Shown piece after piece: positions 1-64,000 of a stretch of DNA of 64,000 bases. The DNA lies in NCBI GenBank assembly GCA_037783415.1, contig JAZGTN010000025.1:2356001-2420000 (forward strand), read 5' to 3'. Each line of letters starts with the position of its first letter. The first letter of the stretch is position 1. This stretch comes from Leptasterias polaris (taxonomy: Eukaryota > Echinodermata > Asteroidea > Forcipulatida > Asteriidae). The translations under genes were made by a program, and so were the position numbers. A model generated the notes under the pieces. It was not told the origin of the DNA. It made no database searches and saw only the letters and a program-made list of their open reading frames with translations.

Positions 1-654
1 CTAGTTATTATTATTATTATTATTATTCTTTCTTTCCCTAAAATCGTATTGACTTAACCTGTGTCTCTTTCGAAGACCATATGTTATTCTTAGAATTATC
101 AAAAGCAGACAAATCCTATATCATATTAAAGCTTATGCCCTGACTTGAATTTTAGATGTAATTAGATTAAAAATCTTAATTAATTATTCACGTCACAGCT
201 GTATGAATATTTAATTAGCCAATCTGATTTACACCATATCTCAAGAAGTAAACATCCGATCTTCAAACTTTTTTCAGTTATGGCATCGTCTTGTATTGTA
301 GATGTCGATTCCGGTCTAACATTTTTCGTCACGTCATCATGACGTCATTTGTAGGTGTTTTTTCTTTTCGTATAAAAAAAACGTTTTAGTAACGTTTTGG
401 TGGTTCAAACACAAACCATGGCTACGAAGCAAATTGTGCCGTGATTGCGCAATCACGGCTAGGCGTCAAAGACTGCCGTGATATTGGAATCGAGAGAGGA
501 TATACGTACGTTCTAATAGGGTTTTCGTTAAAAGGCATTGGATTGGGATAAGTTACATACCATCGTGTACCTTATCAAATTTATTAGTATGAAAAACACA
601 TTTTTGTTACTGTGACGTCATCAGGTGTCAAATTACGGTAATTCAAAGCTTTAA

Positions 655-1300
655 TTAGTTAATCTTTGCAGCACCATATCTCAAGAAGTACACAGCCGAT
701 TTTCAAACTTTTTTCAGTTATTGACTCCTTGGGCATTGGAAATTAGCCTTGGGTAACCGTGACCCCATGTTCACCTTTACTTCCGGGTCAACCGGAAGTG
801 AGACCATATTTCAAGAACTACCCAACCGATTTTCAAACTTTTTTCAGTTATAGACTCTTATGGGAGATTAGCCTTGGGTAACCGTGACCCCATGTTGACC
901 TTTACTTCCGGGTCAACCGGAAGTGGGACCTATCTCAAGAACTACACAACCGATTTTCAAACTTTTTTTAGTTATAGACTCCTTGGGCATTGGAGATTTG
1001 CCTTGGGTAACCGTGACCCCATGTTGACCTTTACTTCCAGGTCAACCGGAAGTAGGACCATATCTTAAGAACCACACAACCTATTTTCAAACTTTTGTCA
1101 GTTATAGACTCCTTGGGCATTGGAGATTAGCCTTGGGTAACCGTGACCCCATGTTGACCTTTACTTCCAGGTCAACCGGAAGTGGGACCATATCTTAAGA
1201 ACTACACAACCGATTTTCAAACTGTTTTCAGTCATAGACTCCGTGACCCCATGTTGACCTTTACTTCCGGGTCAACCGGATATACACAAAGTAATTAGTT
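655..1300. repeat. Tandem repeat, about 130-bp unit, about five copies
   Basis: The unit contains 'ccatatctcaagaac', 'accgattttcaaac', 'gactccttgggcattgg' and 'tttacttccgggtcaaccgg', in that order, repeated head to tail. The last copies are slightly truncated. The piece 'acttccgggtcaaccggaagt' is itself a near-perfect palindrome in each unit. The short ORF across it is only a by-product. Confidence 0.85.
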
Positions 1301-1707
1301 CCATTCTCGTTATTATTATTATTTTTGATGTTTGTGATTTATTGCAGCTAAGGCTCAAAGTTTACAAAAAATTACCGGAACAGCTCTGTGATTGTTCACA
1401 ATCACTATCTCTAGTTCTCTCTGAATTCCTCCTGTTTTTGTGGATGGATGTGTTTTTAAAAATATTTTGATATGCCTGAATATGTGGCGGCAGCTTCTCA
1501 AGGTATATTTCTTTAGCAAATTTGTTTTATTTTAGCTTTGTGTATTTTATGTTGTAGGTATCCAGGTCCCCAGGGAGAACAGTTTCTAAAAAATGTATGG
1601 GGCTACTCTGGTTAAATAAAAATAAAATAAGAAATGAATAAACATGTTTTTTTAAAATGTTGGTCATGACCAGACTATTGTTGATATCTTTTACTCAGTC
1701 TAAAGGT

Positions 1708-1990
1708 ATCAGGCATGTGATTTCTCAGGATTTTTTCTTATTTCAGGATTTTCACAAAATCCCCTTAAACCATCAATTTAAAATAAAATAAAATAAAGCA
1801 ATCACAAAAAGGGAGAGAGAGATAATTCCACATTGTGTCTGAACCCATAGTTTTGTTTTCTGGTGGTGACAGAGTCTGTAAACCTCCTGAATTGTAACGT
1901 CTGGGAGGCTCTGGGTCTAGAAAAAGGGGGAAACCAGGCCCACTTTTAAGTTTTTCAGGAATTTTCACATTCGTCAAATCTCATCCCTAA
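1708..1990 (+). repeat. Dispersed repeat family J, about 280 bp
   Basis: Starts with 'catgtgatttctcagg' and ends with 'aattttcacattcgtc' then 'aaatctcatcc'. Internal landmarks are 'ccacattgtgtc', 'gtctgtaaacctcctgaa' and 'ctgggtctagaa'. Related copies lie at 16684-16968, 23936-24115 and 56170-56447, all in the same orientation. No terminal inverted repeat was found, so the class is unknown. Confidence 0.7.
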
Positions 1991-2455
1991 ATTATGAATA
2001 GAATAGAGAACATGTATGATGTACTTCTAGTAAGTCAATTCAGTATGTAGCTTTCAGTGCAGACATATGGTTTGTATTGCTGTCATGGTCATTTCAGTTG
2101 GAAGCACTTAATGTGGTGAAAAAAAGTGTATGTTATTTATTGTGAATTCCTTCAGAAGAAAGTGCCGACCCTCCCTTTCCCTGTTGTGGTTTTCGATTTA
2201 TTATAAACCAATGCTGAGTATGTCCTGAGGTTATAAGAACCCAATGGTCTGTGGCCTGGACATATCTGTCCCAGTTAAAGGGAAAGTACATAATTTTTGT
2301 CATTTTAGGGGAAATAATTTACATCCTCTAGTTTTCTAGAAACTTTCCATCAAACCAACCTGAAACAAACCCATATTAGTGATCACATTTGAATGGAACA
2401 ACAACAAAGGTTCATATTTTGTCAAGGATTTGAAGGCATGGTATTCGTCCTACTT

Positions 2456-2832
2456 AAAGGCACTGAACATGTTTGGTAATTATCAAAGACCAGTATTGTC
2501 ACTCAGTGTATCCCAACATATGCATAACATAACAAACCTGTGAAAATTTGGGCTGAATCGGTCATCGAAGTTGCAAGAAAATAAAGAAAGAAAAAACACC
2601 CTTATTGCACAATTCTGTGTGCTTTCAGATGCTAATAAAAGGCTTCATGCATAAAGTCTTTTATTATTTTAGTGAGAAGTTAGGCCTACCTCTTTCTCAA
2701 AAACTATGTTACTTCAGAGGGAGTGGTTTCTCACAATGTTTTATACTATCAACAGCTCTCCGTTGCTGGTTACCAAGTAAGTTTTTATGCTAATATATAT
2801 TTTGAGTAATTACCAAACGTGTTCAGTGCCTA
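2456..2832 (+). mobile_element. Family-A MITE (TTAA / AAAGGCACTG termini)
   Basis: It begins 'taaaggcactgaacatg' and ends 'acgtgttcagtgcctaaa', giving inverted termini of about 25 bp including 'tttggtaatt' and 'aattaccaaa'. Near-identical copies sit at 27333-27879, 50932-51318, 62229-62569 and 62605-62978. The TTAA at the ends of several copies suggests a piggyBac-type, non-autonomous element; that is inference because no transposase is present. Confidence 0.8.
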
Positions 2833-3183
2833 AAAGTCTGATTTCCGATTATTTTCCCTTGGAAAACTCTGAAAAGTTTGATTTAATAGCCTGAAAAGTC
2901 TCTTCACCATGTGTACATTTACGTGTAGGTCAGCCCATGTTCTAAATAAAATCATGGAGGAAGAGAAAATAATTGTATTATTTTCGAAGGACCAAATGTC
3001 ATGCCTTGATTTGGTGCATATCATATCTGGCTATTCTGATTGCAGCAATTGAAATAAGCAACTGTCAATTGAGGGGTCTCCAAATGCTGTTTTCTTGATT
3101 TTGACAGGAATATTTTGTCTGGAGAACTTGTTGTGGTATGGAATTAGGCCTAATCAGTGAGGTTTCAGATTGAAACTAATGAT

Positions 3184-3203
3184 CCCCCCCCCCCCCCCCC
3201 CCC
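3184..3203 (+). repeat. Poly-C tract (20)
   Basis: Uninterrupted run of C on the sense strand. Other long runs are at 4082-4094, 8349-8366, 17954-17977, 22061-22074, 48077-48093 and 51297-51310. Homopolymer length is error-prone in assemblies. Confidence 0.8.
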
Positions 3204-5667
3204 GAATTAAAACAATCATCTACTTGGCCTTTAAACTACCAGACCAACTGCCTCTGCTGCAGAAATGTTCTTATCTTGGAAAGAAAGCTGATCTGATTGA
3301 AAAAGAAGCCGCAGTTTTTAAGCCAGCAGGGCTGTTGCTAATTTTGAAGGACTTTGAACTTTGAAGTATTTTGTTGCAAACCATACTGTAGTCCTACATA
3401 ATTCTTTGTCTCTGGACATGCTGGGGAAGTTCGGACTTCAAAGTAAATTATGTGGCTTGGAAATATTTCTTTTTGGTATAAAGCAAAGTGCACAGCACTG
3501 CGGACTTTTTATACAAATGAAATATTTGATAGGTTTTCACAAGATGTTAAAAAACTTGTTATTTAGTTTGTCATTATTGTTGAGTACCTGTAATTAAAAA
3601 AAAAATATCAAAAAGTAAAACAAAATCTTACTTTACTGTGATAGAATTTAAGCCTTCAATTTTGTTGTTTTGTTAATAAAGCATACACCAAAAGGAAGAA
3701 AGAAATAGTCCACATATTTTCCAAACCTGTAACACTACAGTGTAAGTTTGTAGTTCTGGTTATGCAAGCGTCTTTCAACCCCCTGATTGTAACATCTGGG
3801 ATGGTCTGGGTCTGGGTCTGTAAGATCTAGAGAGCTGGATCAGACCCGGATCTGATCCTGCAATGTGGATTAACAACTAGTATAAACGCATCAAAGCAGG
3901 ATCAGATCCTTTTCAAAATTCTGCAATTTTAATCCACCTTTTGAGGAGGGTTGAATCCTGACTAGTGGACTAGTAATTTTTCAGGAATTGTCACATTTGC
4001 CAAGTCTCATCCCGGCCTTTTGTCATGTCTGTCGCAGAAAATATTGCGCCACTCAAGCAAACATCCATTTGCACATTTGTACCCCCCCCCCCCCTGTCAA
4101 AATCTAACATTGTGAAATTCAACATGTATACTAGGCTGTATACCTTTAGATCCTTATAGAACAAGTCTTAATTTTTCAACACCTGGGTCCAATTTCATAG
4201 AGTTTGCTAAGCAGACAAATTTGGTAAGCACAGTACTTGGCAGGAAGCAGTTACCAGCTAATATGATACCTTATCAGTTAGGCCTACATACTCATGGCTG
4301 CTCTGGTCCCCTGACATGCTTGAAAACCCTTGCTTAGCAAAATGAAAGTGTCCAGCAAAATTACCTGTTGGCAAATCTTTGAAGTTGACTTCAGCTCTTA
4401 AATCACTCAATGATTGTGATTGGGATTGTGGAATTCATTGTTATCCTGCTATTTATAGGAGCTCAAGGTGCCCAAATGTTACCGCTGGAATTTTGACTTC
4501 TGAGGTCTTCAAACTTTAAGAGATGGACAGGGTTGAAGAAATGTCTGAAAAAAATGCTTGAGGCATGTTCGGAGCTATTTTATAAATTGAGGAAAATGTG
4601 TGTTTTTCTCCTTCTAAGAAGGTTCTTTAGACAGCAGTTAGAGAGTGGATAATTTAGAGTAGAACTTGTCAGCATTTAAAGGTCACAACGTACCTCTGTG
4701 GATCTTTGGTTTTTGTCAATAAATTGTACACTTTGCTTAGCCTGTAATTTGGTTAAAACCCCAGATGACCCTGTGGTTTGTCCATTTGATCCTACTATTG
4801 TCACAACTCCAGCCACTTAAAAAGAAACTCCCAGTTCCTTGATTTATTGTTCAATTTCTGTTGTGTTGGTTTTGCTGTTAATGGTGCATGTCACCTACAC
4901 TTGTTATGGTGCCCAAGCCACACTTTGTGGTTTACCCCAAACAAGTTTTCTTGGCAAGCTGTCAATGGCATAAATGTCTTAGAGTTTGGGTCCGAGCCCA
5001 CCTTTATTTTGTTACTGTAAACAGCACATTTGTTGAAGTCAACCAGTGGATTTACTGGCATAGAGTAAATCTGTTTAACCCATTTTCAAATTTCAATATG
5101 AATACAAATATATAGACCTATGACAATACAAAAGCAAATTCGTTAAAAAATTATGTAAATTATAATAAATAACTTTAAAACATAAACACAAACTCCTAAA
5201 TATTAAGAAAGACTTTAAAAACCATCAAGTTTGATTGTAAACCAGTGTATTTTGAGTTGCTTTGATTTAATTAATACAACAATAATAATAAACTATTCTT
5301 CATAAAGTGTTTATAATATCTCAAAACGCTGTACAGGAAATCACAAAAAACCAATAAACCAGTAAATCAGTAAACAAAATAATAAAACAATTAGTTAATA
5401 ATAATGTACCAGTAAAAACATATAATGAACAAATTTAGTAAAAACCCATGAATACTGAAAATCTTGTTTACTGCCTTTAAAAAAATGCTATGTTCTAATG
5501 CTATATATATTTTGTTTTGCACTGACATAATGAAATTATGTTTTAAAAATGCAGCAAAGTTTTAAAACTTGTGTGGTGTTGAACACCACTTGTGGTGTGG
5601 TGTTGAACTTGTGCAGGATATTTAAAAACTGGCCATTTGATTTTGTAATTTCATTTTCAATATCTAG

Positions 5668-5754
5668 GTCCACAATTATTCAACAAAGGGTCTGTTCAGT
5701 GTTGATGTGAACGCCTCTAACTACCTTGGGAGTGTTCGGAAGACATTACATGTG
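5668..5754 (+). CDS. PKD1: Exon 1 in window: end of a PKD module
   Basis: Twenty-nine codons, phase 0 at both ends, after 'tatctag' and before 'gtaagt'. The peptide contains HNYSTKGLFSVDVNASNYLG, the classic last strands of a PKD fold (H-x-Y, then G-x-F-x-V-x-V-x-A-S-N). It runs straight into exon 2 in frame. The rest of this module must be encoded upstream of the window, or in an exon I could not find. Confidence 0.8.
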
Positions 5755-6231
5755 GTAAGTTAGCATTGAGAAACCAATAAATAGTGCACACATGTCATTG
5801 TTGTTCATAACACATCAACAAATGTGTGTGTGCAAATAAAAATGTTAAAGCATAATAAAAATTCAAAAACATCTGTGAGCCTAAGTTAGGAACAAGTGGA
5901 GCATTCTCCAGTGTGTCAGAGTAGAATGTGAACACGGGAAACCGTAACAAATTTACTACTGTCAAACTATATTTGTACCCAAAACCTGAAAATGTATATT
6001 TTGTATTGTATTGTACACGCATACTCGATTATTTTGACCTGTTAAAGTGCGCGAGCTTGACAATATACTTGGGACCAAAGTGGTCTCAAGAGTCTTTGAA
6101 GATGGTCAAGACTTACACTGTCTATTAGAAGAAAGTCTCAATATGATTATGAGTTTATTAATTTTTTGTCAATTAGTTTTTCTTTGATTAAGTGACTTGA
6201 TTAACAATGGTGGTTTCTCATTATGTGACAG

Positions 6232-7510
6232 GTGGTAGTTAATCGCGAGATAAGCAACCTGACTATGTCACTGTCGTCTAACTCCGCCTTCATCAACAAA
6301 GTGAACAGCAGCTTGGGGTTACTCATCAACATGGTGGCAACAGCGAGACAGCAGGTGCTGCTACAGGTAGACTTTGGCGACGGCTCGGTGTACAACCACA
6401 GCATGTATGATGTCAACGACACGTTCATCACGGTTGGCGATGAGGGGAATGCCCACCTTCATCTGATGGCCAGTTACGGAGAGGGTTGCACTCTGTTTGT
6501 CTCTCTGAGTCACAAGTACAGACAGTCTGGTGTGTTCATAGTGGAGACTAAAGTCTACCAGAAGTGGACTAGTGAAAGTGTTGGGTCGGCAAGATTAGAC
6601 TCGGCTGTTGTAGTACAAGAGGAGCTTGGACCTGTGGAGATTGAAACACAACAGGTGTATGCAACCAACACTATAGCAAACTTAAGCTTACGTGCCCCTG
6701 TTGTGACTGCCAACATGTCATATGTGTGGACGCTGTCCTCAACGGATATGACTTTGAATCCGAACTGCGAGGAAACATGCCTGTATAACTTCACAGAGCC
6801 AGGAAAGTATGTGGTAGAGGTGACTGCCTCTAATCTAGTGAGCACATCCCATGTGCAGACTATTGTTACTGTTCATGAGGCTGTCGGTGATCTTGTCCTG
6901 GATTGTGGCAGCGGTGGGATACTCGCAACAGGCACCACTGTCCAATTCACAGCCTCCATGGCAACAGGAAGCGATGTCCAGTTTATGTGGTCCTTCTCAG
7001 ACCTCCTAGGCACCACAGAACAAATTGACAACCTTGTGAATGGAGTCCCCATCTCTCATGTCAACCACACGTACTTAACAAGTGGCATGAATAATGTAAG
7101 TGTCACTGCTGGCAATCTCATCAGCTCTCAGACTGCTTACCTCTCCCAGGGGATTCTGATTCAGGACCCAATTGTGGGCCTCAGTCTATTCAGTACCAGC
7201 CCAACCTTACTGGGCTCCCCAACACTCATCAACGTCACTCTACTTCAAGGAACACAAGTGATGTTCACCATTGACACTCCTCGAGGCCCAGTGACGCCTC
7301 TAGTGGATTACATTGAAGAGAACCAAATCTATGTCTTGGAATTCATCCTGAGTACACCTGGAGTCCTCCTTGCTACTGTTGTGGCCAGCAACAATGTCTC
7401 CTCAGAGAGCGAGTCTCTTGGATTGGTTATTCAGGAAAGCATTGACACCGTCTCCATTCAGGAGTTTTATCCCAGAAATGGGCAGATGATTTTACTTGCG
7501 AGGCTGAATG
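6232..7510 (+). CDS. PKD1: Exon 2: four PKD-like modules
   Basis: A 1,279-nt exon (426 codons plus one base, phase 0 in, phase 1 out) after 'tgtgacag' and before 'gtaggt'. Four beta-sandwich repeats can be read. The first has LLQVDFGDGS; the second MSYVWTLSSTD with FTEPGKYVVEVTASN; the third VQFMWSFSDL with VNHTYLTSGMNNVSVTAGN; the fourth VMFTIDTPRG with STPGVLLATVVASN. Only the first keeps the canonical GDG loop, as is normal in polycystins. It holds many N-x-S/T sequons, so it is probably extracellular and glycosylated. Human PKD1 likewise packs PKD modules into one giant exon (established knowledge). Confidence 0.95.
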
Positions 7511-7915
7511 GTAGGTTTGGATGTAAAATTCAACAAATCATTTGTTTTGACAGAGTTACAAATTAACGTTTGTTCTTAGTTGTGGCCAAATACAAAAACA
7601 TCGAACACATTATTATTATTCTAATTTGTATACATGAAAAACATTGCATCTTGGCATGGAAAGATGAGTCAATTTAAGGGAAAGGTTTTTCAGGTTTTGA
7701 GGTGAGTTAAAAAAAAAGTTCAAGCACGTTTTTTTTTCTTTTTCTATGGTGTATAATTTGGAGAAAACAGAGGATAGATCCAACAATGTTTGATACAAGC
7801 TCATAAGTTCATAGTCTTAAGAAGATTATTGAAAACATGATTAAACAGACACATAGAGAAAGTTTTAATGAACACCCATTGTCTTGGATTGATTTTCTTG
7901 CACTCTCTTTTGCAG
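7511..7915. other. Intron 2, nothing recognised
   Basis: AT-rich, 405 bp, ending in the acceptor 'tcttttgcag'. I see no repeat or RNA structure. Confidence 0.7.
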
Positions 7916-8050
7916 GTGAAATAGCCAACCGTACTGATGTGATGTACACATGGTTCACCAGAGGGAATAATGCCACAAGTGCCAGCCCCGTCTTAGTCTT
8001 GCCTGTGTTTTTAATGCCAGAGTTGGTCTCCGTTCAAGCCAGTAATCAAG
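7916..8050 (+). CDS. PKD1: Exon 3: PKD module segment
   Basis: 135 nt, phase 1 at both ends, between 'tttgcag' and 'gtatgg'. It completes the PKD module begun at the end of exon 2 (QMILLARLNG, then EIANRTDVMYTWFTRG) and ends in LVSVQASNQ. Being symmetric, it could be skipped without a frameshift, but skipping would remove the core of a PKD fold. Confidence 0.88.
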
Positions 8051-8399
8051 GTATGGTTCGAGCTGTCAAAAGGACAACATGTAGATCTTTTCTATGGGAT
8101 ATATGACTTAAGGAAAAACAAAGGCTTGAAATAGAGATTAAGCTGCATTCTGTTACAACCTGTTGGTACCCCCACCTCAATGAATGTTCAGTAAAAAACA
8201 AAGTACTGTCTAAAAACTGTGATGGTGTCATATAGTAAGTGAATATACTGGACTCGCTTAGAGATAGTATTACTGTAAATGTTTGTGGACTATTTTGTAC
8301 GTTGCAAACTTTAAGGTTATCATTCGAATTTTCAAAGCACACCATAAACCCCCCCCCCCCCCCCCCAGTATACTGCATACTTGCTCAAAATAAGATCTC

Positions 8400-8715
<316 letters not shown>

Positions 8716-9046
8716 CCATGTAGAGATGGTCCTGCTTTGTATGTTTTCATTCTGTTGCCGGTCTCCCTGTGCTACAGAAACAATTATAATGTATACCTGC
8801 TTCATAGAAACAAATGGGAACTTATATTTTGTTTAAATGCACAGTCAACTTATTGGTCATTTTAAAAGTAAAACAATTGTTATTTTATTTGTTTTAATTG
8901 CTCTTATTTGAGTGGTTGTAAAAGGAGCGGAATTGCCAATTCTCATTTTCATAATTTTGTCAGGTAAACTCCTCACCTTGGGGCCTTACCCAACCCCTCT
9001 CAAACTGACATCCGTTCCCCCGCCCCCCAATAGGAACATCTGAAGA

Positions 9047-9190
9047 TTCAATTAGTTGCTGCATCACTTTGGAACAGCCTAAAATCTCATCATCCAATCC
9101 CTCTACATTTACCAATCCCCTCACCTACTTTCAGAAGTGTTACCAGTTCTCATAGAAGCCATGTTTTATGGATTGATTTTGTTGCCAGAT
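9047..9190 (+). mobile_element. Possible second LINE scrap
   Basis: One frame contains QLVAASLWNSLKSH, which resembles the 'A-x-x-LWN-x-LP' motif at the end of non-LTR reverse transcriptases. The rest is decayed. Low confidence. Confidence 0.3.
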
Positions 9191-10186
9191 TTCTTTTCTT
9201 TTCTTTGTGTACTGTATGTTTATACACATTGTGTGTTCTCAGCCTTTCCATGTGGTTTCAAAGATACTGGTCATCTGTCAAACTGGTCTCCACATGTTGA
9301 GTGGACCAAGTGACGTTCAGACACGGCGGTGTCTAGGTTGAAAATTGGCTTCAGTGCTGGCAAGTGATATGGTGTTTAGCAGTAGATCTGTCCTTAAAGA
9401 GACTACAGAAAAGCACCGAAAGCATTTTGAACGCGAGGGTTTCTACAGATGTTCTTTAAATAATCAAACTGTCACTCAAAGAACCAGAGCGTGCTTGATA
9501 ACTAAAGTGTTACAAAGTGAGATTTCTCTCTCAATTTCATTGACCTATTGTTCCGACCATTAGATTAAGAAGCTGTACCCCTTGTTCACTAGGGTTGCTC
9601 TATTGTCTAGCCAGCAGCTCCATCGCGTGCAAAGGCTGTGCACTTTTCAACTTCTTAAAATGGTAACCAGCACGATCTTTGTATTGTTTAATTGATTGCG
9701 CCAGCCTCCCCCGAGCAACTAATAAGGCGTACTGCCAGTGCTGTTGGCAGTGAGTCATTACATTCTCTTTGATTGATCAATTGTGTCTGGCTGGGGTTAA
9801 GACAAATAATTCCTTTGTGATTAATTAGTCTGAAGAGATTTGTGTGTTGCCAGACTATGAAACCAGTCAGGGAAATTGAAGGGGGTCAGGCGGGGAGGGG
9901 GCAGATAACATAATTATCTTTTGTATTTTGGGTTTAGCCCTTGTCTAACCTGGTTGGCTTTGGCTGTTGGCTTCAGTGTCATTGCTAAAGTAAAGATGAT
10001 GCAGCGATAGTCATAGCCACTGACAAACAGAGGGTGGGGGAGGGGGAGCTAGGTGGCACTCCCTCTCTGCACTCCCTGGGTCTGCCCACTGGTGTCACAC
10101 AAAGGTTAACTGTTGATAAACTATCCCTTAAAGTTATTTAATTCAAATTTAAATCACTTGCTCATTTACATTCTCTTTCGTGATAG

Positions 10187-10299
10187 TTGATGCCAGCTAT
10201 GTTGAGATCTTGGCTGAGTCGGCTCCTCCCCAGTCTTCGTACTCCCTTGATTATTCCCTCTTCGGTGAGACAAGAAAACCTTCATCTTGGACTTTCCAG
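10187..10299 (+). CDS. PKD1: Exon 4: first half of a PKD module
   Basis: 113 nt, phase 1 in, phase 0 out, between 'tcgtgatag' and 'gtagga'. It encodes SYVEILAESAPPQSSYSLDY and then KPSSWTFQ. It joins exon 5 across 12.8 kb to give SWTFQ-IFGDGNTP, a complete W-x-F...GDG PKD core split by the intron. That join is the main support for the exon. Confidence 0.85.
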
Positions 10300-10669
10300 G
10301 TAGGATGAAACATTTTAAAATGATTTGCTTTCTTGTTGATTAATCACCCGATTCCTTGTTCCTTTTGGTTTCTTAAATTCAAATTTCTGATTTTGTTTTC
10401 TCTTTGTGTAGTATTGATTATACTGTCTTTAACTCATTTCTAACATAATTTATGCAAAAAATAGTTAATGGCATGACATTTCGGCCCTAGCAGAGTCTTT
10501 CTTGAAGACTAAGCCTTTGAAGCCTGGAAAAACTATTTTTTGCATTTATACCATAGGTACTTTTGGTTGATAAGTAGTATGCAACAGCTAATTCTATTTT
10601 CTAAGAGAATTTAGTATATATAGCTTTTCTTGTGCCTTTTCCATCTTTATTTGAATATGCAATGAATGG

Positions 10670-10975
10670 CTTGTTTGGCCAGGCAGTCAGGCATAATGGA
10701 TTCCCAACTTTGGTGTTTCTGACCAGAAGAGTGTGGTTTGGGTTCTGGTCTTGACACTTGTGTCCTTAAGCAAGACACTTAGCCATTTACTGCTTCATCC
10801 TTCCGATGGGACTAAAGCCATAGGTCCCCTGCGATGTGTAATGCACAAGAACCGAACTTTACCTTTATCGCTAAGATAAGGGTTTTTTCCCCAGTGTTTC
10901 TGGCAGTGGCTGCTGAGTGCTCCGCAGCACCTTGTAAACCCTTATAAGGTGCTACATAAATCGGTCTCATCATTC
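10670..10975 (+). mobile_element. tRNA-derived SINE, type L (diverged head)
   Basis: Body matches 39198-39560 in order: 'tggtgtttctgaccag', 'tcttgacacttgtgtcctta', 'agcaagacactta', then a tail with 'ataaggtgctacataa'. The tRNA-like head is decayed. Confidence 0.65.
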
Positions 10976-11663
10976 AAAAATTTCCAAAACCTTTAAAATT
11001 GTTCTCCTTGTTATTATTATTATCTTGTTCTGAATGTCTTTTTGCTATCTTTGTGAATACTTGGTGTACTTTATTTTAACACATGCCTATTCTTTTAACC
11101 ATTACCCATACTGCCACATATGGACATAGAGTAAGTATTTCTGCAATCAAAACATCATTGATATATGTGTTATTTATTGCTGTGATTTGATGAAGCACTT
11201 TTTGAATTGTGTCTTCAGTAATTCTGTGGTTTGTTTTATTTCATTTGTAATGAGTGTCAATGCTGTTGTAAATTAATATTTGTTTCAATATGTCTGTGCA
11301 AATAAACAAGCTCAGGAGTACATTGTGAATGCCTTTGATGTCACTCGGTGAAAGCACTTGCCTGTAGTTTTTCCCCCTTCCAAAATAATGCCCCGATATT
11401 CTAGAAAAATTCACCTCACTTTTGTTTGTAGTGTATGGGGATGTGTGTGTCTGTAAACTACCCATTTACATTTGTCTTTATAAATTCTTTATGCACATTT
11501 ACAAACTTGCAAAGTTTTCAAAAACAGAAATTTTGAAATAGGCTTTTTGAAATGAACAGAAGTCTTGGAGTTTGTTGGAGTGTTAAATTTTTAACAGAGT
11601 TTTAGTTAGAAAAGAAGTACTTGTCCCCATTTTTATCTGAAGTAAACAATTTTTGGGGCTATA

Positions 11664-13162
11664 TACCGTATTTTCCTGCGGATAAGACGCTCGGCGGATA
11701 AGACGCTCGGCGGACAAGACGCAGGACCCTAAAATGACCCAAAAAAAATTCAAACGTCAACAGAAAAGGCGCACCACCGCATAAGACGCATGTTTAACAG
11801 CACACAGAAGAACACCAGGCGCCACCCGGTGTCGGTACATTGACACAAAGACGTCATTTTGTTGCCTTTTGGAGCGTTCACACTATTCGAAGCATGGGCG
11901 TGTAGAGCCATGCAGAAAAGACCAACGTAAATTGATACCGACCTTCGTCCATCCATTCAGCCAACGCTGTGCATTGTTAATAATATGAAGTCCGGCCCAA
12001 TCAGCGGCCAGAAACGATGGTCCACGCACTGTCTGAAGATATTGCAACACGAACCCAGGCCCTCCTAGCCTGAACATCCGAAGTCCCACAACGAGGATCC
12101 TTGCTGATAAAGACAGGTTACCAGTCTAAGTCCCTCCGAGCCAGTAGATGTTGCGCCCTCTACTGGTGACTAATACCAAAACTAGCGTCGCCTTTATATA
12201 TAGGCGCGGCCTACCTTACGCAAATAATCCCGTCACACCCGGGAAGACGTAACAAAATGTTTCATTATATATATTTGTTTAAGTTTTTGTAATTTATTTT
12301 TTTTGTATATAAAATTCTTTTCCATTATTTCAAACCTTTAATTTGTTAATCTCGTTCATAAGATTTTGTTTTAAAGTTCTTTTTATTTATTTCAAACTTA
12401 TAATCTCGTTCATAAGATATTTGTTTAAAACATCTCTCCTCTTCTTTAATAATGTTAGTTTTGTTTTCAAGGATCATTTTTTTATTTGATAAATGAAATA
12501 AACGAAACAGACACATGAACCATCTCTCAAATGAATATTTGAACGTTTAATCAAACAAACGAAAGTGCAATTCGTATAGGTAGGCCAACAAACATTGGTA
12601 CTTAATTATCCCATCCTTAAATAGTACGTCAAGCACACTTCGGAGATATTCTGTACAATAAAAACCCTCAAAGTTCACCACACAATAGAGGTTGGGTGAA
12701 TGCCGTTTGTACAACAGCATTGACAGTAAATCTGATTGCAGCATTTTCGGAACGATTACGCGGCCACACAGAAATACGTTTGTACGACGCCGACGTCTGT
12801 TGGACCGAAAGCACCAACGCATTGCGGCATTGTTGGAATGAAAGCACGGTCATGGGGGATCAACACGTTGCGGCATTGTTGGAATGAAAGGACAGTCTGG
12901 GGGATTGCGGCATTGTTGAAACGAAAATACGGTCTCAGTGTCTGGATAGTTGAGCCTTGTTTGACCGCATTATTGAGTAAGGATTCTTCACACAAAGACC
13001 GTTGATTTGAACTGGACAAAATAAAGGTATTATTTTACGCAGTGATCTTACAAAAAAAATCAATCGTCAGCAGACAAGGCGCATCGAAAGATAAGACGCA
13101 CCGATGTTTTTGGGGTCTAAAAAGTCAGATAAGACGCGTCTTATCCGCAGGAAAATACGGTA
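11664..13162. mobile_element. Non-autonomous DNA transposon, family E, about 1.5 kb
   Basis: Ends are inverted repeats: 'taccgtattttcctgcggat' then 'aagacgc' on the left, and 'gcgtcttatccgcaggaaaa' then 'tacggta' on the right. Sub-terminal copies of 'gataagacgc' repeat inside each end. The interior is GC-richer than the flanks and has a short tandem of 'attgcggcattgttggaatg' at about 12820-12930. I see no transposase motif, so it probably relies on one supplied elsewhere. Confidence 0.8.
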
Positions 13163-13262
13163 GCTCGTTTGGTAGAGTGCAGGTATGTAATCTGAAGGTT
13201 GCAGGTTCAATTCCTGTTCCAGTCAATTCCTGTTCCAGTCAATTTTCCCTTGTTCACCCCAA
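13155..13262 (+). mobile_element. tRNA-derived SINE fragment, type S
   Basis: Box A 'tagctcgtttggtagagtgc' and box B 'ggttcaattcc' are followed by 'agtcaattttcccttgttca', as in the copies at 28035-28345 and 41560-41700. It abuts the right end of element E. Confidence 0.6.
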
Positions 13263-14469
13263 AATTGTAGAAATCTTTTCTCAACTGTCCATTTTTTATT
13301 TTAAACTACCAGCAGAAAACTGAACTGATTTCATTGCTGCAAGTAAGGACTTAATAAACAGTTCTCTGTACATAGAAAGACAGTACAAAATCGCTAGATT
13401 TTGGGGCAATTGAAAATGGTGCCGCATGTGGTTTTCCCATCCTCCCATGTGGTTTTCTCTCATCATAAGTCCCCTATAATCTTCAGGGAAATGTGGTGGA
13501 GCATTGATTGAATGTGGGTATGCTCCTTGGACTGTCTGTAGACAAGGAGCTTGAGGAAGTGGGACGGGGTGACCATTGATCAAGATGAATGGGATCAAGT
13601 CATGTTTGCATTGATCAGGGGGGTGGTGGTGGTGTTTGGGGGGAAGTAGTTGAGGGGTGCTCCTTTATACAGCTACTTATTTCTTAGATTTTTTTTTCAA
13701 AAGTTTTCAATTTGAAGTGGATTGGTGGAGTGTGAAATGTCCAAGCTCGTACAAAGTTTTGGAAAAGTACTTATTATAGAGACCGTCAATACCAACGTGA
13801 AAGTATGGTGGTGAATATTGACTTTCAAGTTGATTAATTTTTAGTCAAAACGCTGATTGGCTAAACAAAAAGATAATTCCAGTGCCAAGCCAGTACCAAT
13901 CCAAATTAAATAATGTACATAATTTTCTTTGAAGTCAAGACTCAAGTAAAAAACAGAAGTCCTTGATGGTCAGGCCATGACGATGGGACAGGGTTAATAT
14001 TGGTGATGATTTCGGGCTGTAATGGGGAGAGCAACGGTAGGGGGTTATAGTCACAACTTGAAAGGGCCCAAGCATTTTCAAAATATTAAAATTATTGAAA
14101 TGAGTCAAGAAGCAAATCCAATCCATTTAGTGGAATGATTGAGAGGGTCAGTTAACCAGAGGCCAACCACTTCTGTCAGGAAAGTGTGCCAAATTACCCA
14201 GAAAATCTGTGCCAAGTCTTCTGCTGCTGAGGTCGTGGCCCTCTGGCAAAGTCCCAGGGGGGTGGTCCTGGTGTCTCCAAAAACTCTAAATCCGATCTGA
14301 TATCAAAATGTAATTCACATGTGGTGTAAAGTCTCTCTGTCTTTTTGTATGCCTGCTTTGAAAAGGGGATTTGGAAATTAGAGTCCTTTTCAAACAACAC
14401 TGAACTTTCTTTGGAAACAAAGTTTAGAAATGTATGCACGTCCCTTCCATGTTCACTTTGTAATATTTC

Positions 14470-14562
14470 AGTTCTTAGCCTTGTCCAAGGTGGTTGAATT
14501 ACTTGCAGAAAATTTCACACTGCAGGAAGCCTTGCCCTAAACAAAGAGATTTGGACAAGGCT
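14470..14562. repeat. Small inverted-repeat hairpin
   Basis: 'ttagccttgtccaagg' at the left pairs with 'ttggacaaggctag' at the right, with a loop of about 60 nt. It looks like a very short MITE. Confidence 0.5.
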
Positions 14563-15616
14563 AGTCAATTCCATGCACAAACTTTTAAGAACTTTCTTCG
14601 CGGCATCGAGGTTAATAACAAGTCCCCTTGATCCATTAAGCAAAATTAGTAGTCCCGGCTGATTTCCTACCTTCTGTCGAGGTAGTAGTTAATAAGCAGG
14701 ACAGTTCTTTTCAAAACTGAGAAGTCTCCCGAATTCTGAAAAATCTCCTTCGCGGCAGTAGAATATAAAGTAAGACAAGTTCTTAAAAGAACATAATCTA
14801 CACAGCAGGTAGATATACGCATGGTGTTACCACAAACCAAATATACATTGATACTTCACCATGTAATGCCTCAAATCCCACATACGTTCACAAACTTGAT
14901 ACAAACGAAATCGCTTCTGTGTTACATGGTATTTTGTGGAAGAGAAATGTTAGAAAATGAAGAAAATTTACCTGGTTCATTGTTTTTTTGGTTTATTGTT
15001 ACTAGTTTTTACAGTTTGGTTTGCTGTATGTACACAGATCAATAAACCTTGGAAGAAGGGTGTAACACACAAACCATTCACACTGTCACTTTTAAAATGT
15101 GTCCATAAACTCACAAAATTACCCAGGAGTAGAATTGGTTTTGAAATTGTTTCATCACAAAAGGCAATTTACAGGTAACCAGTTCCAGACAAGAAGGATA
15201 AACTCCTGCATTTTAATTTTCATAGAATAGGTAACAGTAAGACAATGTCCCTTGACCCTCGTTGAACTGAAGCGTTCCCTTTACATGCCATGCAAATGGT
15301 GCTAGAAAAAAGAACAAAACTTGCCTGTGATTGAGAGGTAGCTTTTGAATGCCTGTTCAGGGTTTCCGCTCTACTTGTCCCAGCTGTTAACCTGCATCAA
15401 AAGTTACCACACTATTGTTTTACACCCACATTTTTATTGTTGGTGCCTGGTAACAGATTTAATTCTGTCTTATGCTTGGTTATGGTGGTCTCTCCCTGCC
15501 TCCCCCCATCCCTTTAACAACCACATCAAATCTCTGGTCACCCTGCTAGACTCACCAGGGGTGAGAAATTTCAGAATCTGAATTCAGACTTTTTAATGTT
15601 TGCCTGGTAAAAAAAG

Positions 15617-16514
15617 TACCGTAATTTCCTGCGAATAAGGCGCATAAGGCGCTGAACCTCAAAATTACCTAAATAATATTCAAGGGTTAGCAGATAAGGC
15701 GCCTCGCCGCATAAGGCGCTACATATCTTCTACAGAACACACACTCGCAAAGTCTCGTACCGCTTGTACATCGACACATACAGGGGTCATTGTGATGGTA
15801 TAAGCACACTTACCATAGCGCAAAGGGATCGTAATTTTGTAGTCACGAAGACGAGTAAAACATCACTGCTATTTTTTCATAATTATTTTTTCCATGATTG
15901 TTTTAAAGATTTTTCCTTAAACCATAGATTTACAGTTTTTCGTTTTACACAACGAGCGCGTGCAGAGAAACGTTTTCCCAAAGTTTCCCAATCAATTGGC
16001 TGCTAGTCTTTGTTACTCTCTTTTTAACTCGACAATACATGCAAGAACCAACGAACGCTAGAGGGCGCTTTCTTAATAATGCTTTCAGAATAGGAACGTA
16101 CGCCCTCTGTTGGCAAAATGCACGATAACAAAACATACAAAAACGACTTGTTTTATGAAGACTAGTACCTGTCATGTGATATAGCAGTGTACTGTGTCAA
16201 CATCGATCGTCGCTCATTCACGATGTCATTGTTATTATTGTGGGCAGCAGTATGGCCAGTAACTTCGTTCTTTGGTAAGTTTCGTCAAAAATGTTAACAG
16301 TGTAGGTTTTATTTTAAGAAAAATGTGACATGCAGAATTACCCTGGACGAAATAAAGGAACTATTTTGCAGTATAAATGTAAGATTTCACATAGTAATCA
16401 TCACAATGAACTCAATCAAAATCAGATAAGGCGCATCGGAAGATAAGACGCAGTGACTTTTTTTTACCTTCGAAAGTCAGATAAGATGCGTCTTATCCTC
16501 AGGAAATTACGGTA
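15617..16514. mobile_element. Family-E transposon, second copy, about 0.9 kb
   Basis: Left end 'taccgtaatttcctgcgaat' then 'aaggcgc'; right end 'gcgtcttatcctcaggaaat' then 'tacggta'. Same terminal architecture as 11664-13162, with a different and shorter interior. Confidence 0.8.
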
Positions 16515-16683
16515 GCTGTTATTTTCTTCAGATTTGTATGAATAAATTCTGCTTTTTAAACCGCATTGGGAAGAAATTCTGCCTTTTAAACTGCATTGTT
16601 AGTGCTGAAGATTCTCTTCCCAAAAGCTCTTTCGAAATCTGCAACTCCAGGGTTTAGCAAAAGGTGGACATGCCATCATTCAT

Positions 16684-16968
16684 CAGGCATACAATTTCTC
16701 AGGATTTTTCCTGGTGTCGGGTTTTTCTTTAAATCTCCTTGAGCCTTTAAATTTGTCTTTAAAGAAATAAAGCAGTCACCAAATGGAGAAAGAGACAGTC
16801 CTTCCACATTGTGTCCAAACTTGTAGTTTTCTATTTCTGGTGATACACTAAGTCTGTAAACCTCCTGAGTGGTAACATCTGGGAGGTTCTAGGTCTAGAA
16901 TAAGGAGGAACCCAGGCCTGTGAAAACATTTCTGGAATTTTCACATTTGTCAAATCTTATCCTTGATT
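16684..16968 (+). repeat. Dispersed repeat family J
   Basis: Shares 'atttctcaggattttt', 'gagaaagagacagtcc', 'ccacattgtgtc', 'agtctgtaaacctcctga' and 'ttttcacatttgtcaaatct' with 1708-1990 in the same order and strand. Confidence 0.7.
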
Positions 16969-17953
16969 CATTCAGGTCTCCTAACACTAAAAATGCTTTA
17001 GACCTTTTTGTCTGCAGTGACTCTCACCCCTGACTCTCAGCTGAACATTTTCTTGGAGACTTGTTAAATTTGGTTGTGTTGTCATTTAGCCTAAAAGAAA
17101 GACTCTGCTGGGGTCAAAATATCAGGCCCTTTTTTGGTTTTGCATTTATATCATACCATATGTCCTTTTGGTTGGTAAGTAGTGTGCTGATTTTCTATTT
17201 TCTCAAAGTTTTGTTTTGGCACCTGTCCAAGAGCATTGTCTGAGTTCATTGTTTTCCTTCCAGGAATGACTCTTTATGTGTATCATGTTTGTTGGTGACA
17301 TTTTTGATGACATCATGTCTGTTCCAATAGAAATAGAACTTGACTTTACGGTACATCTGTAGGTCCTCCTCTAGAGCTGCTATATATAGACAGTTATTAT
17401 ACCTGTCAACATCTTGAACCATGTTCCCTGTATCCAATACAGTAGTGAATGCTAATAGTCATTGCACAAAAAGGAACCAGACTATTTGTTGATCTTCCAG
17501 CCTCGGTTTGGTTACAATGATTTGGATTGGAGAAAATACAAGATGGCCACTCCATGATAGCAGTCTGTTGGAATCCTTCGTAGTAAAAGTGGTTGGATAC
17601 AAGTGCTTAAAAATTGTACTCGGTATCATTTTTTCCCAATCAGCTAAGCGAATGACAACAATTATTCTATACTTTTACATACAATGTAAAGACAACCAAT
17701 GTAAATTAAGTAAAATTTGTCCTTGATTTGCCTGGTAGACAAACATGCACAAAATTGTGGGTTGTTCGAAGTTCACATTTGTTATCCCCTCCTAAACAAA
17801 TCTCCGCTCCAAAACAAATTCAAAAGCCCAAGTTTAAAAATTTGTATTCCTAAAATTCATAGTGGACTGGATGTAATCACACTTTACAGGGGAAGATGTC
17901 AGTGAACTTGTTGATCACAGAAAAACAAAATCTCTTTGCTGGGTATCTGCTCT

Positions 17954-17977
17954 CCCCCCCCCCCCCCCCCCCCCCCC
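17954..17977 (+). repeat. Poly-C tract (24)
   Basis: The longest homopolymer C run in the window, on the sense strand inside intron 4. Confidence 0.85.
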
Positions 17978-20900
17978 TTCCCCCAAATAAAGAAAATCAA
18001 ACACAACATTTTTAAATTACAAATCGTGTACCATAATACTAACAGTTAACACTATTCAGAAAGAAAATGTCAGTGAACTCGGCCTTCACAGTCAAACCTT
18101 CTCTTCGTGTAACTTGATTCCCAAATTCTCCCCAGCATAAAGCTCCACTGGCAAATTTGATTAACGAGTGTTGACACGCGTCCCACTGTTTGGGAAAACG
18201 TTTGCGGACCGACCGCAACATCCTTTTGTTTGCAGGCCCCGAGAAAAGAATAAAGTTGCTGCCAGGTTTTGTTGCTTCCTAGTGTGATGGCGACAGCAAC
18301 TATTAAACTGCTGCTATTGAGCCCATAAATTGAATTATCTGCTACCCATTGCGTCACAAAACATCCCTTATCACCAGGTTTATAAGGAGCATTGTTGATG
18401 TTTTGTTCTGGTCTTCGGGACAGGATGGATACAAATTTGCAATGTCTGAGGGCTTGGCTCTCACTCACTGTGCATTTAATTCAATCCTCCTAATTTATTT
18501 GAACTCGCAGTTCTTTGTCATGGGAGGGGAGGATACAAGAGGACAAGGAACCTCGTTGTTAAATAAGACTTGAAGGTTCTCATGGTGGAAAAACAATAAC
18601 ATAAGAAAATTGCGGTGGCACCATGTACATATAGTTAGATCTCTCTTTTGAGTAATTGTGGTTCTGAAATGAAACCTGTGGGCTCTAATGTTTCGGACAA
18701 TATACTGTGTTCGTCAGTGTTGGGTACATGATGCCTCGGTCTTCTGAGCTACAGTGATTAAGTTTGCCTTTTTGAGGCATCCCTGGTTCATGACCAGAAA
18801 CATTAATAACTGTAATGTAACACTGGGAGTGTGACAAGATTATAGCTTATGGTAATAATAATAATAATAATAATAAAAAACATTGGAAATTTCTTAAATA
18901 AAAAAAATCTAAAATTTTCTACTGAAAAAGTTTAAGGACCAAATTCAAGATTTGTTTCTTCTTCTCGAGACAGTGACATTCAAGTCAAATTCGATACATT
19001 ATTTAAACCTTAAAGCACATGTGTAACATTGTAATTGTCAAAGACTTGTATCCACACTTTGACCCAACATATACATGAAATAACAAACCTGTGAAAGTTT
19101 AAGCTCAATCGGTCCTTGGAGTCAGGAGAAAAAACCTTGAATGTTTTTCGCTGTTTTCAAACATTGAGTTTTTGACTTGCAAGACCAAAACTAACCGTTT
19201 TACTTATTTCTCCCATTCCCACCATGACCATCTTAAATACCATTTAAGTTGTGTGCAAATCAGTTAACAAATTTATATGTTTACTCTTACCAATGTTATG
19301 CACACCCTTTATTATCTAAAAGTAAAGTGAAATAATAAACAACATCAAATCTCAAACTAACTGACTAATAAACATCAATTGAAAAACCTTCTAAGGAGGG
19401 AAGAAGAAAAAGTAACGTTCTTCAATGTAAACTCTTAAAAATCAGTTTATTTTGTTACAACAATGCAATACCAAATGGGAAAACAAAAAAGTTATATGGT
19501 ATTTTATGATGTGGAAATAGTCTGGCCTCAAACTTTATTTCATCATCCTTGAGACAATTAATAACTCAGTAGGGGGTTGGAACTGGGATAACTGGTTTGG
19601 GTTTCTGGCACTTCAACTGTTCAGAAATGGATATCCCACTTGTGTGATCTTGGGAACACATTACATCACGTTGAATGCTTTGTCTGGAAAACAATTAAAA
19701 TAGCATGTGAGTTTGGAGTCAAACACTTGGTCCTCCCTGCTCCCAAGAGTCTCCAGTGTTGTGGGCCACACAGAACGAAGGCGGTGATCTGTCAGATGGA
19801 ACTCTTGGCACTATGTCTGTAGGAAGCTGGTCTTGCACAATAAAGTGTGATCAACATTGGGAATATGTTATTTTGAAATCCTCTATCTTAAAAATTGAAA
19901 TAAGGTAAACAATTTTGATAATAATGGTGCATCAGTTGTTGTAGCCGTTGTCTCTGGCACTTGTCATGATCATACTTCTGCAAGGCAGTTAAACAACATT
20001 TTTTTCTCTCTACATTTTGACTCCTCCCAATAAGTATGAACGTTTACTGGTTAAATGTGTTAAAAAGATTTCTTGTTAAGGGTGCAACCAACTTGAACTC
20101 AAACTTGAAGATTGAAATAATAAATATTAAAGGTTTAGTATCAAGGTTTTAAATATTCAGCAACTAATTTAAAGTTTGATTTCAAAATTACAAAATGCCA
20201 TTGTTTCTCGAAACGAACATTTTATCACGTTCCTGCGTTTGTACTACGTGTAAAACGAATTCCATGAGGACTCGGCAAAGAATGCTGATCGCTATTGTCG
20301 ATGGAAACTAGTCACGGTCTGTCTGCTTTCTGGTATGAAAGACGAAGTCGCTACTTTACGACTTAAAAATACATGTTGATAAAAAAGGATTGAGAGTGTG
20401 TCGTGTGGGGTTAATCAGAAGTAGGGTGGCTTAAAGATAGTACCTCAGGGATAGCGAGGAAGTTTCCTTTTAATGGAACATTTAGGTCATCAGGTTTATT
20501 TTTAAGGATGGTTTTCAGATTGAGGCAGGCATGTTATTCTTCCTAATTTAGTCTGATGTTAAGAAGCCTGATCAAAAGTCTATAAAAGCCTACATGTACA
20601 GTACTATACATGTAGGTCAGCACTTGAACTGACCAGAATTGTCCTTCTTTTTTTCCCTGAGGGCCAAGTATTCTGCCTGGATAGAGGGTTGGAATGAGAC
20701 TGCCATTGCTGGGGTGCTCCCAGTGCAAGGATTGGTACACTAAACATGGAAAAACTGTTGTATTTTTTACTTTTTATGCGAATTAGGCGTCTTGCTCAAT
20801 GATTTACACAAGGACAGCATAACACAACAAAGGAGAACACTGACCATAAATATTTGAAACTAAAAAACATCATATGAATATTGAAAATGGTGCAAACAGA

Positions 20901-21308
20901 AGGTGAGGTCTAAAAAGGGTGTGTACAACATTGGTAAGATTTAAAATATAAATGTTCACAGATTTGCACATAACTTACATGGTATAAAGATGGTCATGGT
21001 GGAAAACTTCCCTTGAAATAGTTTTGCTTGAAATGCTATAGTTTTAAGGAAATTAGCAAAACAATTAGTCTTTATCACCCGTGATAAAATCCAATGTTTG
21101 AAAACAGTGAATATATATATAATTTTTGTTTTACTGTTTTCTCACGACAGACTGATTTAGTTTAAACTTTCACATGTTTGTTATTTCATGTATATGTTAA
21201 GTCACATCAAGTGTGGATACTGGTCTTTGACAATTCCCAATGTTGTAATGTGCTTTAAGTGTGATAGACACGGAAACTGCACGATCAGGTTTAAAATGCA
21301 CTACACCA

Positions 21309-21690
21309 GCAGGGCTCGAATTTTACACTGGACCACAGGCCCGAGGCCAGTAATTTTAGTGTCGGGCCAGTAAACTTATGACCTAACAAGTCCGATGGTC
21401 TTGTGTTTTTCAATTGAATAACAGAAACACATTATGTTCAAGTGTTGACTTTGGGTCTAATAAATTATCTTTCAATTCTATGAGTAATCAAGTATACTCT
21501 TCCCTTACTTGTCTCAGTTCTGGTTCATATAAAAGCAGTTAAATGCATGTTAAACTGTGGCAGCAAGTTTTTTTTTCTTCACATTTTGAATCTGGTCTTG
21601 TAAAAAAATGTCTGGTCCAGTAAAGATTTTGAGCTACAAGCCCTGTAGTCTTGTGGATTTTCTCCCCAAATTCGAGCCCTGACCAGCAAG
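21309..21690 (+). mobile_element. Family-K element with short TIRs
   Basis: Begins 'agggctcgaattttacactg' and ends 'caaattcgagccctg', so the termini are inverted. A second copy is at 22670-23044 (+), and fragments are at about 28566-28690 (-) and 31266-31336 (+). Confidence 0.65.
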
Positions 21691-22669
21691 GGGTTTTTGT
21701 TAGAAATTTCAGTAATCACTTTCTGTTTAGTTGCAAATAATTGATAAAAATGTTCTATGTCATTCAGCCATGCTGTCCTGCAGGGTAAATTGTGTAAATC
21801 GTTGAGAAAGCCACTTAGTTCGCAAAAAACTAAAAGAGACACACAATTTTCTGTGTCTATGTACGTACAAAACCTTGCGCTGCCTGCACCCCAGCAATGG
21901 CTGCGTGGCGTGCACCACTTGCGCATATGGATTGGTCTATATTGATGAAGTATCCCTTTAGTTATCCATTACACACAATGTACATCACCCAGTCTCCATC
22001 AATACAAGAACCTGCTTAACGGGGTCAATGTCCTGATCATTGAACAGGGGTGACACATAACCCCCCCCCCCCCCACCACTACCCTCCAAACAGGAGCCTT
22101 TTTATTGCCTCCCCTAATCAAAAGTTGATCCCTTTTTATTGGAAACAGAAATGTGATTTCCACATTGTGCTACTTCAATTATGCAAAGCTGCAGTTCAGT
22201 AGATTGCCCAATTTCCTGTTTCGCTTGAAGAAGGTTTTCTCATAACTAAGATAATAACCTGTGTCTGGATTTGTTTTTAAAGTTTCACTTACTCCTGAGT
22301 AGAGCTCTCAGTATTGTAAAACTTTTTACTGGAATGCAGATTTTTTGTTTGCAACCTCAAGCAGAAAAAGAGTACCTGAATTGAAGAAACTAATTGAAAG
22401 ATTTCATGTTGTGCATTGACAATCATAGTGGATTAATTTTGTTGGTCACCCTTAATTCAATAATGACATTAATAATATTAACTATGCAAAAATTGGACAG
22501 TATCCGAGAATGGTTAGGTTGTGGAACCACCAAACTGAAAGCAGCAGCACTGGAAAGACGGGCTGTGGTAGGAGCGGTACCAGTGAATCAAGCGGGGTAC
22601 AATTTGAAAAGGAGACCATGGGCCTTTGTCCAAAAGTAGCAAATGTCATACGTGTCTCAATACCCCCAG

Positions 22670-23044
22670 GGCTCAAAATTTACACTGGACCGCAGGCTTG
22701 AGGCGATTGGTTTTAGCATCGGGCTAGTATGCCCATGCCCAGATGAGTCCTGCACTTGTGTGTTTTTCAATTGAATGATAATTCCTCACTGGGTAATATC
22801 TTTAGTTTATAAAAAGAATAATGTTAAAATGTTGACTTTGAGTGTAATAAATATATCTTTCAATCTTGCCGAGTATTTAGGTGTACTTTCCCAAACAACA
22901 AGTTAGATAAATTTTCTCTTAATAAATGCCTTTTCAAATAGAACATTGTTCAACTGTGTTCAGATTTATTTTTTCTTTCTCATTTTGATTTTGGTCTTGA
23001 AGCAGCCCTGCTATCTTGTGAATTTGTACCCAAAATTTGAGCCT
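22670..23044 (+). mobile_element. Family-K element, second copy
   Basis: Begins 'agggctcaaaatttacactg' and ends 'caaaatttgagcctgg'. It shares 'gtgtttttcaattgaatga' and the internal order with 21309-21690, and lies 90 bp upstream of exon 5. Confidence 0.6.
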
Positions 23045-23130
23045 GGTCTCCTACATGTACACCATCCATGTCCTGGGAAATGAAAGGGTAAAACTAAAAG
23101 TAATATGCTTCGATGATGTTAAATTTACAG

Positions 23131-23381
23131 ATATTCGGTGATGGCAATACTCCAGTACAAGTCCTGGTCAACCAAGGAGGCAGTACCCCAAACACATCCT
23201 ATACTGTCACCCCAGGTTCCCCACTCACTTGGAACCACACCTACCCGCACCCAGGGGTATACCTTGTTCATCTGTGGGTCAGTGGGGCAGGGGAAGAGGT
23301 AACAATGCAGACAATAGTCGTGATGGAAACAAAGGTCAGCGGAGTTGAGCTTGCTGGTCCGGCAATTAGCAAGTTCTATGG
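23131..23381 (+). CDS. PKD1: Exon 5: second half of a PKD module
   Basis: 251 nt, phase 0 in, phase 2 out, between 'aaatttacag' and 'gtgagt'. It opens with IFGDGNTPVQVLVNQGG, the GDG loop that completes exon 4's module. It then has LTWNHTYPHPGVYLVHLWVS, the H-x-Y...G-x-Y closing strands, and starts the next module with VSGVELAGPAISKFYG. Confidence 0.93.
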
Positions 23382-24234
23382 GTGAGTTGGTCCATTTTTA
23401 AAATTTGAGAACGTTCAGGGAATCGGGGAATCGCTGACGATAATCATGGAAAGGTTCAAGCTCTATAGGTTAAACTAGGGGCTGATCCATGTAATCTGGA
23501 CTGACCTTTTCACACTACAACATTCTAACACAGTTTTGATCGTGTAGAGCGCTCGATCCGTGTCGAAATTTACCCTGCTCGGGACGCCATGTCTAAAATT
23601 TCAACATGTGTCGAAATCCTTAGATTGAATGCTCCTGGGTTTATTTTCGATCCATGTTGAGTGTGAATGGCGCCATCCGCACACATTTAGGACCCTGGCA
23701 GTGTGAAACGATCGCACAATACATGGATCGAAAGTTACGCTTGTAACCCACAAACTGATGTTGCGCAGAGCTAGTTTTAAAGCAGAGCGAATTTAAACCA
23801 TGTTGAAATTTTACCGAGTCAATGCGTAGTTGTGTGAAAAGGCTTTATGTCTGGCATGTCGTGGCAGGAAGATTTATAAATTGTGCCATTGATTTCCACT
23901 AAAGTCAATTGCAGATAACTATTCCAGATGGTTCCTCACAATTTTTCCTGATTTTAGGATTTTCTCAAACCCTCTGTTAGCTTTTAAATTTTCTTGAAAG
24001 AAGTGAAGCAGTCACCAAATGGAGAAAGAAATAGTCCACATTGTGTCTAAACTTTTAGGTTTGTATTTCTGATGATTCACAGGCTGTCAACTGTACCATC
24101 TGAATCAGATAATATACAGGATGCTTGAAGGTTTTTGTTGTTACCCTTTTTTTTATTTTATTTTATTGTTTTCGTACAGTGGAAAATCTTCAATGACAGA
24201 ATAGTATCATGGTTTTCATGTTTTATTTTTTCAG
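23382..24234. other. Intron 5 with a hairpin element and a family-J piece
   Basis: Between 23505 and 23850 the arms 'ccttttcacactacaa' and 'tagttgtgtgaaaagg' bracket a GC-rich inverted-repeat element. A partial family-J copy follows at about 23936-24115. Confidence 0.55.
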
Positions 24235-24388
24235 AACTGTTACCTCTCAGTCTTGGGAAGTTAAGCCGTCATCAGGTACCAATATTTTATACACCCTGAC
24301 GGTTACGCCGATTGAGACAGACTATTCCGTCGCACTCGTTGGATCAGTGGAGACAACTATTGTTCAAGTAGCTGGCTCACACACAAAT
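24235..24388 (+). CDS. PKD1: Exon 6: PKD-like module core
   Basis: 154 nt, phase 2 in, phase 0 out, between 'atttttttcag' and 'gtaaga'. It encodes TVTSQSWEVKPSSGTNILYT, then LTVTPIETDYSVALVGS, ending in AGSHTN. It lies between the opening strand in exon 5 and the closing strands in exon 7 (HGPGSYNITLQASN). The fold is degenerate, with no W-x-F...GDG core. Confidence 0.85.
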
Positions 24389-25417
24389 GTAAGAATTCTT
24401 TCCTTTCTTATAAAGGGTTAAGGAGGAGGGGTTACTTTAATAATTTTACACCCGGTTCAGACAGGGGCTCTAGAGTCGTGCCGCAACAAATTATTGATTT
24501 GAGTACATGAAAAGTTTGATGTCTGAAACAGTTAGAAGCCACTGGAAGCGCTGGAAGTTGAAAGATCGACCTTTGCAGTTGTTCGGAGCGACTCTTGAGG
24601 GTCTTGGATTCAGACATCGATCTTGTCATGAGCCGAACGTAATATAAATGTTATGTAAGTTCGCCTGTCTAAAACCAAAATTTATTTGGGTTGATCTAGA
24701 GTCACTCCTAATCTATTTGGTTTGGCAACGACTCTGGAGTGTCTTGGTTTTAGACGTCATTCTTGTCATGAGCCGAATGTAACGTTAATGAGTAGGTCTT
24801 GTTGAGAGTGTAGATACACACAGGTGTATTATAATAAGTTCGCCTGTCTGAAACTAAATTTAATTTGGGTTGACCTAGAGTCGCTCCTAATCTATTTGGT
24901 TCGGCACTACTCTGGAGAGTCTGTCTGAACCAGGTGCTAGGTACTTGTTTAAAAGGGATTGCTAAGCCTTCACACTGGCCAAATTTGTGCAGAAATATAT
25001 GCAAGGTTTGATGCTGCAAGAGAATTTGGTTCATAAGGTACATTTGCAGTATTGCAAAGGTGATTATTTTTTGTGACTGGTGTTACAAAAAAATATTTTT
25101 TTATGAGTGGTGTTAAACAAATAAAAGGGCCTGACTGTTTGGTTGAGAGTGGTTACATTGACTTGTGTCAAAGGTCATGACATAAAGAAATTCAGTGATG
25201 GATATTTCCTGATGGAAAACATAGCTGTGAATATTATTTCGTCAACCTTATTCAGAAGAGGATCTTGGAAACTGTCAACAAATAACTGCTTATCAAACAT
25301 TGTGACCATTATTTCCAGTGAAGAAATACAGTTTCCAAGCACATAATGAAAAAACAAAAAACTAAAAGGGTTTCTTTGGAATTCCTGCATTGTAAATTTG
25401 TCACAATTATTCCACAG
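24389..25417. other. Intron 6 with a direct-repeat element and an inverted exon fragment
   Basis: About 24460-24930 holds an inverted or direct repeat cluster: 'gtcatgagccgaa' twice, 'taagttcgcctgtct' twice and 'cctaatctatttggtt' twice. A 35-nt antisense copy of exon 7 sequence (24792-24826) is inserted in it. The rest is plain AT-rich intron. Confidence 0.7.
24792..24826 (-). repeat. Inverted 35-nt copy of exon 7 coding sequence
   Basis: The minus strand reads VCIYTLNKTY in the same frame as exon 7. It matches 25707-25741 at 34 of 35 bases. It lies inside a repeat whose neighbouring copy (about 24630-24660) lacks the insertion. Confidence 0.85.
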
Positions 25418-25977
25418 ATTTCCATCCCATTCCACGGCCCCGGAAGTTACAACATCACCCTCCAGGCCAGTAACTTCATCTCATTCGTCAAGCTCTACTC
25501 TCAAACCATCCTGCAGCAGCCCATTATCGATGCCAACGTTCTTGTCAAAGCTGCTCTCATCACCACGCCTTCTATCTTTGAGCTCATCGTCAAAGGCGGG
25601 CCGCCTTTTAACTTCCAGATTGAATGTGGGGATGGGGAAACTCTTGCTCTGTCATCTAAAGACGTTGCAGAGCTCGGAAATGAAGTCATCAACTATGTGT
25701 TTGATCCACCTGTGTGTATCTACACTCTCAACAAGACATACTCGAGCCTTGGACGTTATGACAGCTCCTTCACAATCAATAATCTTGTCTCTGGGAAGAT
25801 GGCCACTGCAACAGCTCGAGTTGAGGAGATGATCTCCGGGCTCAGCATCACATCTGAGAGTTTGCCATTGTTGGCTATCGGGCGGTCGGTGGTGCTCACA
25901 GCAACTGTAGAAAGTGGCAATGATGTAGAATTCTCCTGGGATTTTCAGGATTCAGATCAACGCACTACCTTAATGAA
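25418..25977 (+). CDS. PKD1: Exon 7: PKD modules
   Basis: 560 nt, phase 0 in, phase 2 out, between 'ttattccacag' and 'gtaagt'. It closes one module (FHGPGSYNITLQASNFISF), encodes a full one (IFELIVKGGPPFNFQIECGD, then YTLNKTYSSLGRYDSSFTIN) and opens a third (VVLTATVESGNDVEFSWDFQ). The middle module keeps a C-G-D-G turn. Confidence 0.95.
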
Positions 25978-26497
25978 GTAAGTGTAAACTTACCTGGATG
26001 ACCTCTTGGAGATCAAAGTTCCAAGGCCTGAACATCTACATTTACTGTTGAAGAACTTATGACGGTTTCCCCCAAAACCATTTAAATATAGATATTTACA
26101 TATTCAGGAGACTCTGAGAGTGAGGTAGCTCTGTTGCTAGAGCTGGGGTCTTTTAAGGCTAAATTAATGACTTACTTGTTCAGTTATAGTCTGTAGTTAC
26201 ATTTAGGCAGTATTTTGTTCTCCCTTATAGGGGTGAGGGTGTCTGCTTTTTGTGATATTTTTGTGTGAATTCTTTTGCTGCATCTGTATGGATTTGGTAC
26301 ATTTTTGTATTTTCGTACATATTTTGATGTAATTTCATTGTTTGTATTTGATGTGATTTTTAATGTAATGTTATTGTAATTTGCACCTTTGAACATCCTT
26401 GGATGGAGATAATGCACTAGAAATGTAATATATTATTATTAATATTGCCATATAAATCCCCAATATGAAACATTGTCCCTCTTTCTTTTTATCAAAG
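25978..26497. other. Intron 7, AT-rich, nothing recognised
   Basis: 520 bp. The stretch from about 26150 to 26440 has the look of a decayed LINE or 3'-UTR-like tail ending in ATT repeats, but I cannot assign it. Confidence 0.5.
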
Positions 26498-26859
26498 CTG
26501 TCTCAATGAAAGCAGAGCCACACATACGTTCAGCCTGCCCGGAACCTACCAAGTCTCGGTCAGTGTCAGTAACGATCTCCAACCCCAACCCCTGATGGTC
26601 GTGTACCCCCAGCTCTTCCTGGTGCAAGAACTCGCCTTCGGCCTGGAGCTACAGACGCCCACAGGGCTACCCCGTGGGGCGGCGCTCAACGACTTAGGGG
26701 ACCACAGGGCAACAAACACGCTGGTGTTTGAGGCAAGCTGTTGGGGATCTGATATCTTGTTCTACTTTGAATACGGCGATGGGACTGTTGAGAAAGTCGT
26801 CGGTGTGTTAGATTCGTTTGGAGCATACAAAGGTTCTGGAAACCATCAGTATTTACAAG
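26498..26859 (+). CDS. PKD1: Exon 8: PKD modules
   Basis: 362 nt, phase 2 in, phase 1 out, between 'tatcaaag' and 'gtaaat'. It finishes the exon 7 module (ATHTFSLPGTYQVSVSVSND) and encodes the core of the next (NTLVFEASCWGSDILFYFEY, then GDGTVEKVVGVL), ending GNHQYLQ. Exon 9 supplies its last strand (EGNYTVGVTAGN). Confidence 0.94.
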
Positions 26860-27332
26860 GTAAATTTTTAAGTTGTCTTTAGTGTGTTGCTTTTATACTG
26901 TTTCACTGCTGAAAGATGCCATCTTTCTCCAACATATTGCCATAACTTGTATTCTCTGATCCCTAATGATTTGCGAACCATAAGAAACACTTAAAATTAT
27001 TAAGACTAAAGAATAAGTTCCATTGGGAATTCTATGGGGCCCAGAGAAGTTAACCTTAATGTTTTTAATGTTTAAATTGATAACTTACTTTGTTTGTCCA
27101 TTCATTGATTTTTCACCCCTCCCCAATCAAACCTCCCCCCTCCAAAAAAACTCCAAAACAAAAACAAAATAATAGTAATAAATTAAAAAGTAGTATAACT
27201 TCATTCAGGGGTGGAATTTGGTGGGAAAATTCAAAAGAACACAGAGCTTGTGCCTCAAAACTTTCACTGGATCAGAATTCTTTTTTTACAAGACCAGAAT
27301 CAAAATGATTAAAAAGGCTTTCCACATAGTTG

Positions 27333-27879
27333 AAGGCACTGAACACGTTTTGTAATTGTCAAAGACCAGTATTCTCACTTGGTGTATCCAAACATTATGC
27401 ATAAAATAACAAGCCTGTGAAAATTTGGGCTCAATTGGTCATTGAAGTTGCAAGAAAATAATGAAAGAAAAAACACCCTTGTTGTTCAAATTAGTGTGCT
27501 TTCAGATAGGAATAAAAGGCTTCTGGCCAGAAGTCTTTTATTATTTTAGTGAGAAATTACCTCTTTCTCAAAAACTACGTTACTTCAGAGGGAGTCGTTT
27601 CTCACAATGTTTTATACTATCAACAGCTCTCCGTTGCTCGTTACCAAGTAAGTTTTTATGCAAATATATATTTTGAGTAATAGACCTTATGCATTGACGT
27701 CACCAAGCCGCCATCTTAGAGGTAAACTGATGATGAAACAATGGAAACGCGCAGATTTGTACGCGCGGCGCACAGGACTGGCCAATGAACGGCTTCCTTT
27801 TGACCTCTAGGCGAGGGCGCCCTACTCAAATGACGTCATATGCATAAGGTCCATTACCAAACGTGTAAAGTGCCTTTAA
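27333..27879 (+). mobile_element. Family-A MITE interrupted by a family-B MITE
   Basis: Left terminus 'aaggcactgaacacgttttg'; right terminus 'ttaccaaacgtgtaaagtgc' then 'ctttaa'. Continuity breaks after 'attttgagtaa' and resumes at 27854. Confidence 0.85.
27681..27853. mobile_element. Family-B MITE nested in family A
   Basis: Termini are 'tagaccttatgcat' and 'atgcataaggtcca'. The interior has 'gacgtcaccaagccgccatc', 'gcggcgcacaggactggcca' and 'gacctctaggcgagggcgcc'. Another copy, opposite in orientation, is at 49018-49189, and diverged relatives are at 36984-37156 and about 53160-53302. Confidence 0.85.
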
Positions 27880-28034
27880 ACATTATATGTTTATACTTGG
27901 CCGAGCACTATGGGAAGATTTATCTCAGTTTGTCTTTTGGGTAAAAGAATTTCTTGGGTAATACAGAATTGAATTTTTTTTTAACAGACTCAAAGCCAAC
28001 ACTTGAACATTATCTGTCTAATTTTAAAGATATC

Positions 28035-28345
28035 AAATAACAAACCACAAGGGAAACTGACTGGGTAAATTTTAAAGATTTTGGGTTGAACAAGGAAAAA
28101 TTGACTAGAGCGGGATTTGAACCAACGACCTCCAGATTGACGTGCCGGCGCTCTACCAACTGAGCTATCTAGCCCTATGTTGACGGTCTCCCTATTTTGT
28201 CAATATCCTTGTTCGGTGGGTGTCAGTCAGAAGCCATTCAACCGTAAACTGCCGTGTAGCCAAGGATCACACCCAAGTATACGATACAACCTGGGAAGCG
28301 GCAGCCAAGGGATCACCATAAGGGGATGCGACTTTTTTTATACAT
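28035..28345 (-). mobile_element. tRNA-derived SINE, type S
   Basis: The minus strand contains box A 'tagctcagttggtagagcgc' and box B 'ggttcaaatcc', then a tail 'tagtcaatttttccttgttc'. A 5' leader in front of the tRNA-like part includes 'tgatcccttggctgccgctt' on that strand. The acceptor stem does not pair fully, so it is not a functional tRNA. Other copies are at 28350-28525, 33305-33560, 50210-50480 and, partial, 58195-58330. Confidence 0.8.
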
Positions 28346-28349
28346 CAGA

Positions 28350-28525
28350 TATCAAATAACAAACCACAAGGGAAAATTTTAATGATTTTGGGTTGAACAA
28401 GGAAAATTGACGAGAGCGGGATTTGAACCAACGACCTCCGGATTGACGTGCCGGCGCTCTACCAACTGAGCTATCTAGCCCTATGTTGGCGGTCTCCCTA
28501 TTTTGTCAATATCATTGTTCGGTTT
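28350..28525 (-). mobile_element. tRNA-derived SINE, type S, tandem partial copy
   Basis: Repeats the tail and tRNA-like head of the preceding element ('gagcgggatttgaaccaacg', 'ctaccaactgagctatctag') and stops after 'tttgtcaatatcattgttcg'. It lacks most of the leader. Confidence 0.75.
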
Positions 28526-28827
28526 TAAAGATATTAAACATAGAGAGGTATTAAACATAGAGAGGTAATTCTATTCAATTGAAAAACATAAGACTGCAGG
28601 ACTTGTCCAGTAGTGAGTTTACTGGCCCGATACTAAAATCACTGGCCTCGGGCCTGCGGTCCAGTGTAAATTTTTAAGGCCTGTCATTTTATGAAACATT
28701 AAGATCACTGGGGGGCTTAAGTAGTCAGAGGTTTATTACACAGCAAGTGAAACAGTCGATTGCAGTTTTAAAATTGAAAGTTTTCTTCGTTGTCTATCTA
28801 TATGTATTACTCTTATCACACCCACAG

Positions 28828-29055
28828 AGGGTAACTACACAGTTGGTGTCACAGCGGGTAACCTACTCGGCAACGAAACTTGCTACCTGCCAGAGCCCTA
28901 CTATGTCCAGATTCCACCAACCAATCTGAGATGTGATAACTCCATCAATGCCTTTGCGTTCGGTAACGTGTCTCACCTGTTCGTCAAAGTGGATTCAGGA
29001 AGCCACCTGTTTTATAATTGGTCTATGGGGGACCAGACCGATTACATTGACGTGG
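28828..29055 (+). CDS. PKD1: Exon 9: PKD module
   Basis: 228 nt, phase 1 at both ends, between 'cacccacag' and 'gtaagt'. It starts with EGNYTVGVTAGNLLGNETCY, closing the exon 8 module. It then encodes a new one with VSHLFVKVDSGSHLFYNWSM and GDQTDYIDVG. Its last codon joins exon 10 (PSVDHIYRSSRLFTVTVVAF). Confidence 0.92.
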
Positions 29056-29184
29056 GTAAGTTCAGATAGGGTCCCAGTTTCAGAATGCTGTTAAGCAAAA
29101 AATGGTGCTTAGCAAATTTCGGTTGCTGTGCGAAAATTAGCAGGAAACAATTCACAAACAATGTAATCTCAGTTTCTGCTTAGC

Positions 29185-29364
29185 AAGATTTTCTATGCTA
29201 AGCGAATTTGAGCTAAAAGTTCATTGGTATCATTTTTCAGAAATATAATGTATTTAGTTTTGGAGTGTCTGAGAAATTCTTAGTATTGATAAAAATGTTC
29301 TTGTCATTGCAGGCCCCTGCGTGGATTACATCTGCCGCTCCTGCGGTTACCTGTTCTGCCAAAT
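29185..29364 (+). repeat. 180-bp duplication of intron 9 end and exon 10 start
   Basis: The segment repeats at 29365-29545 with an offset of exactly 180 at the acceptor. The intronic parts are almost identical ('tagtattgataaaaatgttc', then 'ttgtcattgcag' against 'ttgtcattacag'). Confidence 0.88.
29313..29360 (+). pseudogene. Decoy copy of the first part of exon 10
   Basis: After the duplicated acceptor the frame reads PCVDYICRSCGYLFCQIRF and then meets a stop within 24 codons (tgc-taa). The genuine exon 10 reads PSVDHIYRSSRLFTVTVVAF. No usable donor follows before the second acceptor. Using it would truncate the protein, so I treat it as a dead exon fragment or cryptic site. Confidence 0.75.
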
Positions 29365-29492
29365 AAGATTTTTTCTATGCTAAGCGAATTTGAGCTCACT
29401 TCATTGGTATTATTTTTCAGAATTGTATTGTATTTAGTTCTGGAGAATCTGAGAAATTCTTAGTATTGATAAAAATGTTCTTGTCATTACAG

Positions 29493-29784
29493 GCCCCTCT
29501 GTAGATCACATCTATCGATCCTCGCGTTTGTTCACAGTGACAGTTGTCGCCTTCAACCGAGTTCAAGCAAAACAAACCAACTGTAAGGTGTTTATTGAGA
29601 TCCAGATCCAGGGCGTGGAGCTCCTCGAAGTGGAGCAGCTTCACCAAACCTACTCCCAAATCACCTTTGAGGCGAAGACCATCACCGACAGTGCCCAGTG
29701 GTACCAGTGGGATATGGGCGATCAGAGAGACCCCAAGACAACATTTGTGAATACCCTGTCGTACTTGTACACACGCCACGGCAG
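29493..29784 (+). CDS. PKD1: Exon 10: PKD module
   Basis: 292 nt, phase 1 in, phase 2 out, after 'ttgtcattacag' and before 'gtaaga'. It closes the exon 9 module and encodes the next (YSQITFEAKTITDSAQWYQW, then DMGDQRDPKT, then LSYLYTRHGR). This second of the two duplicated acceptors was chosen because only it keeps the frame open. Confidence 0.93.
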
Positions 29785-30446
29785 GTAAGACCAACTTAAC
29801 AGTGTCGTTTGGGCCTCTGTATAAATGAAATCATTGGCTTCTTTCTCCAGCCCCGACTTAAATATTCAATTTAAAACATGGTGTTTGTACGAATATGCAG
29901 CAAACTTTCCAAGAGAAAGTCTATCTGATGGTGATGGTGTCAACAGTTATTATTAAGAGGGCAATGCCATTTTTATTTTGCACAGAGCACTTTCATTGGA
30001 AAATCTTAATGTCTACGGGAAACTGTTGAAGGGGCACCAAGACCAAAACTTGGGGCAACAGAGGCCATGGGCAACGTGGCCTCTGTATAATTCAAGACCT
30101 GCTGTGTAGAAAGAAGACTATTAAGAAATGTTAGTTTTTAGATGTGGGTTAGGAGGAAAACCAGAATGAGGGTTCAAATCCTGGTCATGACACTGGTGTT
30201 CTTTGGCAAGACACTTTACTACAATTACTTCTCATCACTCAGTAGTAAACAGGTGCATGTGAGGGTAGAGTTTCTTGATGAGCCAATTCTGCTGTTGGTG
30301 CTGCATACTCCTAAGGAGTTGAGATGATTTCTGGAATGCTTGAAGCCCAATGAACAGGGATAGTAATAATATTGAAAGGCGCCTAATAAATACCCGTTAT
30401 TCTTATCCTCACATTCTCTTCGCATTCTCTTCTATTCTCCCTCAAG
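29785..30446. other. Intron 10 with a SINE remnant
   Basis: A type-L SINE remnant covers about 30130-30410; the rest shows nothing recognisable. Confidence 0.6.
30130..30410 (+). mobile_element. tRNA-derived SINE, type L (diverged)
   Basis: Contains 'ggttcaaatcctggtcatga' then 'cactggtgttctttggcaag', 'acaattacttctcatcac' and 'ctcctaaggagttgagatga', in the order of the intact copy at 39198-39560. Confidence 0.6.
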
Positions 30447-30692
30447 ATACTACGTAACTGTTGTTGCCAGCAATCGTGTCAGCAATGCAACCTCTCTCCC
30501 TGTGGAGTTAACCCTCCAGACGGCGATCAACAGTGTGACAATCAACTCGGGTAGTGCCACCCTCGTCAACCAAACTACACTGTTTGAGGCGTGGGCCTCC
30601 ACGGGGAGTGACTTGAACTTTGTCTGGGATTTCGGGGACGGAAGCGAGAAGGTTTACAAGTCATCTATCGGTGTTCACCATAAGTATGACAG
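30447..30692 (+). CDS. PKD1: Exon 11: PKD module with canonical WDFGDGS
   Basis: 246 nt, phase 2 at both ends, between 'tccctcaag' and 'gttagt'. It opens with YYVTVVASNRVSNATSL. It then encodes the best-preserved PKD module in the window, with TLFEAWASTGSDLNFVWDFG and DGSEKVYKSS, then HHKYDR. Exon 12 closes it with TGEFFLHLQASN. Confidence 0.96.
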
Positions 30693-31369
30693 GTTAGTTG
30701 GAACCGAGGCTTTGCATTCTCATCTCATCTGGACCCAATTTCATAAAACATGTAAGCACAGAAATTTGCTAAGCACAGAAAAATATTGCTTAGCAGAAAC
30801 TGGTTACCAGCCAAAGTTACTTAAAGTTAACACTGTTTTGAGTGGTGCCCCACTCATTTTTTATTATTATTATTATTATTTATTCGACCAAAACAAACAA
30901 CAAACCAAAGTTACAATAGCACAAGAAAGAACAATAACGGAAAAACAGTTATAAAAAAAGCAAGTAATAAGGAAAATAAATACAAAATTTGAAAAATTAA
31001 ATTTAATTAATAAATAAAATTAAATAAATAAGAAAATAAAAGCAAAAACAAAAAATATATAAAATATATGAGGGCGACTGAGGGCAGAGCATGCAGGAGG
31101 GGAACAAAACCAAATGGGAAGGACAACCAGAAGGGATAAAAACAAGGACAAATCATGCGGGTCAGGGGTAACAAAAGTAAACTAAATTACTGTTGCTCGG
31201 AAGCATGCTGCCCCATTGAAATTTCCTAAGCAGTATTTTTTGCTTAACAGCTTTATGAAATTGGGCCCTGTTTACTGGCCCGATGCCAAGTTCACTGGCC
31301 TAGGGCCTGTTGTCCAGTGTAAATTTTGAGCCCTTCACAAATGATGTTGTTTTCCCTTCTCCCAACCAG
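30693..31369. other. Intron 11: family-C MITE split by an AT-rich insertion
   Basis: Family-C termini lie at 30731 ('ggacccaatttcataaaaca') and 31270 ('tttatgaaattgggccctg'), with an AT-rich insert at about 30857-31190. A family-K fragment follows at 31266-31336. Confidence 0.65.
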
Positions 31370-31502
31370 GACGGGAGAGTTTTTCCTCCACCTTCAAGCG
31401 TCCAATTTAGTCAGCAACTCTTCTGCCTCGTCCAAGATCTTTGTCCTCACCAGGATGTGCCATCCACCTGTCCTTGACATTGTAGGAGCTGACCCAAGAA
31501 CG
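31370..31502 (+). CDS. PKD1: Exon 12: last PKD strands and REJ start
   Basis: 133 nt, phase 2 in, phase 0 out, between 'cccaaccag' and 'gtatgt'. TGEFFLHLQASNLVSNSSAS closes the last PKD module. MCHPPVLDIVGADPRT then begins the REJ module, which typically opens with C-x-P-P-x-V/L. Confidence 0.92.
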
Positions 31503-32387
31503 GTATGTCTGCAAAGCCACCCCTCTGATTCTAGCTCTCTCTTCACTATTTATATAGAAACACAGAATAAAGATTCACAATACTGCATGATGCCAGGAGA
31601 CTGTTGACAACAGTTTTTTTGTCGGTCAACAATTCAAAGTTTTCTATTGAGACCTAGCCCAATAGCATGGCAAATGTCAAACTACCCTTGGTTGATTATT
31701 TGATGAAAAATAATTCCATCAATGGCCACCTTAACCAAGGGCTAATGTCCAAGGGCTAATGACCAAAGGCTAAAGTGGTAAGCATCAAAACTACGTTTTT
31801 TCAGTTGTGGGATTGTGAAAGTTAGTTATTCCTCTAACATGTTAAAAATTTCTTATTTTTTGTAGATTTTTAGCCCTAACTTCTTTAACGAAAGAAATGA
31901 AATAAATGAAATAAGTATAACCCCCTCACTTGCCAGTAACACCTTCACCAGTTACTTATTGCCTCCATGTTTTCCATTCAAAACGAGAGTCCTTTTATCA
32001 GTTACCTATTCCCTCCATATGTCCATCCAAAAGGAGAGCTCTTCACTGATTACTTATTCCCTCCACCTTTCCATCCAAAAGGAGAGCCCTTCACTAGTTA
32101 ATTTTTCCCTCCATGTTGTCGTCCAAAAGGAGAGCCCTTCTCCACATACTTATTCCCTCCACCTTTCCATCCAAAAAGAGAGCCATTCACAAGTTACTTA
32201 TTCACTCCATGTTGTCGTCCAAAAGGAGAGCCCTTCTCCACATACTTTTTACCTCTAATCTTTCCATCCAACAAAGAGAGCAATTCACCAGTTACTTTTT
32301 CCCTCCATGTTGTCGCCCAAAAGGAGAGCCCTTCACCAGTTGCTTATTCCCTCCATGTTTGTATCTCAAAAGGAGAGCCATTCCCAG
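31503..32387. other. Intron 12, ending in a minisatellite
   Basis: 31503-31930 has nothing recognised. From about 31940 to the exon 13 acceptor it is a 48-bp minisatellite. Confidence 0.75.
31940..32387 (+). repeat. 48-bp minisatellite abutting the exon 13 acceptor
   Basis: About nine copies of a unit containing 'ttattccctccat', 'tccaaaaggagagcc' and 'ttcaccagttac'. The last copy continues directly into the acceptor 'attcccag' of exon 13. Because 48 is a multiple of three, the frame stays open for long stretches (31959-32255 and 32259 onward), which produces spurious ORFs. Confidence 0.9.
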
Positions 32388-32579
32388 GACATTCGTGTCG
32401 AGGCAGAGGTTCAAATAGACTGTGAGGTCACCAACCTGGCTCTATACACCTGGACGCTTCAACATGCAGAAAACGGCAGCTTCGTTCGCCTCGATCCTAA
32501 CAGGGCATCCTTGGATCAGCGCACCCTCTTCATACCCAGACTTCACCTTCCATATGGATCATACATTTTCTCACTTGAT
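32388..32579 (+). CDS. PKD1: Exon 13: REJ module
   Basis: 64 codons, phase 0 at both ends, after 'attcccag' and before 'gtaagt'. The peptide has RVEAEVQIDCEVTNLALYTW, then TLFIPRLHLPYGSYIFSLD. This is the REJ pattern of a paired Cys, Y-x-W and 'L-x-I-P...L-x-x-G-x-Y-x-F'. Confidence 0.92.
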
Positions 32580-32837
32580 GTAAGTTAACAGTGCTGTTTA
32601 TTAGTCATCCTTTAATTTTCGCATGACAAAGCGACGTGTTTTGCGTACAAAGTGAAAAGACTTGAAGTTCTGTTTTAATGACAATTAATCAGGCCTGTTA
32701 TTTATAGGGATTTTTCCTGACTTTAAGATTTTCATACAGATCTAATAGTATTAATAATGGATACTTAGAGCTGGTATTCGTTAATTTTGGCACTCATGGC
32801 GCATGAACATAGTTACCTCAGTCACCGAGGCATTTAT

Positions 32838-33070
32838 TTAATTCCTTTCACTGTCTTGGCTCCCTGGGGTGTTTACAGCCTGTGCTGCCAGGTATGTAGC
32901 ACACCAAGCTAAACCAACCGCAAGAGCCATCTCTGCCCTAACATGTACCCATTTACTCTTGGGTGAAGATGAGCAATTATAGTTAAGTGTCTTTCTCAAG
33001 GACGCAAGTGTTATGACTGGAATTTGAACGCACACCTTGATGTCTTGACCACTCTGCCTTGACACGCAAA
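32838..33070 (-). mobile_element. tRNA-derived SINE, type L (diverged)
   Basis: Carries 'gtgtttacagcctgtgctgc', 'aagccatct'-like body, 'agttaagtgtctttctcaag' and 'tgaacgcacaccttgatg' in the order of the minus-strand copy at 42370-42805. Confidence 0.6.
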
Positions 33071-33304
33071 TTTCTCCCTTTTCTTCAAGCTTACTCTTAA
33101 GATGTGAACATAATCAAAGAAAAAATACAAAGCCCACTTGTGTCCACAATTTCAAGTCTTCCATTTGTGGTGTGATTTAGAGAGTCTGTCCATCCTCTAA
33201 AATGTAACACCCTGAAATTTCAGGGAAATTTATCTCTTTAGCAAGAGGAGACTGCTGCACACTTTTTCAAGAGTTTTCATTTTGTACACCCTTGTTATTA
33301 TTAA

Positions 33305-33560
33305 ATTGGGGTTGAACAGAGAAAAATTGACTAGATCAGGATTCGAACCTGGGACCTCTGGATTAAAGTGGCAGCATTCTACCAACTGAGTTATCTCTCC
33401 CTTATGTCGGCAGTCTCCCTATTTTGTCAATATCTTAGTTCAGGGGTACCAGTCAGAAGTCATTCAACTTGTAATTGCCGTGTAGCCAGGGATCACACCC
33501 AAGTTTACGATACAACCTGGGAAGCGGCAGCAGAGGGATCACCTTAAGGGGATGTGACTT
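33305..33560 (-). mobile_element. tRNA-derived SINE, type S
   Basis: Minus-strand box A and box B are seen as 'ctaccaactgagttatctct' and 'ggattcgaacctgggacctc' on the + strand, followed by the shared leader ('agaagtcattcaacttgtaa', 'gatcacacccaagtttacga'). Confidence 0.75.
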
Positions 33561-33684
33561 TTTATTTCAAACATCAAGTAATTAATCTATCAAGTATTAT
33601 TTTGAAAGTTTTAACTCATTCTCAATCCCAGATTAAGCCAAGTATATTAAAGCATCCATTTCTTGTGCCACTATTATTACAAAG

Positions 33685-33863
33685 GTCAGCATGAATGGAA
33701 CCATCGTCTACTCACAAGATAGCATCTCTATTGAGGTGACTAAAAGCCCGCTCGTAAGCATCATCAACGGTGGGACAAGACGTTTCTTCGGTATGGACAC
33801 CATCGCAACTCTCAATGGCAGCTTCTCTTATGATCCAGATAATCCCCAAGATGACAATCTGAG
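33685..33863 (+). CDS. PKD1: Exon 14: REJ module
   Basis: 179 nt, phase 0 in, phase 2 out, between 'attacaaag' and 'gtacaa'. It encodes VSMNGTIVYSQDSISIEVTK and then SPLVSIINGGTRRFFGMDTI, with ATLNGSFSYDPDNPQD. The G-G-x-x-R and L-x-G-S-x-S-Y-D-P signatures match the polycystin REJ module. Confidence 0.95.
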
Positions 33864-34569
33864 GTACAAACACAACTCTCTCGAAACAGATTCCTTCTTA
33901 TTTCTTCAAGTGATATCAAGAAGAAAGCTTAAAACTTCTCCAGCATCCTCTGATACATTTTTTTTAAATAATTGTCTCTTCGAGTTGTAAATTCCACACT
34001 TACTATCTTTTAAAACAAAGCTTTTGTTTCTCAGTCATGCATTCTGTTTATCGTTTAAGTTTCGGAACACAAGTATCGCCAGTGTATTTCTTTTTCTTTT
34101 TTCATTTTGTGTATGTTTTGATCCTGGTTTAAATGTAGTACTGAAAATAAATAACAAGGAAGCTATATTTGTTGGTCCTTGCATTTTCGAAATGTGGCTG
34201 GAATTTGGACAGGGGACTACTGTCAATGGAAACAAATTGGTATTTTTTAATGGTTTGGCGTTTCAATCCTAGCAGAGTTTTTCTCAATGGCTAAATGACA
34301 ACACTACACACTCTCATGTATACAAGTATTAGTGTAACAGAAGCCATCAGGGCCATATTTTATGGCTCTGCTTACCGGAGAATTCAGTGCTTACTGACCA
34401 TAGAACTATGTGCTTTATAGGGCGCTGTAAGCGCAGAATTCCACAGTAATCAGGGCCATGAAATTGGACTCTGGTTGAAAAGGAGCGAAAAGAAAGGAGT
34501 AGAGTGCAGTTTGAAGAAATTAATTGACATGTATGATGTTGATTGTTTAACTTGCCCCTCTTTACCCAG
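33864..34569. other. Intron 14, mostly unassigned
   Basis: Near 34335-34460 the arms 'cagggccatattttatgg' and 'cagggccatgaaattgg' frame a short repeat. Nothing else is recognised. Confidence 0.5.
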
Positions 34570-34824
34570 CTATACTTGGACTTGCCACCCTGTAAACATC
34601 CCCACTGCTCCATGCTTCAACACCACCATGCTCTCGCTGGCCAACCAGACGTCCTTCCTGCCGTCCAGTAATGCTTCCATCGTCTTCAGCACTTCTTGGC
34701 TGCTGGGAAACAGCTCCAATTCCTTCGTCTTCTTCTTGAGGGTTAGCAAAGAGGGCAGAGATGATGCCGAGGTCAACCAGGTCTTGACTCTCGTTGACGA
34801 GGAGGTTGCTGGGAAGAACTTACC
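34570..34824 (+). CDS. PKD1: Exon 15: REJ module
   Basis: 255 nt, phase 2 at both ends, between 'tttacccag' and 'gtaaaa'. It encodes SYTWTCHPVNIPTAPCF (the W-x-C...C pair), then STSWLLGNSSNSFVFFLRVS and KEGRDDAEVNQVLTL. The 'F-x-L-x-V-S-K-x-G-R...A-x-Q' block is typical of REJ. Confidence 0.94.
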
Positions 34825-35059
34825 GTAAAAATTATTATTTTACTATAATTTTTTTCTTTAATAATTAATACTAGTGGCTCATGGTTTAAAATATCACACT
34901 GGTGTATTTTGTAACTCTTATACTTTTTTAATGGTATTTTTATGCCTTTTTAGACATGAGAGATTTAAAAAAAAAAATTTTTATATGAGATATCGCCTTA
35001 CTCACAAGGCCACGGACGGCCACTTCAAAGTGAGGGCTACACATAACTGATTTGGGCTA

Positions 35060-35345
35060 TCGACCCAAATCAATTGACACCAGGGGCACGTTGCCTCCTA
35101 CTCCTTGGGCTGAAACAGGGTTACCCCCTTCACAGTCCATAAGGATGTAGGCATGGGTATCATCCACTAGGAGCCTGGCTGGTAGAGCAGAATGCACTAC
35201 CTTCCCAACTTTTTCGAAGCAATTATGGTTAAGTGCCTTGCTCAGGGGCACAAGTGTCATGACCGGGTATCGAACCCACACTCTGCTGCTGAAAACACCA
35301 GAGCTTAGGTCCGGTGATCTAGACCGCTCGGCCACGACACGCCAC
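35060..35345 (-). mobile_element. tRNA-derived SINE, type L
   Basis: The minus strand carries a Leu/Ser-like tRNA head: + strand 'ccgctcggccacgacacgcc' at the right edge and 'gaccgggtatcgaacccaca' (box B). The body has 'taagtgccttgctcaggggc'. Confidence 0.75.
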
Positions 35346-35399
35346 AAAAGAAATTTATACTGTGCAATTGTATATAAATAGCAATATATACCAAATTCA

Positions 35400-35660
35400 G
35401 GTTGGAGGTCGGGTTGGCATAATGGTATCTTTCCTCGCCATCCACCTCTAGGACCCCGTTTCGAATCACACCTGCACTGCGTTTGATTGGGTTTTAAGTC
35501 CCTACCTGACTGCGTGGGTTTGCCGGGAATATTTCTCTGGAGTTTTTCTCCCACATCTTAACTGAAACTTCTCTCTATTGGATTCTTGGCTAAGTACAGT
35601 GATTAGGTTCACTTTTCTGAGAGTCCTTGGTTTCACAACCAGAATAAATGAAATGAAAAA
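35400..35660 (+). mobile_element. tRNA-like SINE, third type
   Basis: Head has 'gggttggcataatggtatct' and a box-B-like 'gtttcgaatcac'. The body has 'tgattgggttttaagtccct' and 'gtttttctcccacatctta'. A minus-strand relative lies at about 49660-49830. Confidence 0.5.
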
Positions 35661-35877
35661 AATAAATAAATATTGCATACTTTTTGTTAGAACACACCTC
35701 TCGACTTTTCCTTATCCTGGTTTGCTGAACCTACAGTCCCTCGGGTGCATAGATGTGCACTAGTGACCTCTTTGCCAGTCCTAATGTGTATACATGTATT
35801 AGTTTATCTTTTACTTTGTTGTCAAATTTAATTTTTGATCTCATGTCCTCAATGGAAGTAAGGCCGTGTCGGAATAG

Positions 35878-36032
35878 ATCGATCCATTAAGCCCCGCCTC
35901 CTTACGAGTTGACCAATCACAGCCGCGAAACCCGATCACCATTAGTGCAAAGATCACCAAACGGCTCAAATGGTGATCAGATTTCGCGGTTGTGATTGGT
36001 CAATGAGAAATGGGCGTGGCTTAATGGATCGG
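35878..36032. mobile_element. Palindromic MITE, family D
   Basis: Ends 'cgatccattaagccccgcct' and 'gggcgtggcttaatggatcg' are inverted, and the interior is also palindromic ('gaccaatcacagccgcgaaa' pairs with 'tttcgcggttgtgattggtc'). The copy at 60971-61125 is in the reverse orientation. Confidence 0.9.
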
Positions 36033-36078
36033 TGTATTAGTGGCCTTCATACCCTTATCTCCTTCACTCTTTTAATAG

Positions 36079-36245
36079 GCTACTTATCGACTGCCACAAG
36101 TGCCAGGACGGTTTTGTCAACAGCAATGATCACTTGACACTGGAAGCAGTTTGCTTGGATTGCAGCGAAAATGTCACCTATACATGGAAGCTGTATGTTG
36201 TCCTGGATGGTACAACATTTGACAACACCGTTGATTTAAACTCAG
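36079..36245 (+). CDS. PKD1: Exon 16: REJ module
   Basis: 167 nt, phase 2 in, phase 1 out, between 'tttaatag' and 'gtacgc'. It encodes LLIDCHKCQDGFVNSNDHLT and then LEAVCLDCSENVTYTWKLYV. The two C-x-x-C pairs and Y-T-W match the central REJ region. The conserved continuation (the DTTTGLNSRALTLREGVL block) does not come until exon 20, so exons 17-19 interrupt it. Confidence 0.93.
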
Positions 36246-36860
36246 GTACGCTTTTGGTCATTTATAGGCATGATAATCTTCCTACTTATAAATCCTACTA
36301 AGTATAATTTTTGAATTTTTTTTGGCCCATGGAAATATCAGAAAATATTTGATTAAATAGGCTGAAATGCCTTCTAAAGTCTATTCCATGTGTACATGCA
36401 GCTCTGCCTTTGTACTTGATGAAAAGTTCCTACTTTTTTTCCTGAGAATCATCATCATCATGGTGACGTCTGTGCGTCTGTGCTCGTCCTACTTCAGTCT
36501 AACTTTTGATAGTCTAACTTTTGATTATTTTTTTTTGCCTAAGGAAAATTCAGAAAAATTGAGATTAAATAGCCTAAAAAGTCTATTCCGTGTATACATG
36601 CAGCTCCTTGCAATCTACAACTCAAGGGGTAATCAAAGATGAAAATGCCGTCATTTCAACATGCCTCCTAAAAATTGGATCCTGGTTTCAGAACTTTTCA
36701 GCAGTTAGTTAACCTCGCCCCTGGTCTTGTGAGCTGAAATTTGTTTACTTAAGCACAGAATTTTCCTCTGAAAAGAAAGTTACTTGAAAGGTTTTGTAAA
36801 ATACTTTCAGTACGTTGTGATCGTTCGTAGGCTAATAACCGTGTTAATTTGTTCAAACAG
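36246..36860. other. Intron 16, nothing recognised
   Basis: 615 bp, AT-rich. A short direct repeat of 'aaatagcctaaaaagtctattc'-type sequence (about 36350-36400 and 36565-36600) is the only structure seen. Confidence 0.55.
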
Positions 36861-36974
36861 ATCAGCGATGTGTCCCAGGGGATGGTTCCTATGGCCAGTA
36901 TCTTGTGTCCAATGACAGCTCAGGATCGGCACCGTCGTCCAGCCCCGAGGAAGACACTAATATTATTAGTCAGA
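36861..36974 (+). CDS. PKD1: Exon 17: linker exon, start of the acidic insert
   Basis: 114 nt, phase 1 at both ends, between 'gttcaaacag' and 'gtgagt'. It encodes DQRCVPGDGSYGQYLVSNDS, then SSPEEDTNIISQ. It is rich in Ser, Asp and Glu and not recognisable as part of the REJ fold. Phase 1-1 makes it skippable. Confidence 0.8.
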
Positions 36975-37826
36975 GTGAGTTAATAGACCCCTTGCATAAC
37001 GCGAAAAGCTACACGGACGCTGAGGTCGCACGCACGATTTTACGCACAAAGAACACCTATCGTCCAATCATCTGCCTCTTTTGACCTCAGTGAGGGCGCT
37101 TTTTGGCCTTAGTGAGGGCGCTTTTTAAGAGTTTGACGTCATATGCAAGGGGTCTATGTGGTCGATTATTTTTTTACCCTTACACCGATGTGTATAAAAG
37201 ACCTACTTTAACGAAAACGGCAACAAGTGATCTTTGCTGAAATTCATGTAAAATGTTTTCAACTAAATAAGGAAATTGAGTTCACATGAGATTAAACAGA
37301 TTTTAATTGTGTAGAAAACAATCATTTTGAATAACCCTTCTCGGGTGCTTTTCAGAAAGATTTGCAAAAATCCCTGTTACGTCATTACTCATTTTTCGTC
37401 ATATGTGGGAGCTCCGTTTTGTTGAAGCATGGAGGTATAACAAAGCAAACTCCCACAAATGACGTCAAAAGTCAACAGCAGAAGTGTTTCTAGTTTTTCA
37501 AAATCTTGAGGTTGGGGGCCTTATTTTTTTATTGATAATTACAAAAAATTCAGAAGTGTAAAAATATCTAAATTAAACATTTCAATGATAAACAAACACA
37601 TTATACAATTTTTAAATAGCATTCCCGTTAAAAAAAGGGGGTGGCTATTACTTGGGAAAAGGCTATTGCCCGGGAGTTTGCCGGGGTAAGTTATTCAAGT
37701 GTGAAAAGATCAAGCAAAGTTTCCTGGGAGTTTCCTTTGAAATTTGTCTTGTGTGAAAACGGCATTACATGCCATCACAAATGCAGTTTACTTTGAATGT
37801 CGCTCATTATTATTTATGGTTCTTAG
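36975..37826. other. Intron 17 with a family-B relative
   Basis: A family-B MITE relative occupies 36984-37156, starting 10 bp after the exon 17 donor. The remainder is unremarkable. Confidence 0.6.
36984..37156. mobile_element. Family-B MITE relative
   Basis: Termini 'tagaccccttgcata' and 'tatgcaaggggtcta' are inverted. It shares 'cttttgacctcagtgagggc' and 'gacgtcatatgcaa' with family B but differs elsewhere. 'agtgagggcgctttttggcc' and 'agtgagggcgcttttta' form an internal duplication. Confidence 0.75.
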
Positions 37827-39107
37827 GTACTGTGACAAGTGGTACATCTACCCCGCAGAACAGCGTCAGCAATGCAATAAGTACAGGAATATTGACACCA
37901 GGTGGCACAGGAGAAGGCGTTGTTGATGGATCATCCCAGACAAATACTACATCATCTTTCAATGAAACCATCGTCGAGGGTAGCTACGGTGGCGTTGACC
38001 CTGGTGAGGGGGTAGGAAGCATCGAGGAAGGGAGTGTCTTTGAAAGTGTTAACAGTTTTGTCGAAGAGACGGGAGATAGTTTGACTGAAGATGTACTAAG
38101 TGGGACCCCAGATGCAGCTCAGGAGAGTTTGGTAACTGTTACCATGGTAGCAGAAGCAGGTGTTAGCTTTGAAGAAGCCGGAGACAGTTTAGCGGAAACT
38201 GGAGACAGCTTTGAAGAAACAGGAGGAGGAAGCATAGTGGAAACTGGCGATAGCTTCGAAGAAGCAGTTTTGAGCTTCGAAGAAGCTGCAGGAAGTTTTG
38301 AAGAAGCAGTGGGTAGCTTTGAAGAAGCCACTGGAAGCATTGGAGAAACAACAGGTAGCATTGGAGAAACAACAGGTTGCATTGGAGAAACAACAGGTAG
38401 CTTTGAAGAAGCTGCAGGAAGTTTTAAAGAAGCAGTGGGTAACTTTGAAGAAGCCACTGGAAGCATTGGAGAAACAACAGGTAGCATTGGAGAAACAACA
38501 GGTAGCTTGGGTGAAGCTACTGGCAGCTTTGATGAAGCAGCGGCCAGCAGGGATGCAGCAAATACTAGTCAAGGAGCAACAACTCAAACAGGAACCAGCT
38601 TTGAAGAAGCAACAGGCAGTGTGGAGGAAACTGGTCAAACTACAGGTAGCCTTGCTGAAGCTGAAAACAGCTTTGAAGAGGCAGCTGGAAGTTTTGAAGA
38701 AGACACTCCTGGGTCAGCTGCCTCTAATGAGACCCAGGGAAGTGTAGCGGAAGATACTGGAGCTTCCCTCATGGAAGACACTGGAACTTCCATAGTGGAG
38801 GACACTGGAACTTCCATCTTGGAAGACACTGAAGCTTCCATCGTTGAAGACACTGGAGCTTCAATCGTGGAAGACACTGTAACTTCCCTCACGGAAGTTT
38901 CAAATAATCCCCAAAGTAACCAAGATACAAATGTTGACACTACCTATGAGGAAGCTCTGGACTCCAACACCGATGAATCTGTTCAAGACGCAGAAGTGGA
39001 CCAACCTAGTCACAATGCCAGCCAAGGAGTTGGTGTAGGCGGTGGAACAAAAACTGAGGAATACAGCCAAGATTATTATGGAGACGACTACCCGGGGGAA
39101 TATTTAA
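37827..39107 (+). CDS. PKD1: Exon 18: acidic Ser/Thr/Glu-rich repeat insert in REJ
   Basis: 1,281 nt, phase 1 at both ends, between 'gttcttag' and 'gtaagc'. It encodes about 427 residues of low complexity. The centre has seven-residue units of the type GSFEEAV, GSFEEAT and GSIGETT, with a 126-nt higher-order repeat (38273 and 38399). Nearer the end come eight-residue units of the type EDTGTSIV (about 38745-38890). The end is acidic and Tyr-rich (EEYSQDYYGDDYPGEY). Lys and Arg are almost absent. I know of no such insert in vertebrate polycystin-1; it probably forms an extended, glycosylated loop (inference). Long reverse-strand ORFs here are by-products of the repeat. Confidence 0.9.
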
Positions 39108-40294
39108 GTAAGCTTTCTTTAAAACATTTCTTGTTCATTTTGTCACATTTTGTGATATTTTCTCAAGCCATGTCAAATTGTTCTGTCCTCTTCATAGCGT
39201 GTCGTGGCCGAGCGGATAAGAGCACCGGATCCAAGCTCTGGTGTTTCTGATCAGCAGAGTGTGGGTTCGAGTCCCGGTCGTGACACTTGTGTCCTTGAGC
39301 AAGACATTTAACTATAATTGCTTCTCATCACCCAGGAGTAAATGGGTACCTGTGAGGGCAGAGATGGTTCTTGTGATTGATTTAGCTTGATGCGCTACAT
39401 ATTTGGCAGCACAGGCTGTATACTCCCCAGGGAGCTGAGATGGTTAAAGGAATGACACAAAAATGGCCCAGTGACCAGGGGTAATAATGTTGAAGCGCCA
39501 TGAGCGTCACTGAGTGACGGACCTGAGCGCTATATAAGAAGCCACTATTATTATTATTATTCAAGCTTGCCATCTCTAGAAATCAGTCGATGTTTTCCTC
39601 ATGTCTTTGCGTTTGTGCTAAAACATTGTATCTTGGTTTTGCAAAAGCATAGCATCTTGCACAGAAATTCTTTGTGCACATTTTTTTTCTCTCGGCTCGT
39701 AATTGTTTTGTATGTTCATCGGGCTATTTTAAGTTAGACGCAGCGTTTTGACAATTATAAACTCATGCGTAAGAACTGCTTTTTAGAAGATACAACGTTG
39801 TTGCACTGACACAACAATATGTTCTGTGACAGATATTGCAACCCATTTTATTTCACAGCGTTCTCTTTTAACTGTGGTCCGCTGGCCGAAGGCTTTTTAA
39901 AGCACATGAGGACCAGTCAAAATTCTCTCCAAGTAGTCCTGCTGGCTAGTTCAGTGTTGAAAAGTGTTCCTATGTACCATGACATTTTAGTGAAAAAGCT
40001 GGGGGACTAGTGAAATGAAAATCCTGCTGGATTGTATCTGAAAGAAGTTAAGGGCAAGCCCTGTTTCAACACAGAAGGTGGCCCAACTGGCACAGAACTA
40101 ACTGTGTACATGTGTTTACTGTGTAAATGCATTCACCACTTGATAGCATTCAGTAGGCTGACATAGTTTTTCACTCAAAACCACAGTGGATGATATTGAA
40201 TGGTCAGAGAACCGGAGGGTTAATGTAGATATATGAGACTATTGTATTATTTATGCAAATTTTCAAATGCAATAAATTTATTCTTTTCTTGCAG
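39108..40294. other. Intron 18 with an intact SINE
   Basis: Type-L SINE at 39198-39560. A repeat at about 39865-40075 shares 'gtggtccgctggcc' and 'tggctagttcagtgttgaaaa' with about 52525-52690. Confidence 0.7.
39198..39560 (+). mobile_element. tRNA-derived SINE, type L (best copy)
   Basis: Head is a long-variable-arm tRNA-like sequence: box A 'gtggccgagcggataagagc', box B 'gggttcgagtcccgg', and terminal pairing of 'gtgtcgt' with 'acgacac'-type ends. The body has 'cttgtgtccttgagcaagac' and 'ccagggagctgagatggtta'. The tail is 'gcgctatataagaagccact' followed by ATT repeats. Minus-strand copies are at 35060-35345 and 42370-42805. Confidence 0.85.
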
Positions 40295-40324
40295 GTCACA
40301 GTGAGGAGACGGATCAAAATCCTC
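40295..40324 (+). CDS. PKD1: Exon 19: 30-nt microexon
   Basis: Thirty nucleotides, phase 1 at both ends, with strong sites: 'ttcttttcttgcag' before and 'gtaagt' after. It adds SHSEETDQNP between exons 18 and 20. Exon 18 could also splice straight to exon 20, since the phases agree, so inclusion may be regulated. The acidic composition continues that of exon 18. Confidence 0.72.
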
Positions 40325-40667
40325 GTAAGTAACTTTATTTGCTTGAAATGCCACAGTTTTCAAGAAATTAGTAAAACAATTAGTTTTGATCTTGCAATTC
40401 ACAAAACTCAATGTTTGAAAACAATGAAAACATTTTAAAGCTTTTTCTCCACTTATTTCTCATGACTGATTAAGCTTAAACTTTCACAGGTTTGTTATTT
40501 CGTGCATATATGTTGGGTCACATCAAGTGTGGATACTGTTCTTTGACAATTACCAATGATGTAATTTCCCTTTTATCTGATTTCCCCAAAAAATGTTTTG
40601 GTCACAACCTGATATTCCTCAAAGGTCACTTTCACCTGTATTTCAATTTGGATGTGTTTCCAATTAG

Positions 40668-40904
40668 CACCACCTGTGGGAAACACAGATTCAAGTGAAC
40701 CCAGCACTGAGACCGGTGACCAAGTCAAAGTTGATGAGGGTATCGTGGTCATCAACGAGCATATTGTGTCCCAATCCCTCCAGCAGAGGGTACTCTCCTC
40801 GGCAGACACAACAACGGGTCTGAACAGTCGAGCCCTCACCCTCAGAGAGGGGGTGCTGCAGGAGAGTCGGACTTATGCAATTGTGGTCCAGGCGCATAGT
40901 CACG
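40668..40904 (+). CDS. PKD1: Exon 20: REJ module resumes
   Basis: 237 nt, phase 1 at both ends, between 'ccaattag' and 'gtaaga'. It starts with a Ser/Glu-rich tail of the insert (PVGNTDSSEPSTETGDQVKV). It then returns to the REJ pattern: SSADTTTGLNSRALTLREGV, then LQESRTYAIVVQAHSHG. Confidence 0.92.
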
Positions 40905-42022
40905 GTAAGAGAAACTCCTATGTTATTTGTCAGTTGTATTTGCAACAAATCTACTGCCATCTCAGTCCTTACTCCTTTCATCATTGAACACAGGTAACAC
41001 TAGCATTAACAACTAACAAGGGAAAGCGTTACCGTATTGTATGGGTGCACACCAGCACTAGCAAATCAAACTCTTTGTTTGTCACACCGAAAAGAGCTGA
41101 TCGTATAAGTTTTGAATGGAGATAAATTGGTAAATATTTACAAATGCAAAAAGCTGGTTTTTTATGGCCTCATGTTTCGAGCAGTCTTTCTCAAAGGCTG
41201 AATGACACCACCCACATACAAGTATAATGATGTAACAGAAGTAGTTAAGTGGAAAGAAGTGAAATGGGAGAGAGAGAAGGGGCAGAAAGCTGCAGCAGTC
41301 AGAAGAGGCAAGAGATGAACAACGAAAAAGGAGACTTGGGTGGTAGAAGTGACTGGTTTTAACCACAAGAGGTTGGACACAAAAATAAAAACAAAAATCA
41401 AAGGTGGGAAGAGGGCGAAACAGTAATTGACCAGTGTCTCCCTATGTTGCCAATATTTTTGTTTGGATGTGCAAGTCAGAAGCCATTGAACCATCTGACT
41501 GCTTCATAACCAGGGGATCACACCCAAGTTTACAATGCAAACTGGGAAGTGGCAGCAGTGGGATCACGCCAACATAGGGCTAGATAGCTCTGTTGGTAGA
41601 GCGCCACCACGTTAATCAGGGAGTCGCAGTTTCAAGTCCCGCTCTAGTCAATTTTTCTTTGTTCAACCCACAAATGTTTTAATATTTACCAAGTCAGTTT
41701 CCCTTGTGGTTTGTTCTGTGACTACTCTTGTAAACTGGTGGAGACCACCAACATAGGGCTCGATAGCTCAGTTGGTAGAGTGCCGGCACATTAATCCAGA
41801 GGATGCAGGTTCAAGTCCAGCTCTAGTCAACTTTTGTAATCTCACAATTCTCTTTGTTTGTAATTGATTTTGTTTAATCCATTTGTTTATCTCCAGCACC
41901 TTGAGGCAGAGCTGATCTGAAACTGTTTTGCGCTTTATAAATTTATTTTTATTATTGTTAATATTACTTGACCAAAGAAAATATATTGAAAAATCCCAAC
42001 TGTCGTATGATCTGCCTTACAG
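40905..42022. other. Intron 20 with type-S SINEs
   Basis: About 41080-41370 resembles a dispersed repeat with 'cagtctttctcaaaggctga'. 41440-41700 is a composite SINE and 41740-41840 another tRNA-like head. The last 120 bp before exon 21 are AT-rich. Confidence 0.6.
41440..41840 (+). mobile_element. Composite type-S SINEs
   Basis: A type-S leader in minus-copy orientation (41440-41565: 'agtcagaagccattgaacca', 'gatcacacccaagtttacaa') is followed directly by a plus-strand tRNA head (41570-41650: 'gggctagatagctctgttgg', 'agtttcaagtcccgctctag'). A second plus-strand head follows at 41745-41830. Confidence 0.7.
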
Positions 42023-42168
42023 AGAATGGGATTACCAGGATTGGGGAAGCCCACCAGTACACCCTGGTTAACACCGGCCCCAGGGCTGGCCTATGTTCCA
42101 TCACCCCAGGTGAAGGGACTGAAATGGAAACGGTCTTCACGATAAACTGCCTCGGCTGGCAGGACCAG
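42023..42168 (+). CDS. PKD1: Exon 21: REJ module
   Basis: 146 nt, phase 1 in, phase 0 out, between 'tgccttacag' and 'gtaagc'. It encodes QYTLVNTGPRAGLCSITPGE and then TEMETVFTINCLGWQDQ. The 'G-x-C-x-I-x-P-x-x-G...F-x-I-x-C-x-G-W' block is a clear REJ hallmark. Confidence 0.95.
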
Positions 42169-42369
42169 GTAAGCTTTTTACACTTGCTCATAAATCCATT
42201 CAGGTTTGGTTTTGTCTACTAAGATCAAAGTACAAATTTATTTGAGTTATGTGCTGCATTCACTAGGTATGCACTAGTCCATGCATTATGCCCCCAGCGT
42301 TTATATTTAAAGCATTATGAACATTTGAAAAGTGTTTGAAAAAATGTTTGATGACGCTTGGTACGGTAA

Positions 42370-42805
42370 TTATAATAATAATAATAGTGGCTTCTTATAT
42401 AGCGCTCATATCCGTCACTCAGTGACGCTCAAGGCGCTTCAACAGTCAGTATTTTCCTGCAAGGTATATATGTGGAGCTACTTTTTGAAGTTTGAGACCT
42501 ATTTCTTTACATAGCACCATGTAATGGTTTACAAGGTGCTGTGGCACAATATGCACCCAATCAAACCAGGAACACCGGGGCAAACACCTTCTCTTTACGA
42601 TAAGTGCACTGGGTTCTTTTACGTGCATTACACAACACACGGGACCAACGGCTTAACGTCCCATCCGAAGGACGAAGCAATAATGGTTAAGTGTCTTGCT
42701 TAAGGACACAAGTGTCACGACCGGGACTCGAACCCACACTCTGCTGAACAGAAACACCAGAGCTTGAGTCCGGTGCTCTTATCCGCTCGGCCACGACACG
42801 CCAAG
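42370..42805 (-). mobile_element. tRNA-derived SINE, type L, full length
   Basis: + strand reads, right to left: 'ccgctcggccacgacacgcc' (box A complement), 'gaccgggactcgaacccaca' (box B complement), 'aagtgtcttgcttaaggaca', and the tail 'gtggcttcttatatagcgct' beside ATT repeats. Longer than 39198-39560 because it keeps a middle segment ('tgggttcttttacgtgcatt'). Confidence 0.85.
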
Positions 42806-42928
42806 TTTCCCATACGACCAGTGTAGTATCTTGCCTGCCAGGAAATGCCCTGGAATATACAATATCACTCTTTTTGTAAACAAAGATTGCATGGTCTTTA
42901 GTAAGAAATGGTAATAAATTTGGTCCAG

Positions 42929-43125
42929 GGTCCCAGTTTCATAGAGCTGCTTAAGCACAAAAAGTAGCTAAGCACAACCAAATTATGTTTACTAGAATAA
43001 GGTTATCATCTTTAAAAAAACATGTCACATGCACCATTTCTGACTGGTATCCTGCTAATTTTTGGTAAGCAAAAAGTTTGTAAGCAAAATTGTCTGCTTA
43101 AGCAGCTCTATAAAATTGGGACCAG
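42929..43125. mobile_element. Family-C MITE, first of a tandem pair
   Basis: Begins 'ggtcccagtttcatagagct' and ends 'agctctataaaattgggacc', so its ends are inverted repeats with 'gcttaagca' just inside. Confidence 0.85.
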
Positions 43126-43320
43126 GGCTCAATTTCATAGAGCTGTTTAAGCAGAAAATTGTGCTTACAAAAGTTCTACTTGTAAGCAAATATGAGCAGA
43201 ACACCAGTCACAGGTGGTACATGTGAAATGGTGTTTTGGCTGGTAACCTTATTCTGGTAAGCATAACTTTGTTGTGCTTAGCTACTTTTGTGCTTAAGCA
43301 GCTCTATGAAATTGGGCCCT
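43126..43320. mobile_element. Family-C MITE, second of a tandem pair
   Basis: Begins 'gggctcaatttcatagagct' and ends 'agctctatgaaattgggccc'. Inversely oriented in its interior relative to the first copy ('ccttattctggtaagcataa'). Other copies are at 52973-53145, 61952-62201 and 62204-63106. Confidence 0.85.
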
Positions 43321-43381
43321 GGTGACATGTTCTATGATTAAGCATGAAACTAAGTATAATGCTATCTTGTTATCAATCCAG

Positions 43382-43511
43382 CATGCACCAATTCAGTATG
43401 AGATAAGTTACAGCCTGAATGAGACCGAAGACCTCACCATTCTGTACTTCGGCATGAAGCACGCTGTCAAGTTCCAGCTACCGGCCGGCTATGAGAACCA
43501 CGACCACGTGG
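43382..43511 (+). CDS. PKD1: Exon 22: REJ module
   Basis: 130 nt, phase 0 in, phase 1 out, between 'tcaatccag' and 'gtaggt'. It encodes HAPIQYEISYSLNETEDLTI and then FGMKHAVKFQLPAGYENHDH. This is the 'P-L/I-x-Y...F-x-L-P-x-G' stretch that precedes the last REJ strand. Confidence 0.93.
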
Positions 43512-44080
43512 GTAGGTTGAGTTGTAGCTAACAAACAAATAGACAGAAGGAAGAACTGATTAACCCTAGAGATTGGCTCCATTTCACACAAGATTATTAC
43601 CTAGTGAGGTTTGTAGAGATACCATGTACCTAAAACTCTCTGTGAGTTGTGTTGGTTTTGAAAAGAATCATTGTTTAGCAACTCTACCTTTTGATTGACA
43701 TGCTCTGATAGCCTTCAGGAGAATACTGTTGCTGTATGCTGCTTAACTCATGCCAACAGTGTTTGTACGCTTGCGTGGATGTAATTAACATATTTCTTAG
43801 GAAAGGCTAAATAAGAAATTTGTGATTAAAAATAATTTTGATTAAAAATGGTTACCAGGAATAGATTTGCTGCTATGTTTACTCTCATTCACAAATTATT
43901 GTCTGAGTGTTGATCAAACTTCCCAACTTTATTTTCTATTTTGCGTATTAAATTGGCCCTGCCTAGGATGACACTTGCTTGAAACACCTCCTACAGGGCT
44001 TCCTGAGTACTTTATATTAGTTTGAATATACAGTCATCATTTTTCTTCATTTAAAACATCAATGTTTTCATAATGTGAAG
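43512..44080. other. Intron 22, nothing recognised
   Basis: 569 bp, AT-rich; acceptor 'ataatgtgaag' has a weak polypyrimidine tract. Confidence 0.6.
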
Positions 44081-44195
44081 TTTACGTGAAGGTAGCTATA
44101 GTCGATGGCCAAGGAGGGAAGACGTCCGTCTGCTCCATCAACATCCAAGTCCTACCCAAGATGTTCAGTCCAGGAAAGAGCGTGGAGGAATTCTT
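44081..44195 (+). CDS. PKD1: Exon 23: end of the core REJ module
   Basis: 115 nt, phase 1 in, phase 2 out, between 'atgtgaag' and 'gtaagt'. It encodes VYVKVAIVDGQGGKTSVCSI and then NIQVLPKMFSPGKSVEEF. The V-x-V-x-D-x-x-G strand matches REJ. The acceptor is weak (few pyrimidines), but the frame and homology support it. Confidence 0.88.
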
Positions 44196-45297
44196 GTAAG
44201 TACCCAAATCTCAAAACCTTAAACACCCTTCTGTAATTGCAATTTATTTTTCCTCTTTCTCGTTTGTCTGATTTTCTCACTGTATGCTCCAATCACTTGT
44301 CATCCTCACTTTTTTACTTTGCATTTCAGTTTTCCTCTGTCAAAGAAGCGCAGGGTTGTGGGAACATTTGAACTGTTATTAAATTTTCTGCTCAGTCCCC
44401 TGTCCCCTTTTCCATCAAAAAGACATGCTTTTTACAGACCATTGACATTTTGACCCATGTTAGCTGGTTTGCCAAGTTTGAAGACTTTTTAAATACAAGC
44501 AAAGCATAGAGAATTACTAGTAAATTAACTCACAACCATAAAAAACACAACCTACAGTTGAGTGGAGTACATGACTCAGATGCTAGAAATTGGCTTGAAA
44601 TACAACTTTGATTACTTGTCCTAGGCCTGAAAACAATTGAATGGTCTCTTAAAACCTGGGTTCAATTTCATGATGATCAGACGATCAGAAAATATTACTT
44701 GCAGATATACAAGTAAGGAATGAGCAGGAAACAATTCAAAAGGAAAAACATAGATGGCATTTTGGCCAATGGCTAGTCCCTGCAAAGGTTTTGGCTCTGC
44801 GTAAACTAATAAGCGTGATTATCAGCTACACAAATTGGTGGATATTGGTTTTTACTTACTCCATTCAACTGCAAGAATACTCACCACATGGTTCAAATAA
44901 TTTTACAAGTTTAGATGCCATGATAGAAAAAGTGCAACTATTTTCCTATTGTTTTTGGGGTGGAATGCCAAGAGTGTGCGAGAGTGAGTTGTGAAATTAA
45001 GTAGAATAGCTGGAGAGGATATTAGTGTAACTATAGTTATGTCCCTATTGTCTATGAGGTTTGATTGGGGGCTTGTCTTTGAAATAAGTTGGTTTGCCTA
45101 AATGGTAAGCTCCATTTCCATTTAATATGGGTTCGGCTGTTCACCTACACAAACCTGCTTAGCGTATTTTGCTACTTGGCAGTTGTCCGTGTTTGTCAGG
45201 AATAGGGAAAGGACCCCATGTTTCATTGGTTGATGAATCGGTCAGACTTCATTTGCTGTAGGCTTAATTTGTAGTGAACGGTTGTTTTCAGGAGAGC

Positions 45298-45473
45298 TAA
45301 GGGGCATTTTCCAGACCTAGGCTTAGGCTCTTACTCTATCTTTGGCTTTGACTCTGGCTTTGGCTTTGGGCTCTGTTTGAAGTTGAAACACAGTGCAAAT
45401 TGGAAACTGCTCTAAAATTGATGACAGAGCACAAGCCGGAAGCCAGAGCCCAAGCCTATTTGGAAAAGGCCAT
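45298..45473. mobile_element. Hairpin MITE
   Basis: 'aggggcattttccagaccta' then 'ggcttaggctct' at the left pairs with 'gagcccaagcctatttggaa' then 'aaggcc' at the right. Confidence 0.65.
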
Positions 45474-45522
45474 TGGTGTGGGCAGGTTGTACCACATGGG
45501 CTGTTCCTGCTTTGGGAACATA

Positions 45523-45694
45523 TAGACCTTTATCACACTGCCTCCAACTATGTCATGTTTCCTGTGTTTGCAACACCAGTCATGATTACCAGTCATGATT
45601 TTCATTATACCAAAAAGGGTCCAGACTATTGTCTCCTCTAGCCTCGGTTTGGTTTGCTTGATATTAGACGGCTGCATTGTGATAAAGGTCCATT
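45523..45694. mobile_element. TIR element of about 170 bp
   Basis: 'tagacctttatcacactgcc' at the left and 'gctgcattgtgataaaggtc' at the right are inverted. A diverged and longer relative spans about 47861-48251 ('ggaccttcatcatggtgcag' and 'ggcttgataaaggttca'). Confidence 0.65.
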
Positions 45695-48600
45695 GTAGGT
45701 AGAGTAAGTTTCTAGGATAGTTCCCAGGGTTACTATTGTAGATAGTTGTAGGAATAGGGTTTGACTTAAAAGTGTGTGAGTGCCACACGGAGCAAGACTA
45801 AGAGAGAAAGAGAGAAAGTTGCCTTAAAAGCAGTGGATCTATTTGCACTCTTTTTGTCATGGTTCGGTTGATCAACCAAAGTTTAACAAACATACTTAAC
45901 AATGCCAAAAACTAAATCAATATATATTTAGAGTCTTATATTCACATACATTTGTAACATTTTATCAACAAAAATTCAAATGATCATGATCCAACAAATA
46001 AAGTTAATTTCATTTATTGTTACAATTTAATGTATACAAAATAAGCCACATCAAAAACAAACGATGGCAATGACATCATTTTAAATGACTTCAAACATTA
46101 CAGTGTTTTCTTATCAATATATTACAAAGTCAAGTTCATTTTTCCATTCACGCTGTCCCCAAAAGGTAAAGACTTTGCCAGAGCCCCTTCTCGAGGGGTG
46201 ACTTAAATAAGCAGCCCTTGTATAGTCATTCCTGTGTGAACCTCCTTGTAGTTGTCTTAAAAAATCCTGAGTAAGATTTAAAGCTTTGCAAAGGCGTAAA
46301 ATAGAAAGAAACAATTTTGCAGGTAATGATTATGTAATCTTCCAGGAAGAAGCACGGGTTCTTAGAAGAACAGATGGGTCCTCTTAGAACCACCTCATCT
46401 TCTTCTACGAGATAACTTTTCACATATTTGTTACTGCACATTTGTTTGTTTCTCTAAATGAGAATTTTCCAATTTTGTGATGTACTAATTTTCCTATGGA
46501 TATAGTCCTCGTGTGAGTGGGGAAAAAATTACAAAGTCTCTAACCTCACAGAAAAATGATGTAAATTGCCATTGTATTCGATACCCTTCCAGTGCAAAAT
46601 TTGTCAACATCTAAAACATCTGATGACATCATTCTGAGAAAAACAGGGTCTTTTTAGCGTGATTTTTGCATAAAGCCAGAGCAATAGCGGGAGGTTCCAA
46701 AAGGTCCAGCCACATCTCTTTGTAGACGTGATTTTGTTCATGTATAATATGCATTATCAATATTGCAAGATCCCCTGTTTAGGATACAGACAAAGAAAAG
46801 AAAGTGGTATCTCCACATTTGCCAAGAAATTAAACCAAACTGCTGCTGTATATATTAGATCTGCTGACTATTTACCCTAATCTTCCATAACCAATTTAAA
46901 CTATGTTTGGGATTTTGTTTTACGCTTTTGAAACCCCCTACCCCTGACCCCCAAAGAAAAATCCAATCCCTTTGCACTATAGCACTCAATTCTCATTGCG
47001 TCCCACCATGTCATTCTTGTCATACAATTTTAGCATCTCTAGATTGGGTTCAATCACTTATTCAGTTTTTTTTTTTAGTGGTGATCTATTTTCTGTTATA
47101 TCTCTGAGCACCTTTCACTGCTTTCTTCACCCTGTATACAGTCGGCTTCTCCAGCTTAGACTATTAAGGGATGATGCCATTTCAAGATACAATCCTAACA
47201 ATGGTGGCTAAAGGTTTTCCTGCTTCACTTGTTTTAAGCGCGGCTCACACTTCATCTGAACGTCAGGTGCATAGTGAGGTTCTCTAGAAAAGAAAACAAA
47301 AGATCATTCCTGCAGGTAGAGATTTGATGTACAATGTACTCTTTGAAAACTGAGTATGAATAGCCATTGTTGGTGGGCAATGGCCTTTGCTGGTGGGCAT
47401 TTTGCTTTTGCTTTGGCGTTCAAAGGAAGTGTGAGCTGATATGTAGTCAAAAGTTGTCTCACATGGAAGGTATAACATTGGTACCACTGCTAACAGCAGA
47501 GTTCTGCATTTACAGTTCGTAGAGTTACTAAACTTTACTGGCAGCCATAAGCGCAGATCTCCACAGTAAGCAGAGCCCTGCAGACGTTTGCATTATCTTG
47601 AATCAGAGGTGCTCCATGTAGGTCAAAGGTAAAGACTTGAGGAAAGTGGGACATGATGGCATTTTTTATTGTCGGTAGCTACTGCCAATGTTGTACCTTC
47701 CTCTTAAGTCCTAGGCCGTGTCTGAATTGGCAGCTGTGGCTTTGGCTGCGGCTGTTGCTAAGGGTATTGCTAGGTGCAGCCTATGCTTCAATGCATTCTT
47801 AACGTGGTGAGTAAGCCGCAGCCGCTAGTTCTGTAATGGCCTTATGTAAAAAAAGAACAATGGACCTTCATCATGGTGCAGCCATCTTGGTTAGATTCCC
47901 TGTATTCATTGATACTGATAGCCATTATTCTCATTCCGGCACAAGGGACCAGACTATTTTCCTTCTATCTTTGGTTTGGTTAGGACAGGTTGAAATAAGC
48001 GGCACTGGCTTTGGCCATTGGCAGTAAGGACCTCATTGAAGAAAAGGCCTTTTCATCTATACCATGCCCAATATGTCCCCCCCCCCCCCCCCCAATGTTC
48101 CCATATTTTAACACACAAATTTCTTCTTGTACAGAAGTACTCCCCATAAAATCCTCTATAAAGAATTCCTGAGATTCCAAGCACACAATGAACACACATT
48201 TGGGGGGGGGGGGGGGGGGCGGGGCGCGATGGCTGTGGCTTGATAAAGGTTCATTGTGATCACCCTGCCAGGCTTAGATTTTGAAAGATTCTCTTTGCCG
48301 CTTTCTTGATTTCAGAATTCCCCCTTTCCTTTCAGGCACTTTTTTGTTCTCCTATCCCAAACTATGCAGCTTTTAATTGTGTATTTATTGTATAAAGGTT
48401 TTCTTTTTATTAAAATGGTATTACTAACTTAATAATTGTTTTTTCTCTTTTTAACAAAGTCTGTTTTTTTGTTTATCTTTTCCTATTTTGTAATGTTTCT
48501 GGAAGGTAGCGTTTTTCCTGTGCACCTTTTTTGTACGTTTCTGTATATAATGAATTATTTTTTAAAGATCCCTGAAAACTTCATCTTTTGCTTCTTTGTG

Positions 48601-49017
48601 AGCTAATTTTTCTTTTAAAAGACAGGTTCGAACAGTTGATTTACAGAGATTATAGCTTTTTTTAAACATATGAAAGAAAATGATCATGAGTGGTGGGTTC
48701 AATTGAAAAATCATGGAAATTTTAATCAGATCTACTTGCTATTTTTTCAGCATAAATTAATATAGCCTCGTTTTATCATGGTAGTACGAAGAATCTTTTT
48801 TTAATCATAAACAAAAACGTCAATTTTAATACTGCATCTCAACTTTTGACAAAATATTTTTATGAGGGTCTGTCCACAAATCTGTTTTGTGCTTTTAAAA
48901 AATCAGTTATATTCGGGCTTCTTTCAATGGTGTAGTTAAACTCCGTCTGTCCAATCAAAAGTTTGCCTTCCACAAAGGCGAAAATTGCTTTACCTTTGTA
49001 TTTTGAAACCAATTGTA

Positions 49018-49189
49018 TAGACCTTATGCATATGACGTCATTTGAGTAGGGCGCCCTCACCTAGAGGTCAAAAGGAAGATGTTCATTGGTCAGTCCTGTG
49101 CGCCGCGGGTACAAATCAGTGCGTTTCCATTGTTTCATCATCAGTTTACCTCTAAGATGGCGGCTTGGTGACGTCAATGCAAAGGTCTA
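49018..49189. mobile_element. Family-B MITE
   Basis: Same element as 27681-27853 in the opposite orientation: 'tagaccttatgcatatgacg' at the left, 'gtgacgtcaatgcaaaggtc' at the right, interior 'gggcgccctcacctagaggt' and 'ctaagatggcggcttggtga'. Confidence 0.88.
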
Positions 49190-50019
49190 TTCCAATTTCT
49201 TGCCATGCTGTATTGTTGAACTCGCTCAGCCAAAAGAAAAGTCCAGTTGATTAAAAAAAAAAAAAAGATAATATTTATATTTAAACAGGGTAAACAAATT
49301 ATTTACAGTGGTTAATTAATCTAGATATTAATCAGTTTAGTCATATTAAAACTTTAACTTTTTAGATTTTAAGTAAAAATGTCTTGGCATACAGTTGTGG
49401 AAATTGTTTTGAAAAGTTTATTTTTGTGTTTCACACCGCGTATCACAAATGATCATTCCTTACTCACTCAGTAAGAGTGCATTTGGTAGATTTTATTGGG
49501 AAAACTAACAGGGCATTTTATTTCAAGTAAAGTTTGTGTGTAAATTGTTAAATTCATAATCTTTTTTACTTATATTTCTCTGGTAATGAAACCAAGGGAT
49601 CCTCAAAAGTGACTAGCACCGTGATTTGTAGGCCTGACGATACCTTTGAAGAGTACATGTGTATATGATGAAGAAATGTGGGTTTTAGATGTGGGAGGAA
49701 AACCCCTAATAGAGAAAACCCACTCAATCAGGTACTGAAAACACAATCCACGTGTAAGGCCATGGTTGGGGATTTCAACCTGAATCATAGAGGTGAAAGG
49801 CAGGGAAGAAACCACTGAGATAACCTTAAGGCTTTCAGGGGGTCCAAAAAGTGTGAGAGGTTTTCCGACTGATTTCCTCTCATGTGATCTAAAATAAACG
49901 TAAAGGAAAGTCTAAACCAAAGATACAATATAATTTGGTTTTTACCCTACACCAATGTGTGTTAAGCACTGTATACTCAATACTTTCCCGAGTTCTGTAA
50001 AAAAAAACAAAAAAACAGG

Positions 50020-50105
50020 CAAATCACTCGGGTAGGATTCGAACCCACGACCTTTGCATTGCTAGAGCAGATGTCTTACCACTAGACCACCGAGCTAGCC
50101 CGATG
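50020..50105 (-). mobile_element. tRNA-like fragment
   Basis: The minus strand has 'tcggtggtctagtggtaaga' (box A), 'gtgggttcgaatcctaccc' (box B and T-arm) and partly paired ends ('ctcgg' with 'ccgag'). The anticodon arm does not fold well, so I read it as a SINE or tRNA pseudogene. Confidence 0.5.
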
Positions 50106-50209
50106 GCTAGAGGCAGTTCGAATCATAGGCAGCAAAGATACAATGGTACAAAATCCTCTTTTTTAAATGTGCTGACAAACAGTTCTGCTGGTAGAAGTGT
50201 TCACCTGGA

Positions 50210-50480
50210 TTTCCCTCTTACATAATTTGTGTGTAGTGAACAAAGCAAAATTGACTTCAATGGAATATGAACCTACGACCTCCAGGTTTTTGTGCCGGTG
50301 CTCTAGCAACTGAGGTACATCTAACCCTATGATGGGGTCTCTCTTTTTTGTTAATATTTGTTAGGGGGGGAGGGGCAGTCCGAAGTCATACAGCCGTATA
50401 GTCTGGGAGCACGCCCAGTTTATGATACAACAGGGGAAGTGGCATTGTAAAGGGATCGCCTTAAGGAGAGGCATTTTTGT
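50210..50480 (-). mobile_element. tRNA-derived SINE, type S (diverged)
   Basis: Has 'aacctacgacctccaggttt', 'ccggtgctctagcaactgag' and the leader 'agtcatacagccgtatagtc', in the same order as 28035-28345. Confidence 0.65.
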
Positions 50481-50766
50481 TTCTATATAAATACGAATAA
50501 ATTAGCTTCTCCTGTGTTTTATTACTTGATATAATTCTTTTTTGTGCATCAAGTATTATTCACGCCTAGGAAAAAGTGATGGCCTTGAAAAAAATAGTAG
50601 TTGCTTTGTTCTCGATTTGTTTGGACTTGTGTGCTCTCGTCGTCACCAGGAGACCTATATCTGTAGCTGTTCTTCAAAGGAGATGACTGTAGTCTATCAA
50701 AGACTTCTATTCTGTGGTAAACTCAACACCCAGACACCAGGCCATTGACCAGAACTATGATCACAT

Positions 50767-51341
50767 GGCCCAAGTTCATACAGCTACTAAAGCACAAGTG
50801 GCTAAGCATAACAAAATCTTGCTTACCAGAAAAAGTTTACCAGCCAAAATACAATGTCGCCTGTACTATCTGTAACTGGTATCCTGTTTATTTTTGTTAA
50901 GCTGGTAATTATTGGGCAATATTTCCCGCTTAAAGGCAGGGTATACTTTTGGGAATTGTCAAAGACCAATACCCTCACTTGGTGTATCACAACATATGCA
51001 TAACAAATCTTTTAAAATTTGGGCTCAATTGGTCATCAAAGTTACAAGAAAATAATGAAAGAAAACCCCCCTGGTTGCATAAAATTGTGTGCTGTCAAAT
51101 GCCTGAGAAAGGCATCATGCCTGAAGCCTTTCTCAGATTCAATTTTTGGGGGGGAAAATTGCCTTTGTCTCTAAAACTACATAACTTCAAAGGGGGGTCG
51201 TTTCTAAAAATGTTTTATAATATCAACAGCTCTCCAGTGCTCTTTACCAGTACATTTTTATGGTCATTAAATTTTGGAGTAATAACCAAAAAAATACCCC
51301 CCCCCCCCCCACCTTTAAGCAGCTCTATGAAATGGGGCCCA
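50767..51341. mobile_element. Family-C MITE split by a family-A MITE
   Basis: Family-C ends are 'ggcccaagttcatacagcta' and 'cagctctatgaaatggggcc'. The family-A element at 50932-51318 interrupts it after 'tttcccgc', with TTAA at both junctions. Confidence 0.8.
50932..51318 (+). mobile_element. Family-A MITE (older copy)
   Basis: Begins 'taaaggcagggtatactttt' and ends in a poly-C run followed by 'acctttaa'. Internal landmarks are 'gtcaaagaccaataccctca', 'gggctcaattggtcatcaaa' and 'atatcaacagctctccagtg'. Confidence 0.75.
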
Positions 51342-51374
51342 GTATGGAGGTATCAGGTCATGGTTAGGGATCTG

Positions 51375-51563
51375 TTACTGCTTCAAAAACTCCACAACTC
51401 CATCAACGATGCTTGAATTTGATGGGTACTTGGTACCATGCCTCTGAACCACCCACTCACAGATGAGGCCAGGCATACCAATCGTACCAGAGACAGAGTG
51501 CAAAGGGTTGAGGTACCACAGAGTAAAGTATTTGGATGGATTTTGGACATTGTCGTGCACCAA
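51375..51563 (-). pseudogene. Antisense exon-like ORF with RHGTKYP motif, unassigned
   Basis: The minus frame runs from about 51590 and reads YNLPLVHDNVQNPSKYFTLW, then a stretch ending GLICEWVVQRHGTKYPSNSS and IVDGVVEFLKQ before a stop. RHGTKYP resembles the RHGxRxP loop of histidine (phytase/MINPP-type) phosphatases, with K for R. A possible donor 'gtaaca' overlaps the stop. Composition is protein-like, unlike the surrounding intron. It could be an exon of a nested gene, a pseudogene fragment or chance; I cannot tell. Confidence 0.35.
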
Positions 51564-52322
51564 CGGAAGGTTATATAATCCATATTATGTATCCAGCGTA
51601 ACATTTGTTTCTATTTTTTCTATTCATTCCCCCAAAATGCAGTAAACTTCAAGTTTATTTAAGGCTAATCACCTATTATCACTTATTTCAGGATTTTGAT
51701 TTTCATACCCAATATGCCAAGACATTTTTGTATGTTTATATTTTCTTTATACTTCAGTAACATGTACATTGTTTTCTATCATGTTTTCATTGTATCAGAT
51801 ATCGGAGAGATGTGAAGCACAATTACTTTCCCAAGAAAAACCAATCAATGTTCAGCTGCAACATGTTTCTACCTCCACAAATAAGAAATTTCATAATTTT
51901 AATCCCATTAAAAAACTGCAGTCTCCCAAACTATGCTTACTGACAGGCCTCTGTGGGGTCTTTTACACAAATTGAACATGATTGAACAATAGCCCCCTCA
52001 AAGATTTTCTTTGTTCAACTTGGACATCACTGAGGATTTCTTCAGACAATGGAATAAAATATATGAGCAGGATATTGGAGGATTGAAGTCACCTGTAGTA
52101 AAAAAAACAAAAAACACAAGGTTTTGAAAAAAGAAGAAGAGTTTGTTAAAAAAAATCTTGAGAAAGTTTATTGTGCTTCACAGTTCTTGTCTTTTCTTCT
52201 TAAAGATTATTGTTTTTTGTTTTTGTTTATATAGGCGATTGTATTTATCATTAGTTTGTTCTGTATAATCATAACCTCTTGTTTCTATGGTAACTTAATT
52301 GTGGATGAAATAAAACATGTAG

Positions 52323-52470
52323 GTACAACGTGACAGTCGCGCCAACCAACGTCCTGAGTGTGTACATGGAGCAAGGAGACCAACACAACCTGAATGGATT
52401 CATCAACATGGCGGCGTGCATCCTGAACCGTCAGGTTCCACTGACTGCGGCGAGACCAGACTATACAAGG
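52323..52470 (+). CDS. PKD1: Exon 24: REJ-GAIN linker
   Basis: 148 nt, phase 2 in, phase 0 out, after 'aaaacatgtag' and before 'gtgaga'. It encodes YNVTVAPTNVLSVYMEQGDQ and then HNLNGFINMAACILNRQVPL. The helical 'D-x-x-L-x-x-F/L-I-N-x-x-A-x-x-L-N' pattern is typical of polycystins between REJ and GAIN. The donor could also shift by one base ('ggtgag'), but only this choice keeps frame with exon 25. Confidence 0.9.
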
Positions 52471-53351
52471 GTGAGAAAAGACCTTACGCATGTGTCATTT
52501 GAGTGAGGGGGATGGAGCAACAGTGGTCCGCTGGCCAAATGCCAGTTAAGACACCTAAGGACCAATCAAAAAAAATCTCCAAGTGGTCCGGCTGGCTAGT
52601 TCAGTGTTGAAAAGCATACCTATTTAATTTAAAATATTGACTATTGAAAAAGCCAACAGACTAGTAAAATTACAAGCTTTTTGACTCTCAAAATGTCAGA
52701 GCATGGACAAAGAGTAGCTGCGTGTGACTTCATTGCAAGGATGTCAATAGATATTGCAAGGATGTCAATAGATATTGCATTGATGTCATCCTGCCCTCCA
52801 TCTTAGAGGTAAAACCACAATGATGAAACTAATTTTTTCCCCTGACTTTTTCATCGGAATGTGGGTTCATATTTGAGACTTTTAGACTCATTTTAACATC
52901 CTCAATTTTTTAAAAGGATCAGCGTCTTTGTTAATAGAACCAGTACATACTGGCTGTAACAAGGGCCCAATTTCATAGAGCTACTTAAGCAGAAAATACT
53001 AACTGAAACTTTTTCTGCTAAGCAAAAACAAGCAGGATACCAGTCACATACTTTACATGTGACGTGGTTTTGGGGCTTGTAACCTTATTCTGGTAAGCAT
53101 AACTTTGTTGTGCTTAGCTACGAAATTGGATCGAAGCAGCTCTACCATTAAGTGGATAGCACATGACGCCATTGACCACCATCTGTGATGAAAAACGCAG
53201 GAAATGTGCATGTGTGTACGTGCTGGGCATAACTCTCGGCCAATGATAGCCTTTCACGAGGGCACGTTTCATCAACGATGATGGCCAATGCAAGGGGTCT
53301 ATAGTTCACCTTCACTAATTTCTGTATATCCTACATTTTGTGTGTATTTAG
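52471..53351. other. Intron 24 with MITE pieces
   Basis: Holds a repeat shared with intron 18 (about 52525-52690), a small tandem of 'attgcaaggatgtcaataga' (52730-52785), a family-C MITE (52973-53145) and a family-B relative (about 53160-53302). Confidence 0.6.
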
Positions 53352-53480
53352 CTGTTGTCCCTGCGCCGCCAGATCCGGTACGCTCTGGTTGCAGCCGGTA
53401 AAGCTCTGCCTATGAGAGACCAGTTTGAGATTCAGCAAAACAGTCGGGCAACCGCAGCAAGTAGCCATGTTCCACTCGAG
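53352..53480 (+). CDS. PKD1: Exon 25: GAIN subdomain A
   Basis: 43 codons, phase 0 at both ends, between 'gtgtatttag' and 'gtatga'. It encodes LLSLRRQIRYALVAAGKALP and then MRDQFEIQQNSRATAASSHV. The helical character and position fit the start of the GAIN domain. Confidence 0.88.
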
Positions 53481-54305
53481 GTATGATACGCCATCTTGAA
53501 ATTAGTTTGGCCTAACCCTTTGTTACGGAATTGTTTGGACATAAAAAGCTGCTGATGACCGCATTGTTTGACCACTCGTGCGGGAAGCACACATTCAAAG
53601 ACCATTATCTCCTTGAAGATATTGTTTTACAGTAAATGCAATAAAGAAGTTTTTACTTATTGAATTCCCTTTCATATAATCTAAAAATCATTGAGATCGA
53701 CCAATAAGTGTCAAAGTCTATGTCTTTCTTTCCACTGTGTGATCTGTAATCTCCAACCATTTTCTGTACAAAACCAATTTGAAGAGATTGCATAATAGCA
53801 ACCTTATCTTATTTTACCATCATTGGAAAGATCCGATCTTTCCCTTTCCAATGGTGGTAAACTTGGGTATGGAGGGCGAACAAGGACAAAACTGCAGCTG
53901 TATTACAAATGGTCTTTGTGCTCGGGCTTGAGTGTTTTTTGTGGTAAGCTTGGTCGACTAAAGTCGCCAATGGTGAGGAAAAGGTAAAAAGAGGCTCCAA
54001 TGTCAGATTCAATTTGTGATGCACTCATTGCCCAATAGAGAGAGTCCTTATGAAAATGGCATGCCTATATACCTCCCATTAAAACGCTGTAAAATGCCAT
54101 TGTGTTTGATAACCTTCCAGTGGAGAATTTGTCGACATCCAAAAACATCCAATGACGTCACATTACAAAAGAATGTGTCTGTACATTCTTGTACCTGTAA
54201 TTTTCAGTTCATTCCTGACTGTCCTTGATGTTCAATCAAAACGGCATTGAATTTGATCTTTTTGACTGACCAAAAATTCTTCCTTGGAATATACAGACCC
54301 ATTTA

Positions 54306-55013
54306 TAGACTGTGCAAGTCTCGCGCGCATTCGAACTTCCGGGACCATAGTGGTCCCAACCATATGGAGTTTTACGTGGGCGAGATTTTGTTTCGTCAAT
54401 TATTTTAGTTTAACGTAGTTTATGACCTAGAAAATTATACATGTTGTTGGGAACGCAATACTAAGTGATAACAAAATATGAAAGTAAAACCAATTCAACA
54501 ATATAACGAAGAAAACCCGAGAATTAAACTTGAACTCAGCTTCCGGTTATTGCAAAAAATTAAGAATTTTGTGCTCACCTCCGATCATAAAACTTATGTA
54601 AAAGCTTGTTTTGGATGCGCGATTATAATCGCCAGATGCTGTAATTGCAAAGCAAACCCTTTTCATTGTAGTCTATGGTGTTGAGGCGTCGGCATTCCTC
54701 TTTAAACTGCGATACGGGTCAATTTAAAACCCGTTTGACCTTCACGAATCTGCGTAAGGGGTTTCTAAAAAGTTAACATCAAAAAAGCATCCTTGTCCCA
54801 GAGTTTTAATTTGTTTTTAATAATAATTAACACACTTTGGCGTATTTTTTTAAAAAGCTAAAACTAATTTCATGAAATTGTAATGATTTATTTTTGTTGT
54901 TCAGATTTTGTCATGAGATATAATTTAAAACAAAGAATTTGATTTCAGAAATAAAAATGTTCTCCGTTTGACGTGTTTTCTCGTTCGGATACGCGCGAGA
55001 CTTGCACAGCCTA
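54306..55013. mobile_element. TIR transposon, family F, about 708 bp
   Basis: 'tagactgtgcaagtctcgcg' then 'cg' at the left and 'cgcgcgagacttgcacagcc' then 'ta' at the right are inverted with one mismatch. The interior ORF (54478-54684) does not resemble a transposase. Confidence 0.8.
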
Positions 55014-55205
55014 TTGTTGACATCCAATGACTAAAAGAGCATAAAATACAATGGCATTTTAATACAGGTAGAGACTTGTAATTTTCTTTTCAGATTCATG
55101 AAGACTCTATCGATTGGAAAATGAGTACCTCACAAAACTGAATTTAACCTTGGAGACCCTTGTTAAATTACCTGGAGAATTTAAGACAAAATGTCTGGAA
55201 GGGAG

Positions 55206-55398
55206 AAAGGTACCAGACAGAGCTGTGTATTGAGAGAGTTGTCACCAGTTTCGATTAGAAGACATTTTTGGTCTCAATCAGCATGTGGGTACACAGGGTG
55301 CCAGAGTAGACCGGATGGGCATCCAGCAACCAAGTGACCAAAGAAAACTGGTCCCTCCATGTCGCAACTCTCTCAATACGCAGCTCTGGTGCCAGATA
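55206..55398. mobile_element. Hairpin MITE
   Basis: 'ggtaccagacagagctgtgt' then 'attgagagagttg' on the left pairs with 'caactctctcaatacgcagc' then 'tctggtgcca' on the right. Confidence 0.75.
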
Positions 55399-55581
55399 TA
55401 CACCTTCATGTAATTTAAAGAAACTTTCACAGATTGTTTGTACATTGTGTTGTTCGTAATCTAGTAGATCTTTGTTAGAAATCTAGTAGATCAGAATGAA
55501 TTTAATCTTCCAGAAAACTAATCAGTAGTTTCCTAGTAAATCAAGAACATGTTTTTGTTTTATTGAATCTTTCCTTCCTAG

Positions 55582-55815
55582 CTCAAAGCTTCCACCGTCA
55601 TTCTAGCGGCTGAGTTGATTGATACGTGTAGCAAGAACACCATCGCCAACGTCGCCCTCTCGGGGGATCTGGACATAGACATCCTCGTGGCCTTGACCAG
55701 CACAATGTCCAGCGTGGTCAGCGCGTTAGGCTTGGAGCACACGCTTGATATTGGGATGCATAATCGGGAAACCGCTATCAACAGAACGCTGAATGGCATC
55801 TTGGATCTCTTGCAG
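55582..55815 (+). CDS. PKD1: Exon 26: GAIN subdomain A
   Basis: 78 codons, phase 0 at both ends, between 'tccttcctag' and 'gtaatg'. It encodes LKASTVILAAELIDTCSKNT, then ILVALTSTMSSVVSALGLEH and NRTLNGILDLLQ. Amphipathic helices without Cys pairs, as expected for the helical part of GAIN. Confidence 0.93.
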
Positions 55816-56556
55816 GTAATGTTTGAATAGTTTTAAAACTATAGTTGAAATAGCATCACAGTATGCCTCAAAGGTCAACTATGGCCAAAGGTCGGGTTGG
55901 AAGGGGGGCGTGGCAGGTCTACTTGCTGACAGGCCTCTTTACAGCACAGAACTGACAGGCAATGTTGCTAGCGACAAGAAGATGACATGAAACAATCCTC
56001 ACTTTAGCCTTTGAGAAAGACTCTAACGTACTGGCAGGATTGCCTTAAAAATGTGTAACTTCCACCTTTGTCTGAAATCAGGCCCCAGTAGGATCCTAGG
56101 TAGCCACCTAGGATTCCTAAAAATTATTACCATGTAGATCTGTTGAAGTATCAAGTAGATTCGTTGATATGTCAGGCGTGTGACTTCCAAGAATTTTTCC
56201 TGATTTCAGTATTTGCTCAAAACCTCCAGGAGCAATCAAATTTGTTTGTAAGGAGAAAAGCAAATCACCAAAGGGCGAGTTAATTAGTCCACATTGTGTC
56301 CAAACCTGTAGTGTTTGTAATTCTGGTGATGCACAGAGTCTGTAAACCCCCTGAATTGTATCATCTAGGAGGTTCGGGGTCTAGAATAAAGGGGACTAGG
56401 ACCCACAAAGCGTTTTTCAGGAATTTTCACATTCATCAAATCTAGATATGTGTACAAATTCAGAGCTATTTCAATGGTGTGAAATGAACTGGTATATCCA
56501 CTGCCACCTCCACTCGTTATTCTCAACCTGCCTTTTCATTTTGTAACACCTACCAG
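55816..56556. other. Intron 26 with a family-J repeat
   Basis: Family J at 56170-56447. The stretch near 55975-56035 resembles the 'actttagcctttgagaaaga' repeat seen in intron 20. Confidence 0.6.
56170..56447 (+). repeat. Dispersed repeat family J
   Basis: Shares 'ccacattgtgtccaaacctg', 'agtctgtaaaccccctgaat' and 'tttttcaggaattttcacat' with 1708-1990, same strand. Confidence 0.7.
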
Positions 56557-56838
56557 ACGTACCTGCACATGCAGAAGCCTGGTGAGGAGCCTCTTCTCAT
56601 ACAGACCAGCTCTGTGGATGTCATCGGCTCCCGGCAGACATCACTAGCCAACATTGACCTAACGGCTGGCCAGAATTCCTTCAAGCTACCGACGGGTATA
56701 GAGCAGGAGCTGTTCCAGCTGAACGGAGTGGATAAGATTGGGGGTTACATGTGCCATGACATGGTTATTACTTGCTGGGATGTGGATATGATTACATACC
56801 AGGTCAACCCCTTCACTTGGGGAGACGGTGCGGAGAAG
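56557..56838 (+). CDS. PKD1: Exon 27: GAIN subdomain B
   Basis: 94 codons, phase 0 at both ends, between 'acctaccag' and 'gtaatt'. It encodes TYLHMQKPGEEPLLIQTSSV, then SFKLPTGIEQELFQLNGVDK and YMCHDMVITCWDVDMITYQV with NPFTWGDGAEK. The 'F-x-L-P' and 'NPF-x-W' motifs recur in polycystin GAIN domains. Confidence 0.95.
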
Positions 56839-57024
56839 GTAATTTCTTTTTCTGATCTTTCAATCTAATCAGAAACTTCTGTGGAAGGGAAGAGACGCGC
56901 TACGTTTTGGTCGTAGTCCACTCGCGCTTTTGTGATAACTTATAATATATTTTAAGTAGAAGTGCTGTTTGAACATGATATGTTTTTTTTTATTGATGAC
57001 TTATATTTATTTGACACTTTACAG

Positions 57025-57147
57025 GTGACGACTGGTGTTTCATCACTGAATCTACACTCCTGTACCGGCCATGATCTGGTAGTGGAGAACTTACCCGATG
57101 GCAAAGAAGTCACGTTTGAAGTAGAACACACCTCTGAATCACAAGGG
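57025..57147 (+). CDS. PKD1: Exon 28: GAIN subdomain B
   Basis: 41 codons, phase 0 at both ends, between 'ctttacag' and 'gtaaaa'. It encodes VTTGVSSLNLHSCTGHDLVV and then ENLPDGKEVTFEVEH. The 'V-x-S-L-x-L...G-x-x-L-x-V-x-x-L' strand pair is typical. Confidence 0.93.
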
Positions 57148-57907
57148 GTAAAAACGCCGCCTCTTTTTCATTATCATCCAGCAAGAAATTTGTTTCAGGC
57201 TTGTGATTTCTCTGCACTTAAGATTTTCTTAAATGAGGCAAATTTGGACTTGGCTCTTGTGATGATCAGATCTCATCTGTAGATTTCTATAAGAATGTTG
57301 ATGTAAAGAGTCCATAAACCTCTGAAATATAGCATCCTATTTAATCATTGGGCTTCATCTCCAGACCAGATACTATTATCAGATTTCGATATCAGTCACA
57401 TTGTTTGCGATATATGATGGGTTTTATGTCAAAAATGAGTCCCATAGATCAAGCTGTGTTTGGCAGACTGGTTTATCAAACAAACAGTTTACATCTTGTT
57501 CATTGAAAAGCCACATGGATTTTTGATTTTTGTATTCTATAAAAGCAAACAACAAATTCCTACAGCAATAGAAAATTTGAGACTTCAGACTTTTTTTAAA
57601 ATGTCTGCATTGTGGAAAATTATCTGTTATTTTCTTCAGATATCAAGAAATCTTGCTCCTTTACCTACATCTCTAGCACTGAGGATACTGTTCCCAAAAG
57701 CTTCTTGAAATATGTAACTGCAAGGGTTACCAAAATCTGAAAATACCTAAAAATCCTAAGATGTTGATCCTAGTTTCAAACCTTATTGTTAGCTAGGACT
57801 CTCACCCCTGTTAGTATGAGTTGACAAATTATTGAAAAATCATAGAGGTGAGTGTGTGCTCCATTCAATATTAAGGTTTTTCTGTTTTCTTTTTTTTCTT
57901 GATACAG
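57148..57907. other. Intron 28, nothing recognised
   Basis: 760 bp. 57195-57345 has faint family-J resemblance; otherwise plain. Confidence 0.55.
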
Positions 57908-58059
57908 GATGTTATGACCTTTGACTTGACCTTTGATAGATCCGACATGAATATTCACGAGTTCAATGTGTCTGAGGAGAACATGGGACAGACGTTCCAG
58001 ATCATGGTGCAGATGAGACGGGAGGCGAAGCGAGTGTTCCCAGTCAAACTCATATTGAG
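57908..58059 (+). CDS. PKD1: Exon 29: GAIN subdomain B
   Basis: 152 nt, phase 0 in, phase 2 out, between 'ttgatacag' and 'gtttgt'. It encodes DVMTFDLTFDRSDMNIHEFN and then QTFQIMVQMRREAKRVFPVK. The donor 'gtttgt' is weaker than average, but the frame with exon 30 supports it. Confidence 0.9.
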
Positions 58060-58362
58060 GTTTGTTTAGATTTTACCCATTGTACCTCTACCCTAGAATC
58101 CGCCAAAACACATCCACTGGTTTTGATCGACCATATCCATCTGTTGGTTTTGATTGGTCGAAACCCAGCACTTGGCAACCCCAAACAAAGATATTTACAA
58201 AATAGGGAGACCCCCAATAAGTGCTGGATAGCTCAGTTGGTAGAACACCGTCACCTTAATCTGGACGTCGCAGGTTCAAATTCCCCTTTAGTCAATTTGT
58301 CTTTGTTCAACCCAAAATCAAAATAAATATATAAATACTCCTACACCTGTCTTTACTTACAG
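58060..58362. other. Intron 29 with a type-S SINE fragment
   Basis: 58195-58330 carries 'gatagctcagttggtagaac' and 'gcaggttcaaattcc' followed by 'tagtcaatttgtctttgttc', on the + strand. Confidence 0.7.
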
Positions 58363-58463
58363 ATTTGGTACAAGACCGACGCCCACCCTCTATGACACAT
58401 CCTGGTCGTATAAAGAAATGACAGAAGATCTGATCATATTCCTGCCTCCATATACATTCAATG
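58363..58463 (+). CDS. PKD1: Exon 30: GAIN subdomain B
   Basis: 101 nt, phase 2 in, phase 1 out, between 'tttacttacag' and 'gtaagt'. It encodes FGTRPTPTLYDTSWSYKEMT and then EDLIIFLPPYTFNG. Exon 31 continues with ESGIYYLALID. The 'FLPP...G-x-Y-Y-x-A/G' step is the usual run-up to the GPS. Confidence 0.93.
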
Positions 58464-58969
58464 GTAAGTCATCTCTTGCACATCATGATAACGAGAACTG
58501 TTTTTCCTAGGGCTGCATTGACCCAGAATTCCTTAGATTATAGCTTAAAAGGAGGGTATGCCTTTGGTAATTACTCTAAAAATTAATTAATAAAATAAAG
58601 AAAAGGAACTTCTCATTAATTATAAATGTCACATCCCCATCGGAATGGCAGGAGATTTTTCCCGTATGGTAGCGCCCTCTGTTGAACAAACTCCCTTTAG
58701 CCCTGTGGTAGCGCCCTCTGTTGGTCACCTGTAAACTCCCTTCAACCCCTTGTGACACACGGGAGAAAGAATCTCCTGAAAACGCCGCTGAACGGTAGGT
58801 TGGTTTCAGTTTAAAATGAACTTTTCTACATGTCTCTACATGTTTCAAGCACATGTGATTTCTATTTATTCACATATTGATTAGCGTGGTACTTTTAGGG
58901 TAACAAAATGACCCCTTTTTGGCGATGTACCGATACGGTCTGCTGTTTGCAGTCAAAGGTGCATGTAAG

Positions 58970-59092
58970 ATCATGCGCCTTGTGCGGCGGTGCGGCGGTG
59001 CGCCTTGTCTGTTGACGCTTGAATTTTTGGGGGTAATTTCACGGCCCTGCGCCTTGTACGCCCCGCGTCTTATCAGCAAGAAATTACGGTAC
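58970..59092. mobile_element. Family-E transposon fragment (right end)
   Basis: Ends 'cgcgtcttatcagcaagaaa' then 'ttacggtacc', like the right ends of 11664-13162 and 15617-16514. The left end is not recognisable. Confidence 0.6.
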
Positions 59093-59580
59093 CCAAAAAA
59101 CTTACTCGGTACGAAGCACTGCAGCTGTTGATAATGTTTTGAGGAACAATGTGGTTTTAGAGAGAGGGATTCAAAAACATTTTAATCGGTGAAAAGTTTC
59201 TCCATAAGTGTTTCTGAGATAATGTATTCCAATTGCGGATTATTCTTCCTGCGTGGACATAACCACTCCAGATTTTTGGTCCTATCTCATAAACACTACC
59301 ACATTTTGAAATTATATTTTCACATGTTAGTTTTAATGTATATATCTACATTTATATAGGATTAAAACAATTGAACGGTTCGAAAAAAACAAAGGTATAC
59401 TTTGCCTTGAAAAAGCTATTTAAGCAAGGAATAATAATAATAACAATAAGTGTGTTTATAAAGCGCTTCTAAATGAGCGATCAAAGCGCTGTGTATAAGA
59501 ATAGGAAAGTTACTTGGGTGTTAAGGAGAAGTGTCAATGGGTTTCTTGACTCTTGTGAGAGATGGGGGCATCCTTGATAA

Positions 59581-60946
59581 TGATTTATTTATTTATTTAT
59601 TACATTTCTTTACCCAGGGTATGCCCAAACAGTTAAAACTGGTTTCCATTGGGGCCCTGCATACATTACAACATACAGCATAATTACAAATACGGTAAAT
59701 TAAAAGCACATCGAAATATTACATTATAAAACTTGTACACGTATAACTATTACTCAGGTAAAATGAACTCAGAAAAAGTGTATAGGGTGAATATACAATT
59801 TTGAAATCTAAAATTCGCTGATTATGGGAGGGGCAAAAAACCCGCAAAAACTCTTTTAGAGAAACACGGGGAAATTCCCCTCCGGTTCCTAATATTTATG
59901 GCAACCAAGTTTGTCTACTCCGTAGATCAGCACAGATTAGATCTCATAAATGGAAATGCTGACATATTTGCAGGAATATTATTATTATTCTTATTATTTT
60001 CTGCTAATGAAACCAAGGATCCCTCACGGAATCAGGCAGGGACTGAATATTACGGACTAATGAACGTTTGACGAAGTTCAGATTTGAATGAGGTTAGAGA
60101 AGTCGTGGTTCTCAATTGAACATGCAAGTTATTCCATAAAATTGTACCAGTTACAGCAAAGCTTGTGGCAAAACATTCTTTTTTCGCAAAGGGAATCTTA
60201 AGCTTCATGTCAGCGGATTGTCTCGTTTCACGAATCTGCGTTTGTGGTGTGAATATATTTGTCATATACAAAGGAGTGGTTTTATTTATACATTTGTGAA
60301 CAAGAATAGCCTTTTTATACTCGACTCTCTCAATAAACGAAATCCAATTAAGTCTAGTAAACATATCGGCTGAGGGAGTTAAGAAGGCACACTTAAGGAT
60401 TATCCGCGCGGCTCTTTTAAGACATTTGTTGAGAATATTGTTGTGAGACATGTACCGTCCTCCCCATACAGTAATACAATAGTCTAACGAAGGCAAGACT
60501 AAGCTAACAAACAGAGAGTGCAAGCTGCTTTGTGGAACACAGTCGCGGATTCTATGTAGCATACTTAGTTTAGAGGAAACAGTTTTCTTTACGTATTCAA
60601 CGTGGGGTCCCCATCTTAAAGTGTCATCAATAATAACACCTAAACATTTACAAGAGTTCACCTTCAAGATCGGGTTACCAGCGATACTGACATCAAGGTC
60701 AGTACTGCAAACGTTTTGCTTAGTTCCAATAAGCATGGCTTTTGTTTTGTTGGCGTTTATTGTTAGTTTGTTTCTGGTACACCAGTCGTAAATTCGACCT
60801 AGGGCTATATTCAAGTTGTTTTCTATCTCATTAATATTGGTGGAACTACATGTTAATGTCGAGTCATCGGCATACATAAACAAATTACATGATGTAAAAG
60901 TGTTCAAAAGTTTTTGGCCAGCTATTGAACAAAATTCTATCAACTA
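59581..60946 (-). mobile_element. 5'-truncated non-LTR retrotransposon (reverse transcriptase C-terminal half)
   Basis: The minus-strand ORF (297 codons, 60943 to 60050) begins just before the catalytic motif FMYADDS. It continues with WCTRNKLTINANKTKAML and KCLGVIIDDTLRWGPHVEYV, then LVLPSLDYCITVWGG, and ends GTILWNNLHVQLRTTTSLTS with FKSELRQTF. This is a CR1/jockey-type RT thumb and C-terminus. The 3' side runs to a (TTTA)n tail at 59584-59600 (as read on +). A stop lies directly upstream of the ORF and no endonuclease is present, so it is a dead 5'-truncated copy. The intact ORF suggests fairly recent insertion. Confidence 0.9.
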
Positions 60947-60970
60947 AGATTTACCATGAGGTGAATACAC

Positions 60971-61125
60971 CGATCCATTAAGCCACGCCCATTTCTCATT
61001 GACCAATCACACCCTCGAAATCTGATCACCATTTGAGCCGTTTGGTGATCTTTGCACTAATGGTGATCGGGTTTCGCGGCTGTGATTGGTCAACTCGTAA
61101 GGAGGCGGGGCTTAATGGATCGATC
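60971..61125. mobile_element. Palindromic MITE, family D (reverse copy)
   Basis: 'cgatccattaagccacgccc' at the left and 'aggcggggcttaatggatcg' at the right. The interior matches the reverse complement of 35878-36032 with few differences ('ggtgatctttgcactaatgg'). Confidence 0.9.
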
Positions 61126-61217
61126 TATTGGGTCACTGCTTTGCCTTAAACTTAATTCTAAATAATTGGTGCTGGTATGAACTTCATCAATCGGAAAGCT
61201 CTCAGATTGAAACTTAT

Positions 61218-61805
61218 TTTCTTGATGATTTCTCAATTCTTTGTTCTTAAACTTCCTTACTTTTCAGAGAGTGGCATTTACTACCTAGCACTCATAGATG
61301 CTTTCTTGATGATTTCTCAATTCTTTGTTCTTAAACTTCCTTACTTTTCAGAGAGTGGCATTTACTACCTAGCACTCATAGATGCTTTCTTGATGATTTC
61401 TCAATTCTTTGTTCTTAAACTTTCTTACTTTTCAGAGAGTGGCATTTACTACCTAGCACTCATAGATGCTTTCTTGATGATTTCTCAATTCTTTGTTCTT
61501 AAACTTCCTTACTTTTCAGAGAGTGGCATTTACTACCTAGCACTCATAGATGCTTTCTTGATGATTTCTCAATTCTTTGTTCTTAAACTTTCTTACTTTT
61601 CAGAGAGTGGCATTTACTACCTAGCACTCATAGATGCTTTCTTGATGATTTCTCAATTCTTTGTTCTTAAACTTCCTTACTTTTCAGAGAGTGGCATTTA
61701 CTACCTAGCACTCATAGATGCTTTCTTGATGATTTCTCAATTCTTTGTTCTTAAACTTCCTTACTTTTCAGAGAGTGGCATTTACTACCTAGCACTCATA
61801 GATGC
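61218..61805 (+). repeat. PKD1: Seven tandem copies of the exon 31 acceptor (84 bp each)
   Basis: Each unit is 50 nt of intron end ('tttcttgatgatttctcaat'...'cttacttttcag') plus 34 nt of exon start ('agagtggcatttactaccta'...'gatgc'). Length 588 is exactly 7 x 84. The only variation I see is CCT or TCT just before the tract (P-P-S-P-S-P-P in translation). Acceptor AGs end at 61267, 61351, 61435, 61519, 61603, 61687 and 61771. The array is open in the frame of exon 31. The long ORF 61177-61914 arises from this and is not a separate gene. Confidence 0.97.
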
Positions 61806-61906
61806 AGACTATGGTGACAGTACCTACAGGCTGGATGAGGTCAATCAGAGGAACTACTTGATCAGATTGTGGTGGGGGGAATGTCTTTACTGGGATACTG
61901 AAACAG
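61772..61906 (+). CDS. PKD1: Exon 31: GAIN domain, last strands (minimal form)
   Basis: Using the last of seven identical acceptors: 135 nt, phase 1 at both ends, donor 'gtcagt'. It encodes ESGIYYLALIDADYGDSTYR, then YLIRLWWGECLYWDTETG. The six upstream acceptors (exon starts 61268, 61352, 61436, 61520, 61604, 61688) give in-frame longer versions of 219 to 639 nt. I take the shortest as the ancestral exon because it joins exon 30 with no hydrophobic insert; which acceptor is really used cannot be read from DNA. Confidence 0.88.
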
Positions 61907-62228
61907 GTCAGTAAACCCTAGATCCTTATAACGGTAGCCACTGCTCGACCTGGGCCCAATGTCATAGAGCTGCTTAACGGCCGTTTATGTGCTTGCTGTC
62001 GAGTTTCTATTTCATAGCGCTGCTAACCTTAAGCACAGGAAAAGGCATGCTAAACTTTCCGGTGCTTACTGTATGAAAAAGAATGATATTGTGAGCGTGC
62101 AAGCTGGCCACCTAATGTAACTGGTATTCTGCTCATTTTTGCTTTTAATAGCCAAAAATTGTTAAACAATAAGCTTTAAATGCAGCTTTATGAACTTGAG
62201 GCCTGGGCCCAATTTTATGGAGCTGCTT

Positions 62229-62569
62229 AAAGGCACTGTACACGTTTGGTAATTACACAAAATATATACTAGCATAAAAACTTACTTGGTAACAAGCAAT
62301 GAAGAGCTGTTGATAGTATAAAACATTGTGAGAAACGACTCCCTCTGAAGTAACGTAGTTTTTGAGAAAGAGGTAATTTCTCAATAAAATATTAAAAGAC
62401 TTCAGGCCTGAAGCCTTTTATTGGCATCTGAAAGCACACAAATTTGTGCAACAAGGGTGTTTTTTCTTTCATTATTTTCTTGCAACTTCGATGACCAATT
62501 CAGCCCAAATTTTCACAGGTTTGTTATTTTATGCATATGTTGGGATACACCAAGTGACAATAGCAGAAG
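62229..62569 (-). mobile_element. Family-A MITE, inverted copy
   Basis: Begins 'aaaggcactgtacacgtttg' and reads 'acttacttggtaacaagcaa', the reverse complement of family A. It stops at 'ggatacaccaagtgaca' without the second terminus, so it is truncated. Confidence 0.85.
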
Positions 62570-62604
62570 TTTAAGCAGAAAATATTGCTTAAAAACTTTC
62601 TGTT

Positions 62605-62978
62605 AAAGGCACTGAACACGTTTGGTAATTGTCAAAGACCAGTATTCTTACTTGGTGTATCCCAACATATGCATAAAATAACAAGCCTGTGAAAATTTGG
62701 ACTCAATTGGTCATTGAAGTTGCAAGAAAATGATGAAAGAAAAAACACCCTTGTTGTACAAATTAGTGTGCTTTCAGATAGGAATAAAAGGCTTCTGGCC
62801 AGAAGTCTTTTATTATTTTAGTGAGAAATTACCTATTTCTCAAAAACTACGTTACTTCAGAGGGAGTCGTTTCTCACAATGTTTTATACTATCAACAGCT
62901 CTCCGTTGCTCGTTACCAAGTAAGTTTTTATGCTAATATATATTTTGAGTAATTACCAAACGTGTACAGTGCCTTTAA
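62605..62978 (+). mobile_element. Family-A MITE, complete copy with TTAA ends
   Basis: Preceded by 'ctgtt' so that the left junction is TTAAAGGCACTG, and ending CAGTGCCTTTAA. This is the clearest case of matching TTAA at both ends. Confidence 0.88.
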
Positions 62979-63176
62979 GCAACAATTTGCAGGATACTGT
63001 GCGCAAATGGCACACGTGACATGGTCTTTTGGCTTGTAACCTCATTCTGGTAAGCATAGTTTTCTTGTGCTTAGCTAATTTGTGTGCTTAAGTAGCTCTA
63101 TGGGCCAAGGTATATATCTCACAAGCCTCAAAGTGTAATGTCAGAAGTTCAGGCTAACCTTTTTCTCTTCTTGTAG

Positions 63177-63324
63177 ATTCTTGGGTGAACAACGGCTGTG
63201 AGGTGATGGAGTCCTCTACCTATCAGCAAACTCGGTGTAGATGTAACCATCTGACGTCCTTTGGAGTGAGCTTTCTGCCCGTCTCCATTCTCTTAGATAT
63301 CGTTAGCTTAAAGGTTTTTGAAAT
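63177..63324 (+). CDS. PKD1: Exon 32: GPS motif
   Basis: 148 nt, phase 1 in, phase 2 out, between 'ttcttgtag' and 'gtaagt'. It encodes DSWVNNGCEVMESSTYQQTR and then CRCNHLTSFGVSFLPVSILL. The W, four-Cys pattern and HLT define the GPS. Family knowledge places cleavage between L and T, leaving TSFGVSFL as the new N-terminus of the membrane fragment. The first membrane helix should begin in the next exons, beyond the window. Confidence 0.97.
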
Positions 63325-64000
63325 GTAAGTGTTGTTTCAGCATTGATTTTCCATCAAATAAAGAATAGTAAACAGTATGGGAAACTACAAGTAAATATAA
63401 ACAAACAATAAAACATACAAGGGTTTGGGGTATAATATTGAGAGCAGGTTTGCTGGAATTATGTCAGACTTATTTGCTAGGTATTAAGTTAACCTTATTG
63501 ATACTGGTGTACTCTCCTGCTCAACTGGCTCTTTCCACAAAATACCATAGGAGATTGTGGAGACCAAGTCCACAGTACACAAACCATGGGGTTTCAACAT
63601 GATACCAGCTGTACAAACAGAAGAAACCCATGCACTTAATGCTAGCCTTTAAGGAATGGTACTTTGTGGCAGTCTGTGGTACCAGTGCTAGCTGTACAAA
63701 CAGAAGAAACCCATGCACCCAATGCTAGCCTGGAAGGTATGTTACACTGAAGCAGTCTGTGGTACGAGTGCTAGCTGTACAAACAGAAGAAACCCATGCA
63801 CCCAATGCTAGCCTGGAAGGTCTGGTACTTTGTGGCAGTCTGTGGTGCCAGTGCTAGCTGTGCAAACAGAAGAAACCCATGCACCCAATGCTAGCCTGGA
63901 AGGTGTGGTACTTTGTGGCAGTCTGTGGTACCAGTGCTAGCTGTACAAACAGAAGAAAACATGCACCAAGGCTAGCCTGGAAGATATGTTACACTGAAGC
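63325..64000. other. Intron 32 (start), minisatellite-filled
   Basis: 63325-63575 is plain AT-rich intron. The rest is the 83-bp minisatellite, which continues past the window edge. Confidence 0.75.
63576..64000. repeat. 83-bp minisatellite running off the window
   Basis: Unit starts 'cagtctgtggtaccagtgct' at 63670, 63753, 63836 and 63919, exactly 83 bp apart, with an earlier degenerate copy before 63670. Landmarks: 'agctgtacaaacagaagaaa' and 'cccatgcacccaatgctagc'. Two variants alternate ('ggtactttgtgg' and 'gttacactgaag'). Confidence 0.93.

Follow-up and report, generated by a model that had tools for sequence, protein, structure and literature searches.

A probable 'mirage' minisatellite with seven matching acceptors in a starfish PKD1-family gene

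Tandem duplications that take in both the end of an intron and the beginning of the exon that follows have been described in lancelets, where they were named mirages (PMC3087553). The amphioxus genes reported to carry them are Adh3, the globins BflGb6 and BflGb9, TnC and PGBD5 (PMC3087553, PMC3902484), PGBD5 having been added, and TnC cited, by the second of these reports. In BflGb6 the 3' end of an intron and the 5' part of exon 2 are repeated together, with six and three units in two haplotypes; the inner copies are homogenised while the edge copies are excluded, and RT-PCR suggests that splicing is regular, with somatic instability reported for the mirage of Adh3 (PMC3087553).

The array described here, from a polycystin gene of the starfish Leptasterias polaris, shares with these systems a repeat of minisatellite size that lies across an intron-exon border and carries splice signals in its units: in seven of seven, whereas amphioxus mirages hold such signals in many but not all of their repeats. 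It differs from them further in its polycystin host, in a unit of 84 nt that is a whole number of codons, and in the full-strength, in-frame acceptor that every copy contains. Splicing and length instability have been examined in amphioxus mirages, whereas the starfish array is known from the sequence of one assembly alone, and on that footing it fits the structural part of the mirage description. A sequence-only reading of this DNA had known of no polycystin with this arrangement; none was seen in the literature searched, but the arrangement as such is already familiar from the lancelet mirages. No report of an echinoderm mirage was found in the open-access literature, an absence that is weak evidence. 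With a starfish example beside the lancelet ones, minisatellites that span such boundaries may prove to be more widespread among deuterostomes.

Two other kinds of arrangement invite comparison. In the potato RdRp gene, a tandem duplication crossing an exon boundary gave rise to a new intron through a cryptic donor in its formerly exonic part; the starfish unit, by contrast, has no usable donor and is not expected to yield a new intron. Tandem acceptors, NAGNAG sites among them, likewise set competing acceptors before a single exon, and the starfish border, which reads tttcagAGAG, has further AGs 2 and 4 nt downstream. NAGNAG sites have one branch point in common and differ by 3 nt, whereas the starfish copies stand 84 nt apart, each with its own branch-point candidates and pyrimidine tract. 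As for the host, the REJ and PKD1-family proteins of the sea urchin, with their REJ, GPS and PLAT domains, transmembrane segments and PKD1 subfamily, are treated in PMC1934368, the main text of which contains no word beginning with 'splic' or 'isoform'; no description of a boundary array was seen in that paper.

The host gene and its seven-copy array

The window analysed is a stretch of 64,000 nucleotides, and positions are given on it unless the contig is named. Its concatenated exons match the Pfam models for REJ (E 2.3e-32) and GPS (E 1.5e-11), with PKD domains upstream in the gene, and these domains support the assignment to the polycystin family made from the letters alone. The best of seven protein matches among 3702 candidates is Asterias rubens LOC117299811 (88% over the GAIN-GPS region), followed by proteins of Patiria miniata and Acanthaster planci named PKD1-like 1; the gene is a starfish member of the PKD1 family and the orthologue of LOC117299811. 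A tblastn search with P0003 of A. rubens, a protein that has PF01477, PF20519 and PF08016 among its precomputed domains, recovered exon blocks in order for residues 1-4024 of 4634 across about 138 kb of the fetched contig, and from this ordered succession we infer an intact, working gene. The PLAT and multi-transmembrane channel region that follows the GPS is present by tblastn with P0003 only. The gene is located at one place in the 629.7 Mb assembly (contig C25, 6.33 Mb), and of the five matches returned by a protein search of the animal's own genome, four belong to this locus and the fifth, a weak one (32% identity), to contig C78. By tblastn another six exon blocks lie upstream, beginning some 26 kb ahead of the window, so the earlier label 'exon 30' counts only from the window edge. 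Exons of the gene have a median length of 173 nt in the 28 of 31 window exons used for statistics, and three of those 28 exceed 550 nt (560, 1279 and 1281).

The features around the array are collected in Table 1. The donor GT at 58464 scores 9.64, and the exon that the array precedes ends at a donor GT at 61907, beyond which lies an intron of 1270 nt. The predicted cleavage tripeptide H-L-T falls at 63248-63256, within CNHLTSFG in the spliced product, which aligns to the GPS of solved adhesion-GPCR chains; the position of the GPS exon bears out the earlier statement that the array junction comes shortly before the GPS.

Table 1. Coordinates of the array, its neighbouring exons and the older boundary duplications (window positions)
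Feature	Position	Strand	Basis
Tandem array, 7.0 x 84 nt, across intron-exon border	61218..61805	+	TRF and copy comparison
Exon before array, ending ...IFLPPYTFN, phase 1	58363..58463	+	tblastn with A. rubens P0003
Intron, 3308 nt with copy 7 (2804 nt with copy 1)	58464..61771	+	
Putative canonical exon of 135 nt (phase 1-1), beginning in copy 7	61772..61906	+	gapless homologue alignments
Possible alternative exon starts	61268, 61352, 61436, 61520, 61604, 61688	+	acceptor scores
Six extra units, coding if the first acceptor is used	61268..61771	+	acceptor scores, stop-free joined translations
Exon with GPS motif	63177..63324	+	Pfam GPS match in the frame of the exon, E 1.6e-10
Older boundary array, about nine 48-nt units	31942..32387	+	TRF; anchors, acceptor scores, frames
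Two-copy boundary duplication, 180 nt apart, of the acceptor of exon 29493	29220-29342 and 29400-29522	+	

Copy comparison confirms seven whole copies with AGs ending at 61267 + 84k, as originally reported, and the corresponding exon starts are 61268 + 84k. The copies run head to tail exactly 7.0 times, with a partial copy at neither end (TRF: period 84, 7.0 copies, 99% matches). Each unit joins the last 50 nt of the intron to the first 34 nt of the exon, the border having been placed by homologue alignments; its first 48 nt are 77% pyrimidine, and branch-point-like yUnA adenines stand, among others, 42, 32 and 17-18 nt upstream of the border. Only one reading frame of the unit is open, FLMISQFFVLKLPYFSESGIYYLALIDA. 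The sole variable site among the copies is unit position 38, which is T in copies 3 and 5 and C in copies 1, 2, 4, 6 and 7, so that both edge copies equal the consensus and the variants, at this one site, are internal. The mean pairwise difference of 0.57% per site supports the recent expansion or homogenisation that had been proposed. A search of the 629.7 Mb assembly, which skips very common words, did not find the unit elsewhere, nor was a second haplotype or any dispersed copy of the array found there; with the unit at one genomic place, nothing points to a satellite family or to an element dispersed through the genome. The array is more than chance and unusual in its state, being young, in frame and with all its signals intact, and its copy number is probably polymorphic, the likeness of its copies being compatible with length instability.

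Seven equal acceptors and their products

Seven near-identical acceptors before one exon amount to a natural competition experiment on 3' splice site choice, in which acceptor strength and the branch-point region are constant across the copies and position varies, together with the exon length that it implies. All seven score between 8.69 and 8.77 on an approximate metazoan matrix whose values, like those of all the splice-site matrices used, are meaningful only relatively, and they rank in the top 1.6-1.8% of the 3802 AGs in the window. The median over 28 acceptors of the gene, copy 7 counted, is 7.34, and ten of the 28 reach at least 8.69; these statistics cover 28 of the 31 window exons and leave out those at 44080, 52324 and 53352, the first two of which have no clear acceptor.

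There is no usable donor within the 84-nt unit, the best in-unit GT scoring -0.61, so only the choice of acceptor can vary; micro-exons between the copies were rejected on the same ground. When 57908-58059, 58363-58463, each version of the exon (135, 219, 303, 387, 471, 555 or 639 nt) and 63177-63324 are joined, all seven translations are free of stops, at 178 to 346 aa, and all seven keep the GPS. The seven acceptors are equal in strength, and the claim of the sequence-only reading that they lie in the same phase, stop-free and joinable downstream, is upheld. Use of the AG at +2 or +4 would shift the frame into stops in the joined translation, and skipping of the exon at 61772..61906 would keep the frame and lose the first part of the GPS.

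The unit is indeed in frame and without a stop, as that reading had it, but this is not remarkable: the last 48 nt of the intron are open in the frame of the exon in 15 of the gene's 27 introns, the array intron included. One period in three is a multiple of 3. The in-frame openness of the unit is therefore ordinary and no evidence of selection. Any use of the upstream acceptors would, the unit being in frame, make the cleavage domain of a polycystin variable in length.

Choice among the acceptors

The reading that we favour, with a probability of roughly four in five, is of a mirage minisatellite that arose recently across an intron-exon boundary of this PKD1-family gene, in which copy 7 is the original acceptor and the one normally used, with copies 1-6 as decoys. 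An 84-nt piece comprising branch-point candidates, pyrimidine tract, AG and the first 34 exonic bases would first have undergone a tandem duplication and later, probably through slippage or unequal exchange, have grown to seven copies. The original functional acceptor would be copy 7, which adjoins the rest of the exon, leaving copies 1-6 as decoys at the end of the intron. Since the unit is open and 28 codons long, a decoy used now and then would not truncate the protein but lengthen its GAIN domain by 28-residue inserts, six at most.

The copy-7 product runs from ...IFLPPYTFN directly into ESGIYYLALIDADYGDS..., and this zero-insert protein is gapless against A. rubens (87% of 178 aa), P. miniata (65%), A. 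planci (63%) and the hemichordate Ptychodera flava (43% of 173 aa), while the newt homologue has two residues missing at the junction. Five of the seven protein matches thus cover the junction, four of them gapless and the fifth without two residues, and the 28-residue insert is in none of the five; the comparison leaves out the crustacean match, which aligns only from just before the GPS, and protein P0002, which is not aligned there. Since the junction is gapless in three other starfish and a hemichordate, the alignments indicate copy 7 as the canonical acceptor and the zero-insert protein as ancestral. Most likely copy 7 is the one normally used, with copies 1-6 passed over for the most part. 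The start at 61772 was likewise picked by a dynamic-programming gene model, a choice that is not independent, as this exon belonged to the model's codon training set; the same model put two spurious exons inside the intron at 58464..61771.

Two older boundary duplications in the same gene, both of them decayed, offer what we regard as the best internal evidence for copy 7, by analogy with competitors that are not identical, unlike those of the 84-nt array. In the 48-nt array, the last unit provides the likely start of a REJ-region exon at 32373, with a weaker alternative at 32388; the former is drawn from the A. rubens alignment (...PRT followed by E-HS-DIR), and the array reaches the border with either start. 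An AG is kept in six of the nine units, the real acceptor included, and the five upstream acceptors, with scores of 2.5 to 5.57, mostly exceed the real one, which scores 3.16; reading on from these five leads to a stop in four cases and a frameshift in one. At the two-copy duplication the real acceptor scores 7.48 and the decoy, which would start the exon at 29313, scores 8.05; splicing to the decoy would lengthen the exon by 60 codons, with three in-frame stops among them. Because upstream acceptors would truncate or frameshift the product at both duplications, the acceptor nearest the body of the exon would have to prevail at both, if the gene works.

Published work on human genes points the same way. 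Where the flanking introns are long, the splice sites closest across the exon are preferred (Carranza and colleagues, PMC9225289); here introns of 3308 and 1270 nt flank exon versions of 135-639 nt, and by analogy this rule would lend copy 7 moderate support. It is moderate because the same paper reports an overall upstream preference among human 3' splice sites, reduced by long introns and without evident full reversal. The seven copies share the same signals, and early transcription of copy 1 could favour copy 1.

Among the alternatives, a regulated splicing ladder, in which several acceptors are used and 0-6 extra 28-residue blocks in the GAIN domain alter GPS cleavage or receptor assembly, strikes us as unlikely. 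It would suit seven equal acceptors above the gene's median strength, seven open products with the GPS intact and a unit whose want of a donor confines variation to the choice of acceptor; but openness of this kind is ordinary in the gene, the five homologues covering the junction have no insert, and the older 48-nt array has lost its frame. The insert would, moreover, repeat part of one conserved segment and add a hydrophobic stretch to it: the peptide of the unit is moderately hydrophobic (GRAVY 1.10), and the best 19-residue Kyte-Doolittle mean is 1.92 when exon start and unit are joined, against 0.86 at best in the native segment. In human PC1, the disease missense changes analysed in the GAIN domain and the adjacent REJ region impaired or disrupted cleavage (PMC4810088), so large inserts would probably be harmful. 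We expect that inclusion of the insert would harm the GAIN domain, and that such products are rare and probably uncleaved or misfolded. The earlier proposal that seven isoforms could be made, and could tune cleavage, finds no support in homologues that lack the insert at the junction and in older duplications whose upstream acceptors would ruin the product. Placing the insert on the solved GAIN fold was tried and abandoned, as the profile aligns only from the GPS on; among the solved GAIN chains listed, matches begin at profile positions 178-189, after the junction.

A variant of the ladder is slightly less probable again: individuals would differ in how many identical acceptors they carry, all in frame, and the hydrophobic 28-residue blocks thereby placed inside the GAIN domain, from 0 to n in number, would set how much of the polycystin is cleaved at its GPS. 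Near-identical tandem copies are a classic assembly problem, and we put at about the same low level the chance that the count of seven is an assembly error and that the animal has one or few copies. An amphioxus mirage was apparently misassembled in a draft genome (PMC3087553), and the single place in the present assembly offers no second haplotype for comparison. Against such an error, the C/T variant in copies 3 and 5 breaks the perfect identity of the copies, an array of 588 nt would be short relative to long reads, the contig measures 6.3 Mb, and the same gene holds longer arrays as well as an older one with diverged copies, so not every array of this kind is an artefact. Least probable of all is that copy 1, the most upstream, is mainly used and the normal protein carries six inserts, or 168 extra residues: it is transcribed first, competing human 3' splice sites favour the upstream site overall (PMC9225289) and the resulting exon of 639 nt would not be the longest of the gene, but it would far exceed the median exon and place a large insert in a conserved region, and at both of the older boundary duplications a working gene depends on the last acceptor.

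Other arrays and neighbouring features of the locus

Enrichment of arrays on splice borders was not shown in the 116-kb exon-mapped stretch, where two of five arrays span an acceptor against 1.4 expected (P 0.43) and three of five lie on or within 50 nt of one against 1.6 expected (P 0.17). Arrays were counted at a period of at least 25 and at least 2.5 copies, a filter that the coding repeats at 38165-38897 do not pass; two arrays that do, of 27 nt at -27256 and 95 nt at 104431, were excluded as lying outside the stretch, and the acceptor positions are in part approximate tblastn starts. At least four local copies were seen at 1 of 56 borders and at 44 of 2000 random positions, in an ungapped scan that misses the 48-nt array with its unit indels. 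The overlap of array and acceptor is sufficiently explained by the wealth of minisatellites in this stretch and by the more than 50 exon blocks mapped for the gene. A genome-wide census of a three-acceptor pattern (62 forward and 522 reverse matches, against 29 and 21 for controls) was set aside as uninformative without exon maps, most of the places listed being one 28-nt satellite. Intron gain by exon duplication was considered from the likeness of the translated intron end FLMISQFFVLKLPYFS to the end of the preceding exon DLIIFLPPYTFN and was rejected: 2201 of 5000 shuffles did at least as well, a different intron does better, and no likeness is seen at the DNA level.

Several further features lie close by. 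Just upstream of the 84-nt array, in the same intron, a reverse-transcriptase fragment (RVT_1, E 1.8e-8) occupies 60053-60943 on the minus strand, its frame open over 297 codons, and the next intron contains a large foldback at 62224-62981 with two 339-nt arms, 94% complementary and 80 nt apart. An 83-nt minisatellite of 23 copies and 1.9 kb begins at 63607, runs to the end of the window at 64000 and continues to 65508 in the contig, stopping about 44 nt before the next exon block (65552) without spanning the border. Two intronic arrays, at 673-1242 and at contig -9676 to -9306, both have a period of 130 nt. Five intronic hits to the Rfam tRNA model, at 28102, 28408, 41578, 41757 and 50024, are possibly tRNA-derived SINEs. 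The large exon at 37827-39107 contains in-frame coding repeats of 21 and 24 nt (SFEEATG-like), which differ in make-up in A. rubens and are likely to be variable in length.
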